A stretch of DNA of 64,000 bases from positions 3,720,001-3,784,000 of the forward strand of contig NZ_CP101153.1 of NCBI RefSeq assembly GCF_024298825.1, written 5' to 3'. The position numbers and the translations under genes were made by a program. Positions within the stretch are counted from its first letter, which is position 1, and each line of letters starts with the position of its first letter. The notes beneath the pieces are model-generated. The model made no database searches and was not told the DNA's origin. It worked only from the letters and a program-made list of their open reading frames with translations. The DNA is from Haloglomus salinum (GTDB lineage: Archaea > Halobacteriota > Halobacteria > Halobacteriales > Haloarculaceae). Positions 1 through 64,000 of this stretch are shown piece by piece.

Positions 1-72
1 TCATCGTCTGGTGACACCAACTTGGACGTTACGAGGAGAGAGCGGCTGTCGGCCTCGGACGTTGACATCTAG
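1..72. other. Left-edge gene fragment, strand undecided
   Basis: Two readings are possible. On the + strand the first frame is open from base 1 to a TAG at 70-72 and could be the last 23 codons of a gene entering from the left. On the - strand an ATG at 68-66 opens 22 codons that run off the edge, starting MSTSEADSRSLL, and could be the N terminus of a divergent gene. Third-position GC is similar in both, so I cannot choose. No family can be recognised. Confidence 0.3.
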
Positions 73-165
73 GAGAACTCACCCAGCAGTGAACGACGGA
101 ATCGTTCGGCGGCGCGAGCGGTCGACGCAACCGTGGTCATGAGTACCCGGCAGTACGATGTTCCG

Positions 166-173
166 TATAAAAA
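166..173 (+). promoter_or_regulatory. TATA box upstream of the UspA gene
   Basis: TATAAAAA stands out in GC-rich surroundings. Transcription would start near 194-198, where a GTG at 198 is in frame with the UspA gene. The box is also AT-rich on the other strand and could serve a gene leaving the window on the left. Confidence 0.5.
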
Positions 174-281
174 AGGCCTTCCGTTGTCTGGCGGCGTGTG
201 GTGCCGGCACACGGGTGTGGCGGCACCTGGGGACGGAACGAAACCGGCCGAGTGATTTACTCGGACATCGAACCGGCACGC

Positions 282-713
282 GTGTACGACCGCATCCTCG
301 TCCCGACCGACGGTAGCGACGCGATGGAGACGGTGTTCGACCACGCCGCGGACCTCGCTGGCAAGTACGACGCTTCGGTCCACGTCGTCCACGTCCTCGA
401 CAAACGGGCTTTCCTCACCCTCGACGAGGGGATGAAGGCCGACGTGGAGGCCGAGCTGGCCGAACAGGGCGAGCGAGCCGTCGCCGCGGCCGCCGACCGG
501 TTCGACACGGCGGGCCTGACGGTGACGACGGCGTGCCGGAGCGGCGACCCGGCCGAGGAGCTGTCGGAGACGGTCGCCGAGGCCGACATCGACCTCGTCG
601 TGATGGGAACCGAGCGCGGTGAGTTCAGCCGCTCGATGATGGGCAGCGTCTCGGGGAAACTGACCGCCAACGTCGACGTGCCGGTGCTGGTCGTGAACCT
701 GCCGGCCGAGTGA
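282..713 (+). CDS. Universal stress protein UspA family
   Basis: A single UspA domain of about 143 residues fills the protein, the usual size for the family. It begins YDRILVPTDGSD, the first beta strand and nucleotide-binding loop. Near the C terminus GSVSGKLTANVDVPVLVV matches the G-x2-G-x9-G-S/T-like ATP-binding region, with a Thr where many members have Ser. I chose the GTG at 282 because the fold starts there. In-frame GTGs at 252 and 198 exist, and the TATA box at 166-173 would fit a leaderless start at 198 with a 28-residue extension. The likely role is ATP-binding stress adaptation in the cytoplasm; no specific partner is visible. Confidence 0.9.
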   Translation: MYDRILVPTDGSDAMETVFDHAADLAGKYDASVHVVHVLDKRAFLTLDEGMKADVEAELAEQGERAVAAAADRFDTAGLTVTTACRSGDPAEELSETVAEADIDLVVMGTERGEFSRSMMGSVSGKLTANVDVPVLVVNLPAE

Positions 714-720
714 AGCGTGT

Positions 721-1017
721 TCAGGGCGACGACGGTCCCGACGGCGCCCCGGAGGCCGTCGACCCGTCGCCGGTCGAGTCGTCCGCGTAGGACTGGCGGA
801 GCTCCTCCTCGAACACCAGCCGGGTCGCGTGCCCGCAGTAGGGACATCGGAGCTCCGTCACCGCCTCGACCGTCCAGCCGTTGAGGACGCCGATCTCGCC
901 GCCGCGGACGCGTTCCTCGAACGGGCGCCCGCACTCGTCACACTCGATGCCCGTCAGCTGGACGTAGGCGATGTTCTCCAGGTCGAGCTGCTGTACCACG
1001 GGTGCGACCGTTCCCAC
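721..1017 (-). CDS. Small zinc-ribbon protein
   Basis: A 98-residue acidic protein with two knuckles, CDEC near residue 26 and CPYC near residue 58, the second followed by Gly and His as in CPxCG zinc fingers of haloarchaeal microproteins. The last 20 residues are a Ser/Gly/Asp-rich tail that looks unstructured. It probably binds one zinc ion. It is convergent with the UspA gene, with only 7 bp between stops, and lies just downstream of the spermidine-synthase-like gene on the same strand, so the two may be co-transcribed. The specific role is unknown. Confidence 0.75.
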   Translation of the reverse strand: MGTVAPVVQQLDLENIAYVQLTGIECDECGRPFEERVRGGEIGVLNGWTVEAVTELRCPYCGHATRLVFEEELRQSYADDSTGDGSTASGAPSGPSSP

Positions 1018-1037
1018 TCGAACGGCTTAAACCTCCG

Positions 1038-2669
1038 TCAGACGCCCGACACACGGGCGACGGCGGCCCTCGGAGCCCGTACCGGCGGCTCGATAGCTGG
1101 TGCTCCCGTCGACGTTCCGTTCCGGGTCGTCTCCTGCACGACGTACCGCTGGCCCACCATCGGGTCGAGCAGGCTGTCGACGGGGGCACGGTCGTCACGC
1201 AGGACGGGGACGTCGTCGGTCGGGGGCGGCTCCTCGCGGAGCTTCCGAACCTCGAACGAGAGGTCGATACCGATGTCACGGCGCACCTCCCGGGCCCGGA
1301 GGGTCGCCTCGCTCACCCGCGTCCCGTTCCGGGTCGCGACCAGCTGGATGTTCTGGACGATCGAGCCACCGACCGTCGGGAACGTGTAGACCTGCGGGTA
1401 CACCTCCGACATGGTGCGGTACTCCGCGCGGTAGAACTTCGACGCGGGCCCGCTCTCCGCGGAGATGACGTTCGCGTACAGCATCCCGTCGGCCGAGAGC
1501 CGAGACTCGGCCAGTTCGAAGAACTCCACCGTCGTCAGCTGGAAGGGGACCTTGTCCTTCTTGTACGCGTCGAGGACGATGAGGTCGTAGGACCGGTTCG
1601 TCTCGCGGAGGTAGCGCCGGCCGTCGCCCTGGTAGATGTTGAGCCGCTCGTGGGACTCGTCGACGGCGAAATATCGCTTCGCCACGTCGATAACCTCGGG
1701 GTCTATCTCGACCACGTCGACGGTCGCGTCGTACTCCTCAACGAACCGCTTGGGCCCGGTGAACCCGCCCCCGCCGATGAACAGCACGCGGTCGATGTCG
1801 TCGGGGTCGTCGGTCAGCAGGTAGGGGAGGTGGAAGTACCGCGTGTACTCGAAGACGTGTCGCGTCGGCCGGTCGACATCCATCGCACTGTGTTGCTGGT
1901 CGTCGAGGTACAGCGTCCGGGTGTCGTTGATCTGGGTCACCTCGAGTTCCTGGTACGGCGTCTGGGTCTCGTAGAGGACGCGCCCCTCGACGGCGAAGCC
2001 GAACGAGCCGCTGGTCGCCGCCAGGACGAGCAGTACCGCGACGGCGAGCGAACGCGCCGTCAGCCCGGATAGCGGCGGGTAGCTGAGGTAGACCGCCGTC
2101 CCGACCAGCAGCCCTCCGAAGACGAGACCGATGTACTCCACCGACAGCGTCGGGATGAGGAGGAAGGTGGTGCCGAAGGCGCCCAGGATGCTCCCGACCG
2201 TGCCGACCGCGTAGACATGGCCCGAGGCCCGACCCACGCCGTCGGCCTCGGCCAGTTCGGCCGCGTACGGGCTGATGTAGCCCAGCAGGTACGTCGGCGG
2301 CCCGAACAGGAGCGTGACGGCCGGGAGCGACGCGAACCGGGCCGGCAGCGGGAGCCCCGCGACCGCGGCCAGCATCAGGTCGCCCGCGAAGATGATGGCT
2401 GCGACGTACCCCGCGGTCGCCATCAGCGCCCACGCCATGCGGTCGGTCGAGGCGTGCTCGGCGGCGCGCTGGCCGCCGCGGTGGTAGCCCAGACTGAGCG
2501 CCGCGAGGAACACGCCGATGATGGTCCCCCAGGTGTAGATGCTGCTCCCGTACTGTGGCGCGATGATACGACCGGAGAGAATCTCCAGGCCCATGCTGGC
2601 CACGCCGGAGACGAACACCGCCAGTCCCGCGTCGGTCACGACCGGCAGCCGCCCTCGGACCGTACTCAT
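1038..2669 (-). CDS. Spermidine synthase-like protein with membrane domain
   Basis: 543 residues in two parts. Residues 1-225 hold about seven membrane segments, beginning with a conserved-looking MGLEILSGRIIAPQYGSS stretch. Residues 230-480 form a Rossmann methyltransferase fold of the spermidine/spermine synthase type, with LFIGGGGF near 297-303, an acidic VEIDPEVI strand end near 320 and GDGRRYL further on. This architecture is the known membrane-fused 'spermidine synthase-like' family of bacteria and archaea, whose substrate is not established. The tail after 480 is Pro/Arg-rich. Aminopropyl transfer is suggested only by family; polyamine synthesis in this organism cannot be inferred from this gene alone. 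Confidence 0.85.
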   Translation of the reverse strand: MSTVRGRLPVVTDAGLAVFVSGVASMGLEILSGRIIAPQYGSSIYTWGTIIGVFLAALSLGYHRGGQRAAEHASTDRMAWALMATAGYVAAIIFAGDLMLAAVAGLPLPARFASLPAVTLLFGPPTYLLGYISPYAAELAEADGVGRASGHVYAVGTVGSILGAFGTTFLLIPTLSVEYIGLVFGGLLVGTAVYLSYPPLSGLTARSLAVAVLLVLAATSGSFGFAVEGRVLYETQTPYQELEVTQINDTRTLYLDDQQHSAMDVDRPTRHVFEYTRYFHLPYLLTDDPDDIDRVLFIGGGGFTGPKRFVEEYDATVDVVEIDPEVIDVAKRYFAVDESHERLNIYQGDGRRYLRETNRSYDLIVLDAYKKDKVPFQLTTVEFFELAESRLSADGMLYANVISAESGPASKFYRAEYRTMSEVYPQVYTFPTVGGSIVQNIQLVATRNGTRVSEATLRAREVRRDIGIDLSFEVRKLREEPPPTDDVPVLRDDRAPVDSLLDPMVGQRYVVQETTRNGTSTGAPAIEPPVRAPRAAVARVSGV

Positions 2670-2754
2670 TCGTTCCCGGTTCGGCCACCGGGTGATTAAA
2701 CGTTCCCCGCGAGCGGACGCCAGCTACTTGTTCGCGATTCCCCGACGGAACGGT

Positions 2755-3228
2755 ATGCAGGTCCGGGAGGCGACGAGCGACGACGCGGCCGACGTGCTGA
2801 CCGTCCACCGGGCCGCCATCGGGGCCATCGAACCGGGCGCGTACACGGCGGCGCAACTCGACGCCTGGGCGGCTGCACAGGACGACCCCACGCAGTACCC
2901 GTTCGACGATGCGAGCCAGTACCTGGCGGTGGCCGAGACCGATGCGGCCGGAGTGGTGGGATTCGTGGGCGTGGACCGCGACGACGGCGTGCTGGAGACA
3001 CTGTACGTCCATCCCGACCACGCCGGGGCAGGTGTCGGGGGCGACCTCCTGACCCACGCCGAGAGGGTGCTCCGGGAAGCCGGGCACCACCGTGTGGTGA
3101 TGGCCGCGTCACGGAACGCCGTCCCGTTCTACGAGCGTCACGGCTACGAGACGACGCCGGAGACGTTCGACCTGGAGATGGGCCGGGAGACGCTCTCGTT
3201 CGTCCGCATGGAGCGCCCCCTCGACTAG
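2755..3228 (+). CDS. GNAT family N-acetyltransferase
   Basis: 157 residues starting MQVREATSDDAADV, the typical first strand and helix of a GNAT fold. The acetyl-CoA site is visible as LYVHPDHAGAGVGGDLL, matching the V-x-P-x2-Q/R-x2-G-x-G/A pattern with Ala-Gly in place of Arg-Gly. The motif-B region reads VVMAASRNAVPFYERHGYE. The ATG at 2755 is chosen because upstream sequence in this frame is unlike a GNAT and overlaps the divergent promoter region. The substrate is unknown. It lies divergently from the spermidine-synthase-like gene, so a polyamine substrate is possible but unsupported. Confidence 0.88.
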   Translation: MQVREATSDDAADVLTVHRAAIGAIEPGAYTAAQLDAWAAAQDDPTQYPFDDASQYLAVAETDAAGVVGFVGVDRDDGVLETLYVHPDHAGAGVGGDLLTHAERVLREAGHHRVVMAASRNAVPFYERHGYETTPETFDLEMGRETLSFVRMERPLD

Positions 3229-3314
3229 CGGAACGGCGAGGCTGGTGACCCGGTCCCGAGCGCCGTCGTCCGAATCGGCGAAACCCACTAACCGCTCGCG
3301 TCCCTCGTACACGT

Positions 3315-4733
3315 ATGGCACGCGAACTCCCGAAACCGCCCGAGGCCGGCATCCTCAACGCCCTGCGGTTCGGGACACAGACGTTCCGGTTCCTGGAGGG
3401 AGTGCAGTCCCGGTTCGAGGACATCGTCGCCGTCCCGGTCCCGGGGCGTGGCCCGCTGGTCATCGTCACGAACCCGGCTCTGGTCCACGAGGCGCTCTCG
3501 CGCCCGGAGGACTTCCCCCGCGTTCCGGCGCAGGGTCCCTCGGCGATGATCGCCGAGCAGGGCCTCGTCCAGAGCGAGGGCGACCTCTGGCGCCAGCAGC
3601 GCGACATCGTCGGCGACGCCTTCGCCGGGCCCCAGGTCCGGGCGTACGCGAACACGGTCGGCGAGCGCGTCGAGGGGCTCGCCGGGGAGTGGCGCGAGGC
3701 GCTGGAGGAGGCGCCGACCGCCGCGGCGGACGGGGGAGCCACGGCGAGCGGCGGTGCGGCCGAGTCCGTGACGAGCGCAGGCCCGACGCTCGACCGCAAC
3801 CTCCACCGCGAGATGACGACGCTCACGGTGCGGGTGGCCAGCGAGATACTGCTGGGCGAGGACATCGGCCGGTCGATGGCCGACCGGTTCCACTCCTGGA
3901 TGAGCGTCGCGGGCGACGAGTTCGAGTTCGACGCGAGCGCGGCCGCCCCGGCGTGGTTCCCCACCCCCGTCACCGCCGAGTTCGAGGGCGCGGCCGAGGG
4001 CGTCCTCCGACTGGCGGAGCTGATGATCGAGCGGCGCCGCGAGGCGATGGCCCGCGGCGAGACGGGGTCGATGGACATGCTGACGCTCCTGCTCGCCCGC
4101 GAGGACGACCCCGAGGTGGACTACCCGCCCAACCAGATTCGCGACGAGGTGGCCACCTTCCTCATCGCCGGCCACGAGACGACCGCGCTCTCGCTGACCT
4201 ACACGACGACGCTGCTCTCCTGGCATCCCGAGGTGCGCGAGAAGGTCCGAACGGAGGCCCGCGAGGTACTCGGCGACGCGACGCCGCGCCACGACCACGT
4301 CGCCGACCTGGAGTACACGGGGCAGGTGTTCCAGGAGGCCCTGCGGCTCTACCCGGCCGCGTGGGCGGTCTTCCGCCGGACGACCGAGGACCAGCAGCTG
4401 GGTGACTACCACGTCCCGGCGGGCTCGGGCGTCATCATGCCCCAGTGGTCCATCCACCGTGACGGCCGCTACTTCGACCGCCCCGACGAGTTCGACCCCT
4501 CGCGCTGGGACGACCGCAACCCGCAGGCGGTCGAGGCGTACTTCCCCTTCTCTTCGGGGCCGCACGCCTGCATCGGCCGGCAGTTCTCCCTGACGGGCGC
4601 CCGCCTCGCACTGGCTCGCCTCGCACAGGAGTTCGACGTGGAGGTGCCCCGGCACGCGCTGGACGACCTCCGCGCGACGCCGACGCTGCGCCCGCCCGAG
4701 GGCGTCCCCGCGACGGTCCGGTTCGCCGAGTAG
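3315..4733 (+). CDS. Cytochrome P450
   Basis: 472 residues, normal for a soluble P450. The I-helix oxygen-binding motif AGHETTALS, the K-helix ExxR motif in EALRLYP, the PERF-type region around FDPSRW, and the haem-binding loop FSSGPHACIGR are all present. The proximal thiolate is Cys419. There is an Ala/Gly-rich insert around residues 135-155 that is unlike most family members. No redox partner gene is adjacent, so it presumably uses a general haloarchaeal ferredoxin. Substrate is unknown; single P450s of this kind (CYP174-like) are known in haloarchaea. Confidence 0.95.
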   Translation: MARELPKPPEAGILNALRFGTQTFRFLEGVQSRFEDIVAVPVPGRGPLVIVTNPALVHEALSRPEDFPRVPAQGPSAMIAEQGLVQSEGDLWRQQRDIVGDAFAGPQVRAYANTVGERVEGLAGEWREALEEAPTAAADGGATASGGAAESVTSAGPTLDRNLHREMTTLTVRVASEILLGEDIGRSMADRFHSWMSVAGDEFEFDASAAAPAWFPTPVTAEFEGAAEGVLRLAELMIERRREAMARGETGSMDMLTLLLAREDDPEVDYPPNQIRDEVATFLIAGHETTALSLTYTTTLLSWHPEVREKVRTEAREVLGDATPRHDHVADLEYTGQVFQEALRLYPAAWAVFRRTTEDQQLGDYHVPAGSGVIMPQWSIHRDGRYFDRPDEFDPSRWDDRNPQAVEAYFPFSSGPHACIGRQFSLTGARLALARLAQEFDVEVPRHALDDLRATPTLRPPEGVPATVRFAE

Positions 4734-4780
4734 CCTGCCGCTACCCGTAGACAGGTGTCCGTGGCCCGACCGCTCCCGCC

Positions 4781-5716
4781 GTGGTTTCCGTCGAGACACT
4801 CGTCACGCTCATCGTTCTCGCCTTCCTGATACCGGCCCTGCTGGTCGGCGCTGCAGCGGGCTACGCCGTCGCCCGGCTGTTCGGGTTGCCCTCGCAGCTC
4901 GCCGTCTACGGCCGGGTCCTCGGCGTGGGGCGCTGGTCCGCCGCCCTCCCGACGGCCCTGGCGCTGGCGGTCGTGTTCACCATCCAGTTCGCAGCCGGCA
5001 TCCCGGGCGGGGGGGAGCCGGGGGCGGCCCTCGCGAACGGCGCGATGGCGGGGCTGTTCGTCGGTGCCTTCGCGCTCTCGGTCGGCCTCGGCAACCTCCG
5101 CCGCTACCGCCGCGTCCGGACCATCGACGATGTCATCGACGCCACGGACGGCCACGTGACCGTCACCGGGACGGCCGAGCCGGGGCCGGACGGCGAGACG
5201 GTGGCACCGCTCAGCGGCGAACCCTGCCTCGCATGGGCCGTCAGGGTGCGCGAGCGCCACGGCATCGGTCAGCGGGGCATCCGCGGCCTGACCCGGACGG
5301 ACCACGGTGGCGTCCCGTTCACGGTGCGTGATGGGACCGGCGGCGTCCGGGTCGACCCAGCGGCGCTCGAACTCCGTGGCTGGTCCGTGCCGCCGCGCTC
5401 GGGCGACTACCGTGTCGAGGCGCACGATGGCCACCCAGAGCGCGTCGCGACCTATCGGGACGAGCGCGACCTCGGTGACGGCGACGAGCGCATCTACGAG
5501 GAACGCCGCCTGACCGCCGACGAGACGGTCACGGCGACCGGCCAGGTCGTGACCCGGAACGGCGTCGCCACGGTCGGGGAGTCGGGAACCCTGCACGCCG
5601 AGCGAGCCAGCGACGTCCAGCAGTCCCGCAAGCGTCGCGTCCTCGTCGGGGTGGCCGGCGTGGTGTCGATGCTGGGCTCGACGGCACTCCTGGCGGTCGT
5701 GGTCGGACTGGTCTGA
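4781..5716 (+). CDS. Membrane protein with GIDE-like domain
   Basis: 311 residues from a GTG start. Two or three membrane helices occupy residues 4-100, a soluble domain spans about 110-270, and a final helix lies at 285-310. The soluble part has the pattern GHVTVTGTAEP, then a conserved Leu-Ser-Gly-Glu-Pro-Cys segment, FTVRDGTGGVRVDP, an acidic EERRL segment and TVTATGQV. This resembles the GIDE/BAM domain of MUL1-type membrane E3 ligases and of archaeal membrane proteins annotated with that domain. No RING finger follows, so ligase activity is not implied. Function is unknown; the resemblance is by eye. Confidence 0.7.
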   Translation: MVSVETLVTLIVLAFLIPALLVGAAAGYAVARLFGLPSQLAVYGRVLGVGRWSAALPTALALAVVFTIQFAAGIPGGGEPGAALANGAMAGLFVGAFALSVGLGNLRRYRRVRTIDDVIDATDGHVTVTGTAEPGPDGETVAPLSGEPCLAWAVRVRERHGIGQRGIRGLTRTDHGGVPFTVRDGTGGVRVDPAALELRGWSVPPRSGDYRVEAHDGHPERVATYRDERDLGDGDERIYEERRLTADETVTATGQVVTRNGVATVGESGTLHAERASDVQQSRKRRVLVGVAGVVSMLGSTALLAVVVGLV

Positions 5717-5777
5717 GTCACCCTGCAGAACGGCCGACCACGGGTCGCATTCCGTTTCCGGACAATAATATCTACAC

Positions 5778-5799
5778 GCGTAATAGTTGCAGATTACGC
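5778..5799. repeat. 7-bp inverted repeat upstream of DJ-1 gene
   Basis: GCGTAAT at 5778-5784 and ATTACGC at 5793-5799 form a perfect inverted repeat with an 8-bp spacer. It lies in an AT-rich stretch (5760-5823) between the GIDE-like and DJ-1 genes, just before a TATA-like GATATAC at about 5802. A second, longer-spaced pair TTGCAG/CTGCAA overlaps it. Position suggests an operator for the downstream gene, but this is inference. Confidence 0.4.
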
Positions 5800-5899
5800 C
5801 AGATATACTGCAATTATTCCGAGAATGCCTGGCGTTGAACCAGAGAGTTCCACAGGTACCCGGGAACTCTTCCGCGTCGGTGTCCTATCGGAGCGTACA

Positions 5900-6598
5900 A
5901 TGACTTCGGCACTGCTGGTCGTCACTGAACACGGCTACTGGGGAGAGGAGTGTACCACGCCGCTGACCGAACTGGACGATGCAGGCGTCGATGTGACGGT
6001 CGCGACCCCCTCGGGCGCGGCCCCCGAGGTCGACGAGATGTCCGTCGACCCCGACGAGGTCGGTGCGGAGACTGCCGAGCGCGTGCTCGAGGTCCACGAG
6101 AACGACGCGCGCCTGAACGACCCCGAGCCGCTCGCCGAGCAGTCCGCCGACGACTACGACGCCGTCGTGTTCCCCGGCGGCCACGGCACGGTCTGGGACG
6201 TGAACCAGGACCGTCACGCTCGCACGCTGCTGCGCGACGCCGTCGAGGGGGAGGCGGGCCTCGGGGTCGTCATCTGCCACGCCGCCGGTATCCTGGCGCA
6301 CACGCGGGGCAGCGACGGGTCGTTCCTGGTCGAGGGCCGCGACGTGACCGGCTTCCCCAACGCGTGGGAGGCGGACATCGTCGACGAGAACGACGTCATG
6401 CCCGACGGCCGGAAGCTCCCGTACTGGGTGCAGGACGAGGTCGAGGCCGTGGGCGGGAACTGGGACGCTGAACTCGACGCGGAGGCGAGCGTCACGGTCG
6501 ACGGCGACCTCGTAACCGTCCGCGGCCCGGGCTCCTCCGAGGCAGGTGCGGAGCGACTGCTCGAGGAACTGCGCGTCGAGCAGACCGCGGCCGACTGA
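5900..6598 (+). CDS. DJ-1/PfpI family class I glutamine amidotransferase-like
   Basis: 232 residues beginning MTSALLVVTEHGYWGEECTT. The nucleophile elbow is VVICHAAG with the conserved Cys, preceded by AVVFPGGHGTVWD, and the Glu of VVTEHGYWGEE lies in the first strand region. Together these match the larger Hsp31/YajL-like members with glyoxalase III, deglycase or chaperone activities. A frame extension to 5825 exists, but the fold starts at 5900. The upstream AT-rich region with an inverted repeat suggests regulated expression. The exact reaction cannot be read from sequence. Confidence 0.85.
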   Translation: MTSALLVVTEHGYWGEECTTPLTELDDAGVDVTVATPSGAAPEVDEMSVDPDEVGAETAERVLEVHENDARLNDPEPLAEQSADDYDAVVFPGGHGTVWDVNQDRHARTLLRDAVEGEAGLGVVICHAAGILAHTRGSDGSFLVEGRDVTGFPNAWEADIVDENDVMPDGRKLPYWVQDEVEAVGGNWDAELDAEASVTVDGDLVTVRGPGSSEAGAERLLEELRVEQTAAD

Positions 6599-6764
6599 GG
6601 TCGGGCGCCGCGGCCGACGAAGCGCACCGACGGGAGACCCCTTCTCGATGACTGCTTCTGGATGTCACCGTACCGACGGCGCACGTTCCTGGCCGACTCT
6701 GGCACAAGGCATATACTCGGATCGGGACCAGACCCGCACAGACGACGGCGCTGACCACCAGACC

Positions 6765-6992
6765 ATGACCGGAGACACCTCACCGACGGAGCGAACACTG
6801 CATCCGCATTCGGACCACGGCATCCTGGAGTGCCCCGACTGTGCCACGACCATCCTCGGCGACTACCAGGACCTGAAGCTCCACTACCTCGACGCCCACT
6901 TCCACGCCGGGCCGGACGATGAAGAACCGGTCGGGAAGGACACTCTGGTCCAGATCAAGCGCGCGCAGGAGGCGGCCAGGCGGGAGGACTGA
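6765..6992 (+). CDS. Small C2H2-like zinc protein
   Basis: 75 residues from the ATG at 6765. A core of CPDC followed 13 residues later by HYLDAH resembles a C2H2 finger (C-x2-C ... H-x4-H). The rest is acidic and charged, with a C-terminal helix rich in Lys/Arg/Ala. It may bind nucleic acid or protein; no target is visible. It sits alone between the DJ-1 and CbiX genes. A short AT-rich box (CATATACT, about 6710) lies roughly 50 bp upstream. Confidence 0.7.
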   Translation: MTGDTSPTERTLHPHSDHGILECPDCATTILGDYQDLKLHYLDAHFHAGPDDEEPVGKDTLVQIKRAQEAARRED

Positions 6993-7075
6993 CGCGCTGA
7001 CGACGGCCTCGATGGTCCGTTGCCCTCACCCGCGCCTCCGACACCCCTAAGCCCGCGACGGCCCTCGCTCCACGC

Positions 7076-7978
7076 ATGAGTCAGGCGCTGGTCATCGTCG
7101 CCCACGGGTCGCATCTCAATCCCGAGTCCAGCACGCCGACCTACGAGCACGCCGACACCATCCGGCGGGTCGGCGCGTTCGACGAGGTCGTGGCCGGGTT
7201 CTGGAAGGAGGAGCCCCACGTCCGCGAGGTCCTGCGGACCGTCACCGCCGACGAGGTGTTCGTCGTCCCGCTGTTCATCAGCGAGGGCTACTTCACGGAG
7301 GAGGTCATCCCCCGCGAACTCCGACTCGACGGCTGGGCGGAGGACGCCTGGGAGTCGGACGGGACGAGCGCGACCTCGGTGACGCTCACGGCCGCGGATA
7401 CCGGCCAGCGCATCCACTACTGCGGGCCCGCCGGCACCCACGACGCGATGACCGACGTCATCGTCCGGCGCGCCGAGTCCGTGACGGGCGACCCGGACGT
7501 GGGCGAGGGGTTCGGCCTCGCCGTCGTCGGCCACGGCACGAACCGCAACGAGAACTCGGCGAAGGCCATCCGCTACCACGCCGACCGCATCCGCGAGATG
7601 GACCGCTTCGACGAGGTGCGCGACCTCTACATGGACGAGGACCCGGAGGTCGACGACGTGACGGAGTTCTTCGAGAGCGAGGACATCGTGGTCGTCCCGC
7701 TGTTCGTCGCCGACGGCTACCACACCCAGGAGGACATCCCCGAGGATATGGGCCTGTGCGAGGACTACCGCGACGGCTACGACGTGCCCGAACCCGTGGA
7801 CGGCAAGCGCATCTGGTACGCGGGCGCCGTCGGGACGGAGGCGCTGATGGCCGACGTCATCATCGAGCGTGCCGCGGACGCCGGCGCCGACGTGGGTGAC
7901 GCGGTCGAGCGGGTCCGCGAACTCACGCGGGTCGCCGAGGAGGATGGCGGGGCAGAGGCTCCGCCCGCCGACGACTGA
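7076..7978 (+). CDS. cbiX: CbiX-type chelatase, two-domain (sirohydrochlorin cobaltochelatase family)
   Basis: 300 residues with two tandem CbiX-like halves. The first begins ALVIVAHGSH (His10), the second has VVGHGTNRNENS near residue 150. Each half continues to a PLF-x-(S/A)-(E/D)-GY segment (PLFISEGY and PLFVADGYHT), the expected metal/substrate-binding pattern of the chelatase superfamily. The family inserts Co2+ (or Fe2+/Ni2+) into sirohydrochlorin early in anaerobic cobalamin, sirohaem or F430 synthesis. The next gene encodes the DR2241-type Fe-S partner domain. No other cobalamin genes are in the window, so the metal and pathway are inferred. Confidence 0.85.
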   Translation: MSQALVIVAHGSHLNPESSTPTYEHADTIRRVGAFDEVVAGFWKEEPHVREVLRTVTADEVFVVPLFISEGYFTEEVIPRELRLDGWAEDAWESDGTSATSVTLTAADTGQRIHYCGPAGTHDAMTDVIVRRAESVTGDPDVGEGFGLAVVGHGTNRNENSAKAIRYHADRIREMDRFDEVRDLYMDEDPEVDDVTEFFESEDIVVVPLFVADGYHTQEDIPEDMGLCEDYRDGYDVPEPVDGKRIWYAGAVGTEALMADVIIERAADAGADVGDAVERVRELTRVAEEDGGAEAPPADD

Positions 7979-8063
7979 GCCCCTGCCTCGTCCGGCCGCT
8001 GAATCCCCGCCGTATCCGGCCGCTTCGATAGCCTTCTTGCACGGGGAACCCGTACGTCGAGCC

Positions 8064-8105
8064 ATGACCGAGGACCGACGCCGGACGGGCGGGGTGGTGG
8101 CGTGA
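8064..8105 (+). CDS. Possible 13-codon leader/bridging ORF
   Basis: ATG at 8064 opens 13 codons (MTEDRRRTGGVVA) and stops with a TGA that overlaps the GTG start of the DR2241-type gene as GTGA. It starts 86 bp after the CbiX stop. Such overlap could couple translation to the next gene. It may equally be chance. Confidence 0.25.
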   Translation: MTEDRRRTGGVVA

Positions 8106-9268
8106 GCGCGCCGGATACGCCGAGCGCGAGCGACGAACGGGTGACCGTGAGCGACGGGGCCATCGCCGCGCTCGTAGCGGCGGCCGAGGAGGGGGTCGAA
8201 TTCGACGGTCTCCGGGCCGTCCGCGACGGCGACGGGGACGCGGGCTACCGCTTCGGGACCCCCGAGGTGACCCGCGAGGGGCTCACGGAGTCGGAGTTCC
8301 GCGACGCCTGCAGCAACCACCCGGAGTACGTCGACAACTGGTGGTTCTTCGAGGGGGTCGACCGGTCGCCCGCCGACCGTGCGTTCCTCCGGTGGCTGGA
8401 GAGCGGCGACGCCGAGGACTGGGATGTGGCGACGCGCTACGACGCGCTCCGCGAGGGTGTCGTCCGTTCGTGGGGGCAGGTCGCCGTGACGGCGATGCTG
8501 GGCGCCGGCGGCCGCCGCTACGAGCTCCGCCACGAGGACGATATCGGTACCCCGCTCCCCGACCTCGACCGGCACGAGGACCCCCTGACAGCCCGGGAGC
8601 TGGTCAAGCACGACGACCGGGGCCGCTACCGACCGCTCAAGACCGCACCCACGCTCCCGACGGGCTGGGCCTTCGTCGGGCTGGCGGGACGCGACTGCAC
8701 GCGCGCGCTCGACCTCATCTACCCCGCCACGGTAGCCAACTGGCACCTCGAACGCGAGGGCGAGCTGGACGTGGACCACTGGCGCCCGACGATGGAGCGA
8801 CAGACCGGCATCTACGGCGTCATCGAGACGTGGGACCGCGGTGACGGCCACGAACACGTGGAGTGGGTCGCAGAAGCGTGCTGTGAGGACTCCCAGTGTC
8901 TCAAGCGCCGTGAGTGGCAGTACGACGACGAGACGGACCTCGACGCCGACGGCGGCGACGGCGTCTTCCCGTGCCGGGAACCCTGCTCGCTGGTCGTGGC
9001 GGCCGCGCGCAAGTGGACCCGGCTGGAGGGTGAACAGTCCCGGACCTACGAGTTCGAGTTGACGCCGAGCGAGAAGGAGCAGGTCGAGGCAATCATCGAC
9101 GCCGTCGCGGACGGTCGTACCGAGGACATCCGCGAGGCCGACATCTACGAGGGCGCGAACCGATACCGGACGCGGTTCCTCCGAGCGAAGCGATTCGACG
9201 ACGAGGGGAACCTCTGTGGCGTCGAGACCGACCCGGATGGGGAGGGGACGAACGAGGAGGAACACTGA
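8102..9268 (+). CDS. DR2241-type protein with Fe-S cluster motif
   Basis: 388 residues from a GTG start. In the second half a Cys cluster reads EACCEDSQC (about residues 258-266) and FPCREPCS (about 291-296), which can ligate a [4Fe-4S] cluster. In Deinococcus DR2241 a CbiX domain and such a 4Fe-4S/stabilising domain are joined in one chain. Here the CbiX part is the separate upstream gene, so the two proteins probably form one complex acting on sirohydrochlorin or a later corrinoid. The Fe-S cluster is inferred from the Cys spacing and family. Confidence 0.75.
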   Translation: MSAPDTPSASDERVTVSDGAIAALVAAAEEGVEFDGLRAVRDGDGDAGYRFGTPEVTREGLTESEFRDACSNHPEYVDNWWFFEGVDRSPADRAFLRWLESGDAEDWDVATRYDALREGVVRSWGQVAVTAMLGAGGRRYELRHEDDIGTPLPDLDRHEDPLTARELVKHDDRGRYRPLKTAPTLPTGWAFVGLAGRDCTRALDLIYPATVANWHLEREGELDVDHWRPTMERQTGIYGVIETWDRGDGHEHVEWVAEACCEDSQCLKRREWQYDDETDLDADGGDGVFPCREPCSLVVAAARKWTRLEGEQSRTYEFELTPSEKEQVEAIIDAVADGRTEDIREADIYEGANRYRTRFLRAKRFDDEGNLCGVETDPDGEGTNEEEH

Positions 9269-9302
9269 GTCGCGCGTCGGACCCGGACCGTCGCGTCCGG
9301 GG

Positions 9303-9941
9303 TCACGTGAGGAGGAGATAGGCAGCCGCTAGCACGGCCGCCGCAACCGCCAGCCCGCCGAGCGAGAGGTTCGGCGTGCCCGCGGGCACCACCGCCGCGG
9401 CCGCGAGTCCGACCGCGACGAGGCCCAGCAGGACCGCCGGAAGCAGTTCCACCGTCCGGCTCCGCGCCAGCGGCGACGAGCCGCCGGCTGCCCCCGAGAC
9501 GTCCGTCGCCGTCCCCTTCGGGCCCCCAGCTGTCCGTTCGGCGCCGCCACTACCGCTGCTGGGCGTCGCCAGGTCCGGGTCGACGTTCGCTGGCTCGTGG
9601 CTGCTGAGGTCTATCGTCAGGTCGACGAACCGTGTCTCCTGCCCGTACGCGATGGCGATCTTCAACCGGCCCGTGACCGGCTCGTAGTCGCCGTCTTCGG
9701 GCTCGAAGACGTTGACCTGGACGCAGCGGGAGTCCCCGCTGGAGACGTGGAGGTTGGCGTTCGAGAGCCGTGCGACCTTCGAGAGGGTGTCGTCGAGGTG
9801 GAGATGGACGTGCGTGGCCATCCCGTGGTTCTGGAGGTCCACGGTGAACGACCGGTCGACGGTCACCGAGGTCGGCGCCGCCAGCGACCGGGCGCCGTCC
9901 TGGTTGAGATCGACGACGAGTCTGTCGGTCGCGTCAGTCAC
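9303..9941 (-). CDS. Hypothetical membrane-anchored protein
   Basis: 212 residues. Residues 1-115 are soluble, beta-rich and acidic, with LQNHGMATHVHLHLDD at about 37-52 and a strand pattern like an immunoglobulin-type fold. A Gly/Ser/Thr linker (115-155) leads to two hydrophobic helices at about 163-185 and 190-211. No signal peptide is visible, so the soluble part is either cytoplasmic or tail-anchored. I do not recognise a named family. It lies just upstream of the Trm112-like gene on the opposite face of a 50-bp gap, same strand. Confidence 0.65.
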   Translation of the reverse strand: MTDATDRLVVDLNQDGARSLAAPTSVTVDRSFTVDLQNHGMATHVHLHLDDTLSKVARLSNANLHVSSGDSRCVQVNVFEPEDGDYEPVTGRLKIAIAYGQETRFVDLTIDLSSHEPANVDPDLATPSSGSGGAERTAGGPKGTATDVSGAAGGSSPLARSRTVELLPAVLLGLVAVGLAAAAVVPAGTPNLSLGGLAVAAAVLAAAYLLLT

Positions 9942-9994
9942 GGGGAGTGAGACACCCCGCCACGATGAAAACCTGTCGACGGTTCAGACGGCGC

Positions 9995-10192
9995 TCAGGC
10001 CGCGGCCTCGTCCCGCATATCCGGCGGGAGCAGGTTCGGGATGCCGTCCTCGATGGGGTACTCCTCGCCACACTCCGTGCAGACGAGGCGCCCCTCGAGA
10101 ATCTCGTCGTCCTCGTCCCGGCGGATGACCTCCAGGTCGAGGTCGTGCTTGTCCAGGGGACAGCAGATGATGTCCATCAGGTCCTCCTTCAT
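9995..10192 (-). CDS. Trm112-like methyltransferase activator
   Basis: 65 residues starting MKEDLMDIICCPLDKHDL, with a second knuckle LVCTECGEEYPIEDGIPNLLPPDM. The C-C-P-x-D-K start and the Y-P-I-x-D-G-I-P-x-L-L-P ending are the signature of Trm112/YcaR proteins. In archaea Trm112 binds and activates several SAM-dependent methyltransferases that modify tRNA, rRNA and release factors. In-frame sequence upstream of 10192 does not resemble the family, which fixes the start. No methyltransferase partner is adjacent. Confidence 0.88.
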   Translation of the reverse strand: MKEDLMDIICCPLDKHDLDLEVIRRDEDDEILEGRLVCTECGEEYPIEDGIPNLLPPDMRDEAAA

Positions 10193-10241
10193 AGAGGCGA
10201 CTTCGAGCGACCCCGGCAAAAGGGTGCCGTTCGCGGGCCCC

Positions 10242-11114
10242 TCACGTCGTCTCGTTGGACCCCCCGGGAAGCGGGGTCGCGGCCCAGCCCGGTCGCTGGA
10301 CGCCGCTGTCGTCGACGGCGACGACCCGTGTGACCCGTCGCGCGGTCGCGTTCTCGCCCGCGACCCGAACCGGGACCAGCATCGAGGTCTGTCGGATGCG
10401 GCCGGTCGGCTCGACCACCGCCTCGAGCCGAGCATCGGCCCGCGGGGGCCCGCCGGCATCTGGGAACGCGAACGGTTGCTCCGTCCGGAGGACGAACCTG
10501 TCCGCGATAGCCACGACGCGGACAGCGGTCGGGTCGATATCGTCGGCCAGCCAGTCGGTGCCGCGCGGCGGCGCGTTGACGGGCGGTGCCCGGCGGGTCC
10601 GGCTGCTCCCGTTGGCGTACGTCCGCCGGACGACCCGTCGCGAGCCGTGCTGCCACCACTCGATGGCCACGACCGCCGCCCCGTCAGGTGCCCGGACGAC
10701 AGGGGCGCCGCTGTAGGAGACGGTTACGTGTCGCGCGCCGTCGGGTCCGACGCGGCCGCCGAACCGAACCCGCCGGTAGCGGGAACCGTTCGCGAGGGTC
10801 ACGGTCGTCCGGGCGGTGACTGTGTAACTGCGGTTCGCCAGCGAGTCCTCGTGGGCTGCGAGCAGCGCCCGCCGGTCGGTCAGCCCGGTCGCGTCGATGC
10901 CGGGTGGGAAATCCGTCCCGGGGTCGGTGGGGACCGGGGCCGGAGTGATCGTCTCGGAGGGCGATGGCGTCCCCGCGGTCGGGAGACTGCCACACCCGGC
11001 GAGACCGACGAGGACGACGAGGGCGGCCAGCCAGCGGCTGGCCCCGGTCCGCTCCGGCCACGGGAAGGGCACGGGTGGGACTGGGGGGCGCGCACACTCC
11101 ACCGTTTCGGACAC
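10242..11114 (-). CDS. Secreted lipoprotein of unknown function
   Basis: About 290 residues. A hydrophobic stretch WLAALVVLVGLAGCGS ends in a clear lipobox, with Cys near residue 41 as the lipidated residue, followed by a Thr/Pro/Ser-rich linker. The mature part (about 75-290) has repeated beta patterns and sites such as NRSYTVTART. This layout is common among haloarchaeal cell-surface lipoproteins of DUF7537 type. The start is uncertain: GTG codons at 11114 and 11102 are both in frame and no ATG is closer. It is divergent from the MBL hydrolase gene. Confidence 0.75.
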   Translation of the reverse strand: MSETVECARPPVPPVPFPWPERTGASRWLAALVVLVGLAGCGSLPTAGTPSPSETITPAPVPTDPGTDFPPGIDATGLTDRRALLAAHEDSLANRSYTVTARTTVTLANGSRYRRVRFGGRVGPDGARHVTVSYSGAPVVRAPDGAAVVAIEWWQHGSRRVVRRTYANGSSRTRRAPPVNAPPRGTDWLADDIDPTAVRVVAIADRFVLRTEQPFAFPDAGGPPRADARLEAVVEPTGRIRQTSMLVPVRVAGENATARRVTRVVAVDDSGVQRPGWAATPLPGGSNETT

Positions 11115-11150
11115 ACAACGGCTTAACAGGGGGAGCTACAAGGGGGGGTC

Positions 11151-11783
11151 GTGATTCGGAACCTCGCGCAGGGACAGCGTGGCTTCACCAGCAACGCGTT
11201 CCTGGTCGCCGGCGCGGACGTGATGAGCGACGGGACCGACCCGGGGGAGTCGGGGGCCGATGTCGACGGGCGGACGGTGCTCGTGGATACCGGTAACGAG
11301 TTCGACGTCGTCTCCGTGGTCGAGCGCTTCGTCGACGATATCGACGCGGTCGTCCTCACCCACACCCACCCGGACCACGTCGGGAACACCGAGGCCGCCG
11401 TCGACGCGTTCGACGTGGACGTCTGGGGGTTCGACCCGGACCACCATCTCGTCGACCACCGCATCGCCGACGGCGACACCGTCGAGCTAGGCGCCCACTC
11501 CTACGAGGCCATCCACACGCCAGGCCACAAGGAGGACCACCTCTGCTTCCACTCGCCGGAGGCGGGCGTCCTGTTCGCGGGTGACCTCATCTTCGCCGGG
11601 GGGAGCTTCGGGCGGACCGACCTCCCCGAAGGGAACCGGGAGGTTCTCATCGACAGCATCGACCGCATCCTGGAGGCCGTCGGCCCAGACCTGCGCGAGT
11701 TCCACACCGGCCACGGCCCGAGCGTCACGAAGTCCCCGTACGAGGATATCGAGTTGTCCGCGCGGGCGGCGCGGACGATGTGA
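11151..11783 (+). CDS. Metallo-beta-lactamase-fold hydrolase
   Basis: 210 residues from a GTG start. The metal motif THTHPDHVGN (HxHxDH) sits near residue 64, followed by HTPGHKEDH and a later FAGDLIFAGGSFGRTDLPEG, the typical His and Asp ligands of glyoxalase II-like MBL enzymes. HTGHGPS near the C terminus supplies the last His. The substrate may be a thioester such as a glutathione-like or gamma-glutamylcysteine adduct, but this is not shown. Confidence 0.88.
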   Translation: MIRNLAQGQRGFTSNAFLVAGADVMSDGTDPGESGADVDGRTVLVDTGNEFDVVSVVERFVDDIDAVVLTHTHPDHVGNTEAAVDAFDVDVWGFDPDHHLVDHRIADGDTVELGAHSYEAIHTPGHKEDHLCFHSPEAGVLFAGDLIFAGGSFGRTDLPEGNREVLIDSIDRILEAVGPDLREFHTGHGPSVTKSPYEDIELSARAARTM

Positions 11784-11792
11784 ACTCGGCTG

Positions 11793-11818
11793 TGCGACGG
11801 TACAACGATATTGTCGCA
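11793..11818. repeat. Inverted repeat between convergent genes
   Basis: TGCGAC at 11793-11798 and GTCGCA at 11813-11818 form a perfect 6-bp stem with a 14-nt loop containing a second small ACAA/TTGT pair. It starts 10 bp past the MBL stop and faces the 3' end of tspO. It could help 3'-end formation, although there is no T-tract directly after it. Confidence 0.35.
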
Positions 11819-11905
11819 GTTCTCCAAGGCAGAAACAGCTCCTTGACGCAGAATTCAGCATATTAATCGGGAATCTGCCGTATTTGTGATTTATCTCTGC
11901 GCGTC

Positions 11906-12388
11906 TCACCCGGCGTAGATGGCGTAGTTCAGCACGGCGGCGAACGACACCCACGCGAGATAGGGAACCAGCAGTAGTGCCGCGCGGCGGTCCACGCGGT
12001 CGAAGGCGGCGATGGTGGCGACGATGGCGACCCAGAGGAGCACGATTATCACGAGGCCGAGCCCCGGGCGCTGGAGGCCGAAGAAGGCCGGCGTCCACGC
12101 GACGTTGAGCGCGAACTGGCCGGCGAACGCCACCAGCGCGAGTCGGGTGTCACGGGCGTCTGCCTCGGCCCGCCAGACCAGGTAGAGCGCGACACCCATG
12201 AGCGTGAACAGGAGCGTCCAGACCACCGGGAAGGCGATGGTCGGCGGGAAGAACCAGGGGCGGTCGAACCAGGTGGTGTCCGCGCCGACGAACAGCGACG
12301 GTGCCGCACCCAGCGCGTTCACCGCGACGACCAGCGCCACCGCGAACAGTGCCTCCCGACCCGGCCGGTCGACGTTGATGTAGCTCAT
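11906..12388 (-). CDS. tspO: TspO/MBR family membrane protein
   Basis: 160 residues with five membrane helices, the full family length. Signature segments are WFDRPWFFPPTIAFPVVWTL in the loop and helix 2 region and FALNVAWTPAFFGLQRPGLG later, both rich in the conserved Trp and Pro residues that bind tetrapyrroles or sterols. The family handles porphyrins, oxidative or light stress. The start at 12388 (MSYINVDR) is preferred over the upstream frame extension because the extension is Arg/Cys-rich and unlike the family. Confidence 0.92.
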   Translation of the reverse strand: MSYINVDRPGREALFAVALVVAVNALGAAPSLFVGADTTWFDRPWFFPPTIAFPVVWTLLFTLMGVALYLVWRAEADARDTRLALVAFAGQFALNVAWTPAFFGLQRPGLGLVIIVLLWVAIVATIAAFDRVDRRAALLLVPYLAWVSFAAVLNYAIYAG

Positions 12389-12481
12389 CTCGCATCGGTG
12401 TACGCACCCGGAGCGGGTAGCTCTTTCTCGGCCCCGATGCCGGCAGCCAGCGGGCACTCCGCGCGGGTCGGGTCAGGCCTC

Positions 12482-12883
12482 CTAGTCGGCCCCCTCGTCG
12501 AGCGGGACGAGCGTGATGGGGATGGTGACGCGCTGGAGGAGCGAGTGGGCGACGCTGCCGAAGATGACGCGCTCGGTGCGCGAGTGTCGCCGGAGCGCGA
12601 TGAGCATCCGGTCGGCGTCGACCGTCTCGGCGTAGTCGACGAGTTCGCGCGAAGGGGCCTTCCCGCGGTTGAGCTGGTGGACCTCCACCTCGGGCCCGTC
12701 CGCGAAGCGCTCCTCGAACACCTCCAGTGCGGCCTTCCCCTCCCGGATGTGGGGCACGTCGTCCGTCATCTGGACGTTGACGACCACGAGGTGGTCGTCC
12801 GGTCCCAGGCTGGTCTGTTCGAGGTCGTCGCAGATGGCGTCGCTGGCCGCCTCTCCGTCCGTTCCGATGAGGTACGTGACCAT
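12482..12883 (-). CDS. UspA-like stress protein
   Basis: 133 residues. The first strand is MVTYLIGTDGEAASDAI, where Thr-Asp-Gly replaces the longer VPTDGS loop. The C-terminal GSVAHSLLQRVTIPITLVPL matches the UspA G-S-V-x2-x-L-x6-P-V pattern. The ATP loop is degenerate, so nucleotide binding is uncertain. It is separated from tspO by about 90 bp on the same strand, and lies just downstream of the P-loop gene. Confidence 0.8.
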   Translation of the reverse strand: MVTYLIGTDGEAASDAICDDLEQTSLGPDDHLVVVNVQMTDDVPHIREGKAALEVFEERFADGPEVEVHQLNRGKAPSRELVDYAETVDADRMLIALRRHSRTERVIFGSVAHSLLQRVTIPITLVPLDEGAD

Positions 12884-12944
12884 ACGGCTGGGTATCTCGG
12901 AGTCATGGCATAAATCGAACGCCGATTCCCGGTCGCCCGGAGGG

Positions 12945-13769
12945 TCAGTCGAACGCCGCCGCCAGCAACGCCTCGTACGCCGGGCCGTAGGCCTCGGCGA
13001 CGCGGTCGGGGTCCTCGCGTTCGGCGCCCGTGAGCGCGGGCAGTTCCACGCGCGCTCGGGGCTCCAGCAGCTCGATGACGTTCCCGACGCGCTCCTCCAG
13101 TCGCCCCTCGTGAGCGCTGCCCGAGGCCACCTCGCAGGCGTTCGCGTAGCGCTCGCCACCGTAGATGCGGGCGCGGCGTGGCTCGACGACCGCGACGGCG
13201 TCCGGTTCGAAACCCGTCAGCGGGCGCGCGATATCCGCGTACGACTCGACGACGGCACGGTCGGCCGCGGTGACCGCCTCGGCGACGGACTCCATGGCCG
13301 GACGGTGGAGGTCGGCCATCGCCGCGTTCGCCTCGTCGAGGTCGGAGACCCGGCGCGCGTCCCCGAGGGGAAGACGCTCCGCGAGTCCGTCCGGGAGGTC
13401 GGCGGTCTCGTTCACCACGAACGACGGCTCCGCATCGGGTGCCATCCCGCCGACCCGGTCGACGAGGAACTCGCGCCCGTCCTGGCCGAGCAGTCCCTTG
13501 CCCGCGCCGGGCGTCGGCGTCCACAGGCGGTGGACCGGGTTGATGGCCTCGGGTCGGTAGCCACCGGGGGCGGCCGCGGCGAGTCGCTTCGCGTCCTTGC
13601 CGTAGAGTCGGCCGTCGTCGACGGCCCGGCGGTAGTCGTCGTGGTCGAACCAGTAGTCGTTTCCCGCGCGGGGTTTGTAGCCGGTCGCGCCGGTCTCGGC
13701 CAGTAGCCCCACCGAGAACGTCGTCTTCCCGGCGTCCACGCGGTCTCCGCCGGCGACGAGCAGTTGCAT
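12945..13769 (-). CDS. P-loop ATPase, dethiobiotin-synthetase-like
   Basis: 274 residues starting MQLLVAGGDRVDAGKTTFSVGLL, a Walker A of the G-x5-GKT type in the SIMIBI/dethiobiotin synthetase style. A substrate-facing YKPRAGNDYWFDHDDY follows, and VVESYADIARP with FEPDAVAVVEP resemble the Walker B region of that class. No other biotin genes are near, so the substrate is unknown. It is divergent from nurA with 126 bp between starts, so the two may share regulation. A role with NurA is speculative. Confidence 0.75.
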   Translation of the reverse strand: MQLLVAGGDRVDAGKTTFSVGLLAETGATGYKPRAGNDYWFDHDDYRRAVDDGRLYGKDAKRLAAAAPGGYRPEAINPVHRLWTPTPGAGKGLLGQDGREFLVDRVGGMAPDAEPSFVVNETADLPDGLAERLPLGDARRVSDLDEANAAMADLHRPAMESVAEAVTAADRAVVESYADIARPLTGFEPDAVAVVEPRRARIYGGERYANACEVASGSAHEGRLEERVGNVIELLEPRARVELPALTGAEREDPDRVAEAYGPAYEALLAAAFD

Positions 13770-13895
13770 ATCCGACGGTGGGTGGTCACGAGGCAAAGCC
13801 GCCACGGTCCGCGAGTGGGCGGCACTCGCCCCGGACGGCTCCACTTCCACCGGGCTCTCGAGGGGTTCTTGTGCGGCGGCGTCCCAACCGCCGGC

Positions 13896-15155
13896 ATGAC
13901 CCTGGACCCGGTCCACTTCAAGGCCATCACGCGACTCGCGGGCCGGGTGTCCCGCGAGGACGCCGAGCGGGACCACCGCGACTTCGCCGAGACCGTCTGG
14001 AACGAGTTCCTCGACCCGCTCCGGAGCGACGGTGCGGTCGTGCTGGAGTCGCTCGGCGAGCACCGGCGCCGGCGCGTCCACGCCGAGGACATCGCGCTCG
14101 CCGAGGACCCGTTCCCGACCCGACACGGCCTCGACTCGGGAACCATCAACCCGACCACCTTCAAGAACGGCCTCGTCGTCGACGTGGCCCAGGCCGCGAT
14201 GAGTGCGGTCCCCTCCGACGTGGACCTCCACCGCGGCCGGACGATGGTGACCGCCGTCCACACCAACGACGCGACCACGACCTTCGAGGAGGACTGGCGG
14301 ATGGACGACGAGGGCTTCGTCCGCGGGCGCGTGCTGCACGTCCCGCGCGTCGACCGCACGGTGACACCCGTCGTCCACGAACTCGCGCTCTACCTCGCAG
14401 AGATCACACACGCCTACCGCAACCGCGAGGTGGTGGACGACCTGCTCGTCCTCGACGGGCCGGTCTACCCGAAGGGGCTGCTGACGTGGGCCGACCGCGA
14501 CCCCGAACTGCAGGAACTGCTCGCCGCCGAGGAGCAACCCCAGGAGATTATCGGCCAGTACGTCCGGATGGTCGAGCACTTCGCCGAGCGTGGCGTACCG
14601 CTCATCGGCTTCGTGAAGACGCCCGTCTCCCGGCAGGTCACCCGGACCATCCGCGAGAAGGAGGGCTCGGCACCGTGGGTGAACGACGCCGCGTTCTTCT
14701 CGCAGGTGCTCGCTCCCGACACCTACGGCACGGACGAGCGCGAGCGTGACACCTCGAGCCTCACCTTCACCAACTGGTTCACCTCCCGCGGGGGAACCGA
14801 CGGCGCACTCTCGGCACCCTCGGTCCCGTACGACATCCAGCGTGAGCGCGACCCGGCCGACTACGAGGTGACCTTCTGTATGCTGTACGACCCCCGCACG
14901 GACACGGTGTACCGGGTGGAGTCGCCGGCCGTGTTCACCCGCGACCCCGACCTCCGCGAGCGCCTGACCCGGCACGTCCTGAAGTCCGTCGCCACCGAGC
15001 GCGGGCCGCCGCTGGCGGTCCGGAAGGCCGACCAGCTGGCCCGCATCTCCCGACGTGAGACAGTCGCGCTCCGGGAGGCGCTGGAACGGGCCTTCGACTC
15101 GGAACTGGACACGAACTACGGCGACGAGCGGGCGGCGAAGTGGGGGCTGGAGTGA
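13896..15155 (+). CDS. nurA: NurA 5'-3' nuclease (DNA end resection)
   Basis: 419 residues beginning MTLDPVHFKAITRLAGRV, as in haloarchaeal NurA proteins. The central region LVLDGPVYPKG (about 187) and GVPLIGFVKTPVSRQV carry the acidic and Lys residues expected of the RNase H-like NurA domain. TTDGALSAPSVPYDIQ and the late VRKADQLARISRRE segment fit the C-terminal part. NurA normally works with the HerA helicase in Mre11-Rad50 dependent resection of double-strand breaks. HerA and mre11/rad50 are not in this window. The start is set by homology; the longer frame upstream overlaps the divergent gene. Confidence 0.85.
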   Translation: MTLDPVHFKAITRLAGRVSREDAERDHRDFAETVWNEFLDPLRSDGAVVLESLGEHRRRRVHAEDIALAEDPFPTRHGLDSGTINPTTFKNGLVVDVAQAAMSAVPSDVDLHRGRTMVTAVHTNDATTTFEEDWRMDDEGFVRGRVLHVPRVDRTVTPVVHELALYLAEITHAYRNREVVDDLLVLDGPVYPKGLLTWADRDPELQELLAAEEQPQEIIGQYVRMVEHFAERGVPLIGFVKTPVSRQVTRTIREKEGSAPWVNDAAFFSQVLAPDTYGTDERERDTSSLTFTNWFTSRGGTDGALSAPSVPYDIQRERDPADYEVTFCMLYDPRTDTVYRVESPAVFTRDPDLRERLTRHVLKSVATERGPPLAVRKADQLARISRRETVALREALERAFDSELDTNYGDERAAKWGLE

Positions 15156-15177
15156 GAGGTGGGCTGTCGGCGGCCGG

Positions 15178-15522
15178 TCAGTTCTCCGGAAGTTCCGCGC
15201 TCTGGACGATCTCTACCTCGACGGTGTCCCCGACGACGCCCAGTCGTGCGAACTGGGTTCGGACGTGCTCCTTCGCCGCCTCGATTGCCGCCTCGCGCTC
15301 CTCGAATCCTCGCGGCATCGGCGTCTCGAACGCGACACGGAGTTCACGGTCGCCGACCTGCTGGACCTGGCCGCCGGACTCGACCTCGTAGAACGCGTCG
15401 CAGACCCAGACGTACGGCGAGCCGTCGTCGGGCGCCCCCTTGAACGAGGGAGCCTCCTCACCCGGTTCGTACAGGGTCCCGGTCAGGGTGGTTCCCCCGG
15501 CACTCCCTTCGACGAGTAACAT
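15178..15522 (-). CDS. Hypothetical haloarchaeal protein
   Basis: 114 residues from the ATG at 15522 (MLLVEGSAGGTTLTGTLYEP). Predicted alpha/beta, acidic, with WVCDAFYEVESGGQVQQVGD in the middle and a long helix EEREAAIEAAKEHVRTQF near residue 80. A TATA-like TTATAC on the - strand 24-29 bp upstream supports this start over the GTG at 15555. No family is recognised. Convergent with nurA. Confidence 0.7.
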   Translation of the reverse strand: MLLVEGSAGGTTLTGTLYEPGEEAPSFKGAPDDGSPYVWVCDAFYEVESGGQVQQVGDRELRVAFETPMPRGFEEREAAIEAAKEHVRTQFARLGVVGDTVEVEIVQSAELPEN

Positions 15523-15545
15523 ATCTCCGAGTAGGTCGGCGGGGC

Positions 15546-15551
15546 GTATAA
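15546..15551 (-). promoter_or_regulatory. TATA box for the hypothetical gene at 15522
   Basis: On the - strand GTTATACG lies about 26 bp before the ATG at 15522, the spacing of a leaderless haloarchaeal promoter. It falls inside the longer reading of the ORF, which argues for the shorter start. Confidence 0.5.
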
Positions 15552-15660
15552 CCACCGCGCTGGCGGCGAATCAGGCCAGATTATATCGATAAAGGATAAC
15601 GTATCCGCCAGATATCGGGAACAGGTCGAAAGATGGCGATATTATACTTTTATGCTGGAA

Positions 15661-16611
15661 TTACTTGTGCGCGTCCATGAGGTCGTAACTGCGCTCCCAC
15701 TCGGCGTCGTCGTCGTGGTAGCGCTCCGCGAGCGGGTCCTCGGGCACGTCGCCGTGTTCGCGTTTCTCCTGCTGGTAGGAGGGCCGGTCGGGGTCGTGGT
15801 AGAACCGGCCCGTCAGCACCTCGCCCTCGTGGAGGGCGTCCTCGACGTCGTGCATCATCTCGGAGGCCTCGCGGCGGTCGTGGTGGTCGAACTCGTAGTC
15901 GTCGGACTGCTGGACGTCGACGTAGGGGACGTACTGCTTGGCGTCCTTGTTCCACGTCGGGCACTGGGTGAGGAAGTCGACGTGGGCGAAGCCGTCGTGC
16001 TGGATGGCCTCCTTGAGTATCTCCTGGGCCTGGTTCGGGTTGACGGCCGCGGTCCGGGCGACGTAGGAGGCGCCCCCGACCAGTGAGAGCGAGAGCGGGC
16101 GGATGGGCGCCTTCGCGGAGCCGTGGGGCTGGGTCTTCGACTTGTGGCCCATCGGGGAGGTGGGCGAGGTCTGGCCCTTCGTCAGCCCGAATATCTCGTT
16201 GTTGAACACGATGTAGGTCATGTCGTGGTTCTCCCGGGCGGTGTGGATGAAGTGGTTCCCGCCGATGCCGTAGCCGTCGCCGTCACCACCCGCGGCGACC
16301 ACCTCCAGCCCGGGGTTGGCGAGCTTGGCGGCCCGGGCGACCGGGAGCGACCGGCCGTGGATGGAGTGGAAGCCGTAGCTCTCGAAGTACGAGGAGAGCT
16401 TGCCCGAGCAGCCGATGCCCGTGACGAGCAGCACCTCCTCGGGCGTGTAGCCGAGGTCACCCATGGCCCCTTTCAGCGCCTTCAGGACGCCGAAGTCGCC
16501 ACAGCCGGGGCACCACGTGGCCTGCGGTTCGATACCGGGGGTGAACGCTTCCCGGTCGGTCGGCTCGCGGTCCGAGTCGTCGTCGTGCTGGTGGAGTGGT
16601 GTGAAACTCAT
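15661..16611 (-). CDS. korB: 2-oxoacid:ferredoxin oxidoreductase subunit beta
   Basis: 316 residues. WCPGCGDFGVLKAL near residue 33 supplies the Cys pair seen in KorB/PorB. GGDGDGYGIGGNH near residue 108 is the thiamine diphosphate-binding GDG(X)nN motif, and IGCSG near 67 supplies another cluster ligand. Together with KorA it oxidises 2-oxoglutarate (or pyruvate) to the acyl-CoA, CO2 and reduced ferredoxin, replacing a dehydrogenase complex in haloarchaeal central metabolism. Its start overlaps the korA stop by one base (TGATG), so translation is coupled. Confidence 0.92.
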   Translation of the reverse strand: MSFTPLHQHDDDSDREPTDREAFTPGIEPQATWCPGCGDFGVLKALKGAMGDLGYTPEEVLLVTGIGCSGKLSSYFESYGFHSIHGRSLPVARAAKLANPGLEVVAAGGDGDGYGIGGNHFIHTARENHDMTYIVFNNEIFGLTKGQTSPTSPMGHKSKTQPHGSAKAPIRPLSLSLVGGASYVARTAAVNPNQAQEILKEAIQHDGFAHVDFLTQCPTWNKDAKQYVPYVDVQQSDDYEFDHHDRREASEMMHDVEDALHEGEVLTGRFYHDPDRPSYQQEKREHGDVPEDPLAERYHDDDAEWERSYDLMDAHK

Positions 16612-18497
16612 CAGTCGCTCCCCGCGGGGACGTAGCGCGTGGACGCGGTCGCGGGGTCACCGCTGCCCAGGCCCTCGACGGCCTCCACGATCTCGTGGGG
16701 CTCGAAGGGTTCGCCGTTGTACTTGAGGAGGCTGTGCAGGATGTCGCCGTAGGCGCCGAGTTCGCGCTGGACGAGACCTCGGAACTGTCCCGATGCGTTC
16801 ATCTCGACGACGAGGCAGGTCTCGACCGAATCGAGGAACTCCCGGACATCCGCCTCGGGGAACGGCATCAGGTCCGAGACCGAGAGCGAGGCCACACTGT
16901 GCCCGTCGTCGACGAGCCGGTCGATGGCCTCGTGGACGGTTCCCTGGTTCGAGCCGTAGGTCATCACGCCGACCGTGGCGTCGACCGCACCGTGCCGTTC
17001 CTGGTTGCTCTCGCGCTCGTCGAGGCGCTCGCGGATGGCCTCCAGTTTCCGCATCCGGCGGTCCATCTGTGCCACCCGGTTGTCGGGGTCCTCCGAGATG
17101 TGCCCGGTCGGGTGGTGCTCGTTACCCGAGGCGAGGTAGCGGCCGTCGGCCTGTCCCGGAATCGAACGGGGTGCGACACCGTCGCCCTCGGGCGGGTCGT
17201 GCTGGAACCGCTCGAACGTGCCCGTCGCGTAGTGGGCCGCCTCTGCGAGTTCCTCCTCCGTGAGCGTCTTCCCGAGGTCCGGCGACGGCTCCCGGTCGAA
17301 GAACTCGGCGTCGACGTTGCGCAGTTCGCCCGACAGCTTCTGGTCGTAGACGACGATAGCGGGCAGGTGGAAGTCGTAGGCGAGTTCGAACGCGAGCCGG
17401 GTCTGCTCGTAGGCTTCGCGCTGGTTGCCCGGCGCGAAGACGACGCGGCAGGAGTCACCCTGGCTCGTGTAGAGGACGTGCTCGAGGTCGCCCTGCTCGG
17501 TCTTCGTCGGCATCCCGGTCGAGGGGCCCGCACGGGTCGCCTCCACGAGGACGAGCGGCGTCTCGGTCATCTCCGCGAGTCCCAGCGGCTCGGACATGAG
17601 CGCGAACCCGCCACCGGAGGAGCCCGAGAGCGACTTGACACCGGCGTGGCTCGCGCCGAGCGCCAGCGCGGCCGCGGCGATCTCGTCCTCGACCTGCTCG
17701 GCGATACCACCCATATCCGGCAGGTGCTGGCTGAGGAGGGTAAACACCTCCGTCCACGGCGTCATCGGGTAGCCGGCCACGAACCGACAGCCCTCGTCGA
17801 TGGCGCCGTAGGCGATGCCGTTGGAGCCGGAGACGAGTGCCTGCTCGGCGTCGTGCTCGCCCTCGGGCATCCGGAGGTCGTGGGTGTGCTCCAGTTCGTC
17901 GGCCTGCTCGGCGGCGTACTCGAGTATCTCGAGGTTCGCCTGGAGCACGTCGCCGCTCATCCGGTCCTCCATCAGCTTCTCGATAGGTTCGAGCGGGTAG
18001 GAAAGCAGCGCGCAGGTCACGCCCACGCCGGCCGTGTTTCGCATCACCTCGCGGCCCTGGTCACGGGCCATCCCGCGGAGGTCCATCGGGTAGACGTGCC
18101 AGTCGTGCTCCTCTGCGCGGGCCTCGAAGTCCTCGATAGCGCTCGCGTCCAGCAGGCCCTCGTCGTAGACGACAACCCCACCATCCCGGAGGTCGTCGAG
18201 GTTCTCGGCGAGGGGCTTGGCCTGCTCGTTCCCGTAGTAGGCGTGTTCCTTGGGGTTACGAGCGAACGAGTCCCCTAGCGCGAGGAGGAAGTTGAAGCCG
18301 TCACCACGGGCCCGTACCGGCTGGTCGTCGGCCCGGACCTCGACGTACGTGTGACCACCGCGGATCCGCGAGGGGTAGTGGCGGTGCGTGAACACGTGGA
18401 GGCCGGACCGCATCAGTGCTTTCGCGAAGTTCTGGCTGGTCGAGTCGATCCCGTCACCGGAACCACCCGCGATACGCCAGACGATTTCTCCTGTCAT
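16611..18497 (-). CDS. korA: 2-oxoacid:ferredoxin oxidoreductase subunit alpha (gamma-alpha fusion)
   Basis: 628 residues from ATG at 18497. The N-terminal 190 residues are the gamma domain (WRIAGGSGDGIDSTSQNFAKAL and HRHYPSRIRGGHTYVEVRA). The rest is the alpha domain, with FVAGYPMTPWTEVF at about 230-243 in place of the usual YPITPST motif, then SGSSGGGFALMSEPLG. The gamma-alpha fusion is the known haloarchaeal two-subunit form. No delta (2x4Fe-4S) subunit gene is adjacent. Whether it prefers 2-oxoglutarate or pyruvate cannot be decided from sequence. A GC-rich hairpin (GGCGCC...GGGCGC) lies in the probable leader. Confidence 0.92.
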   Translation of the reverse strand: MTGEIVWRIAGGSGDGIDSTSQNFAKALMRSGLHVFTHRHYPSRIRGGHTYVEVRADDQPVRARGDGFNFLLALGDSFARNPKEHAYYGNEQAKPLAENLDDLRDGGVVVYDEGLLDASAIEDFEARAEEHDWHVYPMDLRGMARDQGREVMRNTAGVGVTCALLSYPLEPIEKLMEDRMSGDVLQANLEILEYAAEQADELEHTHDLRMPEGEHDAEQALVSGSNGIAYGAIDEGCRFVAGYPMTPWTEVFTLLSQHLPDMGGIAEQVEDEIAAAALALGASHAGVKSLSGSSGGGFALMSEPLGLAEMTETPLVLVEATRAGPSTGMPTKTEQGDLEHVLYTSQGDSCRVVFAPGNQREAYEQTRLAFELAYDFHLPAIVVYDQKLSGELRNVDAEFFDREPSPDLGKTLTEEELAEAAHYATGTFERFQHDPPEGDGVAPRSIPGQADGRYLASGNEHHPTGHISEDPDNRVAQMDRRMRKLEAIRERLDERESNQERHGAVDATVGVMTYGSNQGTVHEAIDRLVDDGHSVASLSVSDLMPFPEADVREFLDSVETCLVVEMNASGQFRGLVQRELGAYGDILHSLLKYNGEPFEPHEIVEAVEGLGSGDPATASTRYVPAGSD

Positions 18498-18702
18498 GAT
18501 ACCATGCGCCCGGAGGCGCCTTGGTGCGAGATTTGCCGGGAGAGGTGAAAAGCGTTTGCGCCGTGGTAGCACACGAATATTCGTGACTTTCCCGTGACGG
18601 AACGGCGACGGGCGACGAACTGAGAGACCGACCGACCGTGGGTTCTAGGTGATTTGGGGGAAGTTTTAAAACCGAAACTGTCGTCCCCACGGTTGACGAG
18701 TA

Positions 18703-19437
18703 ATGTCCCTCACCGAACTGATATCCGGTGTGGAGGACCACGAGAAACGCCTCACGGTCTTCAACACCGACGAGGAGACCGTCGAGGCCGTCCGGGAACA
18801 GTTCCGGGACCGCAACCTCACGGTTGTCGGGGACCGGTCCGAGAGCGGGCGACCCGGATCGTTCGTCGTGCTCTCCAGCGAGCGGGCCGAGGGGGACGAC
18901 GAGTTCGTGACCGCCACCAGCGTCGACGAGGTGCTCTCGGCGCCCCAGGGGGAGGGCACGGAACTGGACAGTGATGTCCGCCATCCCATCCTCGACCACC
19001 TCGACGAGACGATGTTCACCTCCTACGACACCCGGCAGATGGTGGCGGCCTCCCGGGAGATCGAGGACCGGGCGTGGCGACTCGGCGAGGGGTCGCTCCA
19101 CGCCGGCTTCCAGCAGCTCTCCATCCTCTCGGACCAGATGGAGGTGTACACGCGACTGGCCTCGCGTGAGGGACTCGACGTCCACGCCTACGCCTGCCCG
19201 GACGCCGAGGTCCCGGAACACGACACCGACATGACCATCCACGTCGAGCGGTCCGACGAGATCGCGAAATCGTGGTTCGTCGTCTACGACGGCGACGGCG
19301 TCGACGTGAACAAGTGCGCCCTGCTCGCCGAGGAGCGCGAGTCACGGGCCTTCTACGGCTTCTGGACGTACGACCCCGACACCGTGGACTGGCTCATCGA
19401 GTATCTCGAAGGTGCATACGGTCTCATCGAGCAGTAG
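18703..19437 (+). CDS. DICT-domain sensory protein
   Basis: 244 residues with the DICT sensory layout: an N-terminal MSLTELISGVEDHEKRLTVF, a central helical TMFTSYDTRQMVAASREIEDRAW, and a C-terminal WFVVYDGDGVDVNKCALLAEE followed by FYGFWTYDPDTVDWLIEYL. DICT domains are predicted to couple light or redox sensing to signalling in haloarchaea and cyanobacteria. No histidine kinase or HTH domain is attached, so the output partner must be elsewhere. A TTTTAAAA box at 18664-18671 lies about 35 bp upstream of the ATG. Confidence 0.82.
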   Translation: MSLTELISGVEDHEKRLTVFNTDEETVEAVREQFRDRNLTVVGDRSESGRPGSFVVLSSERAEGDDEFVTATSVDEVLSAPQGEGTELDSDVRHPILDHLDETMFTSYDTRQMVAASREIEDRAWRLGEGSLHAGFQQLSILSDQMEVYTRLASREGLDVHAYACPDAEVPEHDTDMTIHVERSDEIAKSWFVVYDGDGVDVNKCALLAEERESRAFYGFWTYDPDTVDWLIEYLEGAYGLIEQ

Positions 19438-19614
19438 CGCCCCGACTGGATGGGATGACCCTTGCGCCGCCGACGCGAGCGGCCCCGGTTCCGCACGTCC
19501 TGTCCGGTCGTTTCACTCTCGTGCCGGTCGCTCCGTTACCAGTTCACGTCGCCCGGCAACGGCCCGTGGGCGCACCAGCCAGATACGTACTACCCATTCA
19601 GTGGTTCACTGACT

Positions 19615-19622
19615 CTTAAATA
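19615..19622 (+). promoter_or_regulatory. TATA box for the surface-protein/exporter operon
   Basis: TTAAATAC sits 24-31 bp before the ATG at 19646, which is the spacing for a leaderless transcript. The 208-bp gap upstream holds no other gene that I can support. Confidence 0.55.
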
Positions 19623-19645
19623 CTCTCCGTGCGTCCTGCAGGGCA

Positions 19646-21664
19646 ATGAGTTCCGGCTCCGACTCCTCTCGTGTGGCGCGTGGGCTACGCGTCCTGTTCG
19701 CCCTGGTACTGGTCCTCTCGATGGTCGCCGCGTTCGCCGCGCCCGCGTCGGCGTTCGTCCGTGGCAAACCGGACATCTCGGTCACGCTCTCCGACGACAC
19801 CGTCGAGCCGGGTGCCACGACGACGCTCGACCTCTCACTGCTGAACAGCGGCGATGTCTCCTTCGGCGCGAGCAGTTCAGTGAATACCGGCAAGGAGCAG
19901 GTCGTCACCACCGCGCGAGGGACCGTGGTCCGGGTCGAACCTGCCACGCAGAGTAACCCAATCGAGGTGGAGAGCGGCGAAATCGGGGTCGGATCCCTGA
20001 GTGAAGGGCCGCCGCGGTCAGTTCCCGTCAGCATCTCGGTCCCGGAGAACGCGGAGCCGGGGACCTACGAGTTCGACGTCGAGGTCGAGTACGATTACTA
20101 CGACCAGATATCCGGCGACGTACGCTCGAACGGCTACAGCAGCAAGCACGTCACGAAGGAGTTCACCGTCGAGGTGACCGTCGAGGAGGCCGCCCGCTTC
20201 GAGGTTGTCGACACGGCGACGAACGCCCCCATCGGCGGCCCGGGGACGGTGAACGTCACCGTCGCGAACGTGGGGAACGAGCTTGCCTCGGACGCGTCGC
20301 TCTCCCTGCAGTCCACGAACGCCGCGCTGACGTTCGGCGGGTCACAGACCACCGAGTCGTACGTGGGCGAGTGGGCGCCGGGCGAGCGCCGGACGGTCTC
20401 GGTCGGCGCCAGCGTGGCCGAGAGCGCGACGAACCGGTCGCTCGCGCTCCGGACGACCATCGACTACGAGGACGGCGACGGGACCGCCAGACAGTCGACG
20501 CTCTCGACGGGCGTCGTCCCCGGACCAGAGCAGCAGTTCACCGTCGTCGCGGTCGCGACCGGGGCGTCCGTCGGCACCGAGGACTCGACCATCCTCCTGT
20601 TCACCAACGAGGGCAACCGGACACTCGAGGACGCGACGGTGCGACTCGAATCGGACAACGCAGCGCTGACCTTCGGTGGGGCTCGGACCGCGCGCGTCCA
20701 CCTCGGGAGGTGGCCAGCCGGTGAGATCGAGCGGGCCGAGGTGGAGACACAGTTCGCTCCATCCGCCGAGCGGCGCAGCTACGCCGTCGATGCGACCATC
20801 TCGTACACATCTCCCGCCGACAACACCGAACAGGTAGACATCGGACCGGTCGGCATCACCCCTAACGAGGAGCAGTCGTTCGACCTCGCCAGTCACGGGA
20901 CACAGCTCCGGGTCGGCGAGGAGGGGCAGCTGAACGGGACCTTCGTCAACGAGGGGCCCCGTGAAGTCGAGAACGCGGTGCTGGTGCTGGAACCCCCGGC
21001 GAACGTCGTGACCGCCGAGCGCGAGTACGCGCTGGGTGACCTCGACGAGAACACCAGCGTCGACTTCCGATACGACGTGGAGGTCTCCTCGGAAGCCCGG
21101 GAGGGGCCGCGCCAGTTCACCTACCGCCTGCGCTACGAGACGGACGGGGGCGACACCGTGACCTCCGACCCGCTGTACGCCCGCGGCACCGTGGCCCAGC
21201 AGCGCGATACGTTCTCCGTCGACACGAACGCGACCGTCGCGGCTGGGTCGTCGGAGACCATCGAGATGCAGGTCACGAACGATGGCGACGAACCCCTGAC
21301 CGCGGTGAGCGCGAAGCTGTTCGCCGACGCCCCCATCAGTGCGAGCAACGACGAGGCCTTCGTCGAGGCACTGGGTCCCGGCGAGACGGCGACGCTGACC
21401 TTCCGCATCTCCGCGAGCGGTGATGCCATCGCGAAGCCGTACCCCGTTTCGCTGGACTTCCAGTACGAGGAGCCGGACGGTGACACGAAGGTCTCCGACA
21501 GCTACCAGGTCGCCATCGACGTGGCCGAGCGGAGCGGCGGCGGGCTGCTGTCCACGTTCGTCGTCCCCGGCGGCATCGGCGGCGCCGGTGTCGGCCTCGG
21601 CGTCGTGCTCTCGCTGGGTGGCCTGGCCGCGGTCGGCCTGGGACTCGTCGGACGACGGGAATGA
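19646..21664 (+). CDS. Secreted COG1361-type surface protein
   Basis: 672 residues. Residues 1-37 are a signal peptide (ALVLVLSMVAAFAAPASAF). Four or five repeated beta domains follow, each about 110-130 residues and each starting with a phrase such as PGTVNVTVANVGNE, EDSTILLFTNEGNRT or SSETIEMQVTNDGDE. This is the NEW3/CARDB-like layout of COG1361 S-layer-associated proteins. A hydrophobic helix ending GLVGRRE anchors the C terminus in the membrane. Its stop overlaps the start of the RND exporter (ATGA), so the two are made together and the repeats probably act outside the membrane as an accessory domain. Confidence 0.85.
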   Translation: MSSGSDSSRVARGLRVLFALVLVLSMVAAFAAPASAFVRGKPDISVTLSDDTVEPGATTTLDLSLLNSGDVSFGASSSVNTGKEQVVTTARGTVVRVEPATQSNPIEVESGEIGVGSLSEGPPRSVPVSISVPENAEPGTYEFDVEVEYDYYDQISGDVRSNGYSSKHVTKEFTVEVTVEEAARFEVVDTATNAPIGGPGTVNVTVANVGNELASDASLSLQSTNAALTFGGSQTTESYVGEWAPGERRTVSVGASVAESATNRSLALRTTIDYEDGDGTARQSTLSTGVVPGPEQQFTVVAVATGASVGTEDSTILLFTNEGNRTLEDATVRLESDNAALTFGGARTARVHLGRWPAGEIERAEVETQFAPSAERRSYAVDATISYTSPADNTEQVDIGPVGITPNEEQSFDLASHGTQLRVGEEGQLNGTFVNEGPREVENAVLVLEPPANVVTAEREYALGDLDENTSVDFRYDVEVSSEAREGPRQFTYRLRYETDGGDTVTSDPLYARGTVAQQRDTFSVDTNATVAAGSSETIEMQVTNDGDEPLTAVSAKLFADAPISASNDEAFVEALGPGETATLTFRISASGDAIAKPYPVSLDFQYEEPDGDTKVSDSYQVAIDVAERSGGGLLSTFVVPGGIGGAGVGLGVVLSLGGLAAVGLGLVGRRE

Positions 21665-24204
21665 GCAGCCCCGTCGACTATCAACGGTTCGTCGACGCGG
21701 CCGACGACCAGATCGTCAACCACCCCAAGCGCGTGGTTGGGGCGTTCCTCGTCCTGACACTCGTGTTCGGGGCCGGCCTGGGTGCCGTCTCGACGGACGC
21801 CGGGACCGCGGGGTTCACCCAGGACGTGCCCGCGCAGGTGGCGTTCGAGAAGGTGCAAGACGAGTTCGAGACGAGCGCGTTCGAGACCGACACCGGGAGC
21901 ACACAGCTCATCCAGCGGGGCGAGAACGTGCTCTCGAAGAAGGGGCTAGTGCGGATGCTGGAGGCGCAGAACCGGGTCGAGGACCACGACGAGCTCCGTG
22001 TCACGTCGACGGCGTCGGCCGCGACCATCGTCGCGGCCACGCTGGACCCGCAGGCCCGGACCACCGAGCAGCAGATCCGCGCGGTCGAGCGGGCCACGCC
22101 CAGGGAGGTCGACCGGGCGGTCCGAACGGCCGCCGACCGGAACCCCCGGTTCGTGGGGCTCCTCTCGAACGATTTCAACCGCGGCTCGGCATCGGCCGGC
22201 GCCACCATCGGTGTCGTCACCCACGAGGTCCCGGCCGGGCTCTCGGCCTCTGCGGGACAGGGTGGCTCCAGCCCCCTGACGCCGCTCCAGCTCCGGACGG
22301 ACTACGTCGTCGGGAGCGTCGGCGGCGAGATGATAGTCTTCGGGTCTGGCATCATCTCGGCCGAGTTCGCCAACGTCATCTTCGACTCGCTCATCATCGT
22401 CGTGCCCGCGGCGGTGCTTTTCATCCTCCTGTTCCTCGTCGTCTCCTACCGGGACCTCGCCGACCTCCTGCTGGGGATGGTGGCGCTGGCGATGGGGCTC
22501 ATCTGGACGTTCGGGTTCATGGGGCTCGCGGGCATCCCGTTCAACCAGATCCTCATCACCATCCCGCCGCTGTTGCTGGCGGTCGGCATCGACTTCGGCA
22601 TCCACGCGGTGAATCGCTATCGCGAGGAACGGGTCACGGGCAAGGATATCGGCCCGGCGATGCGAATCACGACCGACCAGTTACTGGTCGCGTTCTTCAT
22701 CGTCACCGGAACCACCGTCATCGGCTTCTCGGCCAACCTCACGTCGGCGCTGCCACCCATCAGCGACTTCGGCATCGTCGCCGCCGTCGGTATCGTGTTC
22801 ACCTTCCTCGTCTTCGGGGTGTTCCTCCCCGCGGCGAAGGTGCTGCTCGACCGCTCGCGACAGAAGTACCCCATCCCTACGTTCTCGACGACGCCCCTGG
22901 GTGCGGAGGGCTCACGGCTGGGGTGGGCCCTCTCGGGTGGCGTGGTCGTCGCGAGACGCCTGCCGGCCGTCTTCCTCGTCGTCGCCCTGCTCGCGTCGGG
23001 CGGGATGGCCTACCACGCGACCGGCGTCGATACGACCTTCTCGAACGAGGACTTCCTGCCGCCCGAGGAGAACCCGGACTACCTGATGGCGCTCCCCGAG
23101 CCGTTCAAACCCTCCGAGTACACGGTGACGGCCCTGACCAACTTCCTCTCGGAGGAGTTCGAGTCGAGCCAGTCCGACACCGTGACGGTGTACGTCGAGG
23201 GGCCGATGCGACAGGACCAGGCGCTGGAGGTGCTGTACCGCGCCGGCGACGACCCGCCAGATGCGTTCGTCCGCCAGGGCGGCCGTGCCGACGCCACCTC
23301 CATCATCACCGTCATCGATGACTACGCCGCCCGGGACGAGGAGTTCCGGGAGCTGGTCGAACGCAACGACCGCAACGGCAACGGCGTCCCCGACGACGAC
23401 CTGCCGGCGGTGTACGACGCGCTGATGGCGGATGACTCGCCGGTCCGCGGGCAGGCGTTACGCTACATCACCGACGACCGCCGCTCCACGCGGCTGGTCT
23501 ACAGCGTCAAGGCCGACGCCACGCAGGGCGAGATCACCGAGGACGCCCGGAGCGTCGCGGCGGATATGGAGCGGCCACGCACCTCGCTCCAGGCGACCGC
23601 GACCGGCTCGACCGTCGTGTTCGAGGCCATCTCCGGCCTCATCCTCGACTCGGCGGTCACCTCGCTCGTCATCGCGATGGGGGGGACCGCGGTGTTCCTC
23701 CTGTTCGTCTACTGGGTCCTCGAGGGCAAACCCTCGCTCGGCATCGCGAACCTCGTCCCCATCGTGGTCACGGTGTCGTTCGTCGCCGGGTCGATGCGCG
23801 TGTTCGACATCTCGTTCAACGCCTTCACGGCGACCATCCTCGCCATCACCATCGGGCTGGGCATCGACTACTCGGTCCACGTCACCCACCGCTTCGCGGA
23901 CGAGTACAAGGAGCGTGACCTGTACGAGGCACTCGACCGCACGGTGCGGGGAACCGGTGGTGCGCTCGCCGGTTCGATGCTGACCACCGTCTTCGGCATC
24001 GGCGTGCTGGTTCTGTCGGTGTTCCCCGCCATCGGTCAGTTCGGAATCCTCACGGGACTGAGCGTCATCTACGCCTTCGTCGCCTCGCTGCTCGTCCTGC
24101 CCTCGGCACTCGTCGTCTGGGCCCGGCTGTTCGGTGGCGGCGGCACGACCGTCGAGAGCGGCGACACGCCACCGTCAGCAGCGGCGGCTGGCGACGCGGA
24201 CTGA
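21661..24204 (+). CDS. RND/MMPL superfamily transporter
   Basis: 847 residues with about twelve membrane helices in two homologous halves, each with a large extracellular loop. Helix-4 segments GIDFGIHAVNRYREE (near 304) and GLGIDYSVHVTHRFADEY (near 732) carry the conserved Gly-Ile-Asp and the charged residues of proton-driven RND pumps. The length and layout fit COG1033-type archaeal exporters. The paired COG1361 protein upstream is its likely accessory protein. Cargo may be lipids or hydrophobic compounds; the sequence does not show it. Confidence 0.9.
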   Translation: MSSPVDYQRFVDAADDQIVNHPKRVVGAFLVLTLVFGAGLGAVSTDAGTAGFTQDVPAQVAFEKVQDEFETSAFETDTGSTQLIQRGENVLSKKGLVRMLEAQNRVEDHDELRVTSTASAATIVAATLDPQARTTEQQIRAVERATPREVDRAVRTAADRNPRFVGLLSNDFNRGSASAGATIGVVTHEVPAGLSASAGQGGSSPLTPLQLRTDYVVGSVGGEMIVFGSGIISAEFANVIFDSLIIVVPAAVLFILLFLVVSYRDLADLLLGMVALAMGLIWTFGFMGLAGIPFNQILITIPPLLLAVGIDFGIHAVNRYREERVTGKDIGPAMRITTDQLLVAFFIVTGTTVIGFSANLTSALPPISDFGIVAAVGIVFTFLVFGVFLPAAKVLLDRSRQKYPIPTFSTTPLGAEGSRLGWALSGGVVVARRLPAVFLVVALLASGGMAYHATGVDTTFSNEDFLPPEENPDYLMALPEPFKPSEYTVTALTNFLSEEFESSQSDTVTVYVEGPMRQDQALEVLYRAGDDPPDAFVRQGGRADATSIITVIDDYAARDEEFRELVERNDRNGNGVPDDDLPAVYDALMADDSPVRGQALRYITDDRRSTRLVYSVKADATQGEITEDARSVAADMERPRTSLQATATGSTVVFEAISGLILDSAVTSLVIAMGGTAVFLLFVYWVLEGKPSLGIANLVPIVVTVSFVAGSMRVFDISFNAFTATILAITIGLGIDYSVHVTHRFADEYKERDLYEALDRTVRGTGGALAGSMLTTVFGIGVLVLSVFPAIGQFGILTGLSVIYAFVASLLVLPSALVVWARLFGGGGTTVESGDTPPSAAAAGDAD

Positions 24205-24343
24205 CCGTCGGTGCCCCATGGAGGTTCTTTCGGCCAGCTGGACGAGAACCGTCGATTGAGTGCCCCTCACGCACCTTTTGATACTCTTGTCAGAATCGCT
24301 TAAGTGGTGGATACCATCGGTCCAGGTACGCCACCCCGTACCC

Positions 24344-24955
24344 ATGTCCCAGCCCACGACCTCGACGGACCCCATCGCCCACGCGGTCCCGGCCCGACTG
24401 GCGACGGCTTCGGGCAGTAACGTCGCCGTCGTCGGCGAGCCGATGGTCGGAAAGAGCGGTGTCGCCCTCGACGCGCTCGAGGCGGCCGCCGATGCCGGCC
24501 GCGACACCCTCCTCATCTCGGCCGCCCGTGGCCCCGGACGGATGCCCGTCCCGGACTCGGTGTCGGTCGTCGACTGCACGCCGGGGCCGGAATCGGAGGA
24601 CGCCGTGTCCGTGAACTCCCCGGCCGACCTGACGGGCATCGGCATGCCCGTCTCGAAGGTCCTCGGCGACGCGGACCGCCCGGTCGTCGCGGTGGACTCG
24701 CTGACCTCGCTCCTCCTCTACAACGAGACACGGGAGGCTTTCCGGTTCTTCTCCGTACTGAGCACACAGGTCGCGAGCGCGAACGGCCTCGGGATGTACC
24801 TCGTCGACGACGGCGCCCACGACGAGCGGACGGTCCAGACGTTCGCCCAGCTGTTCGACGGTCAGGTCGAACTCCGAAGCGGTCTCGGCGGCACCGAGGC
24901 CCGCGGTCGAGGGGTCGAGACGCTGCCCGCCGAGTGGTTGCCGGCGCGGAGCTGA
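24344..24955 (+). CDS. RecA/KaiC-like ATPase domain protein
   Basis: 203 residues from ATG at 24344 (MSQPTTSTDPIAHAVP). Walker A is VVGEPMVGKSGVALDAL near residue 28, and Walker B is RPVVAVDSLTSLLLYNETREAF. A RecA-type core without a second domain is seen in many haloarchaeal DUF7504-like proteins linked to signal transduction rather than recombination. The upstream in-frame extension is Leu/Trp-rich and was rejected. A CGCTTAAGT box lies about 45 bp before the start. Confidence 0.78.
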   Translation: MSQPTTSTDPIAHAVPARLATASGSNVAVVGEPMVGKSGVALDALEAAADAGRDTLLISAARGPGRMPVPDSVSVVDCTPGPESEDAVSVNSPADLTGIGMPVSKVLGDADRPVVAVDSLTSLLLYNETREAFRFFSVLSTQVASANGLGMYLVDDGAHDERTVQTFAQLFDGQVELRSGLGGTEARGRGVETLPAEWLPARS

Positions 24956-25043
24956 GCCGGCGCGGAACCGACCGGGTGGAGCCGACCGACGCGGTTCGGG
25001 ACACGGTACGCGGCCCGGATGTAACACCGGGACGTTCTCCGAC

Positions 25044-25844
25044 TCAGTGCCATTCGTCGCGGAGCGACGCGGCCTGCTCGGGGTCGTGCCCGCACAGGAC
25101 GGTCGCATCCGTCCGACGCTCGATATCCTTCAGCCGGCGGAGTGACTCGTGCCAGTCGACGTTGCTCGTCGTGAGCGACTGTCCCATCGGTGCCTCGTCC
25201 TCGTAGTTGGGGCGCAGGAACGCCTCGTCGCCGGCGACGAGCACGGTGCCGTGGTCGTCGGTGTCGAGCCGTGCGCCGAGTAGCCCCGGGGTGTGGCCTG
25301 GGAGGTGGAGCAGGTCGAAGCCCGGCACGAGCTGGCGCTCGCCCGCCACGACCTGCCAGTTCAGGTCGTGGTCGAAATCGCTCGCGAGGTAGGCGTTCGC
25401 CCCGGCCGGCGTCTTCGCCGAGAGGTAGGCGAACTCGACTTCCCGCTGGTGGACGTAGACGGGAACGTCCGTGCCGGCGAACGCGTAGAGGCCGCCGGCG
25501 TGGTCGAGGTGGAGGTGGCTCTGGACCACCATGTCGATATCGTCGAGCGCGTAGCCCACGTCCGAGAGGGCCGTTTCGAGGTCCCGCTCGCCCGCGTCGG
25601 GGTGTGCGAACGCCTCGAACAGCGGCTCCGGCCAGTAGCCGTCGCCGGCCTCCGGGTGCGACCCGGTGTCCCACAGGATGGTCCCCTCCGGGTGGTCGAC
25701 GAGCAGGTTCCACACCGCGAACTCGCCGTAATCGGAATCTGGGTTCCGGTTCGAGTAGGTCGCCGCAGTCGTCCCGTCGATGGCGAAGTTGCGGTCCGAC
25801 ATAATCGTCCCACGGTCCAGCAGGTAGAGGTCCATCTCGACCAT
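25044..25844 (-). CDS. MBL-fold hydrolase, N-acyl-homoserine-lactonase-like
   Basis: 266 residues. QSHLHLDHAGGLYAF at about 108 is the HxHxDH metal site. HLPGHTPGLLG, VAGDEAFLRPNYEDE and the final VLCGHDPEQAASL provide the remaining ligands. The order and spacing are like AttM/AiiA-type lactonases. Haloarchaea are not known to use acyl-homoserine lactones as a rule, so the true ester or lactone substrate is open. A TATATAC box on the - strand lies about 100 bp upstream, so a 5' leader of about 75 nt is possible. Confidence 0.85.
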   Translation of the reverse strand: MVEMDLYLLDRGTIMSDRNFAIDGTTAATYSNRNPDSDYGEFAVWNLLVDHPEGTILWDTGSHPEAGDGYWPEPLFEAFAHPDAGERDLETALSDVGYALDDIDMVVQSHLHLDHAGGLYAFAGTDVPVYVHQREVEFAYLSAKTPAGANAYLASDFDHDLNWQVVAGERQLVPGFDLLHLPGHTPGLLGARLDTDDHGTVLVAGDEAFLRPNYEDEAPMGQSLTTSNVDWHESLRRLKDIERRTDATVLCGHDPEQAASLRDEWH

Positions 25845-25971
25845 ACGTCCAGTAGGAGCGGAACGGTCAAACCCTTGTGGGCGACGAGGCAGCGGAGCGT
25901 GGAGGGTGTGCCGAGAGAGTTGTATCCTCGTTAGTATGTATATACGTTCCTCAACCAGGAATCGCGAGAGC

Positions 25972-25992
25972 TATCTGGACATTATCCAGATA
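25972..25992. repeat. 8-bp inverted repeat in AT-rich gap
   Basis: TATCTGGA at 25972-25979 and TCCAGATA at 25985-25992 form a perfect 8-bp inverted repeat with a 5-bp spacer, in the 174-bp gap downstream of the LEA14-like gene and upstream of the lactonase-like gene, both on the - strand. It can be a hairpin of the LEA14-like transcript or an operator. There is no T-tract after it. Confidence 0.4.
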
Positions 25993-26018
25993 ATATCGGG
26001 CATTCGGCTAGAAATCCG

Positions 26019-27221
26019 TCACGTGCTGCTGGGAACCACTCGCATCACGGCCCCGATGAGGCCGCCGTCGTCGGTCGGGGTGGCGGCGGGGCCCTGTGGC
26101 TCCGTCGGTGTCGTGGCAGGGGTCTCGTCGGGGGCGCTCGTCGGAGTCTCGTCGCCGACCAGTCCGTCGGTCGCTTCGGTCGGCGAGGGGGTGCTATCAC
26201 CGCCGCCCGGCCCCCCGTCATCCGCCGCCGATGTGGGCGTCGGGGTCGGCCCGGTAGTGCCGTCGGACTCGTTCTTCGTACCGAAGATGTCCGTCTCGAA
26301 CTCCTGGACGTAGGTCATCCGGTCGAGCGGGACGCGGATCTCGTTCCCGGTCGGGAGTTCGACCTTCGCGTAGAAGTCGATGCGAAGCGTCGTCTCCTGG
26401 TCGTTCTGGAGGTGCGAGACCCACCACTCGTCGAGGTTCCCGTTGTCGATGGCCGGGGTGGTGCGGAGCGTCTCGGTGCTCCCCCCCGGGATGACGTAGA
26501 CCTCGTCGGTCGCCCCCGACCCCATCGAGATGTTGTTCATCGTGATGTCGTAGCCGACCTCGGTGATGGTGTAGGGCTTCAGCTGCGGGTTGTAGACGAC
26601 GAACTCCATCGGAATCGGCGTCTGCTGGCGGTCGACCTGCCCCCACTCGGCGTCCGTCCGGTTGATGTAGAGGACCGGATTGGCGTAGAGCGGGTTCTCC
26701 GGGCCGTTCACCGGTCGCGTCTCATCCGAGGCGAACGCGCTGATGATATCCGTCTCGACCTGCTTGCGCTGGTTCAGGTCGAACGAGCGGTTGCCCAGCA
26801 CCGAGGTCTGCACCGTCGCGTCGATGGTGACGTTGGTCACCTCGTCGTTGCGGATGTGCGAGACCCACCACGGCGGGATACGGTCGTTGCGCATCTGGGT
26901 GCGGAACGGGAGCGTGGTGTTGCCCGAGTCCACGTCGAGTCCCGCCTTCGACCCGTGGGCAATCTCGACGTCGTTCATGTAGACGGTGTAGTTGACCGTC
27001 GAGCCGCCCAGTCGGACCCCGATGGGGTTGGGGTTGTTCACCACCAGGTCAGTCAGGATCATCGTCTGCTCGTCGTTCACGTCGCCGAACCGGTTCTCCA
27101 CGTCGACGACCGACGGCGCACCCACCAGACCCAGGGCGAAGGCCCCACCGACGCTGGCCGTCAACACGCCCAGCGCGGCGATGACGGCCTTCACCCGTGC
27201 TATGGCACGGTCGTCCATCAT
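26019..27221 (-). CDS. LEA14-like (WHy domain) membrane-anchored protein
   Basis: 400 residues. A hydrophobic helix at about 10-32 (AVIAALGVLTASVGGAFALGL) precedes two consecutive WHy/LEA14-type beta domains. The first is marked by DLVVNNPNPIGVRLGGSTVNY and IPPWWVSHIRNDEVTNV, the second by EFVVYNPQLKPYTITEVGY and LDEWWVSHLQNDQETTL. The repeated W-W-V-S-H shows the domains are duplicates of each other. A Thr/Pro/Gly-rich tail of about 80 residues ends with a weak hydrophobic patch. LEA14 proteins are linked to desiccation and osmotic stress, which would suit a halophile. Starts at 27221 or 27218 are adjacent ATGs. Confidence 0.83.
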   Translation of the reverse strand: MMDDRAIARVKAVIAALGVLTASVGGAFALGLVGAPSVVDVENRFGDVNDEQTMILTDLVVNNPNPIGVRLGGSTVNYTVYMNDVEIAHGSKAGLDVDSGNTTLPFRTQMRNDRIPPWWVSHIRNDEVTNVTIDATVQTSVLGNRSFDLNQRKQVETDIISAFASDETRPVNGPENPLYANPVLYINRTDAEWGQVDRQQTPIPMEFVVYNPQLKPYTITEVGYDITMNNISMGSGATDEVYVIPGGSTETLRTTPAIDNGNLDEWWVSHLQNDQETTLRIDFYAKVELPTGNEIRVPLDRMTYVQEFETDIFGTKNESDGTTGPTPTPTSAADDGGPGGGDSTPSPTEATDGLVGDETPTSAPDETPATTPTEPQGPAATPTDDGGLIGAVMRVVPSST

Positions 27222-27280
27222 ATCGGCCGGAGTCGTGGCCCGCGTATCAACCTTCTGCCCCCGTCTCGCTGACGTTTCGT

Positions 27281-28324
27281 TCAGTTCGCGGCGCCTCCGT
27301 GCGGTCCCGGCCGGGGCGCGCTCAGCAGGCCGAGGAACCCCCCGACCACCGCGGCGAGGAAGACGGCCCCGACCCAGAGGTGGACCGTCCACGAGAGAGT
27401 GCCGCGGGCGGCCAGCGCAAGGAAGTGGGCCGTGACGATAGCACCCGGGGTCACCGAACCGACCAGGGCGGCTCGGCGACGGGGGCCGAGGCCGCGCCGG
27501 GCGAGCGCCGCGGCCACCTCGGCGACCAGTCCGGCAGCCAGGTACCACGGGACCAGCCAGGCGTGTGCACCGAGCCACGCGACGGCAGCCGTCGGGACCA
27601 CGACCAGGAGCGTCACGGCACCGAGTGGAAGTGTGACCCGTGTCGAGAGGAACAGGACGACAGCCGCGATGAGCGCGGCGTGGAACAGAAGGCCCGAGAG
27701 GCCGTGGGCCGCGCCCACACCGCCGCTTCCGGCGAGCAGGAAAGCGGGATGAGCGTAGACCGTGAACACCGTCGCGACGACGGCGGCGAGCGTGCTGGTC
27801 AACACGAGCGGGCCGTATACGAGCCATCCCTGCGAAACCTCGCCGTCGCGGGCTCTCGCGAGCGTTGCCCGTAGCGGGGAGGTACAGAAGAGGACACCCC
27901 CCGTCGCGAGCGCGAGGTGGGTCGGACTGGCGAGTGCTTCGACATTGGCCTCCGCGCCGAAGGTCGCGTGCCAGAGCGCGTCGCCCGGCCCGGCGAGCGC
28001 GAACAGGACGAGTCCGACGAGCCCGAGGCCGTAGCCCGTCGGGACCGCCTCGCGCCAGTTCGCGCCGCGCCAGCGCTCCCGCTGGACGACCACCGCGAGC
28101 AGTCCTGCCACGGCGAGGAACCCGGAGTAGATGACAGCGTGCTCCGGCGTGAGGAAGCCCTCCTCCGCGAAGCTGAACCCCTCGACGTGGGACCGAACGT
28201 CGAGGACGAGCCCGGCCGTCCCCCAGCAGACGCAGGCGGTCACCAGCCAGTCCAGTCGGCGCCCGGCGAGCCAGTCCGTTCCGTCGCTGTCGGCGCGGCC
28301 GGTGGTCACCGTCGCCTCGGTCAT
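27281..28324 (-). CDS. Integral membrane protein of unknown function
   Basis: 347 residues, nine or ten hydrophobic helices. Notable polar positions in or near helices are LTPEHAVIYSG, GPGDALWHATFG, SPTHLALATGG and AAHGLSGLLFHAAL, with several His residues that could bind a metal or haem. The N terminus (about 20 residues) is cytoplasmic-looking and acidic. The family is not recognised. The start at 28324 is chosen because a TATA-like GATATAACG lies about 60 bp upstream on this strand. Confidence 0.72.
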   Translation of the reverse strand: MTEATVTTGRADSDGTDWLAGRRLDWLVTACVCWGTAGLVLDVRSHVEGFSFAEEGFLTPEHAVIYSGFLAVAGLLAVVVQRERWRGANWREAVPTGYGLGLVGLVLFALAGPGDALWHATFGAEANVEALASPTHLALATGGVLFCTSPLRATLARARDGEVSQGWLVYGPLVLTSTLAAVVATVFTVYAHPAFLLAGSGGVGAAHGLSGLLFHAALIAAVVLFLSTRVTLPLGAVTLLVVVPTAAVAWLGAHAWLVPWYLAAGLVAEVAAALARRGLGPRRRAALVGSVTPGAIVTAHFLALAARGTLSWTVHLWVGAVFLAAVVGGFLGLLSAPRPGPHGGAAN

Positions 28325-28447
28325 GAGTCTCCATGCCACGGGGACGAGCGAAAGGCCACTGCCGTACATCACAGGGGCGTTATATCCGGCGGCAGGTCCG
28401 GTCGGGCGAAACGGCAGTCTCAAGTGGGCGCCGACGGACGCTCGGGT

Positions 28448-28636
28448 ATGGAATCTACGGCCACGTCCGACAAGTCCGTGGGGCTGAGTGTCCTCTTCGT
28501 CGCGCTCGGCCTCGTCGCGGCGCTCGGCATGTTCCTCACGGCCATCGCCCACGACCAGCTCGGCTCGGGAATCGCCTTCGCCGTCGCGATGCTCGGCGGG
28601 GCACTTGCGGTCGCCGCCGTCCACGTCTACAGCTGA
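28448..28636 (+). CDS. Small two-helix membrane protein
   Basis: 62 residues: a 10-residue polar start, then two hydrophobic helices (about 12-34 and 39-60) with an Asp-Gln turn between. It shares the short gap with the divergent membrane-protein gene, and the TATATCC at 28380-28386 could serve both directions. Function unknown; such proteins are common and conserved in haloarchaea. Confidence 0.65.
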   Translation: MESTATSDKSVGLSVLFVALGLVAALGMFLTAIAHDQLGSGIAFAVAMLGGALAVAAVHVYS

Positions 28637-28740
28637 ACGCTTCGGGACAACCCCCGGCAGCACGCATCCTGCCTCCCGATATCCGGAACGTATGACACGA
28701 ACCGACAACCGTTAAGTTCGTCCCGCGCCTACGTGTTCCC

Positions 28741-28965
28741 ATGAGCGAGATGAGCGAGGAGGACGAGCGCATCCTGTCCTATCTGCGCGACAGCGTCTCC
28801 GGGGGCGAGCGCTACTTCCGGGCGAAGAACATCGCCACGAAGGTCGGACTGACCGCCAAGCAGGTCGGTGCGAGACTCCCGCGCCTCGCCGAGGAGTCCG
28901 AGGACGTCGACATCGAGAAGTGGGGCCGGGCGCGCTCGACCACGTGGCGCGTCACCCCCGAGTGA
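28741..28965 (+). CDS. DUF7123-type small winged-helix protein
   Basis: 74 residues. DERILSYLRDSVSGGERYFRAKNIA and VGLTAKQVGARLPRLAEE form a helix-turn-helix core, and WGRARSTTWRVT is a short wing. The sequence is very close to a highly conserved haloarchaeal small protein that I associate with the DUF7123 label (the number is from memory). It probably binds DNA as a local regulator. A GTTAAG box lies about 30 bp upstream of the ATG. Confidence 0.82.
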   Translation: MSEMSEEDERILSYLRDSVSGGERYFRAKNIATKVGLTAKQVGARLPRLAEESEDVDIEKWGRARSTTWRVTPE

Positions 28966-29032
28966 CGACCCGGCTGACCACCCGCGGCCGTCGTACCGTC
29001 CCGCTTTTCTACCGACGGCCCGACATGACCGT

Positions 29033-29470
29033 ATGACCGTCCGCGTCGAGCGTACCTTCGACCTCGCGGCGCCGCCGGCCGACGTGTGGGCCTTCATCGC
29101 CGACCCGCGCAAGCGGGCCGAGCCCATCAGCGTCGTCGAGGAGTTCGAGGTGACCGGCGAGCACACCGCTATCTGGCACGTCGCGCTCCCCATCCCGTAC
29201 ACCGACCGGACCATCGCCGTCGAGACCGAGGACACCCGCGTCGACGAGCCGTCCTACGTCGAGTTCGTCGGCCGCTCGAAGGCGATGAACGTCCAGGGGG
29301 AGCACACCCTCGAACCGACCGACGACGGCGGAACACGTCTCGTCAACCGGTTCGTCGTCGACGGCAAGGTGCCCGGCGTCGAGCGCTACTTCAAGGGGAA
29401 GCTGGACGGGGAACTCCAGAACCTGGAGGCGGCCATCCGCGCCGACCTCGGGCTGGAGCCGGGACGATGA
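29033..29470 (+). CDS. SRPBCC/polyketide-cyclase-like protein
   Basis: 145 residues with the START-like SRPBCC pattern: VRVERTFDLAAPPADVWAFIADPRKRAE at the start, a central run of antiparallel strands, and a final long helix (YFKGKLDGELQNLEAAI). The family binds hydrophobic ligands in its cavity. The end overlaps the next gene by 4 bp (ATGA), so it is translationally coupled to the nitrilase-family hydrolase and may bind its substrate. Confidence 0.85.
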   Translation: MTVRVERTFDLAAPPADVWAFIADPRKRAEPISVVEEFEVTGEHTAIWHVALPIPYTDRTIAVETEDTRVDEPSYVEFVGRSKAMNVQGEHTLEPTDDGGTRLVNRFVVDGKVPGVERYFKGKLDGELQNLEAAIRADLGLEPGR

Positions 29471-30333
29471 GCCCACGCACCGACGCCAGGGTTGGCGACG
29501 GTGACACCGACACCTGGACGGTGACGTGCGCACAGCTCTCGCTCGAGGGTGCGGACGTCGACGGCAACGTCGAGCGCGCCGTCGCGGCCATCGAGCGTGC
29601 GGCCGACCGCGGCAGCGACCTCGTCGTCCTGCCGGAGATGTTCACCGTCGGCTACTTCGCGTTCGACTCGTACGCCCGCACCGCGGAGTCGCTGGCGGGC
29701 GAGACGATGACACGGATGGCGGCGGTCGCCACCGACCACGACTGCGCCGTGCTCGCGGGGACGTTCGTCGAGGACCTCGAAGCGACGGCCGTGGAGACGG
29801 CCGCCGAGGTGCCCGCCACCGAGGGATACGCCAACACCGCCGTCCTGTTCGACAGTGCGGGCGAGCGCCGGGCAGTCTACCGGAAGCATCACCTGTTCGG
29901 CTACGGCTCCGCCGAGCAGGAGCTACTGACGCCCGGGGAGTCGCTCGGTACCGCGGACCTCGGCGGCCTCACCGTCGGGATGACGACCTGCTACGACCTC
30001 CGGTTCCCGGAACTGTACCGCGACCTCGTCGACCATGGCGTGGACCTCGTGGCGGTGCCGAGCGCGTGGCCGTACCCGCGCGTCGAGCACTGGCAGCTGC
30101 TCCCGCGGGCCCGCGCGGTCGAGAACCTCTGCTACGTCGCCGCCGCCAACGGGAGCGCCGAGTTCGGCGACGACCGACTGGTGGGGCGTTCGACGGTCTA
30201 CGACCCGTGGGGCACGCCGCTCGCGTCCTCGGGCGAGGAGCCCGCGCTCGTCACTGCCGAGGTCGACCCCGAACGCGTCCGCGAGGTTCGCGAGGAGTTC
30301 CCGGCGCTCCAGGATCGGCGCCACCCGAACTGA
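29467..30333 (+). CDS. Carbon-nitrogen hydrolase (nitrilase superfamily)
   Basis: 288 residues. The catalytic Glu-Lys-Cys triad is visible: Glu57 in VVLPEMFTVGYF, Lys140 in YRKHHLFGYG, and Cys175 in TTCYDLRFPELYR. The family cleaves amide or nitrile C-N bonds; the Nit/omega-amidase branch has the same CYDxRFPE motif. It follows the SRPBCC gene by an ATGA overlap. The first 17 residues are a disordered acidic extension. Confidence 0.92.
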   Translation: MSPRTDARVGDGDTDTWTVTCAQLSLEGADVDGNVERAVAAIERAADRGSDLVVLPEMFTVGYFAFDSYARTAESLAGETMTRMAAVATDHDCAVLAGTFVEDLEATAVETAAEVPATEGYANTAVLFDSAGERRAVYRKHHLFGYGSAEQELLTPGESLGTADLGGLTVGMTTCYDLRFPELYRDLVDHGVDLVAVPSAWPYPRVEHWQLLPRARAVENLCYVAAANGSAEFGDDRLVGRSTVYDPWGTPLASSGEEPALVTAEVDPERVREVREEFPALQDRRHPN

Positions 30334-30415
30334 GCCGTCGCGCACCCGACACGCGTCCGACGACTGGCCGACACGTCGGAAATCGGGGGCCGAACCGCCC
30401 ATCACCGAAGCGAGA

Positions 30416-30424
30416 TTTTATATA
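30416..30424 (+). promoter_or_regulatory. Strong TATA box in intergenic region
   Basis: TTTTATATA at 30416-30424 is the best TATA box in the 274-bp gap 30334-30607 and points right. An ATG lies 25 bp from its centre. The rest of the gap holds no ORF on either strand that I can support apart from the one at 30445. Confidence 0.55.
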
Positions 30425-30444
30425 CAACGGGGAGCAACGACCAG

Positions 30445-30672
30445 ATGCCCAAACGACGCTTTTCTCGTCGTGAGGGCGACAACAACAACGCGCCCGCCAC
30501 AACGCGTCGGGTCGCCCGGCCCCCGACGCATCATCCACCGGCCCCACTCCCCCTCGCCTCTTCCGTTCACCACGTCCCCAGCGGTGGCGTTCTCCGCCGT
30601 AGCGGCGTCAGCACCGGTCCAGCGTCTCCCGGTACACGTCCTCGAGCGTGTCGACGGCGTGTTCGACGCTGA
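30445..30672 (+). CDS. Candidate leaderless small ORF or ncRNA
   Basis: An ATG at 30445, 25 bp after a strong TATA box, opens 75 codons. The N terminus is basic (MPKRRFSRREGDNNN) and the rest is Pro/Arg/Ser-rich low complexity. The last 65 bp overlap the glycosyltransferase gene on the other strand, so the C-terminal half is probably not translated as such. A 6-bp hairpin ACGACG/CGTCGT lies at 30453-30471. The promoter is convincing; whether the product is a protein, an RNA, or an antisense transcript is not. Confidence 0.35.
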   Translation: MPKRRFSRREGDNNNAPATTRRVARPPTHHPPAPLPLASSVHHVPSGGVLRRSGVSTGPASPGTRPRACRRRVRR

Positions 30673-31738
30673 TGGCGTCGCGCCGTTCGAGACAGGTCTC
30701 CGAGAGCACGTCACGGTCGGCGATGACCCACCGGATGGCCTCCCGGAACGAGTCCGTGTCCCCGGGCTCGAAGTGGAACCCGGTCTCGCCCTCGTCGACC
30801 GTCTCTGCCAGCGCGCCGCTATCGACGCCGACGACCGGGGTACCACAGGCGTTGGCCTCCAGCGCGACCAGCCCCTGCGTCTCGACCGGGCTCGGGAAGA
30901 GGAAGGCGTCGAGCGAGGTGTAGAACGCCGCCAGTTCCTCGCGGTCGAGGAAGCCGAGGAAGCGCACGTCGGCGTCGATGGTCTCCGCACGGGCCATCAG
31001 ACCCTGGCGGGCGGGGCCGTCGCCACCGAAGACGACCGTGGGTCGCTCACCGTCGATGCGGAACCCGTCGACAGCGTCCAGGATGACATCGAGGTCCTTC
31101 TCGTAGCCGTGGCGGCCGGTGTACCCGAGCAGGTACCCGTCGCCGAGGTCGTGACGGGCACGGAACGCGTCGGTGCCGACCGGCCGGAACCGGTCGATGT
31201 CGACGCCGTTGGGCACCACCTCGATCCGTGCCGAGACGCCGATGTCGATGAGATGCTCGCGGGCCGGTTCGGAGGGGACGACCACGGTGTCGGTCCGGTC
31301 GAGATACCAGCGCTCGTAGCGCCGGGCGACACGCTCGACGGCGTCTGCCAGCCGGCCGTCCGTGATGTAGTCCGCGTACTCGGCCGTTGGCGTGTGGTAG
31401 GACGCGACCAGCGGGAGGCTCTCGTTCCGGGCGAAGCGGGCACCGCCGAGGCCGAGGAGGAAGGGCGTGTGCGCGTGGACGATATCCACGTCGTCGCGCT
31501 CGACGGCCGCGGGAACGCCAGGGACGCCGACACGGAACCCCTCGTAGTAGGGGAACGCGACGCTCCTGACGGGGTGCTCGGTCGACGCTGGCTGGTGGTC
31601 CGCGGCGTCGGGATAGACGACGTGCATGCGACCGCCACGGCTGCCCCACCGCTCGCGCCACGTGCTCACGGTGTAGGTGACGCCGTTCACGGTCGGCAGG
31701 TACGTGTCGGTGAACGCCGCGACCGTCGGTACCGCCAT
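30608..31738 (-). CDS. GT4-family glycosyltransferase
   Basis: 376 residues from the ATG at 31738. N-terminal domain motifs are FTDTYLPTVNGVTYTV and DIVHAHTPFLLG, the acceptor-binding region. The C-terminal domain has LLGYTGRHGYEKDLDVILDA, FGGDGPARQ and the donor-site EANACGTPVVGVDSGALAE with the conserved E-x7-E type arrangement (SPVETQGLVALEA). The fold is GT-B, as in glycolipid-forming alpha-mannosyl- or glucosyl-transferases. A TATA box 26 bp upstream of the start supports it as a single leaderless gene. Confidence 0.92.
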   Translation of the reverse strand: MAVPTVAAFTDTYLPTVNGVTYTVSTWRERWGSRGGRMHVVYPDAADHQPASTEHPVRSVAFPYYEGFRVGVPGVPAAVERDDVDIVHAHTPFLLGLGGARFARNESLPLVASYHTPTAEYADYITDGRLADAVERVARRYERWYLDRTDTVVVPSEPAREHLIDIGVSARIEVVPNGVDIDRFRPVGTDAFRARHDLGDGYLLGYTGRHGYEKDLDVILDAVDGFRIDGERPTVVFGGDGPARQGLMARAETIDADVRFLGFLDREELAAFYTSLDAFLFPSPVETQGLVALEANACGTPVVGVDSGALAETVDEGETGFHFEPGDTDSFREAIRWVIADRDVLSETCLERRDAISVEHAVDTLEDVYRETLDRC

Positions 31739-31761
31739 CGCCCGACGGTTGACGGGGCCCA

Positions 31762-31767
31762 TTTTAA
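31762..31767 (-). promoter_or_regulatory. TATA box for the glycosyltransferase gene
   Basis: TTAAAA on the - strand (within GGATTAAAATG) is centred 26 bp before the ATG at 31738, matching leaderless transcription, and decides the shorter start against the in-frame codon at 31762. Confidence 0.55.
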
Positions 31768-31819
31768 TCCGTTCGGGTTCCCGCTCACCGTGGAAGACCC
31801 ACCGAGGAAGAACGAGTGT

Positions 31820-32791
31820 TCAGGCCGCGAGACCGTCCTCGGCTTCGAGTAGTTCGTGGTACCGGTTGCGGATGGTGACCTCGGAGATGTTTGCCACCTC
31901 GCTGACCTCGCTCTGCGTGACCTTCTCGTTGCAAAGCAGCGATGCGGCGTAGACGGCGGCCGCGGCCAGCCCGACCGGTGACTTCCCGGAGTGGATGCCG
32001 GCTTCCTTCGCGGACTGGAGCAGTTCGCGGGCGCGGCGCTCGGCCTCGTCGCTCAGGCCGAGGTCGCTCGCGAACCGGGGCACGTAGCTCTCGGGGTCCG
32101 CCGGCTGGATTTCCAGCTTCAGCTCCCGGACCACGTAGCGGTAGGTCCGGGCGATTTCGTCCTTCTCGACGCGGGAGACCTGTGTAATCTCGTCGAGCGA
32201 GCGCGGCGTGCCGGCCTGTCGCGCCGCGGCGTAGAGCGCACTGGTGGCGACGCCCTCGATGGAGCGGCCGGGGAGCAGGTTCTCGTCGAGCGCGCGGCGG
32301 TAGATGACCGAGGCGGTCTCGCGGACGTTGTCCGGGAGCCCGAGCGCGCTGGCCATCCGGTCGATTTCCCCCAGCGCCTGCTTGAGGTTGCGCTCCTTGG
32401 AGTCGCGGGTGCGGAACCGCTCGTTCCAGGTGCGCAGGCGCTGCATCTTCTGGCGCTGCTTGCTGGACAGGCTGTTGCCGTATGCGTCCTTGTCCTGCCA
32501 GCCGATGTTGGTCGAGAGCCCCTTGTCGTGCATCATGTTGGTCGTCGGGGCGCCGACGCGGCTCTTCTCGTCGCGCTCGCTGGCGTCGAACGCGCGCCAC
32601 TCGGGGCCGCGGTCGATGTTGTCCTCGTCGACCACGAGGCCGCAGTCCTGGCAGACGACCTCCCCGTGCTCCGTGTCGGTGGCGACGTCACCGCCGCACT
32701 CCGGGCAGGTGAGTTCGTCTGCTGCCTCGTCCTCGCGCTCGGCTGTGTCCTCGTCCTCCCGTTGAAAGCGTCTGACACTCGTGTCTGTCAT
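31820..32791 (-). CDS. tfb: Transcription initiation factor IIB (TFB)
   Basis: 323 residues. The N-terminal zinc ribbon has CPECGG (near 29) and CQDCGLV (near 47). The B-reader/linker follows (GPEWRAFDASERDEKSRVGAP), and the core has two cyclin repeats with a C-terminal HTH (VTQSEVSEVANISEVTIRNRYHELLEA) that contacts BRE. It recruits RNA polymerase to the TBP-bound TATA box. Haloarchaea have several TFBs; this one lies divergently from gatCA. Confidence 0.97.
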   Translation of the reverse strand: MTDTSVRRFQREDEDTAEREDEAADELTCPECGGDVATDTEHGEVVCQDCGLVVDEDNIDRGPEWRAFDASERDEKSRVGAPTTNMMHDKGLSTNIGWQDKDAYGNSLSSKQRQKMQRLRTWNERFRTRDSKERNLKQALGEIDRMASALGLPDNVRETASVIYRRALDENLLPGRSIEGVATSALYAAARQAGTPRSLDEITQVSRVEKDEIARTYRYVVRELKLEIQPADPESYVPRFASDLGLSDEAERRARELLQSAKEAGIHSGKSPVGLAAAAVYAASLLCNEKVTQSEVSEVANISEVTIRNRYHELLEAEDGLAA

Positions 32792-33112
32792 TGGTGTGCT
32801 GAGCCGGGATAGGGATGGAGATAAGAAGCTCCCTACTCGTTATCACGTTGGGGCCGAGCCGACTTAAATTCTCGGGCGGAAACCCGCGGAACGGTCGTGG
32901 AAGAGGCCCGAATTCATCGCAAATCCCCTCGTCGAAGAAGTATCATGATTCCGAACGGATGTCGCTCCAGAGACAGACCGGGCCGTCGAATACCGGGTCG
33001 GATATACGCTTTCGAAGGGGACCGAGTGACCAGCCGCGGTCGCGGGAGACCCCCGGAACTGGCGGAGCCTGGAGTCGAAACCCTTAGTGCCAGGTCAATC
33101 GCATGCCCGGGC
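32792..33112. other. 321-bp divergent promoter region tfb/gatC
   Basis: No convincing gene. TATA-like elements seen are CTTATCTCC on the - strand about 33 bp before tfb, CTTAAATT at about 32862-32869 on the + strand, and CCTTAGT at about 33082 on the + strand. The first + box is followed after about 30 bp by a GTG at 32897 that is in frame with gatC, leaving 72 open codons before the GatC start. Confidence 0.5.
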
Positions 33113-33394
33113 ATGACCGACACGGACGCCGTCGACCCCGAGGAGGTCCGCCACGTGGCGGGCCTGGCTCGTGTCGACCTCGACGAGGAGGAGGTCGAGC
33201 GGTTCGCCGAGCAGTTCGGCGACATCCTCGCGTACTTCGACGCCCTCGACGACGTGCCGGAGACGGACCGCGAGGCCGACCTCGCCAACGTCTTCCGGGC
33301 CGACGAGGTACACGAGGGACTCACCCAGGACGAGGCTCTCCAGAACGCCCCCGAGTCAGAGGACGGCCGCTTCAAGGGGCCGCGGGTGGGATGA
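33113..33394 (+). CDS. gatC: Asp-tRNA(Asn)/Glu-tRNA(Gln) amidotransferase subunit GatC
   Basis: 93 residues. VDPEEVRHVAGLARVDLDEEEVERFAEQFGDILAYFDALDDV is the full helical GatC signature. The C terminus DGRFKGPRVG is the conserved belt that wraps GatA. The TGA overlaps the GatA start by 4 bp. The ATG at 33113 matches the family start. The enzyme amidates misacylated Asp-tRNA(Asn), and Glu-tRNA(Gln) if GatB is used. GatB is not in this window. Confidence 0.93.
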   Translation: MTDTDAVDPEEVRHVAGLARVDLDEEEVERFAEQFGDILAYFDALDDVPETDREADLANVFRADEVHEGLTQDEALQNAPESEDGRFKGPRVG

Positions 33395-34758
33395 TGGCGG
33401 CGCAGGACTCCCCCGGCGAGGGTCGCCTCGTCGCGGACGACTTCGACGACGAGCACGGCGCCTTCCTCACCGTCGAGCGCGTCGAGGGGGCCGACGACGG
33501 CCCGCTAGCGGGTGCGACGGTCGCGGTCAAGGACAACATCTCCACGGACGGTGTGCGGACGACCTGCGGCTCGGCGATGCTGGCCGACTACGTCCCGCCC
33601 TACGACGCGACGGTCGTCGAGCGCCTGAAGGACGCGGGTGCGACCATCGTCGGGAAGACGAACATGGACGAGTTCGGGATGGGCACCACGACCGAGACGA
33701 GCGCGTTCGGTCCCACCGACAACCCGGCCGCACCCGGGCGCGTCCCCGGCGGCTCGTCGGGGGGGTCGGCGGCGGCCGTCGCCGCCGGCCAGGCCGACTA
33801 CGCGCTCGGGTCTGACACGGGTGGCTCCATCCGCTGCCCGGCCGCGTTCTGCGGCGTCGTCGGCATCAAGCCGACCTACGGCCTGGTGTCGCGCTACGGC
33901 CTCGTCGCGTACGCCAACTCGCTGGAGCAGATCGGCCCCATCGCTCGCGACGTGGCGGGCGCGGCGGCCGTGCTCGACGCCATCGCCGGACCGGACGAGC
34001 GCGACGCCACGACCCGGCACGACACCCGCGAGGACCTCGCCGAGGCGTACGGTGGCCAACACCCGGCCGACGCGACGGCCTACGCCGACGCGGCCGACGG
34101 CGATGTCGAGGGCCTCTCCGTCGGTGTCGTCACGGACCTCGTGGAGGGCGCCGACGAGGCGGTCGTCGAGCGGTTCGAGAGCGCGCTGGACGACCTGCGC
34201 GCGGCGGGGGCGACGACCCACGAGGTCTCCCTGCCCTCCGTCGAGACGGCGGTGCAGGCCTACTACGTCATCGCGATGAGCGAGGCGTCCTCGAACCTCG
34301 CGCGGTTCGACGGCGTCCGTTACGGGCAGAGTGGCGGCTACGAGGGCGACTGGAACGAGACGTTCGCGAAAGCCCGCGAGGAGGGCTTCGGCGAGGAGGT
34401 CAAACGCCGCATCCTCCTCGGGACGTACGCCCTCTCGGCGGGCTACCACGACAAGTACTACAAGCAGGCCCAGGACGCCCGTGCCTGGCTGAAGCAGGAC
34501 TTCGACGAGGCGTTCGAGGACGCCGACGTGCTGGCCTCGCCGACGATGCCGGTGCCGCCGTTCGAACTCGGCGAGTCGCTGGACGACCCGCTCCAGATGT
34601 ACCTCGCCGACGCGAACACCGTCCCGGTCAACCTCGCCAATCTCCCGGCTATCTCCGTGCCGGCGGGCGAGACGGACCGCGGTCCGGTGGGGCTGCAGCT
34701 CGTCGGGCCGGCGTTCGGCGAGGAGACAATCATCCGCGCCGGCAGCGCACTGGAGTAG
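33391..34758 (+). CDS. gatA: Asp-tRNA(Asn)/Glu-tRNA(Gln) amidotransferase subunit GatA
   Basis: 455 residues with the amidase signature: catalytic Lys47 in AVKDNI, PGGSSGGSAAAV (the cis-Ser) and GSDTGGSIRCPAAFCG (the nucleophile Ser). It hydrolyses glutamine to supply ammonia to the tRNA-amidating GatB subunit. Start at 33391 overlaps gatC. Two ATGs (33391, 33394) are adjacent. Confidence 0.95.
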   Translation: MMAAQDSPGEGRLVADDFDDEHGAFLTVERVEGADDGPLAGATVAVKDNISTDGVRTTCGSAMLADYVPPYDATVVERLKDAGATIVGKTNMDEFGMGTTTETSAFGPTDNPAAPGRVPGGSSGGSAAAVAAGQADYALGSDTGGSIRCPAAFCGVVGIKPTYGLVSRYGLVAYANSLEQIGPIARDVAGAAAVLDAIAGPDERDATTRHDTREDLAEAYGGQHPADATAYADAADGDVEGLSVGVVTDLVEGADEAVVERFESALDDLRAAGATTHEVSLPSVETAVQAYYVIAMSEASSNLARFDGVRYGQSGGYEGDWNETFAKAREEGFGEEVKRRILLGTYALSAGYHDKYYKQAQDARAWLKQDFDEAFEDADVLASPTMPVPPFELGESLDDPLQMYLADANTVPVNLANLPAISVPAGETDRGPVGLQLVGPAFGEETIIRAGSALE

Positions 34759-34812
34759 CCGTCTCGACAGCCGTTCGCTCCCTTACTCGACGGACGGTCG
34801 CCCACGACCGTC

Positions 34813-35598
34813 TCACTTCACGGTCCGCATCAGGCCGAACGCCTCTTCCCGGTAGGCCTCCGGCGTCAGGCCGAGGTCGATATCCAGCGTCATGTCCAGC
34901 GCCGAACTCAGCTGTTTGTCGATGGTGTCCGTGTAGTTCTCGGCGGCGTGGACCGCTCCGGAGACGAGCGTCGACTCCACCTCGTCGTTGTACCAGACGG
35001 CGAGCCACCCACGCACGGGGACGGGCTCGCCCTCCAGCGTGATGGTCTCGCCGCCCGTGACGGTGAATCCGAAGTCGTCGACCGGATAGATGGCCCCGTA
35101 CCGGACGAGGTCGGCCGTCTGGCCGGTGTCGACCTCCAGCGTCGACTCGCCGAGCACCTCGATATCGGTCAGGCCGTCAGCCTCCATCTCGGTCTCGAAG
35201 TCGGCCTTCGCGGATTCCTTCGTCCGCTGGAGCACCTCGTCCCGGCCGATGGCCAGCGGGAGGTTGTCGAGTTCAGGGTCGAACTCGATGCGCGTGGCGA
35301 AGAAGACGCTCAACTGCCCGGTGACGGAGCCGAGTGTCTTCTCCGCGATCTCCCGGCGGAGGGTCTCGTCCTGATAGCGGATGGTGTGGCCCCTGGCGGT
35401 GACAGTCCCCGCGGCGTACTCCTGGGTGAACACCGTTCCGGACTCCTCCTCGTCCTCGCGCCACCCACCTGCCTCGAGTTTCTCCTGGGAGACCTCCGGC
35501 GGGGGCACCTTCCCGAGCACGGACCCGAAGAACCCACAGCCGGCGAGTCCGACCCCAGCGACCACCGAGGACGCACCGAGGAACTTGCGCCTGTCCAT
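34813..35598 (-). CDS. DUF6517-like lipoprotein
   Basis: 261 residues. MDRRKFLGASSVVAGVGLAGCGF has a twin-Arg motif (RRKF), a hydrophobic core and a lipobox Cys at 21, so it is likely Tat-exported and lipid-anchored. The mature protein is an alpha/beta domain with repeated acidic strands, and resembles the haloarchaeal family I know as DUF6517. The start is fixed by the Tat motif. Convergent with gatA. No function is known. Confidence 0.8.
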   Translation of the reverse strand: MDRRKFLGASSVVAGVGLAGCGFFGSVLGKVPPPEVSQEKLEAGGWREDEEESGTVFTQEYAAGTVTARGHTIRYQDETLRREIAEKTLGSVTGQLSVFFATRIEFDPELDNLPLAIGRDEVLQRTKESAKADFETEMEADGLTDIEVLGESTLEVDTGQTADLVRYGAIYPVDDFGFTVTGGETITLEGEPVPVRGWLAVWYNDEVESTLVSGAVHAAENYTDTIDKQLSSALDMTLDIDLGLTPEAYREEAFGLMRTVK

Positions 35599-35795
35599 GT
35601 CTCCGCATGGTCGTTCCCGGGGCAAGGGCCTGCTGGCTGGTAATGACGGTTCGAGAACGGTTGACACGGGGACTGGACGGGCCACACATCACCTTCGCGG
35701 GCGCTGGTCCGGTCATGGCGGACCGCAGCAGGTCATAAATACCCCGTGGAAGACCGGCAACCTTCAAGCCGGGGCCGGGCGAACCACGAATCGGT

Positions 35796-37469
35796 ATGCC
35801 AGGAGGTCACGACCAGACGCTGCGACCGTTCCTGTGGCGCGCCGAGACGCTGTACGAGGACACGGAGATCGTCTCGCGAACCCACGAAGGTATCGAGCGG
35901 TACACGTACGACGAGTACGGCGACCGGACCGCCCAGCTCGCACACGCACTGACCGAGGGCGGCATCGAGGAGGGCGACCGGGTGGCGACGTTCTGCTGGA
36001 ACCATCACCGCCACTTCGAGACCTACTTCGCGGTACCGACCATCGGCGCCCAGCTCCACACCATCAACCCGCTCCTGCCGGACGAACACATCCGGTTCAT
36101 CGTTCAGAACGCCGAGGACCGGACCATCTTCGTCGACCACTCGCTGTTCCCGAAGCTGGCCGGCGCTATCGCCGACGCCGACGACGAGTTCGACCAGGTC
36201 GACCGAGTCGTCGCGATGGGCGAGACAGTGCCCGAGGGCGCCGACGACCTCCCGGTCGACATCGTCGCGTACGAGGACTTCGTCGAGGGGCACCCCACCG
36301 AGTACGACTGGCCCGACATCGACGAGGACCAGTCGGCAGGGATGTGCTACACGTCCGGGACGACGGGGATGCCGAAGGGCGTCGAGTACACCCACAAGAT
36401 GCTGTGGAGCCACACGATGGCCTCGCTCACGCCGCAGGGCATCCCGATGGCCGACGACGACGTCGTCATGCCCGTCGTGCCGATGTTCCACGTCAACGCC
36501 TGGGGGATGCCGTTCACGGCGACCGCGGGCGGCTCCAAACACGTCTACCCCGGCCCGTCCCCGGAGCCCGAGGACATCGCGAACCTCATCGAGAACGAGG
36601 GCGTCACCATCACGGCCGGCGTCCCGACGGTCTGGATGGGGCTGCAGGACTACATGCAGGACAACGATGTCGACCTGTCCACGCTGGACACGGTCATCGT
36701 CGGCGGGTCGGCGGCCCCCGAGTCGATGATCCGCTGGTTCGACGACCACGACGTGACGCTCCTGCACGCGTGGGGCATGACGGAGATGTCCCCGCTGGGC
36801 AGCGTCTCGCACCTCAAGTCGGACCTCGAGAACGCCGACTACGAGACACAGATAGACCGCCGCTCGAAGCAGGGCCTCACGGTCCCCGGCGTCGAGTTCA
36901 AGGTCGTCGACGACAGCGGCGAAGAGGTCCCCCACGACGGCGATGCGTTCGGCGAACTGTGGATCCGCGGCCCGTGGGTCACGAAGGAGTACTTCGAGCG
37001 CCCGGAGGCCAACGAGGAGGACTTCGAGGACGGCTGGCTGAAGACCGGCGATATCGTCACGGTCGACACGGACGGCTACCTCCAGATCGTCGACCGCGCG
37101 AAGGACGTCATCAAGTCCGGCGGGGAGTGGATCTCCAGCGTCGAACTGGAGAACGCCATCATGGCCCACGACGACGTGGCCGAGGCCACCGTCATCGGTG
37201 TGCCCCACGAGAAGTGGCAGGAACGACCTGTCGCCTTCGTCGTGCCGGGCGAGAACGCCGACGAGTCGACGCTCGACGAGGAGGTCATGGACCTCCTGCG
37301 CGAGGACTACCCCAAGTGGTGGCTCCCGGACGACATCGTCTACATCGAGGAGGTCCCCAAGACGGCGACGGGCAAGTTCTCGAAGAAGGACCTCCGCGAG
37401 GAGTACGCCGGGCAGTCGCTCATCGAGGAGACCGAGGTACCCGAGGACGCGGCGCCCGACGACGACTGA
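35796..37469 (+). CDS. Acyl-CoA synthetase (AMP-forming), fatty-acid type
   Basis: 557 residues. The A-core motifs are [18 protein letters not shown] (P-loop-like), [19 protein letters not shown], and [20 protein letters not shown]. The adenylate-forming Lys is in [13 protein letters not shown]. These mark an ANL ligase that forms acyl-adenylate and acyl-CoA. It probably feeds beta-oxidation with the downstream acyl-CoA dehydrogenase. A CATAAATAC box at 35734-35741 is about 57 bp before the ATG, giving a leader of about 30 nt. Confidence 0.92.
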
Positions 37470-37611
37470 ATCGGTCGTAGCGCGGCGCTGTCGGCGCAGT
37501 CACGGTCACGGCCCCTTCCGTGCCGTTTCCCGCCGTGGGGTCGTGGGACCTCAATAGACAGGCACCCACCGCCGTGCGGTTCTTGTTGCTCCCGCTCCAA
37601 CGTATTGCTGT

Positions 37612-38766
37612 ATGGAACTCGACCTGCTAGAGGCGTCCATCGTCCCGGAGCACGCACGCGACGCCAAGGCGGAGGCGCGAGAGTTCGCGCAGGAACATAT
37701 CGCACCCAATGCCGAGGCGTACTTCGACAGCGGGGAGTACCCGTGGGAGGTGCTGGAGGCGGGCATGGACGCCGGCCTCGTGGCCGCCGACGTGCCCGAG
37801 GAGTACGGCGGCCGGGGCTGGGACCTGTACCAGATTCTCGCCGCGGCCGAGGAGTTCTACCGCGCGGACGCCGGTATCGGGCTGGTCCTGCAGCTCGCCT
37901 CGTTCGGCGCCGAGATGACCGACGAGTACGGGTCCGAACGGCAGAAGGAGGAGTACCTCGCGCCCGTCGGTCGCAACGAGCAGATTACGGGCCTCGCGGT
38001 CTCCGAACCCGAGACCGGCAGCGACCTCGCCGGGATGGCCACCGTCGCGGAGAAGGACGGTGAGGAGTGGGTGCTGGACGGCGAGAAGTACTGGGTCGGC
38101 AACGGCGTGGAGGCCGACTGGGTCACGCTCTATGCGAAGACGGGCGACGACCCGGACAACCGCTACGGCAACTACTCGCTGTTCATCGTCCCGACGGACG
38201 CTCCCGGCTACGAGGCCGAGCACACCCCCGAGAAGATGGGGATGCGTGCCTCGAAGCAGGCCCACATCGTGCTGGACGGCTGCCGTATCCCCGAGGAGAA
38301 TCTCATCGGCACGGAGGGCGCGGGCTTCTACATGCTCGCCGAGTTCTTCAACTACGGCCGCGTGGTCGTCGGCGGGCACGGCCTCGGCATCGCAGCGGCG
38401 GCCATCGAGGAGGCGTGGGACTTCGTCCACGGCCGGAACGCGTTCGGCCGGCAGGTCAACGAGTTCCAGGCCGTCCAGCACACGCTCGCGGACATGCGGC
38501 TCACCTTCGAGCAGGCCCGCTCGCTCAACTGGCGGGCCGCCGAGAAGGTCGAGACGAAGGACCAGGGCGGCCTCTGGGCGTCGATGGCGAAGGTGGCCTC
38601 CACAGAGGCGGCGGTAGACTGCTCGGAACGCGGGATGCAGCTCCACGGCGGTCGCTCCATCTTCCACGACCGGCGCATCGCCCGGACATATCGGGACGCG
38701 CGGATTCCGGTCATCTACGAGGGCGCCAACGAGATACAGCGGAACCTCATCTACAGTCAGTCGTAG
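37612..38766 (+). CDS. Acyl-CoA dehydrogenase
   Basis: 384 residues, the full family length. FAD/substrate motifs are GLAVSEPETGSDLAGM, YWVGNGVEADW, and GMQLHGGRSIFHDRRIARTYRDARIPVIYEGANEIQR, where Glu in YEGANEIQR is the usual catalytic base position. It carries out the alpha,beta-dehydrogenation of acyl-CoA, passing electrons to ETF. It lies 142 bp downstream of the acyl-CoA ligase on the same strand and may act on its product. A second paralog lies at 40002. Confidence 0.92.
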   Translation: MELDLLEASIVPEHARDAKAEAREFAQEHIAPNAEAYFDSGEYPWEVLEAGMDAGLVAADVPEEYGGRGWDLYQILAAAEEFYRADAGIGLVLQLASFGAEMTDEYGSERQKEEYLAPVGRNEQITGLAVSEPETGSDLAGMATVAEKDGEEWVLDGEKYWVGNGVEADWVTLYAKTGDDPDNRYGNYSLFIVPTDAPGYEAEHTPEKMGMRASKQAHIVLDGCRIPEENLIGTEGAGFYMLAEFFNYGRVVVGGHGLGIAAAAIEEAWDFVHGRNAFGRQVNEFQAVQHTLADMRLTFEQARSLNWRAAEKVETKDQGGLWASMAKVASTEAAVDCSERGMQLHGGRSIFHDRRIARTYRDARIPVIYEGANEIQRNLIYSQS

Positions 38767-38872
38767 GGGGAGAACTCTGACTGGACGAATTAGCGCTACT
38801 TTGGATATCCGTCACTATGTCCGAGATGGATTTAGAGGATGTATTCGGCAGTCGGGCGCGGCTATGCCTATG

Positions 38873-39073
38873 CTACGAATTGGCCTCGTCCCGCGCCCAC
38901 GACGGAGTGCTGATTAAAAACAGTGCAACAGCGGTAACGAGTACTCCAGCAAGAATTCCGGCGGCCACGGTCGCCACATCGGTCGCACCGGCCCCTGCAA
39001 CCGCTGTTGAGCCAGCGATGACCGCGAGCAAAATGAGTCCGATGTCTATCCGCTTTCGTAGCTCATAATCCAT
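38873..39073 (-). CDS. Small two-helix membrane protein
   Basis: 66 residues. MDYELRKRIDIGLILLAVIAGS and GILAGVLVTAVALFLISTPSW form two hydrophobic helices separated by a short Gly/Ala/Asp turn. GC content is clearly lower here than in neighbouring genes, as is that of the flanks. Function unknown. Its 5' end faces the start of the toxin-antitoxin-type pair. Confidence 0.62.
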   Translation of the reverse strand: MDYELRKRIDIGLILLAVIAGSTAVAGAGATDVATVAAGILAGVLVTAVALFLISTPSWARDEANS

Positions 39074-39197
39074 CTTTTCGGCCCTTACTTATCCCGGCCT
39101 ATTAATTCCCAGTCGTCCCTATTCAGGCTCTGAATAAGCGCTGTAGGTCGGTCACGGTGACACAGAATGGTCACCATCCGATAATTTCGACGAAAAT

Positions 39198-39244
39198 CGT
39201 AGGGGTTTACCCCCACGTTTATACTGTAGGGGACCACCCCTACA
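39198..39244 (+). promoter_or_regulatory. Two palindromic operators flanking a TATA box
   Basis: Site 1 (39198-39217) is CGTAGGGG-TTTA-CCCCCACG, an inverted repeat with one mismatch and a 4-bp spacer. Site 2 (39225-39244) is TGTAGGGG-ACCA-CCCCTACA, a perfect 8-bp inverted repeat with the same spacer. The TATA box TTTATAC (39218-39224) lies exactly between them and the ATG is at 39253. The half-site GTAGGGG starts repeat at a 27-bp spacing. Binding there would block TBP/TFB. The product of the second gene of this operon is a winged-helix protein, so autoregulation is likely. Confidence 0.7.
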
Positions 39245-39252
39245 ACACACGG

Positions 39253-39495
39253 ATGGCAGACGACGTGGTCGTCCTCCGGGACGAGCAGACCGCCTACGAC
39301 GACGGGACCGTCGTCAGGGTGCGACTGCTGCGCGTCCCCGAATCCGACCGGTTCGAGGAGGGCGTGAAGTACGCGCTCCACTACGGCGCCGCCGGCGCGG
39401 ACGACCCCATCATCCGATTCGATAACCACCATGACCGAGCCCGACGCCATCGACCCCACCGGCCGCACGCTCCACATCCGGCTCGCCGGCGCTGA
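39253..39495 (+). CDS. TumE/DUF6516-like toxin-type protein, probably altered C terminus
   Basis: 80 residues. The first 57 (VVVLRDEQTAYDDGTVVRVR...VKYALHYGAAGADDPIIRFDNHH) match the conserved start of haloarchaeal DUF6516/TumE-family proteins, which are paired with a wHTH partner. Those I remember run on for about 30-40 residues with a conserved acidic/aromatic end. Here the last 23 residues are a His/Arg/Pro-rich run that reads through the start of the next gene in another frame, so the native C terminus appears lost. It overlaps the next gene by 65 bp. Activity is unknown. Confidence 0.65.
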   Translation: MADDVVVLRDEQTAYDDGTVVRVRLLRVPESDRFEEGVKYALHYGAAGADDPIIRFDNHHDRARRHRPHRPHAPHPARRR

Positions 39496-39877
39496 CGACG
39501 AGCGGGAGAGCACGAGCGACCTGCTCGAGGCACTCGACAGCGGCGAGGACATCGAACCCGAGTCTGATCCCGTGCTGCGCGTCGAGAGCCTTGCCACGCT
39601 CGGGCGCGTCCTCCGCGAGACGAACCTCGAACTCCTCGATGCCATCGCCGAGCACGAGCCCGAGAGCGTCCGGGCGCTCGCACGGGCGGTCGACCGCGGG
39701 CCGAAGGAGGTTCTCGAGAACCTGAACGAGCTCGAGGACTACGGCCTCATGGCATTCGAGGAGGACGGTCGGGCGAAGCGACCCTACCTCCCGTACGAAG
39801 AGATCGACATCGACATCCAGTACCCACTTCCGCGGTCGGCAGGTGGGCTGGATTCGGTGACATCGTCAGCCGCCTGA
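39431..39877 (+). CDS. wHTH DNA-binding protein, HVO_A0114-type (likely antitoxin/regulator)
   Basis: 148 residues. The core LRETNLELLDAIAEHEPESVRALARAVDRGPKEVLENLNELEDYGLMAFEEDGRAKRPYLPYEEI is a winged helix-turn-helix, residues about 57-120. The N-terminal 55 residues are acidic and resemble the partner-binding region of the family. It starts inside the preceding gene and forms an operon with it. Its predicted DNA-binding domain makes it the natural candidate for binding the palindromes at 39198-39244. The last 12 residues are Ser/Ala-rich. Confidence 0.78.
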   Translation: MTEPDAIDPTGRTLHIRLAGADDERESTSDLLEALDSGEDIEPESDPVLRVESLATLGRVLRETNLELLDAIAEHEPESVRALARAVDRGPKEVLENLNELEDYGLMAFEEDGRAKRPYLPYEEIDIDIQYPLPRSAGGLDSVTSSAA

Positions 39878-39969
39878 CCGCACGGACACAGAGGAGCACC
39901 CAGCCGCGGGACATCAGCTTAGAGCCAGCTGGACGCATTATCCCATTATATCTCACCCAAACGACATAC

Positions 39970-39996
39970 TTGGAGAATAATACGTCAGACCTCCAA
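39970..39996. terminator. Hairpin between convergent genes
   Basis: TTGGAG at 39970-39975 and CTCCAA at 39991-39996 form a perfect 6-bp stem with a 15-nt AT-rich loop, in an AT-rich 124-bp gap between the convergent wHTH and acyl-CoA dehydrogenase genes. Placement fits a bidirectional 3'-end signal, though no long T-run follows. Confidence 0.35.
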
Positions 39997-40001
39997 ATAT
40001 A

Positions 40002-41138
40002 CTATAAATCCAGCACTTCCTTCGCGATGATGTTCCGCTGAATCTCGCTCGCGCCCTCGCCGATCTGGTAGATCTTCGTGTGCTTGTAGTGCCGGGAGAC
40101 TGCGTAGTCGGTCGTGTACCCGTTCCCGCCGTGCAGTTGAATCGCGTCGGAGGCCACCTCCTCCGCAATCTCGCTCGCGTACAGCTTCGCCATCGACGCC
40201 AGTTTCGTCGGCTTCTCGTCGTCGTCGACGCGCTGGGCGGCATCGTACACCAGCCGCTGGGCGAGTTCGACCTTCATCGCCATGTCGGCGACCTTGTGCT
40301 GGACGGCCTGGAACTCCCGCAACTCGCGGTCGAACTGCTCGCGGTCCTTCACGTAGTCGATGGTCTCCTCCAGACAGCCCTGGGCGATGCCGAGCGCCTG
40401 TGCGCCGATGCCGACGCGCTCCTCCTCGAAGAACTCCATCAGCTGGTAGAAGCCGGCGTCCTCGTAGCCGACGAGGTTCTCCTCGGGGACGCGGACGCCG
40501 TCGTAGCGGAGCTGGGCGGTCTCGGAGGCGTTCCAGCCCAGCTTGTGGATCTCGCTCTCCACCTCGAAGCCGTCGCGGTCGGTCTCGACGATGATGGCCG
40601 AGATGCCGCTGTGGCCCTCGTCGCCGGTGCGACACATCGTGAGGACGTAGTCCGCGATGGTGCCGTGCGTGATGAAGGTCTTCACGCCGTCGATGACGTA
40701 CTCGTCGCCGTCCTTCTCGGCGGTGGTCTCGATGCCGGCGGCGTTGGAGCCGTGGTTGGGCTCGGTGTTCCCGAGCGCACCGATGAGGTCGCCGTTGGCG
40801 ACGCCACGAAGAATCCAGTCCTTCTGCTCCTCGGTGCCGTACTCCGTTATCATCCGGGTGCCGAACTCGGTGCCGATGGCGGCGAGCATCCCGGCGTCCA
40901 CCCGCGATATCTCCTCCATGAACAGGCTCATCTCCAGCTGTGAGAGGCCCGCACCCCCGTACTCGACGGGGATGCCGCCGCCGACGAGGCCGGCGTCGAC
41001 GGCCTGCTCCCACACCTCCCGTGGCCACTCGCCCGTCTCCTCGTGGTGCTGGGCGACCGGGGCGATCTCGTTCTCGGCGAACTCGCGGGCGGTCTGCTTG
41101 ATGGCGCGCTCCTCCTCGGACAAGCCGAAATCGACCAT
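40002..41138 (-). CDS. Acyl-CoA dehydrogenase
   Basis: 378 residues from ATG at 41138. Substrate/FAD motifs are [32 protein letters not shown], and [21 protein letters not shown], and the catalytic base is Glu in [11 protein letters not shown]. Different in sequence from the copy at 37612, so they may handle different chain lengths or branched acids. It is divergent from the acyl-CoA ligase at 41295 with 156 bp between starts. A GATAAG-type TATA lies on the - strand about 40 bp upstream. Confidence 0.92.
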
Positions 41139-41294
41139 ACCCGTCCCGGCGGGGCCGCGAGGGAAGGTGTTTGCCCTCTTATCAACGGTACACTGATGTA
41201 GAGTTTCTTGAAGCAGGGCGGGCCGGAGTACGGTCGGGCTGTCGGACGGTACCGCCCCCCAATCCCTAAGCCGGAGGCGCACGCGAGTGACGGC

Positions 41295-42800
41295 ATGAAT
41301 TTCGCGAACTACCTCGACATGGCCGCAGCGGAGGCGCCGACCGACCTCGCCATCACCGACGTCCAGCGGGAACTGACCTATCGCGACCTCGCGGGCGAGA
41401 CCGACGCCTTCGCGAACGCGCTGGCCGACCTGGGCGTCGCCCCGGGCGACCGCGTGGCGCTCTACCTCCCGAACAGCACGGCGTTCGTGGCGGCGTACTT
41501 CGGCGCGATGAAGCACGGTGCCATCCCGTTTCCCATCAACATGCGCTTCGAGGGCCCGGAGGTCGAGTACGTCCTCGACGACGCGGGCGCGACGGCGCTC
41601 GTCACGGTGGGGCAGTTCGAGGACGCCGCCGCCTCCTTCGAGACCGACGCCCTCGAACATCTCATCGTCGCGAACGGGGAGCGGGGCCACGACTACGCGT
41701 CGCTGGTCGGCGAGCACGCCGGCGCGGGCTACGACATCCACCCGCGGAAGAGCTACGAGCTGGCCGAGCTGGTCTACACCTCCGGCACGACCGGCCGGCC
41801 GAAGGGGGTCAAGCACACCCACGGGAACCTGCAGGCGAACGCCGACGGACTCATCGGAGCGATGAACTGGACCAGCGACGAGGTGGCCCTGACGGTCTGT
41901 CCGTGCTTCCACGTCTCCGGGCTGAACGTCACCACGACGCCGTTCGTCGTCGCGGGCGCGGAGAACCACCTCCTGCCGCAGTGGGACATCGACCTCGCGC
42001 TGTCGACGATGGCCGAGCGCGACGTGACCTACGCCTTCTTCATCCCGACGATGCTCGTCGACATCCTCAACCAGGGCATCGGCGACCACGACCTCTCGGC
42101 GCTCGAAACCGTGGGCGTCGGCGGCTCGCCGATGCCGAAAGAGCGCATCGACGCCGCCGAGGAGCTACTGGACGTGAAGCTGCTGGAGGGGTACGGGATG
42201 ACCGAGACGACGCCGCTCGCGGCCATCAACACGCCCGACCAGGACCTCTACAAGGCGGGGAGCATCGGGCCGCCGGCCCGCGAGGTAGTCGATGTCCGTA
42301 TCGAGGACCCCGAGACGAAGGAGCCGGTCGGCACGAACGAGAAGGGAGAGATGCTCTGGCACGGCGACACCATCACGCCGGGCTACTACAACCTGCCCGA
42401 GGAGAACGAGGAGGCCTTCGTTCAGCGCGAGGGGAAAGCGTGGCTCCGTTCGGGCGATGTGGCCCGGCAGGACGAGGACGGTCACCTGTTCGTCGAGGAC
42501 CGCATCGACGACATGATAATCACCGGCGGAGAGAACGTCTACCCCCGCGAGGTCGAGGAGGTGCTGTACGGAGTCGAGGGCGTCGAAGAGGCCGCAGTCG
42601 TCGGCGCGCCGGACGACCGGCTGGGCGAGCGCATCGTCGCGTTCGTCGTCGGCGACGTGACCGCTGACGCCCTCGAATCGGCCTGTCGCGGCACGCTGAC
42701 CGACTACAAGGTTCCGAAGGAGTTCCGCGTGGTCGACGCGTTGCCGAAGACCTCCACGCAGAAGATGGACAAGGTGGCGCTTCGCGACCAGCTGGACTGA
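41295..42800 (+). CDS. Acyl-CoA synthetase (AMP-forming)
   Basis: 501 residues. [18 protein letters not shown] is the ATP-binding loop, [10 protein letters not shown] and [17 protein letters not shown] the adenylation motifs, [21 protein letters not shown] the hinge, and [13 protein letters not shown] carries the catalytic Lys. It lacks the Gly usually present before that Lys (TGK), having TQK. It is shorter than the ligase at 35796, typical of medium-chain or aryl-acid types. A CCCTAAG box about 30 bp before the ATG fits its own promoter. Confidence 0.92.
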
Positions 42801-42809
42801 CCTGTCCGG

Positions 42810-43679
42810 TCAGGGCTCGCTCACGGAGAGCGAGAACCCCCAGGTGAACGAGTTCCCGTCGGTGGTTCCGGTCGGCGTCTCACCCTCGGAGACCGACACC
42901 TCCTCCTCCCAGCGGTACGTGCCCGGCTCCATGTAGCCCTCGGCCCGATAGTCGCTCCAGAGGACGTACTCGTTGCTGACGGACTCGCCCTCGGCGTACT
43001 CCTTCTTCAGGCAGCCGTACGCGGCGTACGCGCGCGGCTCGTCGGAGTCCCGGTCGGCCTCCCAGCGGTTCCCGTTGCGGTCGATGCGGTCTGCCTGGCC
43101 GGGGTCGTGCAACCAGAGTCCGGCGGGTCGGTCGCTCCCACCCTTCGAGCGGTTGAGGAGGCTGCAGTCGTCCGGGGCGACGGAGATGGAGCGTGGCGAG
43201 CCGGTGTTGGTCGTGGTGATGCGCAGGCGCGCGGGCTCCGCGTCCGTCACCCGCGAGCGCAGGAGTTCGGCGTCTATCTCCACCTCGAACCCGGTGGGCA
43301 CCGAGTCGACGCTGACCAGCGAGACCGTCCGCTGGAGGCCCTCGTGGGGCGTCCCCGTGGCCGTCTCCTCATCGGGTGTCGGTGAGTCGGTCTCCGTGTC
43401 CTGTGGCGTCTCCGTCTCGGACTCCGTGGCGGTCGTGGGGCTGTCCGTCTCGGCGTCGGTCGGCGTGTCCGTGGCAGTCTCCGCGTCGGTCGCGGTGGGG
43501 GAGTCGGTGTCCGTCGGCGAGTCGGTCGCGGGTCGACGGGTGGGCGAGGGAGAGGCGGTCCCGGTAGCCGTACCCGTCCGGGGCGTCTCGGAGGCGGCTG
43601 GCCCCTGCTGGTTCGAGCACCCGGCGAATCCGATGGTACATGCGCTGCCGAGCCATGCGAGCAGGCGTCGTCGGTTCAT
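42810..43679 (-). CDS. Secreted lipoprotein with Thr/Asp-rich stalk
   Basis: 289 residues. MNRRRLLAWLGSACTIGFAGCSN has an Arg-rich start and a lipobox Cys at 21. Residues 25-115 are a low-complexity stalk of Thr/Asp/Ser/Pro/Glu built from short T-D-(S/A)-x-T repeats. The rest (about 115-289) is a beta domain ending WGFSLSVSEP. The stalk is likely O-glycosylated and holds the domain away from the membrane. Convergent with the acyl-CoA ligase. Function unknown. Confidence 0.78.
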   Translation of the reverse strand: MNRRRLLAWLGSACTIGFAGCSNQQGPAASETPRTGTATGTASPSPTRRPATDSPTDTDSPTATDAETATDTPTDAETDSPTTATESETETPQDTETDSPTPDEETATGTPHEGLQRTVSLVSVDSVPTGFEVEIDAELLRSRVTDAEPARLRITTTNTGSPRSISVAPDDCSLLNRSKGGSDRPAGLWLHDPGQADRIDRNGNRWEADRDSDEPRAYAAYGCLKKEYAEGESVSNEYVLWSDYRAEGYMEPGTYRWEEEVSVSEGETPTGTTDGNSFTWGFSLSVSEP

Positions 43680-43813
43680 AGGACCCGTCCCGACTCCACC
43701 TCGTAAGTGCCTTGGGTCGCTCGGAGGGACGGCGGCCCTCCTGACCGCGTGGTAAATACGCCCCGTCTCCGTGTGGGAGAGGTTACTTGTACCCGCCGGC
43801 GGTGGAATCCGAC

Positions 43814-44641
43814 ATGTCGGACCACAGTGAACCCACGGAAAGTTGGCCAGCCACGCCCCCGTCCACAGATGTCTTCGCGGACGACCTCATGGAGGGCGAG
43901 ACCTGCCTCATCACCGGCGGCGGCACGGGCATCGGCGAGGAGATGGCGCTGGCGTTCGCCGAGCACGGCGCCGACGTGGCCATCGCCAGCCGGGACATGG
44001 ACCACCTCGAACCCGTCGCCGAGGCCATCGAGGAGAAAGGTGTGAACGCCTGCGCCACGACCGTCGATGTCCGCGACAAGGAGGTCGTCGACGAGATGCG
44101 CGACACCGTCCTCGACGAACTCGGCGACATCACCGTCCTCGTCAACAACGCGGGCGCGAACTTCCTCACCCCGTTCGAGGACCTCTCGGTCAACGGCTGG
44201 CGCGCCGTGGTCGGGACTATCCTCGACGGCACGGCCTACTGCACGATGAGCGTCGGCGAGCACATGCGCGAGCACGGTGGCGGCTCCATCATCGCGATGG
44301 GCGCGACCAACAGCGTGGACGGCGCCCCCTTCCACGGCCACTCCGGGGCCGGCAAGGCGGGCGTCCACAACCTGATGCAGACCGTCGCCAGCGAATGGGC
44401 GAAGTACGGCATCCGCGCCAACACCATCGCGCCGGGTATCATCGAGACCGAAGGCGTGTCCGAGGCTGCCGGCGGGGCGCTCCCACCACAGCTCCTCGAC
44501 GAGATGGCGGCGGACCGCTTCGGCGTCGCACAGGACTGTGTACCGCTCGCGGTGTTCCTCGCGAGCCGGGCCTCGGCGTACGTCACGGGCTCGTACTACC
44601 AGGTCGACGGGGGCCATCTCGTGCGTCAGTCACCCTACTGA
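43814..44641 (+). CDS. SDR oxidoreductase, 2,4-dienoyl-CoA-reductase-like
   Basis: 275 residues. The Rossmann motif is LITGGGTGIGEEMALAFAEHGADV, and VLVNNAGANF is the NNAG motif. At the usual Tyr-x3-Lys site the sequence is HSGAGKAGVHNLMQTVASEWAKYGIRANTIAPG, so Ser177 stands where Tyr is normal and Lys181 is kept. This is the pattern of 2,4-dienoyl-CoA reductases, whose catalytic residues are placed differently. It would help degrade unsaturated acyl-CoA with the neighbouring dehydrogenases. The first 25 residues are a disordered extension. Confidence 0.85.
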   Translation: MSDHSEPTESWPATPPSTDVFADDLMEGETCLITGGGTGIGEEMALAFAEHGADVAIASRDMDHLEPVAEAIEEKGVNACATTVDVRDKEVVDEMRDTVLDELGDITVLVNNAGANFLTPFEDLSVNGWRAVVGTILDGTAYCTMSVGEHMREHGGGSIIAMGATNSVDGAPFHGHSGAGKAGVHNLMQTVASEWAKYGIRANTIAPGIIETEGVSEAAGGALPPQLLDEMAADRFGVAQDCVPLAVFLASRASAYVTGSYYQVDGGHLVRQSPY

Positions 44642-44688
44642 GCCAGCGAGTGCGCACCCTTTTCCGGAACCGGGCGAAGAGGCGATAC

Positions 44689-44826
44689 ATGGGTCACTGT
44701 ATCGCCTGTGGCGAGGAACTGGTCGAGGTCGTCGAGAGCGACACGGACGCGAAGTTCAGCGACGCCACCGTCTGGGAGTGTTCGGCGTGCGGCGCGATAC
44801 TCGGCGTGACCGAGTACGGCGTCTGA
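44689..44826 (+). CDS. Very small CxxCG zinc-ribbon protein
   Basis: 45 residues with two CxxCG knuckles, HCIACGEEL at the start and WECSACGAIL at the end, enough to bind one zinc. This is the double CxxCG pattern of small haloarchaeal zinc-finger proteins. It lies between the SDR and the thioredoxin-like gene on the same strand. Function unknown. Confidence 0.65.
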   Translation: MGHCIACGEELVEVVESDTDAKFSDATVWECSACGAILGVTEYGV

Positions 44827-44877
44827 CCCGGGGGCGCCGGAACGCACATCCCGGTCCCGGCCCAACTCCCGACCGAC

Positions 44878-45450
44878 ATGGTGATGATGGAATCCGAGGC
44901 GGACGCCCTGGAGCGCGGCGACACCGCCCCCGGCTTCGAGCTGCCCGGAACCGATGGCGAGACGTACACGCTCGAGAGCTTCGCCGACAGAGATGCGCTC
45001 CTGCTGGTGTTCACCTGCAACCACTGCCCGTACGCGAAGGCGAAGTTCGAGGCGTTGAACGGTATCGCCACGGACTACGACGACGTGGCCGTCGTCGGTA
45101 TCAACCCGAACGACGCCGAGGAGTACCCAGAGGACTCCTTCGAGGCGATGCAGGCGTCTGTCGAGTCCGGCGAGGTCCGGTACGACGCCTACCTCCGCGA
45201 CGAGAGCCAGGCGGTCGCCGCGGCGTACGGCGCGACCTGCACGCCGGACCCGTTCCTGTTCGCCAACCACGACGGGGAATGGCACCTGAAGTACCACGGC
45301 CGGGTCGACGACGCGATGAACCCCGATGCCGAACCGTCCGGCGAACCCGGCTTCGAGATGCGCGATATCATCGACACGGTGCTGGCAGGGGAGCCGGTGG
45401 AGACGGAGATGCGGCCCTCGCGTGGCTGCTCTATCAAGTGGCGCGACTGA
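44878..45450 (+). CDS. Thioredoxin-like (AhpC/TSA family) protein
   Basis: 190 residues. GDTAPGFELPGTDGETYTLESFADRDALLLVFTCNHCPYAKAKFEAL has the thioredoxin fold with a CNHC redox pair near 47-50, and GATCTPDPFLF carries the cis-Pro loop with an extra Cys. It resembles the redoxin/resA-like thiol peroxidase-related proteins conserved in haloarchaea and plants. It may reduce disulfides or peroxides; no partner is adjacent. The start may be any of the clustered ATGs at 44878-44887. Confidence 0.88.
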   Translation: MVMMESEADALERGDTAPGFELPGTDGETYTLESFADRDALLLVFTCNHCPYAKAKFEALNGIATDYDDVAVVGINPNDAEEYPEDSFEAMQASVESGEVRYDAYLRDESQAVAAAYGATCTPDPFLFANHDGEWHLKYHGRVDDAMNPDAEPSGEPGFEMRDIIDTVLAGEPVETEMRPSRGCSIKWRD

Positions 45451-45522
45451 GCCGGCTGCCCGCTTCCATCGCTCTGGCACCGACCGGCAACCGTTTTCAC
45501 CGGAGCCACCGACACTCACGGT

Positions 45523-45681
45523 ATGGCCCTCACCGACTACCTCGACGAAGCAGAACCCGCCGCGCTCGTTGTTATCGGGCTCGTGCTGATCGTCATCCCC
45601 GAACCCGCGACCACGACGCTGGGCGCGGGCGTCTTCCTGTTCGGCCTCGCGTACATGGCCTACGAGTGGAACCGGCCCTGA
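45523..45681 (+). CDS. Small membrane protein
   Basis: 52 residues: an acidic start (DYLDEAEPAA), then two short hydrophobic segments AALVVIGLVLIVIPEPA and LGAGVFLFGLAYMAYEW. The proline between them suggests a hairpin in the membrane. Third codon positions are GC-rich, as in the neighbours. Not recognised as a family. Confidence 0.62.
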   Translation: MALTDYLDEAEPAALVVIGLVLIVIPEPATTTLGAGVFLFGLAYMAYEWNRP

Positions 45682-45693
45682 ACGACCCCGGCG

Positions 45694-45873
45694 TCACGGC
45701 ATCGTGGCGATTTCGGCGGTACGCTCGCTCCCGGCAGCCACGGTGCCACCGTGGAAGCAGTGGGTCGTCTCGACATCGAGTTCGCCCAGCGGTTCGGCCG
45801 ACGCGAGCGCCGTGTCCACCGCCTCGATGAAGTTCCCCGTCAGCCGGAGCCGATAGTCGGCGCGACGGCGCAT
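45694..45873 (-). CDS. Small protein coupled to the N6-adenine methyltransferase
   Basis: 59 residues, starting 3 bp after the methyltransferase stop, on the same strand. Third codon positions are strongly GC-rich. Features are RLRLTGNFIEAVDTALA, a predicted helix, and DVETTHCFHGGTVAAG. It is a likely downstream partner of the methyltransferase, or a short regulator. No family recognised. Confidence 0.55.
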   Translation of the reverse strand: MRRRADYRLRLTGNFIEAVDTALASAEPLGELDVETTHCFHGGTVAAGSERTAEIATMP

Positions 45874-45876
45874 CCC

Positions 45877-47847
45877 TCAACCGTCCTCCACGTCGTCGCC
45901 CATGCCGTCTTCGGCAGTTTCCGCGGCCTCCCCGCTCGACGGCTCCTTTCCGGCACGACCGGCGCCATCGAACGCGTCGAGGTGGCGGACCTGTTCGGAT
46001 ACCGTCTCGGCGCCGTCGATACGCCGGCGCAGCATGGCCTCGTGGGCGGCCTGCAGGTCCGCTACGGACATCGACACGTCGAGCGCTGCGAGTACGGCCT
46101 CGTCGAGGGCCTCCTGCGCGGCGGCGCCGTCGAGCAGTCGTTCGCCCGCCTCACGGATGACCTCGCGCTCGGCCGCCGAGAACCGTGCCGGGTCGGGTAT
46201 CGGGACGGACGACACCTCGTAGGTGAGAAGCTGGAGTGCGCCGCCGCCCTCGTGGCGCCCCCAGAGTTCGAGCATGACCTTGTGCAGGGTGGAGTTCAGC
46301 AGGTGCGGAACGACCGACTCGTACTCCGTCACGTCGACGCGCTGGATGGCGTTGGTCGGCGCGAACCCGCCCGCGTTCTCGACGGTGAAGACGCGCTCGT
46401 CGTAGAAGACGGGATGCAGGACCTCCGGGGCGGGTAACTCGCCGAGATTGAACCAGGGTGTGTGCTGGGAGACGGTCCGGCCCTCCGGAACGCCCTCGGC
46501 CGCTCCGTGCCGGATGTAGTCCAGGACGGCCTCGTGACCGTCCTCGCGGAGGGCTTCCTTCACCTCGCTCGCGAGGTCGGAGTGGGTGGGTGCCTCGACC
46601 CTCTCGCGAACTGCCTCGACGTACGGGTGCAGGTCGAAGAGGTACTGGTCGGTCGTCTCGAGCCGCCGGGACTCGATATCACGGAGGGAACGGATGGCGG
46701 GCCGCAGGACGGCGTCGGGAAGGTCCCACGCCGCCACGTCGCGCTCGTCGAGCAGGAAGAAGTCGTTGTTCCCGGTCTTGTTCCCGAACGAGACCGCCGC
46801 GTACGTGTCGAGCCGGACCAGCCCGTCGCTGTCGACCAGCCCGACGAACGGGGAGGGTGCCGTGAGGTAGTAGCCGAGTTTCGTGCCGCCGCGCTCCGCG
46901 AGTCGTCGTTGCGGAACGCTCACGACGCGATGTGAGTCCCGGACATCGAGCGCGAACGGCTGGCCCTCGGGGACCGTGCGGGCCGTCCCGACGATGTCCG
47001 CGAGCGTCCCGGGCACGACGGGCTCGTTCAGTCGGACGAAATCCGTCACGGTGTCGGCGCGTCCGTCCGGGTCGTCGCACCGCTCGACAAGCAGCAGGAC
47101 CGTGTCCACCATCGCGTCGAACGCACGCGCGGAGAACCCGACGACGGCCGCCACCGCCGCGTGGTCGTAGAGGAACTCCTGCAGGTCCTCTCCGTATCGT
47201 GTGTCGAGCCACTTGCTCGGGAGGACGAACCCGAGGCGGCCGCCCTCGCGGAGGAACTGCAGGCCGTGGGTGACGAAGTAGACGTAGGCGTCCGCTCTCG
47301 CCGAGAGTTTCCTGCTTCCGTCGTGGTAGGGCTGCTCGCCGTCCGGACCGTACGCACGCAGGTGGTCGCGGTAGTGGTCCCGGTCCCGTGACAGGGCCTC
47401 CTGTCGCAGGTACGGTGGGTTCCCGACCACGGCGTCGAACGTCGCCCCGCGGCCCGCGCCCCCCGGCAGGTCTCCGGGTGAGCAGTCGAAGAACGACGCC
47501 GTAACGGTCCGCGCATCCCCGTCCGACAGGGACCGATCTCCCGAGGTGAGATTGCTCGCGGTCAGGTCGAGCGCGGCCCGGTCGACATCGACCGCCACGA
47601 CCTGGTCGAGAACCTCGCGTCGGGTCGCCGTCGGGGCCGTCTCCGCGAGCCGGTCGCGCGCCGCGACGGCGAACCGTCCGCTCCCGGCAGCAGGGTCGAG
47701 CACGCGCGCCGGACCGCCCTGCGGGCGAATCGCCCACTCGCAGACCCCCGCCGCGATGGCCGGCGGAGTGTAGTAGATACCCAGCCCCTCGCGGCGAGCG
47801 TCGGGCTGGCTCGCCTCGTACCGCGCCCCCGGCGAGTCCTCGTCCAT
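45877..47847 (-). CDS. Eco57I-type N6-adenine DNA methyltransferase
   Basis: 656 residues. Motif I is VLDPAAGSGRFAVAARD (near 48), motif IV is NPPY in FDAVVGNPPYLRQEAL (near 144), and GLGIYYTPP at the N terminus is the usual entry (YYTP) of the family. VSFGNKTGNNDFFLL and the following region belong to a C-terminal target-recognition domain (TaqI/Eco57I-like). There is no nuclease domain in the protein or beside it, so it appears to be an orphan DNA methylase, with possible roles in regulation or protection. The tail (600-656) is Ala/Glu/Gly-rich. Confidence 0.9.
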   Translation of the reverse strand: MDEDSPGARYEASQPDARREGLGIYYTPPAIAAGVCEWAIRPQGGPARVLDPAAGSGRFAVAARDRLAETAPTATRREVLDQVVAVDVDRAALDLTASNLTSGDRSLSDGDARTVTASFFDCSPGDLPGGAGRGATFDAVVGNPPYLRQEALSRDRDHYRDHLRAYGPDGEQPYHDGSRKLSARADAYVYFVTHGLQFLREGGRLGFVLPSKWLDTRYGEDLQEFLYDHAAVAAVVGFSARAFDAMVDTVLLLVERCDDPDGRADTVTDFVRLNEPVVPGTLADIVGTARTVPEGQPFALDVRDSHRVVSVPQRRLAERGGTKLGYYLTAPSPFVGLVDSDGLVRLDTYAAVSFGNKTGNNDFFLLDERDVAAWDLPDAVLRPAIRSLRDIESRRLETTDQYLFDLHPYVEAVRERVEAPTHSDLASEVKEALREDGHEAVLDYIRHGAAEGVPEGRTVSQHTPWFNLGELPAPEVLHPVFYDERVFTVENAGGFAPTNAIQRVDVTEYESVVPHLLNSTLHKVMLELWGRHEGGGALQLLTYEVSSVPIPDPARFSAAEREVIREAGERLLDGAAAQEALDEAVLAALDVSMSVADLQAAHEAMLRRRIDGAETVSEQVRHLDAFDGAGRAGKEPSSGEAAETAEDGMGDDVEDG

Positions 47848-47934
47848 GGGCGTGGCTGCGGAGCCACCGGCATAACCGTTCGTCCTCGGTCGGCCCACGG
47901 TGGCTTTACCCTCCCGGCCGACCCTGTCCGGGAT

Positions 47935-48609
47935 ATGGACACAGAGGAGTTCCTGCCGTCGGTGACGGCGTCGTTCGCGTCGACCGTCGGTCCGGACGCC
48001 GACGAGGTGGTGCAGGAGATGGACGCTCGCGCCGACCGCGAGGGGTTCCCGACCGTGGGGCCGGCTGTGGGCGGCTGGCTCCGGCTGCTCGCCCGCGCTG
48101 TCGACGCCGAGCGGGTCTTCGAGTTCGGCTCCGGCTTCGGCTACTCGGCCTACTGGGTGGCCCCCGCGCTCCCGCCGGACGGCGAACTCGTCCTGACGGA
48201 GGTCGACGCGGACGAACTGGCCGACGCCCGTGACTACCTCACCCGCGGCGGCTACGCCGACCGCGCCGTGTTCGAGGCCGGCGACGCGCTCGCCACCGTC
48301 GAGCGCTACGACGGCACGTTCGACCTCGTACTGCTCGACCACGAGAAGGAACGCTACGCCGAGGCGTTCGAGGCCGTCCGCGGGAAGGTCCCCGTCGGTG
48401 GCATCGTCTGTGCGGACAACGCGATGACGGCCGGCCCCATCGAGTTCGGCGCACTCCGGGAACTGGTCGCCGGCGAGGACGGTATCGACACGACCGACGC
48501 GACCCGCGGTATCGCCGAGTACCTCCAGACCGTCCGCGCGGACCCGGCGTTCGAGACGACGCTGCTCCCCCTCGGGGAGGGATTGGCGGTGAGCATCCGG
48601 ACCGGCTAA
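47935..48609 (+). CDS. O-methyltransferase family 3
   Basis: 224 residues. The SAM motif is VFEFGSGFGYSAYW near 64, ELVLTEVDADEL gives the acidic ribose-binding strand, and LVLLDHEKERY with ADNAM are the metal-binding positions of catechol-type O-methyltransferases. The family is Mg2+-dependent, often acting on catechols or caffeoyl-CoA; the archaeal substrate is unknown. TTTACC about 22 bp before the ATG fits a leaderless start. Confidence 0.88.
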   Translation: MDTEEFLPSVTASFASTVGPDADEVVQEMDARADREGFPTVGPAVGGWLRLLARAVDAERVFEFGSGFGYSAYWVAPALPPDGELVLTEVDADELADARDYLTRGGYADRAVFEAGDALATVERYDGTFDLVLLDHEKERYAEAFEAVRGKVPVGGIVCADNAMTAGPIEFGALRELVAGEDGIDTTDATRGIAEYLQTVRADPAFETTLLPLGEGLAVSIRTG

Positions 48610-48746
48610 CAGACATATAGCAGACTTCCAGCTTATTCAAACACCTCGGCAGAAGCCTGAGATATAATGAGGAAAAGATTGATATACTCGACATGTCGGA
48701 GCATTTCCACTGTCGAGGCAGTGCGCTCGACGAAGGAATCTCGGCC

Positions 48747-48932
48747 TCAGGCGACGGGTCGCTTCTTGCGTGTGACGTAGCCCGCGATGCGGTTGCGAAC
48801 GCCCTTGGATTCGACGTTGGTGGTCTCCGTGACGACCTCCTTGTTGTGGTCGAAGTCCTGGCCGAAGGCGTCCGGGTAGCGCTCGAGCAGTCGGTTCCCG
48901 ATCTTCTTGATGTAGGCGGGCTTGATAGCCAT
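48747..48932 (-). CDS. rps17e: 30S ribosomal protein S17e
   Basis: 61 residues, all conserved: MAIKPAYIKKIGNRLLERYP, FDHNKEVV and SKGVRNRIAGYVTRKK. The protein is highly basic against the acidic background. It is a small subunit protein of archaea and eukaryotes. A GTTTTTAGG box lies about 30 bp upstream on the - strand, so the start at 48932 is preferred to the codon at 48944. Confidence 0.95.
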   Translation of the reverse strand: MAIKPAYIKKIGNRLLERYPDAFGQDFDHNKEVVTETTNVESKGVRNRIAGYVTRKKRPVA

Positions 48933-48989
48933 GGTATCCGACAACTCGACGCTCCGTACCTAAAAACGTTCGACTCCGGATTCGCCGTG

Positions 48990-49646
48990 TCAGGCGTCGG
49001 CACGACCGTCGCCGCGCCAGTTCACGAGGTCCTCGAACCGTTCCCACGCGGCCGCCTCACGCTCGCCCGCACAGGAGTCGACCACATCGGCGTAGTGAGC
49101 GATACGCGCCCGGAGCCGTTCGTCGTCGAAGCCGGGCACTCCGAGACGGGACGCCGCCACGGTCGCCTCGACGACGGCCGCCCGGGCCCGGTTGTGGACC
49201 GGCACCTCGCGCGAGCGCACGACCGACTCGACGGGAGAGAGCGCCCAGTCGACCCACTCCGTGCCGTCCTCGGCTCCCGCATCGAGGCGTTCGACCCGGA
49301 CCTGGGCCCAGGCGGCGGCGCTCTCGAGTACCGGCTCGTCGGCCTCGCGGACGCTACACGCGGCCTCGACGAAGTCGACGGGGTCGGTCCAGAACTGGAC
49401 GTACCCGTCCCCGCGCTCCTCGAAGTTGCGACGCGTCCGGGTCCGGCCCCAGGTCCGGGCCGTGACCGGGGCGGCCTTCGAGTCCGGTGCCGACAGGCCC
49501 AGCGCCGCCACGTTCCAGCGGTCGTTCGGGCCGCGCGTCGTCACGACGGACTCGGCCACGCCACGGCCGGCGAGGTCGACGGGCCACCCGGCACTGGGTG
49601 GGCTGTCTCCGTCACGAGGCGCCCTGGCTGGCGGGTCGGCGGTCAC
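48990..49646 (-). CDS. DUF447 family protein
   Basis: 218 residues from a GTG that overlaps the stop of the gene before it (GTGA). ESVVTTRGPNDRWNVAALGL, ARTWGRTRTRRNFEERGDGYVQF and the later ALSPVESVVRSREVPVHNRARAAVVEATV identify the DUF447 family, which has a split-barrel flavin-reductase-like fold. The family is often found with CitG-like genes in archaea and tetrahydromethanopterin users. It is the last gene of the cofD operon, so a role in a cofactor pathway is inferred. Confidence 0.82.
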   Translation of the reverse strand: MTADPPARAPRDGDSPPSAGWPVDLAGRGVAESVVTTRGPNDRWNVAALGLSAPDSKAAPVTARTWGRTRTRRNFEERGDGYVQFWTDPVDFVEAACSVREADEPVLESAAAWAQVRVERLDAGAEDGTEWVDWALSPVESVVRSREVPVHNRARAAVVEATVAASRLGVPGFDDERLRARIAHYADVVDSCAGEREAAAWERFEDLVNWRGDGRADA

Positions 49647-50488
49647 ACCGACACCCCCCGCCGGAGCGCGACGAACAGGGCGCCCGCCGTCAGGTCGGCC
49701 GTCGTGCCGGGGTTGACGCCCTCGGCCACGAGTTCGTCCCCGAGCGCTGCCGGGTCGGTCTCGCCGTCGCGCGCGGCCCGGGCGCGCTCGCGGATGGAGA
49801 CGGCCGTCTCGTGGTCGTGGGTCTTGACGACGAACGTATCGAGTTCGGTGGCGAGCAGGTCGAGGAAGACGCGGGAGGCACGGTCCGGGACGGGCCCGTC
49901 GTCGGACAGGATGGCCTCGGCGGCCTCGAACACGCGCGGGAAGCCGTCGACCCACTCGGCGGCGACGCCGTCGACATCGGCCGAGCGCGCCATCACGTCC
50001 GCCAGCGTGAGGCCGCGCTCGCGGAGTACCGGCTCGGCGTCACCGCCCCGCCGGACATCGAGGTCGGCCATCCCATCGGGCGGGTCGTCGACAGCCACGT
50101 CGACCGCGTCGAAGGCGCGGTAGAACCCGACGGCGTCGTCGACCGTGGTCGCGGTCACCACGGCCGCAGCCCCGTCCGGCGAGAGGTCGTCCGCGGCGTC
50201 GGCGTAGGCGAGCGGCAGGACGGTGAGGATGGCCCCGAACTGGGTGTTGCCACCCTGCTGGTGGCTCATCCCCTCGATGGCACGCCGGAAGGCCGCCCCG
50301 AGCGGCGCGTCCGGCACGGCCCGGAAGGCCGGTTCGGCCCCGACCGCGCCGGTGAGGAAGTGCTCGAACCGGAGGTCGTCGTGGTCGTGGTGGCGGTCGA
50401 CGTTTCCGGGCTTCGGCGTCCCGGTGACCTCCAGCAACAGCGCGAGTACCGCGTCCTGTGCCGCGGTCCGGGGACTCGGACTCGTCAC
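49643..50488 (-). CDS. CitG-like (triphosphoribosyl-dephospho-CoA synthase family) protein
   Basis: 281 residues. LEVTGTPKPGNVDRHHDHDDLRFEHF is the ATP/dephospho-CoA binding signature of the family, and IEGMSHQQGGNTQFG with the final VNPGTTADLTAGALF are its conserved end motifs. In bacteria CitG makes the citrate lyase prosthetic group, but no citrate lyase gene is here, and CitG-like genes also occur in methanopterin gene sets. It starts with a GTG overlapping the stop of the upstream gene, and its stop overlaps DUF447. Confidence 0.85.
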   Translation of the reverse strand: MTSPSPRTAAQDAVLALLLEVTGTPKPGNVDRHHDHDDLRFEHFLTGAVGAEPAFRAVPDAPLGAAFRRAIEGMSHQQGGNTQFGAILTVLPLAYADAADDLSPDGAAAVVTATTVDDAVGFYRAFDAVDVAVDDPPDGMADLDVRRGGDAEPVLRERGLTLADVMARSADVDGVAAEWVDGFPRVFEAAEAILSDDGPVPDRASRVFLDLLATELDTFVVKTHDHETAVSIRERARAARDGETDPAALGDELVAEGVNPGTTADLTAGALFVALRRGVSV

Positions 50489-51294
50489 CGGTCGCCACCT
50501 CCGTCGGCCGCAGTCGGTCGCCCTGCGGGAGCCGACTCGTCGAACCACTCCGTCACCGCGGCCCGGACGCGCCGCAGGACCTCGGGCCGGTCGCTCGGCC
50601 GACCGACCGAAACCGCGTCGGCGCCGTACGAGAGGTACTCGCGGACCGTGCGGCGGTCCCGGACGCCGTTGTTCGCGACGACGACGGCGTCGGGGCAGGC
50701 CGCGGCCACCGCGGCCACGGCGCCCTCCGAGTCCATCGCGTCGACGTGGAGGAGGGCCGCGCCGGCCGCGTGTGCGCGGCGACACACCGCCGGCAGGTCG
50801 ACCCCCGGTACCTCCGTCCGGCACTTGACGCTGACCGTCGCGCCGGCCTCGCTCGCGGCCCGGACCTGTGCGGCGAGTCGCTCCGTGTCGCTGAGGAGCG
50901 ACTGCCCGGCGCCGGCCGCGCACATCTCGTCCTGCCGGCAGTGGGCGTTCACCTCGATGATGGCGTCGTGGCGGGCACAGACCTCGGCAGCCTCGGCGAC
51001 CGGGTCGGGACCGGCCGCGCGGACGTTGAACGCCGGGCGGAGGGGCGCGTCGGCGAGTGCGGCGAGTTCGTCATCGACGAATCCGAGCGGGTCCTCCGGG
51101 AGGAACTCATCACGGTCCCGTTCGACCAGCTCGCGGGCGGCCTCCCGGGTCGGCTCGTCCAGCGCGATACCGCCGAGGACGGCGCAGCCGACGTGGGGCG
51201 CGGCCGCCCGGGCCCAGGCCGCGTCCGACTCGCCGGAGAGCGACGCGGCGGCGACACGGGGCACGAACGCCGGCGTGTCGGCAGCCGGGGTCAT
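50485..51294 (-). CDS. Dihydrouridine-synthase-like TIM-barrel flavoprotein
   Basis: 269 residues. [54 protein letters not shown] and [30 protein letters not shown] are the standard Dus-like strands and loops with the catalytic-type Cys and the FMN-phosphate site at the end. It is shorter than true tRNA dihydrouridine synthases (no C-terminal tRNA-binding domain), so it may act on a small molecule. Positioned between cofD and the CitG-like gene, with ATGA and GTGA overlaps. Confidence 0.8.
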
Positions 51295-52286
51295 GCGCCG
51301 ACGACCTCCAGCGCCTCCTGGCACGCGCGCGCCACGCGCTCGGCATCGGCCGCCGTGGAGAGCGTCGTGTCCGTGCGGACCACCGGGCGGTCGAGGTCGG
51401 TGCCGTCCTCGTCGTCGAGGACGAACGCGTCGACCCCGGGGTAGGCATTCGCGACGCCGCGTGTCGAGGGCTCGTAGCCGACCGCTTCCATCAGCTTCGC
51501 CGCCGGCCCGGAGAACACCCGGTCCTCGACGAACGGGGAGACGGCGACCGTCGGCGTCCGGTCGAGCGCCTCGTGGAACGCGTCCATCGCGGTCATCGGG
51601 CCGATGCTCGTGACCGGGTTCGAGGGCCCGATGATGACCGGCTCCGTGAGCGCCGTCAGTACCTCGTCGGTCGGCTCGGCGGCTCCGGCGCCCCGGAACT
51701 CGACGGACTCGACGGCCGGTTCCGCGCGCCGGTGGACCCAGAACTCCTGGAAGTGCATCGGCCCCTCGTCGGTGTGGACGATGCTCGCGACGGGGTCGTC
51801 GCTCATCGGCAGGAGCGTCCGTTCGAGGCCGAAGGCGTCGGCGAGACGCCCGGTGACCTCGGTGAGCGAGTGGCCCTCGTCGAGCAGCGAGGTGCGGGTG
51901 ACGTGGACGGCGCGGTCGCGGTCGCCGATCTCCATGAACTCCGCGACGCCGGAGAAGCGCCGCCAGCGGGCGATGTCGCGGCCGGTAGTCTGGCGGTCGT
52001 CGGGGAGATAGCGCGGCCCCGGCCCGAGTCCGGCCGCGTCGGCGAGTTCCCGCAGGCGGTCGTGGGTCGCGGTTGTGTCGTCCTCGATACCCCACCAGCG
52101 CTCGCGGTCGAGGACGCCGCCCTCCAGGAAGAGGACCGTATCGAGGTCCGGACAGACGAGGTGGCCGCCCAGCTCGACATCGTCGCCGGTGTTGGCGACG
52201 ACGGTCGTCGCAGCGGGGTCGAAGACGGCGTCCGCGCCGGCCAGCAGCTTCGGCGTCCCCGTGCCGCCGGCGAGGAAGGTGACCAT
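51291..52286 (-). CDS. cofD: 2-phospho-L-lactate transferase CofD
   Basis: 331 residues. [21 protein letters not shown] is the Gly-rich start of Cof[26 protein letters not shown] the next conserved block, and [15 protein letters not shown] the third. CofD joins the phospholactyl (or phosphoenolpyruvyl) group to the deazaflavin Fo, forming F420-0 in cofactor F420 synthesis. It leads the overlapping operon: cofD, Dus-like, CitG-like, DUF447. The ATG at 52286 is used. Confidence 0.95.
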
Positions 52287-52387
52287 ACCCACGGCTCCGG
52301 CGTGCCGGGACTAACAGGTTTCGCTCGCCGGAGAAGTGGCGATGGCCACGCGTAGCCTTTTGCCGTATCGCGAACTACGTCCGGCCG

Positions 52388-53602
52388 ATGGTCACCATCA
52401 AGGACTCCGTCCACGACCACATCGACATCGAGGGTGTGGCGGAGCCCCTGCTCGCGACGCCGCCGGTCCAGCGGCTCCGGCGCATCCGGCAACTGGGGAC
52501 CGTACAGCTGGTGTATCCGTCGGCCAACCACACGCGCTTCGAGCACTCGCTCGGGGTGCTCCACCTCGCCGACCGCGCGCTCGAGCACCTCTCGGTCGCC
52601 GGCCAGCAGGCCGAGCGCGTCCGGGCGGCCGCGCTCCTCCACGACATCGGGCACTCCCCCTACTCGCACAACACCGAGGCGGTCGTGGAGCGGTACACGG
52701 GTCGCGCCCACGACGACGTAGGGCCGCTCATCACCGAGGGGTCGGTCGCGCGCGTGCTGACCGAGCACGACCTGGACCCGGCGAAGGTCGCCGGGCTCGT
52801 CCGTGGCGAGGGGGAGCTGGGCCAGCTCGTCTCCGGTGAGCTCGACGTCGACCGGATGGACTACCTCGTCCGGGACGCCCACCACACCGGCGTCCCGTAC
52901 GGTACCATCGACCAGGCGCGGCTCGTCCGGGAGCTGGCGCTGGTCGACGGCGAACTCGCGCTCGACGAGGGGAACGTCCAGACCGCCGAATCCCTGCTGC
53001 TGGCCCGGGCACTGATGAACCCGACCGTCTACAACCACCACGCCGCCCGCGTGGGGAAGGCGATGCTCCGACGCGGCGCCGAGCGCCTGCTCGAGTGCGG
53101 CGTCGCGCCAGAGGAACTCCGGCGGATGGACGACTGGGCGTTCCACGTCGCACTCCGGAACGAGGACGCGACCGCCGCTATCGCCCACCGACTCGACCGC
53201 CGGGACCTGTTCAAGCGCGCGGTCTGGGCCGAACTCGTCGACGTGCCCGACGACCTGCTCGCTGCCGACCATCACGAGGTCCAGTCGCTTGAGGCGGACA
53301 TCGCCGACCGGGCCGGGGTCGACATGGACGCGGTCATCGTGGACGTGCCCGGCGAACCGCGGATGAAGGAGTCGACGACGAAGGTCGTCGTCAACGGTGA
53401 GGCCCGGCGCCTGGACCAGCAGTCGGCGCTCGTCGACGCGCTCCGGACGGCCCAGCGCGAACAGTGGCGGATGGGCGTCTACTGCCCCGCCGAACACACC
53501 GGGACCGTCGGTCCGGCCGCCGAGGCCGTCCTCGGTCTGGAACTCGACGCGCTCGTGACGGACGTGCGAACCCGGATGCACGCGCGCCTCGACGACTTCT
53601 GA
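52388..53602 (+). CDS. HD-domain phosphohydrolase (SAMHD1/dGTPase-like)
   Basis: 404 residues. The HD site is formed by His in HTRFEHSLGVLHLA, His-Asp in ALLHDIGHSPYSH, and the late Asp of GELDVDRMDYLVRDAHHTG. The last block is typical of the SAMHD1/YdhJ group that hydrolyses dNTPs. KDSVHDHIDIEGVAEPLLATPPVQRLRRI at the start is also characteristic. The C-terminal 100 residues are less conserved. It starts 102 bp from divergent cofD. Confidence 0.92.
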   Translation: MVTIKDSVHDHIDIEGVAEPLLATPPVQRLRRIRQLGTVQLVYPSANHTRFEHSLGVLHLADRALEHLSVAGQQAERVRAAALLHDIGHSPYSHNTEAVVERYTGRAHDDVGPLITEGSVARVLTEHDLDPAKVAGLVRGEGELGQLVSGELDVDRMDYLVRDAHHTGVPYGTIDQARLVRELALVDGELALDEGNVQTAESLLLARALMNPTVYNHHAARVGKAMLRRGAERLLECGVAPEELRRMDDWAFHVALRNEDATAAIAHRLDRRDLFKRAVWAELVDVPDDLLAADHHEVQSLEADIADRAGVDMDAVIVDVPGEPRMKESTTKVVVNGEARRLDQQSALVDALRTAQREQWRMGVYCPAEHTGTVGPAAEAVLGLELDALVTDVRTRMHARLDDF

Positions 53603-53689
53603 CCGCGCCCTCGCCGTCGTCGCGACAGCGTGTGACGCCGGCGCGACACCTCGGACCGCTTTTACGCGGCGACCGCCTATCCGGAGTGA

Positions 53690-54583
53690 ATGGCCGACGA
53701 CGCGGATACGGGGTACGTCTGTACCCAGTGCGGTCGCCAGCACCCGACGGACATGTCGACCTGCGAGTGCGGGTCGGCCTCGTTCCGGCCGGTGACAGAG
53801 CGGCTCACCCGGAAGTGTACCGAGTGCGGAACGCTCGTGGCGAGAGGGGTCGAGAGCTGTCCGGAGTGTGGCTTCCGGTCGTTCGAACCCCTCGACGCGG
53901 GGCCGACCGCCGGCGAGGTCGCCACGGGATACAAGGAGTGGCGCTGCACGGAGTGTGGCCGCTCGCACCAGCGCAACAACCCGCCGTGCAAGCGCTGTGG
54001 GAACGGTACCTTCGAGCGGGTCGATGTCGACGCCGACGAGGTGACGCCGACGGAGTTCGTCGACGGCCGGTGGTACGAACTCGACCGGCCCACCATCGGG
54101 CTGGCGCTCGTCGCGGTGCTCCTCGTGAGCGTCGTGGGCGCGGGGCTGCTCGGTGTCGGCCCGCTGGCACCCGACCCGCCGTGGACCGCGACCGTCGACG
54201 AACCCGCGCTCGAATCGGCCGTCGTCCAGGACCTCAACGACGCCCGGGTGGAGAACGGGGCCGACCCGCTGGGCTCGGACGCCGACCTCGACGACGCCGC
54301 GGACGCCCGGGCAACGGCGCTCGCGTCGGGCGACGGCGGGACGACCGTCGCCGACCGCGTGAACAGGTGTGACGCCACCGGCGACTCGGTGACGGTCAGT
54401 GCCGACCAGCGTCCGCCGGGCGACGGCGGCGACCCGACGACCGCCGAACTCTCACGAGCCGTCGTCTCCACGTTCCTGTCCGACGACGGCGGCGACCCGT
54501 TCCTCGACCCGTCGGCCTCCCGTGTCGGCGTGGGGGTCGCGAGCGACGGCGGCCGGCTGGCCGTCACCGTGGCGGTCTGCTGA
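53690..54583 (+). CDS. Zinc-ribbon/CAP-like membrane protein
   Basis: 297 residues. The N-terminal half has three zinc-ribbon-like knuckle sets (CTQCGRQHPTDMSTCECG, CTECGTLVARGVESCPECG, CTECGRSHQRNNPPCKRCG). A membrane helix lies at about 143-165 (TIGLALVAVLLVSVVGAGLLGV). The outer domain (about 185-297) starts VVQDLNDARVENGADPL, as CAP/SCP-like proteins do, but the catalytic-type His pair is absent, so the fold is degenerate. The protein may relay an intracellular zinc domain to an extracellular one. A GCTTTTACG box lies about 30 bp upstream. Confidence 0.72.
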   Translation: MADDADTGYVCTQCGRQHPTDMSTCECGSASFRPVTERLTRKCTECGTLVARGVESCPECGFRSFEPLDAGPTAGEVATGYKEWRCTECGRSHQRNNPPCKRCGNGTFERVDVDADEVTPTEFVDGRWYELDRPTIGLALVAVLLVSVVGAGLLGVGPLAPDPPWTATVDEPALESAVVQDLNDARVENGADPLGSDADLDDAADARATALASGDGGTTVADRVNRCDATGDSVTVSADQRPPGDGGDPTTAELSRAVVSTFLSDDGGDPFLDPSASRVGVGVASDGGRLAVTVAVC

Positions 54584-54671
54584 GGGGACACAACGACGGG
54601 GGCGACCACCTGCCAGCGCCGGTGCCTTTTTGAGCTTGCCCGGGTGAACGGGTACCAAGTGAAACGCACAC

Positions 54672-55112
54672 ATGCCACAGGCAGGATTACTCGCGAGCAC
54701 CGTCCTCATGGGCGTGCTCACCGCAGGGCTCGTGATGCTGGTGGCGAACGGCCGCAGGTGGCGGAGCTACACGCCCACCGCGCTCCCCACGACCCGGGCG
54801 AGCGGGGAGCCGATGTCCGAGCGGCCGGGGATGCTCGCGCTGGGGTTCATCGCCGTCGTCTTCGTCGTCGGCGGGGCCGTCGTCCTGCTGGCCGGCGGCC
54901 TGACGACGATGGGGACCACCGCGCCGTCCATCGACATGGCGGTGGCCGTCTCGGCACTCCTCGGCCTGCTTCTGGCAGGGTTCGCGGTCGTCGGCTCGTA
55001 CTCGACGGCCCGCTCGCACGGCGCCGGCTACGCGCAAGCACTGCTGGTCGGCCTCTGGGCACTCGGCCTCCTGTTCGTGCTCGCGGTGGCCGCGAAGCTG
55101 TTCCTCGGCTGA
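54672..55112 (+). CDS. Four-helix membrane protein near the cox locus
   Basis: 146 residues with four hydrophobic helices: 5-25, 53-75, 88-108 and 120-145. The loop between helix 1 and 2 carries an Arg-rich motif (GRRWRSYTPT). Family not recognised. First gene of a plus-strand set (54672-57525) that faces the oxidase genes and probably forms one operon with the next three, which start within 8 bp of each other's ends. Confidence 0.68.
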   Translation: MPQAGLLASTVLMGVLTAGLVMLVANGRRWRSYTPTALPTTRASGEPMSERPGMLALGFIAVVFVVGGAVVLLAGGLTTMGTTAPSIDMAVAVSALLGLLLAGFAVVGSYSTARSHGAGYAQALLVGLWALGLLFVLAVAAKLFLG

Positions 55113-55116
55113 CCTG

Positions 55117-55806
55117 ATGTCGACCCGCACCCTCGAGTTCAGGCCCGGCAGCGAGGAATGGTGGCTCGCCAGCCTCCTCGCCGCCGAACTCCTCGCGCTG
55201 GTGGCCTACTTCGGCCTCACCGACGCTGCCATCACCGGGCCGCGGTACGTCCTCTACCCGCTGGTGTGGATCACGGTCGGTGTCTGGGCGGTCGTCCGGA
55301 CCCCGCCCCCTGTTGCGAGCGAGCGGGCACGCTGGGTCGCGGGCGGCGTGGCCGCCGGCTACGTCCTCGTGCTCGCGTTCCTGACCGGGCTGCTGGCCGT
55401 CTACCTCTCCAGCGGTGCCGGGGGCTCGCACGGCCACTCGCACGTCCACGGGCTGCAGGTGACGATGACCGCGCCCGGCTGGGGCCCGCGCATCTCGTAC
55501 GTGAGCCACGCGTTCCACGTCTACTTCGTCCCCTTCCGGGTCATCGGCTATTTCGCGCTGGGCTATCTGGTGTACGCGACACTACTCGATGCTCGTCGCG
55601 TCGCGCTCTCGGGGGTCGTCGGTATCGCGACCTGTCTCAGCTGTGCGTTCCCACTCGTCGCGTCCGTCCTCGGTGGGCTCGGCGGCGCGGCCGTGATGGG
55701 CGGGCTCGCACCCTACTCGCTCGACCTCTCGACGGCCGCCTTCTGCCTCGCGGTCGGGCTGTTGACGTGGCGTCCCGGCCACAGGAGGGGCCACGGCGCA
55801 TCGTGA
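55117..55806 (+). CDS. Membrane protein with His-rich loop and CxxC
   Basis: 229 residues, about six membrane helices. Between helices 3 and 4 lies a His-rich loop, GSHGHSHVHGLQVTM. A CLSCAFP motif (near 173) lies at the start of a later helix. A Cys pair at a helix start with a nearby His cluster is a plausible copper or redox site. It is located in the region opposite the oxidase genes, so help with oxidase assembly is a reasonable guess, no more. The stop overlaps the next gene by 4 bp (GTGA). Confidence 0.72.
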   Translation: MSTRTLEFRPGSEEWWLASLLAAELLALVAYFGLTDAAITGPRYVLYPLVWITVGVWAVVRTPPPVASERARWVAGGVAAGYVLVLAFLTGLLAVYLSSGAGGSHGHSHVHGLQVTMTAPGWGPRISYVSHAFHVYFVPFRVIGYFALGYLVYATLLDARRVALSGVVGIATCLSCAFPLVASVLGGLGGAAVMGGLAPYSLDLSTAAFCLAVGLLTWRPGHRRGHGAS

Positions 55807-57188
55807 CTGGACCACCGACGCCGGGCGCGCGTGGCGCCCGACTGTGCGGCCGCCTGGTCGCACTGGGGCTGTGGCCGCTTCTCGCTGGGACGGCCGCGGC
55901 TCACGTCGGCGCACTCGGCGGCGCCGGCACCCCACAGCCGGTTCCCTTCTGGCTCGTCGCGCTGACCGGCGGCGGTCTGGTCGGTGGCTCCTTCCTGTTC
56001 ACCAGCCTGATGACCGACCAGGAGGCCATCCGGTCGGTGAACGCCAGCCGGCTCGGGGTTCCATCGAGCGCTACACTCGCCCGGACCGCCCGCGACATCG
56101 CGCGCGTGCTCGGCGTCCTCGGCCTGCTAGCGGTGCTGGGCGTGGCGCTGGTGGGCCCATTCGGGTCGACGAACGCGGCCGTCCTCGTGGTGTGGGTGGG
56201 CTGGTGGGCCGGCTACACCGCGAGCACCTACCTCGTCGGGGACAGCTGGCCGGCGCTGAACCCGTGGCGGACCCTCGCCGGGCTGGTACCCGCGTCGGAG
56301 CGGGACCTCCCGGACGTGAGCGCGTGGGCCGCGACCGCCGGCCTGCTCGGACTGGTGTGGCTGGAGGTCGTCAGCCCGGTCGCCTCGGACCCGCGCTTCC
56401 TGGCGCTGGTCGTCCTCGGGTACACCGTGGTCACGCTCGCCGGAGGCGCGATGTTCGGGGACCCGTGGTTCGAGCGCGTCGACCCCGTCGCCCGCGTCTT
56501 CCGCCTGTACGGCTGGCTGGCGCCGGTCCAGCGGACGGCCGACGGGCTGTCGCTCCGGCTCCCCGGTGCGACTCTCCCCGAGCGCGCCCTCGGGGACCGC
56601 TCCGAGGTGGCGTTCGTGGTCGCCCTGCTCTGGGTCACGACCTTCGACGGGCTCGTGTCAACGCCTGCGTGGAACGGCGCCGTCGCGCCGGTCGTCGACC
56701 TCGGCGTGCCGGCGCCGCTGGTCTACCTGGTCGCGACACTCGCGGGCTTCGGCGTCTTCCTCGGCGGCTACCGCTTCGCCGCGCGCTACGCCCGCCGGAC
56801 CGCGGGCACGTACGTTGCGCCGGTCGCCATCGAACGCCGGTTCGCCACCGCCCTGTTGCCCATCGCCGCCGGCTACCACCTCGCGCACTACCTCGGCTAC
56901 GTGGTCGGCCTGTCGCCGGCACTGGCGACCGCCGTCACGAACCCGCTGACCTCCCCTGCACTCCAGGCGGTGGTGCTTCCGGGCTGGTTCGGTGGCATCG
57001 CGCTGGCACTCGTCGTCCTCGCGCATCTGGTCGCGGTGTGGGTCGCCCACGCCATCGCCTTCGATCTGTTCCCGGGGCGGCTCCAGCCCATCCGCAGCCA
57101 GTACCCGTTCGTCCTCGTGATGGTCGCCTACACCGCGACCAGTATGTGGATCGTCTCGCAACCGTTCGCGCGGCCGCTCGCCGTCTGA
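55803..57188 (+). CDS. Large integral membrane protein, 'fenitrothion hydrolase'-like
   Basis: 461 residues from GTG, with 10-12 helices. AHVGALGGAGTPQPVPFWLVAL near 33 and WPALNPWRTLAGL near 145 match a conserved family of bacterial membrane proteins that pipelines call fenitrothion hydrolase, a name that probably does not describe its normal role. HLAHYLGYVVGLSP gives conserved His residues near 364. It overlaps the stop of the previous gene. A place in the oxidase-associated gene set suggests a role in metal or electron handling; unproven. Confidence 0.72.
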   Translation: MTGPPTPGARGARLCGRLVALGLWPLLAGTAAAHVGALGGAGTPQPVPFWLVALTGGGLVGGSFLFTSLMTDQEAIRSVNASRLGVPSSATLARTARDIARVLGVLGLLAVLGVALVGPFGSTNAAVLVVWVGWWAGYTASTYLVGDSWPALNPWRTLAGLVPASERDLPDVSAWAATAGLLGLVWLEVVSPVASDPRFLALVVLGYTVVTLAGGAMFGDPWFERVDPVARVFRLYGWLAPVQRTADGLSLRLPGATLPERALGDRSEVAFVVALLWVTTFDGLVSTPAWNGAVAPVVDLGVPAPLVYLVATLAGFGVFLGGYRFAARYARRTAGTYVAPVAIERRFATALLPIAAGYHLAHYLGYVVGLSPALATAVTNPLTSPALQAVVLPGWFGGIALALVVLAHLVAVWVAHAIAFDLFPGRLQPIRSQYPFVLVMVAYTATSMWIVSQPFARPLAV

Positions 57189-57195
57189 TACTCCC

Positions 57196-57525
57196 ATGTC
57201 AACGCCGTCGACCATCCCACACGATACCGCTCCGAACGACACGCAACCGGAATCGGACCACCAGCCGCCGGAGACCACCGTGCCAGCCGATTCCGACGCC
57301 GACCGCTGCCCGTACTGCGACCAGCCCTTCCCCGAGGGGTCGCGCCTCGCACTGCACGTCGGGGAGCGACACGGCGATGCGTGTACGGACGCCGAGTGGA
57401 CGGCCTACGAGTCGGCCCGCGACGAGGAAGGCGACGAACTGTTCATGTACCACCTCCGGGTCATCGCGGCGCTGGGCGTGCTGTACGCGGTGCTGGTGCT
57501 CGTCTACATGATCGTTCTCGCCTGA
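57196..57525 (+). CDS. C2H2-like zinc finger with C-terminal helix
   Basis: 109 residues. A disordered 35-residue start leads to CPYCDQPFPEGSRLALHVGERHGDAC, a C2H2-type finger (C-x2-C, H-x4-H) with an extra Cys, then an acidic helix and a hydrophobic C-terminal helix (VIAALGVLYAVLVLVYMIVLA). The finger would face the cytoplasm. It ends the plus-strand set, convergent with the small gene at 57568. The function is unknown. Confidence 0.72.
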   Translation: MSTPSTIPHDTAPNDTQPESDHQPPETTVPADSDADRCPYCDQPFPEGSRLALHVGERHGDACTDAEWTAYESARDEEGDELFMYHLRVIAALGVLYAVLVLVYMIVLA

Positions 57526-57567
57526 CGGGCGGGCGAGATGACAGTCCTCACCTGACGGGCGGTGGCG

Positions 57568-57819
57568 TCAGGGCTCGGGTGGTGCCGACCCGTCGTCCGT
57601 CGGCTCCGGTGCGGGTTCCTCCTCGGGATTGGTGGCCGCGGCCGCCGCGACCAGCACGAAGGTGACGATGAACGTGACCCCACCCATCGCCAGCGCCAGC
57701 GGAATCGTCGGCGGAGCGTTGACCGACCGCCCCGCAGCCAGCGCGACGCCGACGCCCGTGGGGAACGAGAACAGTAGCGCCCAGAACAGACCCTCCGCGT
57801 CGAGCGTCCCCGGAAGCAC
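57568..57819 (-). CDS. Small membrane protein of the cox cluster
   Basis: 83 residues from GTG at 57819. Two helices (about 8-28 and 42-62), then an acidic Pro-rich tail (EEEPAPEPTDDGSAPPEP). A GTG at 57879 would extend it by 20 residues with a Cys-Cys and overlap the upstream gene; I prefer the shorter form because a 14-codon ORF ends exactly on its start. Probably part of the coxB-coxI/III-coxIV transcript. Confidence 0.65.
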   Translation of the reverse strand: MLPGTLDAEGLFWALLFSFPTGVGVALAAGRSVNAPPTIPLALAMGGVTFIVTFVLVAAAAATNPEEEPAPEPTDDGSAPPEP

Positions 57820-57863
57820 TAGCGGCTCACCTCCGGAATCTTCGCGCGGGGCGACGGCACCAT
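57819..57863 (-). CDS. Possible 14-codon bridging ORF
   Basis: ATG at 57863 overlaps the TGA of the upstream gene (TGATG), and the ORF (MVPSPRAKIPEVSR) stops with TAG overlapping the GTG of the next gene (TAGTG). So ribosomes could be handed from one gene to the next. No conservation test is possible here. Confidence 0.25.
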   Translation of the reverse strand: MVPSPRAKIPEVSR

Positions 57864-58126
57864 CACAGCAGCCCCGCACACACTCGGCAGAAGCGGTAGT
57901 CCTCCTCGTTCACGGTCCCGCAGTGTGTACACAGCACCCCGTCCGTGCCCGACGCGGACGCCGTCCCGGTGGCGCGCCACTGCTGCGGGGTGCCGGCGTC
58001 CCCCGAGGCGACCGGTGGTAGCTCGGACTCGTCGGCCGCGACGTACTTCGAGAGGTACAGCACCAGCGGTACCTGGACCGCCGGGATGAGTACCAGCGCG
58101 GCGACGAGCCACGGTGAGACGCCCAT
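57863..58126 (-). CDS. Membrane protein with C-terminal zinc ribbon
   Basis: 87 residues. One N-terminal helix (WLVAALVLIPAVQVPLVLYL), a Ser/Thr/Ala-rich linker, and LCTHCGTVNEEDYRFCRVCAGLL, which is a C-x2-C...C-x2-C zinc ribbon, at the end. It lies directly downstream of coxIV (6 bp gap) and probably belongs to that operon. It may chaperone the oxidase or act as an assembly factor; inference only. Confidence 0.7.
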   Translation of the reverse strand: MGVSPWLVAALVLIPAVQVPLVLYLSKYVAADESELPPVASGDAGTPQQWRATGTASASGTDGVLCTHCGTVNEEDYRFCRVCAGLL

Positions 58127-58132
58127 GTCCGC

Positions 58133-58405
58133 TCACGTGATGGAGTACGATGCGGCGATGGTCAATGCCAGCGCCGCCAGCAGGCCCATCCCCATCAGGT
58201 AGCTGAGCGAGCGCTGCTCCCAGCGCAGGTGCTGGTAGTACGCGGCGACGATGACGGCCTTGATGAGCGACAGCACGATGATGGCGCCCACGGCCGTCCA
58301 GTAGGTGCCCGGCTCCAGCAAGCCCGCGTACTCGACGCCGACCTGTACGGTCGCGCCGACGAACAGTACCACGTAGATCCACGTGTACAGTTTTGCGTGT
58401 GACAT
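58133..58405 (-). CDS. Cytochrome c oxidase subunit IV-like
   Basis: 90 residues with three helices, matching the small prokaryotic subunit IV (caa3/aa3 CtaF-type). LSLIKAVIVAAYYQHLRWE is the conserved helix 2 segment of the family with its Lys and His. It lies 45 bp after the I-III fusion. It stabilises the oxidase. An AT-rich stretch between the two genes (58406-58450) might hold an internal promoter. Confidence 0.85.
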   Translation of the reverse strand: MSHAKLYTWIYVVLFVGATVQVGVEYAGLLEPGTYWTAVGAIIVLSLIKAVIVAAYYQHLRWEQRSLSYLMGMGLLAALALTIAASYSIT

Positions 58406-58450
58406 GTACTTTGTCTTCTATTTTTGTATCTTGTGTGGCTGGTTATTCGG

Positions 58451-61054
58451 TTAGAGGATGTAGAACAGTGGGAAGAGGAACAACCAGACGATGTCGACGA
58501 AGTGCCAGTAGAGGCCGAAGAACTCCAGCGGCCCGTCGTCGTCGAGGTACGCGCCTCGCGAGGCGCGGACTATCATGTAGGTCGCGATGATGAGCCCGAC
58601 GATGACGTGAGCGGCGTGCAGGCCGGTCGTCAGGAAGAACGTGGAGGCCCGGATGTTGGTCGACAGCCAGATGCCCTCGTGGAACAGTTCGAACCACTCG
58701 ATGCCCTTGTTGACGAGGAAGCCGATGCCCAGCAGCAGGGTCACGAGCATCGACGCGACGACCCCCCGCGTGGAGTTGCGCTCGGCGGCCACCAGCGCCA
58801 GGACGACGCTGAACGAACTCGTCAACAGCAGGTAGGTGTTGATGAGCCCCGGCAAGGAGCGATGGGGAATCGGCTCCCAGGCCGTCCAGCCGCCGGGGAA
58901 GGCGACGCGGATGAAGACGTACGAGCCGATGAACGCGCCGAACAGTACAACGTCCGACGCCAGGAACACCCACATTCCCGTTTTGAGGTTCGACGTCTCC
59001 GAGAACGGCCAGCTCTCGCCGAACGGGCCGGTGGGGCCGTGGAACTCCTCGAGCCCCATCGCGACCATCGCGCCGAGCCCGAGGACACCGCCGAACACCA
59101 GCGACCCGAGGTGGACCATCCCCCAGATACCGCCGATGAGCTCACCGCTCTGGATGCCCGAGAGGCCGAAGAACGCGAACAGCGCGGCCACGCCGGTGAC
59201 GAACGGCCAGATGCTCGCGTGGCTGACGTGGTCGTCGTCGTGGCCCGTCGTGGCCACATCGCCGCCGTCGGGGGCGGCCTGCCCACCGTCGGCCGCTGCC
59301 TCACCGCCGTCTGCCGCCGACTCCGGTCGGAACGAGAGCTTCCCGTCCCCGTAGCTGGGGATGCCCGGGAAGTTCTCCAGCGGCGGCGGTGACGGGACCG
59401 CCCACTCCGCCGTCGTCGAGTAGGCCCACGGGTTGTCGTCGGCCTCCTCCCCGGCGAAGATGGCCTTCCCGATGGTGTAGACCGTCAGGAGGAAGCTGAA
59501 GCCCAGGATGAACGCACCGATGGTGGCGAGCTTGTGCCAGGGCGCGAACGCGGCGTCGTAGCTGAACACCCGTCGTGGCGTCTCCCAGGCGACGAACATC
59601 GGGAAGTACAGCAGATTGAACCCGATGAAGTACAGCGCGAAGCTGACCTTCCCGAGGAACTCGTCGTACATCTTCCCGGTCATCTTCGGGAACCAGTAGT
59701 AGAGCGCCCCGATGAGCGCGGTGACGCCCCCGACCATCACGTAGTGGAAGTGTGCGACGACCCAGTAGGTGCCGCGGAACTCGTAGTCCAGCACGACCGC
59801 GCCGAGGAAGACACCGGTGATGCCACCGATGATGAACAGGAACAGCGCGCCGAAGGCGTAGAGGAACGGCGTGGTGAAGCGTATCCGCCCCTTTATCAAC
59901 GTGTAGATGAGTGCGAACACCATCAGGTCGAACGGCAGGGAGATACCGATGGTGGTTGCCATGAACAGCGTCTTGATCTGGAGGTTGATGCTCGTCAGGA
60001 ACATGTGGTGCATCCAGACCACGAACGACTGGATGGCCACCAGCAACATCGCGCCGATGAACCACTTGCGCCCGACGATGCGCCGACCGGTGAACGTCTG
60101 GAATATCTCGGCCATCGCCCCCAGCGCGGGGAAGAAGACGATGTACACCTCCGGATGGCCGAAGAACCAGAACAGGTGTGCCCACAGCAGCGAGCCGCCC
60201 GCCGACTGCGCGGCGAAGTAGGTCGTGCCGAGGATGCGGTCCGAGGAGAGGATGATTAGCGCCGCCAGCAGCGCCGCGAACGCGAACAGCATCATCCAGA
60301 CAGTCAGCAGGATGGACCACGAGAACAGCGGCAACCGCCGCATGGTCAACCCTTCGGCCCGCATCCGATGCATGGTGGTGATGAAGTTCACCCCGCCGAT
60401 GGTGACCGACGCCGTGAACAGCACGAGCCCGAGGACGGATGTCGTGGCCCCCACGCCCGGCGTGTACGTCGGGATGTTGAGGGGGGCATACATCGTCCAG
60501 CCGCCCGGGAACGCGCCGGCCTGGAAGAAGGAGACGCCGACGAGGATGCCCGAGGCGAGATAGAACCAGTAGCTCAGGGCGTTCAGCCGCGGGAACGCGA
60601 GGTCCTTCGCCCCGATCTGCAGCGGGACGATGTAGTTGGCGAAGCCAAAGGCGAACGGGGAGAGGAACCAGAACACCATCAGCAGACCGTGCAGAGAGAC
60701 TGCCTGGTTGTAGGCGGCCGCCGAGAGCGGTCCCGCACCGGGGGCGCGCGGCGTCCAGAGCTGCAGCCGCATCAGGAGCGCCAGTACGCCGCCGAACAGC
60801 AGGAAGAACATCGCCGTCACCGTATAGAGGATGCCGACATCCTTGTGGTTCGTCGTGACGAGCCACCGTTTCAGCGAACTCGTATCCGGCATCCCGTGGC
60901 CGTGGTCGTCCTCCTCGACATCGGAGACCGGCAGTTCCTCGCCCGCCACCGTTCCCCCGTCGGGGCGGGGCTCCGAGGCACCTCCCCTTCCGTCGTTCGT
61001 CTCGTCGTCGGCCGCCTGTACCGCTCGGTCGTTATCGCTGGTATCCTCAGGCAT
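58451..61054 (-). CDS. Fused cytochrome c oxidase subunits I and III
   Basis: 867 residues. Residues 1-55 are a disordered acidic start. Subunit I (about 60-560) has [30 protein letters not shown] (conserved Asp), the haem-copper HPEVY motif, WMHHMFLT with the two CuB His, and [14 protein letters not shown] with haem His residues. Then a Gly/Ala/Asp-rich linker (about 590-620), and subunit III helices (about 625-867). HPEVY with Glu places it in the A1-type group. It reduces O2 to water and pumps protons. The N terminus overlaps coxB by 8 bp. Confidence 0.95.
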
Positions 61055-61829
61055 GTGACTCACCTCCGCCACCACTGCCGTGGCCGGCTTCCGTCGGCGT
61101 CGGCGTCGTGTTGTCCGTCGTGTTCGCGTACCACTGCTCGTACTCGCCCGGGTCCATCGCGACCACCGTTGCGGTCATGTAGGAGTGCTGCTGGCCACAC
61201 AGTTCGTAACAGGCCGCACTGTAGTTCCCGGGGTCGTCGGCGACGAACCACGACTCCGTCGTCTGCCCGGGGATGGCGTCGGCTTTCACCCGCTGTTCGG
61301 TGATACCGAAGTTGTGGAAGACGTCCGCCGAGGTGATGCGCAACTGGACCTCGCGGTCGGTCGGGACGCGCATCACCCCCGACCCCTTCGTCGAGTAGCC
61401 GTTCGGGTAGACGAACTCCCAGTAGAACTGATGGCCGATGACCTTCACCTCGACCGGGTCGCCCTGAGTCACCTCGTTGTCCGGACCGGGGCTGGCCTCG
61501 ACGTACAGCAACGTGCCGTACGTCCAGAGGATGAGCGAGATGACGATGAAGGCGCTGAGGGTGAAAGAGAGGAACAGTTTCTTGCCCTTCCCGCCGCTCG
61601 TGGGGACCTCCCCGAGCGACGGACGCTCGTCGTCGCCCTCGGCGGCGTGGCTCCCACCCTCGCGGTACTTGTAGGCGTTCCAGCACATGTAGCCCAGCAC
61701 CACGACGCCGACCAGAGTCCCGAGGAAGAGGAACACGTCGTAGATGCGCGAGAACACCTCTACCCGAGTCCCCCGTGGGACGATGCCGGACTGGAGCGCA
61801 AGCAGTGCACGGCCGCCGATTGGTATCAT
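61047..61829 (-). CDS. coxB: Cytochrome c oxidase subunit II
   Basis: 260 residues. Two membrane helices (about 27-50 and 84-110), then a cupredoxin domain. The CuA site is complete: His in ADVFHNFGI and [12 protein letters not shown] (Cys-x3-Cys-x3-His-x2-Met). It receives electrons from a halocyanin or cytochrome. There is no cytochrome c domain. It leads the cox operon, with a GATAAG box on the - strand about 30 bp before the start. The C-terminal tail is Gly/Thr-rich. Confidence 0.95.
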
Positions 61830-62003
61830 CGTTCATGCGGGAATCCCTGCCCGGTCACTTATCCGTTACGGGGAGTGTTACCAGACATCGCGGCGATTGC
61901 GTACACACGACAAGGTCATGGCCCGGGGATATCCGGCCCGCCTCCCGACGAGTACCCGACCGGCTCCGCCCCCTTCTTGTGTGCGGCTCCCGAACTGTTC
62001 GCC

Positions 62004-62738
62004 ATGGCTCGCGAGTTGGCCGACGGTGTCTGGTTGCTGGACGTCGGGTTGGTTCCGCCGCTCGCGACGAACGCGTTCCTGCTCGACGGGAACGAGGCGG
62101 TGGGGGATACGGACCACACCGACGAGACGGACGGGGAGGTGACACTCGTCGACACCGGGCTCTGGTGGAACCGCCCGTCTCTGGTGGGCGAACTGGCCGA
62201 CGCCGGCTACGAACCGACCGACATCGACCAGGTGCTGCTCACGCATTACGACCTCGACCACGTGACTGGGCTCGGTCGCCTGCTCGAACGCGGGTTCGAC
62301 GGGCCGGTGTACATGGGTCGACGCGATGTGGAACTCGTCCGTGGGGAGTGGGACCCGCCGCTCGCCCACCACAAGGGCGCCTTCCATCGTGCCGCACGCT
62401 TCCTGTTCGACTTCCCGGAGGTCGATCTCCGGCCGGTCGACGACGGCGACCGCATCGGCGGGCTCGTCGCCTTCCACACCCCCGGCCACAACCACGGCCA
62501 CACCGTCTTCGTTCACGATGGGCTCTCAGTGGCCTGTCTCGGCGACCTCGTCTGGGAGGAGAACGGCGAGCTGACGCCCCCGTTCTGGCTGGACTCCTAC
62601 GAGATGCGCGCCATCCGCGAGTCGATAGAGCGATTCGACCGCGAAGCGCCGGAGTTCGACGTGGCCGCGATGTCACACGGGACGCCGTTCGTGACCGGCG
62701 GCCGGGAGGCGATTCGACGGCTGGCGGCCGAACTGTAG
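62004..62738 (+). CDS. MBL-fold metallo-hydrolase
   Basis: 244 residues from the ATG at 62004. The metal site is LTHYDLDHVTG, where Tyr replaces the first-position variable residue and the HxxxDH order is kept. HTPGHNHGHTVF, CLGDLVWEENG and MSHGTPF give the other ligands. It is shorter than lactamases and close to the glyoxalase II-like group. It is divergent from coxB with 174 bp between. The function is not assigned. Confidence 0.85.
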   Translation: MARELADGVWLLDVGLVPPLATNAFLLDGNEAVGDTDHTDETDGEVTLVDTGLWWNRPSLVGELADAGYEPTDIDQVLLTHYDLDHVTGLGRLLERGFDGPVYMGRRDVELVRGEWDPPLAHHKGAFHRAARFLFDFPEVDLRPVDDGDRIGGLVAFHTPGHNHGHTVFVHDGLSVACLGDLVWEENGELTPPFWLDSYEMRAIRESIERFDREAPEFDVAAMSHGTPFVTGGREAIRRLAAEL

Positions 62739-62794
62739 CGCGGCCGCTCCCGGATTCGTGGCCGACGAAGAACGAGTGTGCGTTCGTGCGAGGC

Positions 62795-64000
62795 TCAGGC
62801 CGCGGCGGCGACGCGGTCCGCGACCGACTTGATGACTGCTTTCAGCACCGCGTCGCGCTCGCCGGAGAGGAACTCGACCTTGCCCTCGCGAGCGCCGCGT
62901 GCGGCGACGCCGGCGTGCTCGGCCTCCTCGGCGACCTCCTCGGCGATGGCACGGAGGTCGAGCTCCTCCGTCGCGCGGAGGAACAGCTCGTCCTTCGCGA
63001 TGCCGATGGTGACGAAGCTGTCGCCCTCGGCCTCGCGCCGGTGGAGTTCGTCCAGCAGGAGCCGCTTGGGCGGGAAGTCGAAGCGGTGCGTGTACGAGTC
63101 CGTGTCGAGGACGGCGAACGAGACGCCCGCCGCCTCGCGGCGTTCGAGGTTCGCAAGCGCCGTGTCCATCTCGGCCTCGAGCTTGGTGTCGAACTGCTCG
63201 GAGACCTGCTCGGCGAGTCCGACGCCGTCGCCGCCCTCGCCCCGCTCGAACAGCAGGTCGATGATGAGCTCGCGCTTGTCCTCGTAGGACTGGTAGTACG
63301 CCTCCAGCGCGACGGCCTCGCGGAGCTGCCGGGTGGTCTCGGCGTCGACGCCGGCCTCCTCGGCGAGTGTGCCGTACTGCTCGGGCGCGTCGTCCCAGTA
63401 GGAGACGGCCGGCAGGTGGCCCAGGTCGTCGCGGATGGCGTCATTGATGGCGGCCGCGAGCGTCGCGCCCACGGTGGCTGCGGTCCGCTCCTCGCTCCCG
63501 GCGGCCGGAGCGACCGTCGTCTCGACGGCGTCGCGGACCTCGTCGTCCACGGCCTGCCCGTCGACGACGACACGCTCGGCGTCGTACACCTCCAGCAGGT
63601 CGAAGCCGTCGAGGGACTCGCGGGTGCCGCCGGCGGCGGCGAAGACGAACAGCGGGAACTTCTCGTCGTGACGCTCCTGGTCGCCCAGCATCCCCGTCAC
63701 GTCCTTCGTGGCGTCGTCCATGTCGTAGACGGCGCCCTCCAGCGGCCGGCGGTCGAAGTAGTGGTAGCTGGCGTCGCTGGCGGCGTGTTCCTCGGCGACC
63801 AGCGGCAGGACCGCTCGTTCGATGGCGGCGCCCGCGACGTAGCCGTCCGTCGTGGCGGCGTGCCGGATGACGACCGGGCGCGACTCCGCGACCGCACGCC
63901 GGATGGCCGTCGCGGCCTCGCGGAGGTCGTCGTTCAGGTCGGCGATGACCTCGTCGACGGCCAGCGGCTCGACGCGCTCGGGCTCGGCCTCCTCGTCGAG
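62795..64000 (-). CDS. DHH/RecJ-like phosphoesterase, C-terminal part (runs off right edge)
   Basis: 402 codons, open to the right edge, so the N terminus is missing. VVIRHAATTDGYVAGAAIERAVLPLV, SYHYFDRRPLEGAVYDMDD, and VTIGIAKDELFLRAT match a haloarchaeal family with an N-terminal zinc finger, S1/OB-fold domains and a DHH-type phosphoesterase end. The DHH motif itself is degenerate, so nuclease activity is uncertain. Related archaeal RecJ/GAN proteins interact with the GINS replication complex. The full protein would need another 250-300 residues. Confidence 0.82.
   Translation of the reverse strand, partial: LDEEAEPERVEPLAVDEVIADLNDDLREAATAIRRAVAESRPVVIRHAATTDGYVAGAAIERAVLPLVAEEHAASDASYHYFDRRPLEGAVYDMDDATKDVTGMLGDQERHDEKFPLFVFAAAGGTRESLDGFDLLEVYDAERVVVDGQAVDDEVRDAVETTVAPAAGSEERTAATVGATLAAAINDAIRDDLGHLPAVSYWDDAPEQYGTLAEEAGVDAETTRQLREAVALEAYYQSYEDKRELIIDLLFERGEGGDGVGLAEQVSEQFDTKLEAEMDTALANLERREAAGVSFAVLDTDSYTHRFDFPPKRLLLDELHRREAEGDSFVTIGIAKDELFLRATEELDLRAIAEEVAEEAEHAGVAARGAREGKVEFLSGERDAVLKAVIKSVADRVAAAA

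Follow-up and report, generated by a model that had tools for sequence, protein, structure and literature searches.

TumE-TumA (DUF6516) is an established toxin-antitoxin superfamily (Nature 2023, PMC10584680), and the locus described here, in the haloarchaeon Haloglomus salinum, has the bicistronic arrangement of its members, in which a toxin gene of the PF20126 family, here truncated, lies beside one whose product is predicted to bind DNA. The pairs tested in that work are gammaproteobacterial, with varied antitoxins, and most often the toxin gene is the second of the two. In our locus the toxin comes first, is truncated and is followed by an HVO_A0114 winged-helix protein. The passages of PMC10584680 that we consulted describe no operator for TumE-TumA.

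Autoregulation by winged-helix-type antitoxins, acting at more than one inverted-repeat site in the core promoter, is known for AbiEi and Rv2827c and is a close parallel to what we propose for this locus (PMC7319586). The repeats of Rv2827c straddle a core promoter element, as they do here, and related antitoxins of this kind do not cross-bind. AbiEi and Rv2827c differ from our locus in their bacterial sigma-factor promoters, their type IV assignment, their 23-bp repeats and their unrelated protein family (PMC7319586).

Bacterial type II systems offer a second parallel. In kis-kid (parD), yefM-yoeB and mqsRA, palindromic sites overlap core promoter elements, and the antitoxin, alone or in complex with the toxin, binds the paired palindromes; in mqsRA the toxin gene comes first, as it does here (PMC4803016). 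However, these operators involve other DNA-binding folds, bacterial promoters and other distances, such as 12 bp centre to centre in yefM-yoeB (PMC4803016). Among archaeal repressors, TrmB, Tgr/TrmBL1, MDR1 and Phr likewise use palindromic sites over the BRE/TATA or between the TATA box and the start, and repressors at these positions block initiation-complex assembly or polymerase recruitment (PMC4158304). They are not toxin-antitoxin regulators, and in that review their sites lie over or to one side of the BRE/TATA rather than as a matched pair around it.

The operator that we describe is a variation on a known antitoxin-operator theme and is itself, as far as we could find, previously undescribed. 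Our search of the open-access literature on TumE, DUF6516, HVO_A0114 and toxin-antitoxin operators of haloarchaea found no account of it, in agreement with an initial sequence-only reading of this DNA, which knew of none. We consider it highly probable that the two palindromes form the operator of a toxin-first tumE-tumA operon, through which TumA regulates its own synthesis with one dimer per palindrome.

The tumE-tumA locus of Haloglomus salinum

Within the window, the 64,000-nucleotide stretch of DNA that was analysed, positions 39198-39244 read CGTAGGGGTTTACCCCCACGTTTATACTGTAGGGGACCACCCCTACA. The features of the locus are as follows.

39199..39216, no strand: upstream candidate operator dyad GTAGGGG-TTTA-CCCCCAC, on the BRE/TFB side of the TATA box; exact pattern match
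39218..39223, + strand: putative TATA box TTTATA, assigned from its sequence
39226..39243, no strand: downstream candidate operator dyad GTAGGGG-ACCA-CCCCTAC, between the TATA box and the predicted start site; exact match
39245..39250 (near 39247), + strand: predicted transcription start region, placed by the usual TATA-start distance
39253..39495, + strand: tumE relic, toxin reading frame of 80 aa; PF20126 E=9.5e-10
39431..39877, + strand: tumA (P0002), HVO_A0114-type winged helix of 148 aa, putative antitoxin and autorepressor; PF25212 E=4.5e-28

The downstream palindrome has a perfect 8-bp arm around N4 (TGTAGGGG/CCCCTACA, 39225-39244), and the upstream palindrome has an 8-bp arm with one mismatch (CGTAGGGG/CCCCCACG, 39198-39217). 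The starts of the two 18-bp cores are separated by 27 bp, and the 9-bp spacer that separates the dyads (39217-39225) contains TTTATA. The sequence therefore bears out both the matching palindromes that had first been reported here and the TATA box between them. The upstream dyad lies at the same position as the dyads of other haloarchaeal tumE promoters. With the putative TATA box at 39218-39223, and since the usual archaeal distance from TATA box to start is about 26-27 bp (PMC4158304), transcription is predicted to begin near 39247 and to give a nearly leaderless mRNA.

This pairing is more than chance. Only these two sites in the window match the palindrome pattern with 0-1 mismatch, and only they match it exactly in the whole 4.19-Mb genome. 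Looser searches return background: 23 matches in the window with three mismatches, where shuffles give an expected 17.4, and 95 strand matches in the genome with two mismatches, against 88 for the reversed control, so that only the exact pair is informative. With one mismatch allowed, the double form occurs at this single place among 392 haloarchaeal genomes, and in our class-wide survey GTAGGGG is private to the H. salinum genome. A regulon built on the window-type motif is ruled out, there being no further exact site in the genome and no further double site in the 392 genomes.

The first gene is a remnant. Its PF20126 match (38.8 bits against a cut-off of 23.4) covers profile positions 3-58 of 81 only, and TumE homology stops after RFDNHH, at about residue 60, where the reading frame passes directly into the tumA start and continues out of frame through tumA sequence. 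The C-terminal ~38-40 residues present in relatives are missing; intact relatives (L028, L029, L032 and L040) carry ~38 residues beyond RFDNHH, up to a conserved C-terminus. When 121 haloarchaeal TumEs were aligned with that of the window, H63 and H66 (97% and 99% conserved) fell within the deletion, and P35 (98% conserved) was replaced by E. Judged by these losses, the TumE toxin of this genome is probably dead, which makes the locus an antitoxin gene behind a toxin relic. Given the lost histidines and P35E, we regard it as a degenerate member of TumE-TumA rather than a working toxin-antitoxin pair, and at most a self-regulated antitoxin gene survives in this genome. The sequence-only reading had named the operon type correctly, TumE plus an HVO_A0114-type winged helix, but had overlooked the truncation.

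The second gene, as had been proposed, encodes a winged-helix protein. Its start overlaps the tumE relic, so that the partner gene for a predicted DNA-binding antitoxin is adjacent, and its product matches PF25212 over profile positions 3-84 of 84 (97.3 bits against a cut-off of 27.6). The AlphaFold2 model has a confident wHTH core that appears to resemble ArsR/MarR regulators; the best Foldseek matches of the model (CadC, ArsR and SmtB) reach only E about 1e-3, and Pfam wHTH matches are below cut-off. A sequence search of solved structures gave weak Csa3 wHTH matches only, and PADLOC on P0002 gave only weak CARF/Csa3 wHTH matches. Among named genomes, those of Halorubrum account for most of the closest relatives of this TumA, identity reaching 63% in the best segments.

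The H. salinum genome has two further PF25212 genes that score similarly. One lies behind a TumE with a nearly complete profile match (G000:C1:1360730-1360954), and in this second operon GATGG-N8-CCATC occurs as a pair with a spacing of 27 bp. The third tumA-like gene, at locus L008 (G000:C1:1574777-1578016), lies behind a frame-disrupted tumE, without a clear double dyad.

It is plausible, although we lean slightly against it, that the operator in the window is itself a decaying relic, the toxin having been lost by deletion and the operator and tumA persisting only because the loss is recent. The truncated TumE fits such a history, and TumE decay is common among relatives: at 80 named TumA loci, TumE is full-length in 47, fragmentary in 18 and undetected in 15, and none of four half-site patterns occurs upstream of tumA at those 15. 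The flanking site is also variable within the genus. The tumE-tumA relic sits between two acyl-CoA dehydrogenase genes that are conserved in the genus (window 38767-40022), and the same gap elsewhere (L175, L176 and L177) measures 246 bp in G049, holds a Fic/Doc-family gene in G047 and extends to 5.7 kb with PQQ_2 beta-propeller genes in G048. Such variability is consistent with gain of the operon by transfer. Against such decay, the two dyads have stayed nearly perfect, and tumA retains an open, well-conserved reading frame. Decay of this kind is compatible with a TumA operator, as it concerns only whether the switch still works here and not what kind of switch it is.

Promoter layout and half-sites across Halobacteria

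TumE is present in 192 of 392 genomes of the class Halobacteria, and we examined 125 unique haloarchaeal tumE promoters. A strict test required a pair of 18-bp palindromes whose arms match, a spacing of 22-33 bp and a score of at least 15. The layout passed it in 60 of the 125, whereas control windows taken at the same loci gave 4 of 625 and dinucleotide shuffles 0.16%. Spacing is 27-29 bp in 56 of these 60 promoters (27 bp in 29, 28 bp in 21 and 29 bp in 6), and in 24 aligned promoters of the 27-bp type the TATA-box positions of the spacer are T/A-rich. The paired sites are real and are part of a class-wide layout.

About half of tumE promoters miss the strict definition. A wider one (16-21-bp sites, wider spacing, score 17) takes in 74 of 125 promoters versus 14 of 625 controls. 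Another subgroup (L059, L063, L074, L113, L118 and L133) has a second geometry, in which dyads scored at 17-19 bp are spaced by 34-35 bp and the stretch around the TATA box is longer, and the upstream dyad alone is present at several Halorubrum loci and in Halobacterium salinarum DSM 3754 (L178, L182, L183, L202 and L203). None of 27 TumE loci of other archaea showed the layout, these being TumEs that the haloarchaeal profiles barely recognised and for which no TumA-like partner was found.

The sequence-only reading had named orthologous pairs as the place to check for the same motif. The literal motif is absent from their promoters, which by that reading's own criterion would amount to a refutation; it is the geometry that these promoters conserve, and their half-sites vary with TumA clade. 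These include GTTAG, TATGT/TATGG, GTTGG/GTTGT, GATGT and GATGG, with GTAGG in the window only. Exact GTTAG double operators occur at 17 places in 16 of the 392 genomes, compared to none for the reversed control. Twelve of 16 fetched loci are tumE promoters, and in 11 of those 12 the distance between the start of the operator and the beginning of TumE homology is 53 bp.

Half-sites follow the TumA clade and not the host genome. They differ in all six same-genome operon pairs (only slightly for L144/L059), while TumAs at least 60% identical from different genomes share 86-91% of half-site letters. Because the operator class follows the antitoxin clade, we argue that TumA itself reads the operator. 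A code in the recognition helix was suggestive by eye, but its correlation with the half-site beyond overall TumA divergence is only weak (partial Mantel test, r=0.13, p=0.02).

An unrelated host regulator, rather than TumA, might instead bind the dyads and control tumE-tumA operons, which we think improbable. A similar site can be used by another protein, to judge by the remaining four of the 16 fetched GTTAG double operators (L265, L266, L267 and L271), which adjoin neither tumE nor tumA. In these four the GTTAG-N8-CTAAC palindrome is likewise doubled at a spacing of 27 bp, but in a distinct form rich in GTTAGC, and another regulator seems to use the same geometry there. A host regulator is nevertheless difficult to reconcile with different operators for different tumE-tumA operons of one genome, with a site sequence that follows TumA relatedness across genomes and with window-type sites that occur nowhere else in the genome. 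Finally, inverted repeats rich in GC are able to fold into hairpins, but the palindromes are almost certainly neither an RNA hairpin nor an inverted repeat that arose by chance or from a repeat. Transcription is predicted to start downstream of the two dyads, which would leave them out of the RNA; many promoters share the geometry although their sequences differ, few controls do, and the genome has no other copies of the sites.

A proposed model for TumA autoregulation

Autoregulation, which had been suggested from the locus alone, is supported as the likely function, by analogy with known systems, by recurrence of the layout in 60 of 125 tumE promoters and by half-sites that follow the TumA clade. 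From this we infer that TumA binds the dyads as two dimers and represses the operon, perhaps cooperatively and with some modulation by TumE.

Dimers of the ArsR/MarR-type fold typically bind dyads of about 18 bp. By analogy, one TumA dimer would sit on each 18-bp dyad, the upstream one covering the BRE/TFB side of the TATA box and the downstream one the stretch from the TATA box to the start site. With both dyads occupied, TumA would block assembly of the initiation complex and turn its own genes off.

More tentatively, and in our view somewhat less likely than not, haloarchaeal TumAs may share a type of operator whose two dyads act as a clamp on the TATA box, in which a fixed geometry is combined with diversifying half-sites that insulate tumE-tumA operons of the same cell from one another. 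An assembly of TumE and TumA that contains two DNA-binding dimers might reach across the TATA box from one dyad to the other, and repression could then be sensitive to the toxin:antitoxin ratio.

If TumA does bind these sites, the HVO_A0114 antitoxin family would have what is, within the literature that we searched, its first described operator, and antitoxin autoregulation would have a widespread archaeal version suited to TATA/BRE promoters. The half-sites, which are specific to lineages, provide a natural series in which to seek the recognition code of the HVO_A0114 winged-helix family, and haloarchaeal genetics could draw on their diversity for orthogonal repressor-promoter pairs.

Toxin loss beside a retained promoter is also seen elsewhere. 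At L211, L254, L259 and L264 the promoter dyads are kept while tumE is broken by a stop, a frameshift or an internal deletion, and at L211 and L264 the operator and the antitoxin are both kept beside the broken toxin. The deleted tumE stretch at L264 again follows RFDN.

Follow-up and report, generated by a model that had tools for sequence, protein, structure and literature searches.

Within the window, a stretch of 64,000 nucleotides from the Haloglomus salinum contig NZ_CP101153.1, four genes follow one another on the minus strand:

51291..52286, minus strand: cofD, 2-phospho-L-lactate transferase of F420 biosynthesis, 331 aa (TIGR01819, PF01933)
50485..51294, minus strand: MJ0144-type Dus-like protein (TIM barrel) lacking the tRNA-binding end, 269 aa (PF01207; TIGR00736 below cut-off)
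49643..50488, minus strand: CitG-like protein, 281 aa, GTG start (PF01874)
48990..49646, minus strand: DUF447 protein, 218 aa, GTG start (PF04289 and PF20766)

Each gene overlaps the next by 4 bp, with ATGA at the cofD/Dus-like junction and GTGA at both the Dus-like/CitG-like and CitG-like/DUF447 junctions; coordinates, strand and junction letters all confirm the overlapping four-gene arrangement described in the initial annotation. ARAGORN additionally calls a tRNA-Arg inside the Dus-like gene.

The CofD assignment is well above threshold (TIGR01819, 376.8 bits; cut-off 257.45). The Dus-like protein passes PF01207 (35.8 bits; cut-off 20.4), and its best NCBI model is TIGR00736, the MJ0144 family; it shares the NAHCRQ signature and a similar size with a member of that family above the cut-off (locus L179 of genome G178), but itself scores 115.5 bits against a cut-off of 218.7. 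The PF01207 match stops at profile position 241 of 311, and the C-terminal tRNA-binding domain is absent. The protein had been described as a truncated Dus; the missing tRNA-binding end is borne out, but the aligned relatives are equally short. Cys119, which we take to be the equivalent of the Dus catalytic cysteine, is kept together with Lys157, Arg159, His183 and Asp185 in 78/78 aligned relatives, the divergent copy at L154 being excluded from the alignment. The conserved Cys, Lys and His are presumably Dus-type residues; the motifs of tRNA Dus, NxGCP and HGRT, are represented in the aligned relatives by AHCRQ and HxD. An AlphaFold2 model of the protein from the single sequence had a mean pLDDT of 51.1.

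The CitG-like protein matches PF01874 at 211.1 bits and keeps the PKPGNVDR, NT.FG and NPG..AD cores of the CitG/MdcB triphosphoribosyl-dephospho-CoA synthases, a family whose CitG reaction type is the addition of an alpha-linked ribose phosphate. It differs from these enzymes in scoring only 32.4 bits with TIGR03125 (CitG; cut-off 272.3), 35.5 with TIGR03132 (MdcB; 282.35) and 39.3 with NF002315 (280), under the cut-offs for CitG, MdcB and PRK01237; 3h9p is a solved sequence relative. The DUF447 protein, presumably of the flavin-type split barrel fold, matches PF04289 (75.3 bits) and PF20766 (52.3 bits), and its solved relatives are 2iml and 2nr4, to which a profile adds 2ptf and 3b5m. Relatedness of DUF447 to cannulae is remarked upon in PMC13140500, in passages that give no evidence for it.

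We compared 75 loci of the same class, all selected through their DUF447 match. The cofD-Dus-CitG-DUF447 order recurs beyond chance: it is found on a single strand in 62 of the 75, with 0.5-2.9 kb separating Dus from CitG in 6 of these 62. The CitG-DUF447 pair occurs in 75/75 of these DUF447-selected loci, and cofD and Dus occur together in 64/75 stretches. Overlaps of 4 bp are present in 66/74 CitG-DUF447, 44/65 Dus-CitG and 35/64 cofD-Dus pairs, with one-bp overlaps in a further 14 of the 64. The fixed ratio of the four proteins that the initial annotation deduced from such overlaps would be a prediction. The operon is also present, in parts or whole, in other families of the phylum; it is thus kept far beyond close relatives, and its proposed restriction to haloarchaea is not supported. 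Since the unrelated ribosomal S17e gene is likewise a conserved neighbour (68/75 loci), adjacency alone is little proof of a shared role.

Shared absences across genomes involve a further gene of the same genome that is unlinked to the operon:

C1:1082344-1083315: mptG homologue (beta-RFAP synthase), TIGR00144 171 bits

Among 79 genomes of the class, DUF447, MptG and CitG are each found in 76 (MptG above the cut-off in 75), and all three are missing from the same three genomes, G001, G007 and G018. This identical pattern of absence agrees with the suggestion in the initial annotation that the CitG-like and DUF447 genes go with methanopterin-type genes. The same three genomes retain cofD with the Dus-like gene beside it, and in all eight genomes that have neither gene in the DUF447 stretch the Dus-like gene adjoins cofD elsewhere. 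Within the family of G018, MptG and CitG are each found in 22 of 26 genomes, three of the MptG matches (G205, G209, G213) being partial and under the cut-off; the same four genomes lack both, G216 (72% complete) being added to the three. In the cofD tree G018 falls within its genus, apart from G001 and G007, and two losses are therefore counted; these are the only two loss events of the CitG-DUF447 module, both within one family. Mer at ortholog level is found, at 272-327 bits, in 29/32 genomes and not in G001, G007 or G018, at a bit level chosen after the list had been viewed (next-best scores ≤163) and in a search that omitted five of the 26 family genomes (G205, G209, G213, G215, G216); a G205 Mer is nevertheless seen at locus L301. 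Mch, by comparison, is present in 79/79 class genomes. As it is kept where the module has been lost, Mch is independent of the module in those genomes, and we rejected it as a module member. The phylogenetic profiling proposed with the initial annotation, run for mptG, cofD, mch and mer, thus yields absences that track CitG and DUF447 for mptG and mer but not for cofD or mch.

Beyond the class, the controls M. jannaschii, H. volcanii, S. acidocaldarius and M. acetivorans all have matches to DUF447, MptG and CitG. The mptG homologue of Haloferax volcanii is HVO_2628, and its mer gene is HVO_1937. In a sample of the phylum, DUF447 and MptG disagree in 6/148 genomes: G161 has DUF447 with MptG unmatched, and G094, G112, G119, G163 and G167 have MptG with DUF447 unmatched, three of these five being at least 89% complete. 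Nine of 144 MptG matches in this sample are under the cut-off, and all nine genomes have DUF447.

These patterns are best read as two modules, cofD-Dus and CitG-DUF447, with the first most plausibly serving F420. The initial annotation had instead suggested that all four genes may belong to a single branch, as yet undescribed, of F420 or pterin cofactor metabolism, and the tight order and overlaps do speak for this; S. acidocaldarius, however, has CitG and DUF447 matches with neither cofD nor TIGR00736, and cofD-Dus is kept without CitG and DUF447, whose absences match those of mptG and mer. Because the two halves are lost separately we rejected a single four-gene branch, which we regard as very improbable.

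Gene clusters elsewhere connect the second module to Mer. Mer, CitG, DUF447 and mptG are contiguous at L298, L299, L300 and L301 (one genus; three genomes, one with two copies), and methionine synthase genes adjoin Mer in 3 of these 4 loci; the mptG of L301 lies in pieces in different reading frames. In G002 the genes run mptG, two others, then cofE and mer. Among Planctomycetes, mptG is found in 58/80 DUF447 loci, adjacent and on the same strand in 56 of these, and at L254 genes for a pterin-binding protein and for pabB/trpE-type and pabA/trpG-type proteins lie ahead of DUF447-mptG. Conversely, none of 20 DUF447 loci from other families contained mptG, and most of the halobacterial mptG genes inspected (17 loci) had no related neighbour; shadow reading frames blurred this comparison, in which no conserved neighbour with a link to H4MPT came up. 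Halobacterial Mer resembles the F420-dependent methylene-H4MPT reductase by NF002619, which the two proteins tested pass (420.5 and 435.8 bits; cut-off 276), but not by TIGR03555, whose cut-off of 348.7 is reached by 0/32 Mer matches. A search for split MetE in G007 gave 0 matches in the 0.4 Mb of 2.09 Mb covered, a negative that carries no weight.

We consider it reasonably probable that haloarchaea synthesise a methanopterin-type pterin derived from RFAP, that this pterin serves Mer together with F420 in making methyl groups, and that the operon pairs the two cofactors of Mer. MptG would couple an aminobenzoate to PRPP, DUF447 would open the ribose ring reductively, and the CitG-like protein would add an alpha-linked ribose phosphate. 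The pterin would bear the C1 unit for F420-dependent Mer, and thus the operon would supply both cofactors of one enzyme, whose methyl product would feed split MetE for methionine. Gene order, shared absences, clusters and family scores are what was observed; we infer all of the reactions, the nature of the product and a Mer that works without folate. Haloarchaea may then carry a second one-carbon cofactor that was thought absent from them.

Compared with H4MPT biosynthesis, haloarchaea share the MptG homologue, which passes the TIGR00144 subfamily cut-off of 113.5 in 75/79 class genomes, and the CitG-like and DUF447 proteins that travel with it; they differ in that Mch occurs independently of the module and that the L298 MptG, the sole halobacterial one tested, fails the equivalog model NF040726 (158.1 bits; cut-off 328). 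In the RFAP synthase reaction the pABA carboxyl group leaves as CO2, whereas folate retains it. Asp19 is important for pABA binding in the M. thermautotrophicus enzyme (PMC6787355). In the 17 halobacterial MptG inspected, of 76 found, the equivalent of the pABA-binding Arg26 is kept in all, but Asp19 is replaced by Asn in 16 and Ser in one; it is Thr in L298, Asp in the 30 best-scoring MptG from other families of the phylum, and likewise not general in Planctomycetes. Further differences are Gln in place of His in 75/76 haloarchaeal CitG-like proteins and Gln in place of Asn in 74/75 haloarchaeal DUF447 proteins, the latter comparison omitting L057 as well as L147 and L158, which the profile detected weakly or not at all. 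Given these clade-typical changes in all three enzymes, the sequences suggest that the product would be a haloarchaeal variant and not methanopterin itself.

This explanation contradicts a published view. Section 3.5 of Pfeiffer and Dyall-Smith (PMC8305020) gives tetrahydrofolate as the haloarchaeal carrier, places Mer on folate and holds methanopterin-specific enzymes to be absent. One may accordingly postulate tetrahydrofolate as the carrier for haloarchaeal Mer and Mch alike, with the MptG homologue, the CitG-like protein and DUF447 producing a different ribosylated aromatic compound that has no part in C1 transfer. Besides that published view, the presence of Mch in all 79 genomes, module-free ones included, favours this scenario, as do the equivalog failure of the one MptG tested and the replacement of Asp19; it leaves unexplained, however, both the absence of mer alongside the three genes and the clustering of Mer, CitG, DUF447 and mptG next to methionine synthase genes, and we judge it rather unlikely. 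A literature search on haloarchaeal folate mutants found nothing relevant. Were the pairing of pterin and F420 for Mer true, the published absence of methanopterin-specific enzymes and the placing of Mer on folate would be wrong, DUF447 and the archaeal CitG-like protein would acquire predicted positions in the pterin pathway near the steps after RFAP synthase, and the operon would have a rationale in providing both cofactors of one enzyme. A further scheme, which we think unlikely, would have two C1 carriers: Mch-type reactions would run on folate, and F420-dependent Mer on a new RFAP-derived relative of methanopterin with an altered aromatic or sugar part, leading to methionine via split MetE. 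The operon would co-produce Mer's cofactors, and its Dus-like protein, where present, would close the archaeal CofX or CofB gap by reducing the enolpyruvyl/lactyl group of F420.

The role of the Dus-like protein can be considered as a sub-hypothesis for the first module that is compatible with the pterin-F420 pairing. It is a tentative possibility that it is the missing archaeal reductase for the reduced lactyl group of F420, converting either dehydro-F420-0 to F420-0, as the hypothetical CofX (Bashiri 2019), or phosphoenolpyruvate to 2-phospholactate. Its association with cofD, both in most operon stretches and in the eight genomes where the pair lies elsewhere, is consistent with this, as are the persistence of the pair in G001, G007 and G018 after loss of the pterin module and the lack of a match to either cofD or TIGR00736 in S. 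acidocaldarius. The presumed Dus-type Cys, Lys and His, kept alongside a different substrate motif, point the same way. Passages of PMC6450877 describe CofX as expected and the neighbours of cofE as having been searched for it, and give the dehydro-F420-0 reductase domain of mycobacterial FbiB a nitroreductase fold; the Dus-like protein would be a possible functional analogue of that domain, but by family it is a Dus-type barrel of putative function. Against a reductase role, archaeal CofC/CofD pairs favour 2-phospholactate in vitro according to passages of PMC8764529, and in 10/20 loci of other families (one being the weak L154 match) the Dus-like gene accompanies CitG with no cofD in the stretch. 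Moreover, whereas the hypothetical CofX would be present in every F420-making, cofD-bearing archaeon, five genomes have cofD with no TIGR00736 match: G069 and G002, both of the same class, and G084, G096 and G131 (the last 86% complete). Because of these five we rejected the Dus-like protein as a general archaeal F420 reductase and kept that role only as a rival reading, in which the gene is a concrete candidate for the unassigned archaeal F420 synthesis step. It is less probable still, and in our estimate quite unlikely, that the protein acts on RNA as a dihydrouridine synthase whose RNA-binding surface is reduced, and that it lies in the operon by chance; the PF01207 match above the cut-off favours such an enzyme, but the match ends early in the profile, AHCRQ and HxD replace NxGCP and HGRT in the aligned relatives, and the pairing with cofD outlasts the break-up of the operon.

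The initial annotation had described cofD and its Dus-like, CitG-like and DUF447 neighbours as an operon of overlapping genes, and this was borne out by the coordinates and family searches, with 4-bp overlaps at each junction.

Features of the operon and its neighbours in the window
52286..51291, minus strand: cofD; name supported by family search
51294..50485, minus strand: Dus-like gene; below the cut-off of the nearest NCBI model, TIGR00736
50488..49643, minus strand: CitG-like gene; far under the models of true CitG and MdcB
49646..48990, minus strand: DUF447 gene; name supported by family search
48932..48750, minus strand: ribosomal protein S17e; next same-strand gene downstream of DUF447
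52388-53602, plus strand: HD-domain protein (HD + HD_assoc_2), divergent, adjoining cofD

ARAGORN called a tRNA-Arg (GCG) at 50620-50692 (plus strand), antisense within the Dus-like gene, a prediction that probably arose by chance from the high GC content of the coding sequence. A long open reading frame at 45877-48342 (minus strand) carries in its translation an NPPY motif, which we take to be typical of adenine DNA methyltransferases.

We then assessed conservation in the class, families and phylum around the window genome ("halobacterial" denotes that class; G and L numbers denote sampled genomes and loci). DUF447 was present in 76 of 79 class genomes, and stretches of 11-17 kb around it were compared in the 75 other class genomes that bear it. 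CitG accompanies DUF447 in 75/75 stretches, and 62 retain the order cofD-Dus-CitG-DUF447 on a single strand, six of them with a gap of 0.5-2.9 kb separating Dus from CitG; 4-bp overlaps of the operon genes also recur in relatives. Among the remaining 13, eight stretches lack cofD and Dus, two lack Dus and one lacks cofD, while in two cofD-Dus is separate and on the opposite strand; in all eight genomes of the first kind the two genes adjoin each other at another site. Beyond the class, 19 other families of the phylum contributed 20 loci: CitG accompanied DUF447 in 17, a Dus-like gene occurred in 12 (weak in L154) and cofD in five, and L139 and L153 have all four genes. The operon is thus kept beyond close relatives and, because parts or all of it are present in other families, is older than the class. 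Flanking genes served as a control: of the 75 stretches, 28 have the upstream divergent HD-domain gene and none has either of two other flanking genes. S17e, a conserved but unrelated neighbour of DUF447, is kept in 68 of the 75 halobacterial stretches (at most 214 bases away in 53 of those, counted regardless of strand), and adjacency alone is therefore no proof of common function. Among plasmid records, the best match to the window's cofD is from Natrinema thermotolerans (63.8% identity), and the best eight of 20 DNA matches to another part of the window are haloarchaeal records, which suggests a haloarchaeal window genome. In N. thermotolerans CP031304 (L328) the annotated order is cofD, a gene in the Dus place annotated as "dihydropyrimidine dehydrogenase", three other genes, CitG, DUF447 and S17e. 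The 987-kb record that carries the operon and S17e there is designated a plasmid and may therefore hold essential chromosomal genes.

The initial annotation had further suggested that all four genes may form a single branch of cofactor metabolism, a view that was not supported: G001, G007 and G018 keep cofD-Dus without CitG or DUF447. These three genomes, each 99% complete, are the only ones of the 79 without DUF447, and exactly the same three lack CitG and TIGR00144, the beta-RFAP synthase family of mptG, which in the window genome lies 2.7 Mb from the operon along the same contig. All three retain cofD, which was present in 24/24 chosen genomes; in their cofD stretches the Dus-like gene adjoins cofD, and neither CitG nor DUF447 was found. 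For randomly and independently distributed absences, the probability that sets of 3 in 79 coincide exactly is 1 in 79,079; this ignores kinship, and two shared loss events are therefore the fairer figure. We read two independent losses because, in the cofD tree, G018 falls beside G023 within its genus (support 0.99) and G001 and G007 fall elsewhere in the family. All module losses within the class fall in that one family, where MptG and CitG are each present in 22 of 26 genomes and absent from the identical four, one of them only 72% complete; three of the 22 MptG matches are partial and below cut-off. As controls, Sulfolobus acidocaldarius matched DUF447, CitG and MptG and gave no match for cofD or TIGR00736, and Escherichia coli matched the CitG profile, presumably through its own CitG, as expected. 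Across a phylum sample of 148 genomes, DUF447 was found in 140 and MptG in 144, and absences outside the class were discordant: only MptG is missing from G161, which has DUF447, and only DUF447 from G094, G112, G119, G163 and G167, three of which have a completeness of 89% or more. Of the MptG matches, nine of 144 were below cut-off (G002, G087, G106, G128, G141, G157, G165, G181 and G200), with DUF447 in all nine genomes. Five of these, the near-complete G128, G157, G165, G181 and G200, have weak matches and may possess a diverged or replaced RFAP synthase.

A TIGR03555 search for the F420-dependent reductase Mer covered 32 selected genomes, including 21 of the 26 in G018's family. A match of 272-327 bits was found in 29, a level chosen for orthologs after the score list was seen, and no match reached the cut-off of 348.7; all others were at most 163 bits, save a second copy in G208. 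G001 and G007 had no match, and the best in G018 was 133 bits. In four loci from three genomes of genus g98 (L298, L299, L300 and L301), Mer, CitG, DUF447 and mptG are contiguous; in L298 the overlaps are GTGA (Mer-CitG) and ATGA (CitG-DUF447), and DUF447-mptG reads TGATG, while the L301 mptG match is fragmented, with pieces in different frames. Methionine synthase genes lie divergently beside Mer, one in L298 and a tandem pair in each of L299 and L300; no such match was found in L301. The second gene of L299 exceeds NF003317, "methionine synthase" (488.6 versus 406 bits), and the first fails. G208 has two copies of the whole set, the methionine synthase pair plus Mer-CitG-DUF447-mptG, each on its own contig (L299 and L300). 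The ordinary cofD-Dus-CitG-DUF447 order is found in another g98 species, G206 (L302). After mptG in G002 come two other genes and then cofE and mer, and a table for H. volcanii numbers cofE and mer consecutively, HVO_1936 and HVO_1937 (PMC8305020).

The explanation we favour for these results is that haloarchaea make an RFAP-derived, methanopterin-type pterin for Mer. MptG would form the ribosyl-aminobenzene unit. DUF447, by its fold presumably flavin-binding, would open the ribose reductively, and the CitG-like protein would add an alpha-linked ribose phosphate, which is the CitG reaction type. The resulting pterin would be the C1 carrier for Mer, which also requires F420, the methyl group would pass to a split MetE, and the operon would co-produce both Mer cofactors. 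The opposite view, with folate as carrier, is that of Pfeiffer and Dyall-Smith (PMC8305020). Mch, another C1 enzyme, is present in 79/79 class genomes; part of haloarchaeal C1 metabolism is therefore independent of the module, and this part probably runs on folate. Among titles and abstract openings of the literature searched, no earlier proposal of a methanopterin-type pterin for Mer was found.

Clade-typical residue changes occur in all three putative pterin enzymes. The MptG Arg26 equivalent is kept in all 17 halobacterial sequences examined, of 76 found; the Asp19 position is Asn in 16 and Ser in one of these, Thr in L298 and Asp in the 30 highest-scoring sequences of other families, and planctomycete MptG also varies there. 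In Methanothermobacter thermautotrophicus, Asp19Asn is reported to be active, with three- to fourfold weaker pABA binding and a Vmax of about one third, and Asp19Ala to be inactive (PMC6787355). The one halobacterial MptG tested failed the strict RFAP-synthase model NF040726 (158.1 versus 328 bits). CitG-like proteins keep PKPGNVDR, and Gln replaces His in 75 of 76 halobacterial sequences (the exception is L057, genome G021), His standing in 17/17 others; in DUF447, Gln replaces Asn in 74 of 75, Asn standing in 18/18 others. We infer from these sequences that the parallel changes would fit a common, altered substrate.

Loss of the pterin module leaves the Dus-like gene paired with cofD. In the Dus-like protein, Cys119, Lys157, Arg159, His183, Asp185, Asn209 and Arg232 are invariant in 78 aligned relatives, an alignment that leaves out the divergent L154 copy, whose stretch lacks the NAHCRQ motif. 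Bashiri et al. postulated a dehydro-F420-0 reductase of archaea, "CofX", which they sought in the neighbourhood of cofE (PMC6450877), and a later paper argued that archaeal CofC/CofD use 2-phospholactate (PMC8764529). Either step would suit a flavin ene-reductase, the reduction of dehydro-F420-0 or the formation of 2-phospholactate. Five genomes with cofD (G069, G002, G084, G096 and G131) have no TIGR00736 match, and the Dus-like protein therefore cannot be general to archaeal F420. The class genomes G069 and G002 (L304 and L305) have cofD-CitG-DUF447 without any TIGR00736 match genome-wide.

Bacterial DUF447 loci were sought with the solved protein 3b5m and three archaeal sequences as seeds, and the best 80 of 368 relatives were analyzed. 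Planctomycetes are named in 79 titles, by genera that we take to belong there, and one says only "bacterium". The CitG, Dus and cofD profiles gave no match in these 80 loci. An mptG homologue is present in 58, adjoining on the same strand in 56 and about 6 kb away on the opposite strand in L259 and L296; of the 22 without it, nine had about 10 kb of downstream sequence and the others less. DUF447 and CitG-like genes are presumably also among the orfs of methanotroph H4MPT gene islands. A methanotroph paper lists further such islands, given as orf19-orf20-afpA-orf21-orf22 (PMC3615186). The L254 locus of Lacipirellula limnantheis holds, in this order, a gene for a pterin-binding protein (TIGR00284, 158.8 bits, below cut-off), a pabB/trpE-type chorismate-binding gene, a pabA/trpG-type glutamine amidotransferase gene, DUF447 and mptG; if the putative pABA-making pair is active as such, DUF447 would lie between pABA synthesis and a pABA-using enzyme.
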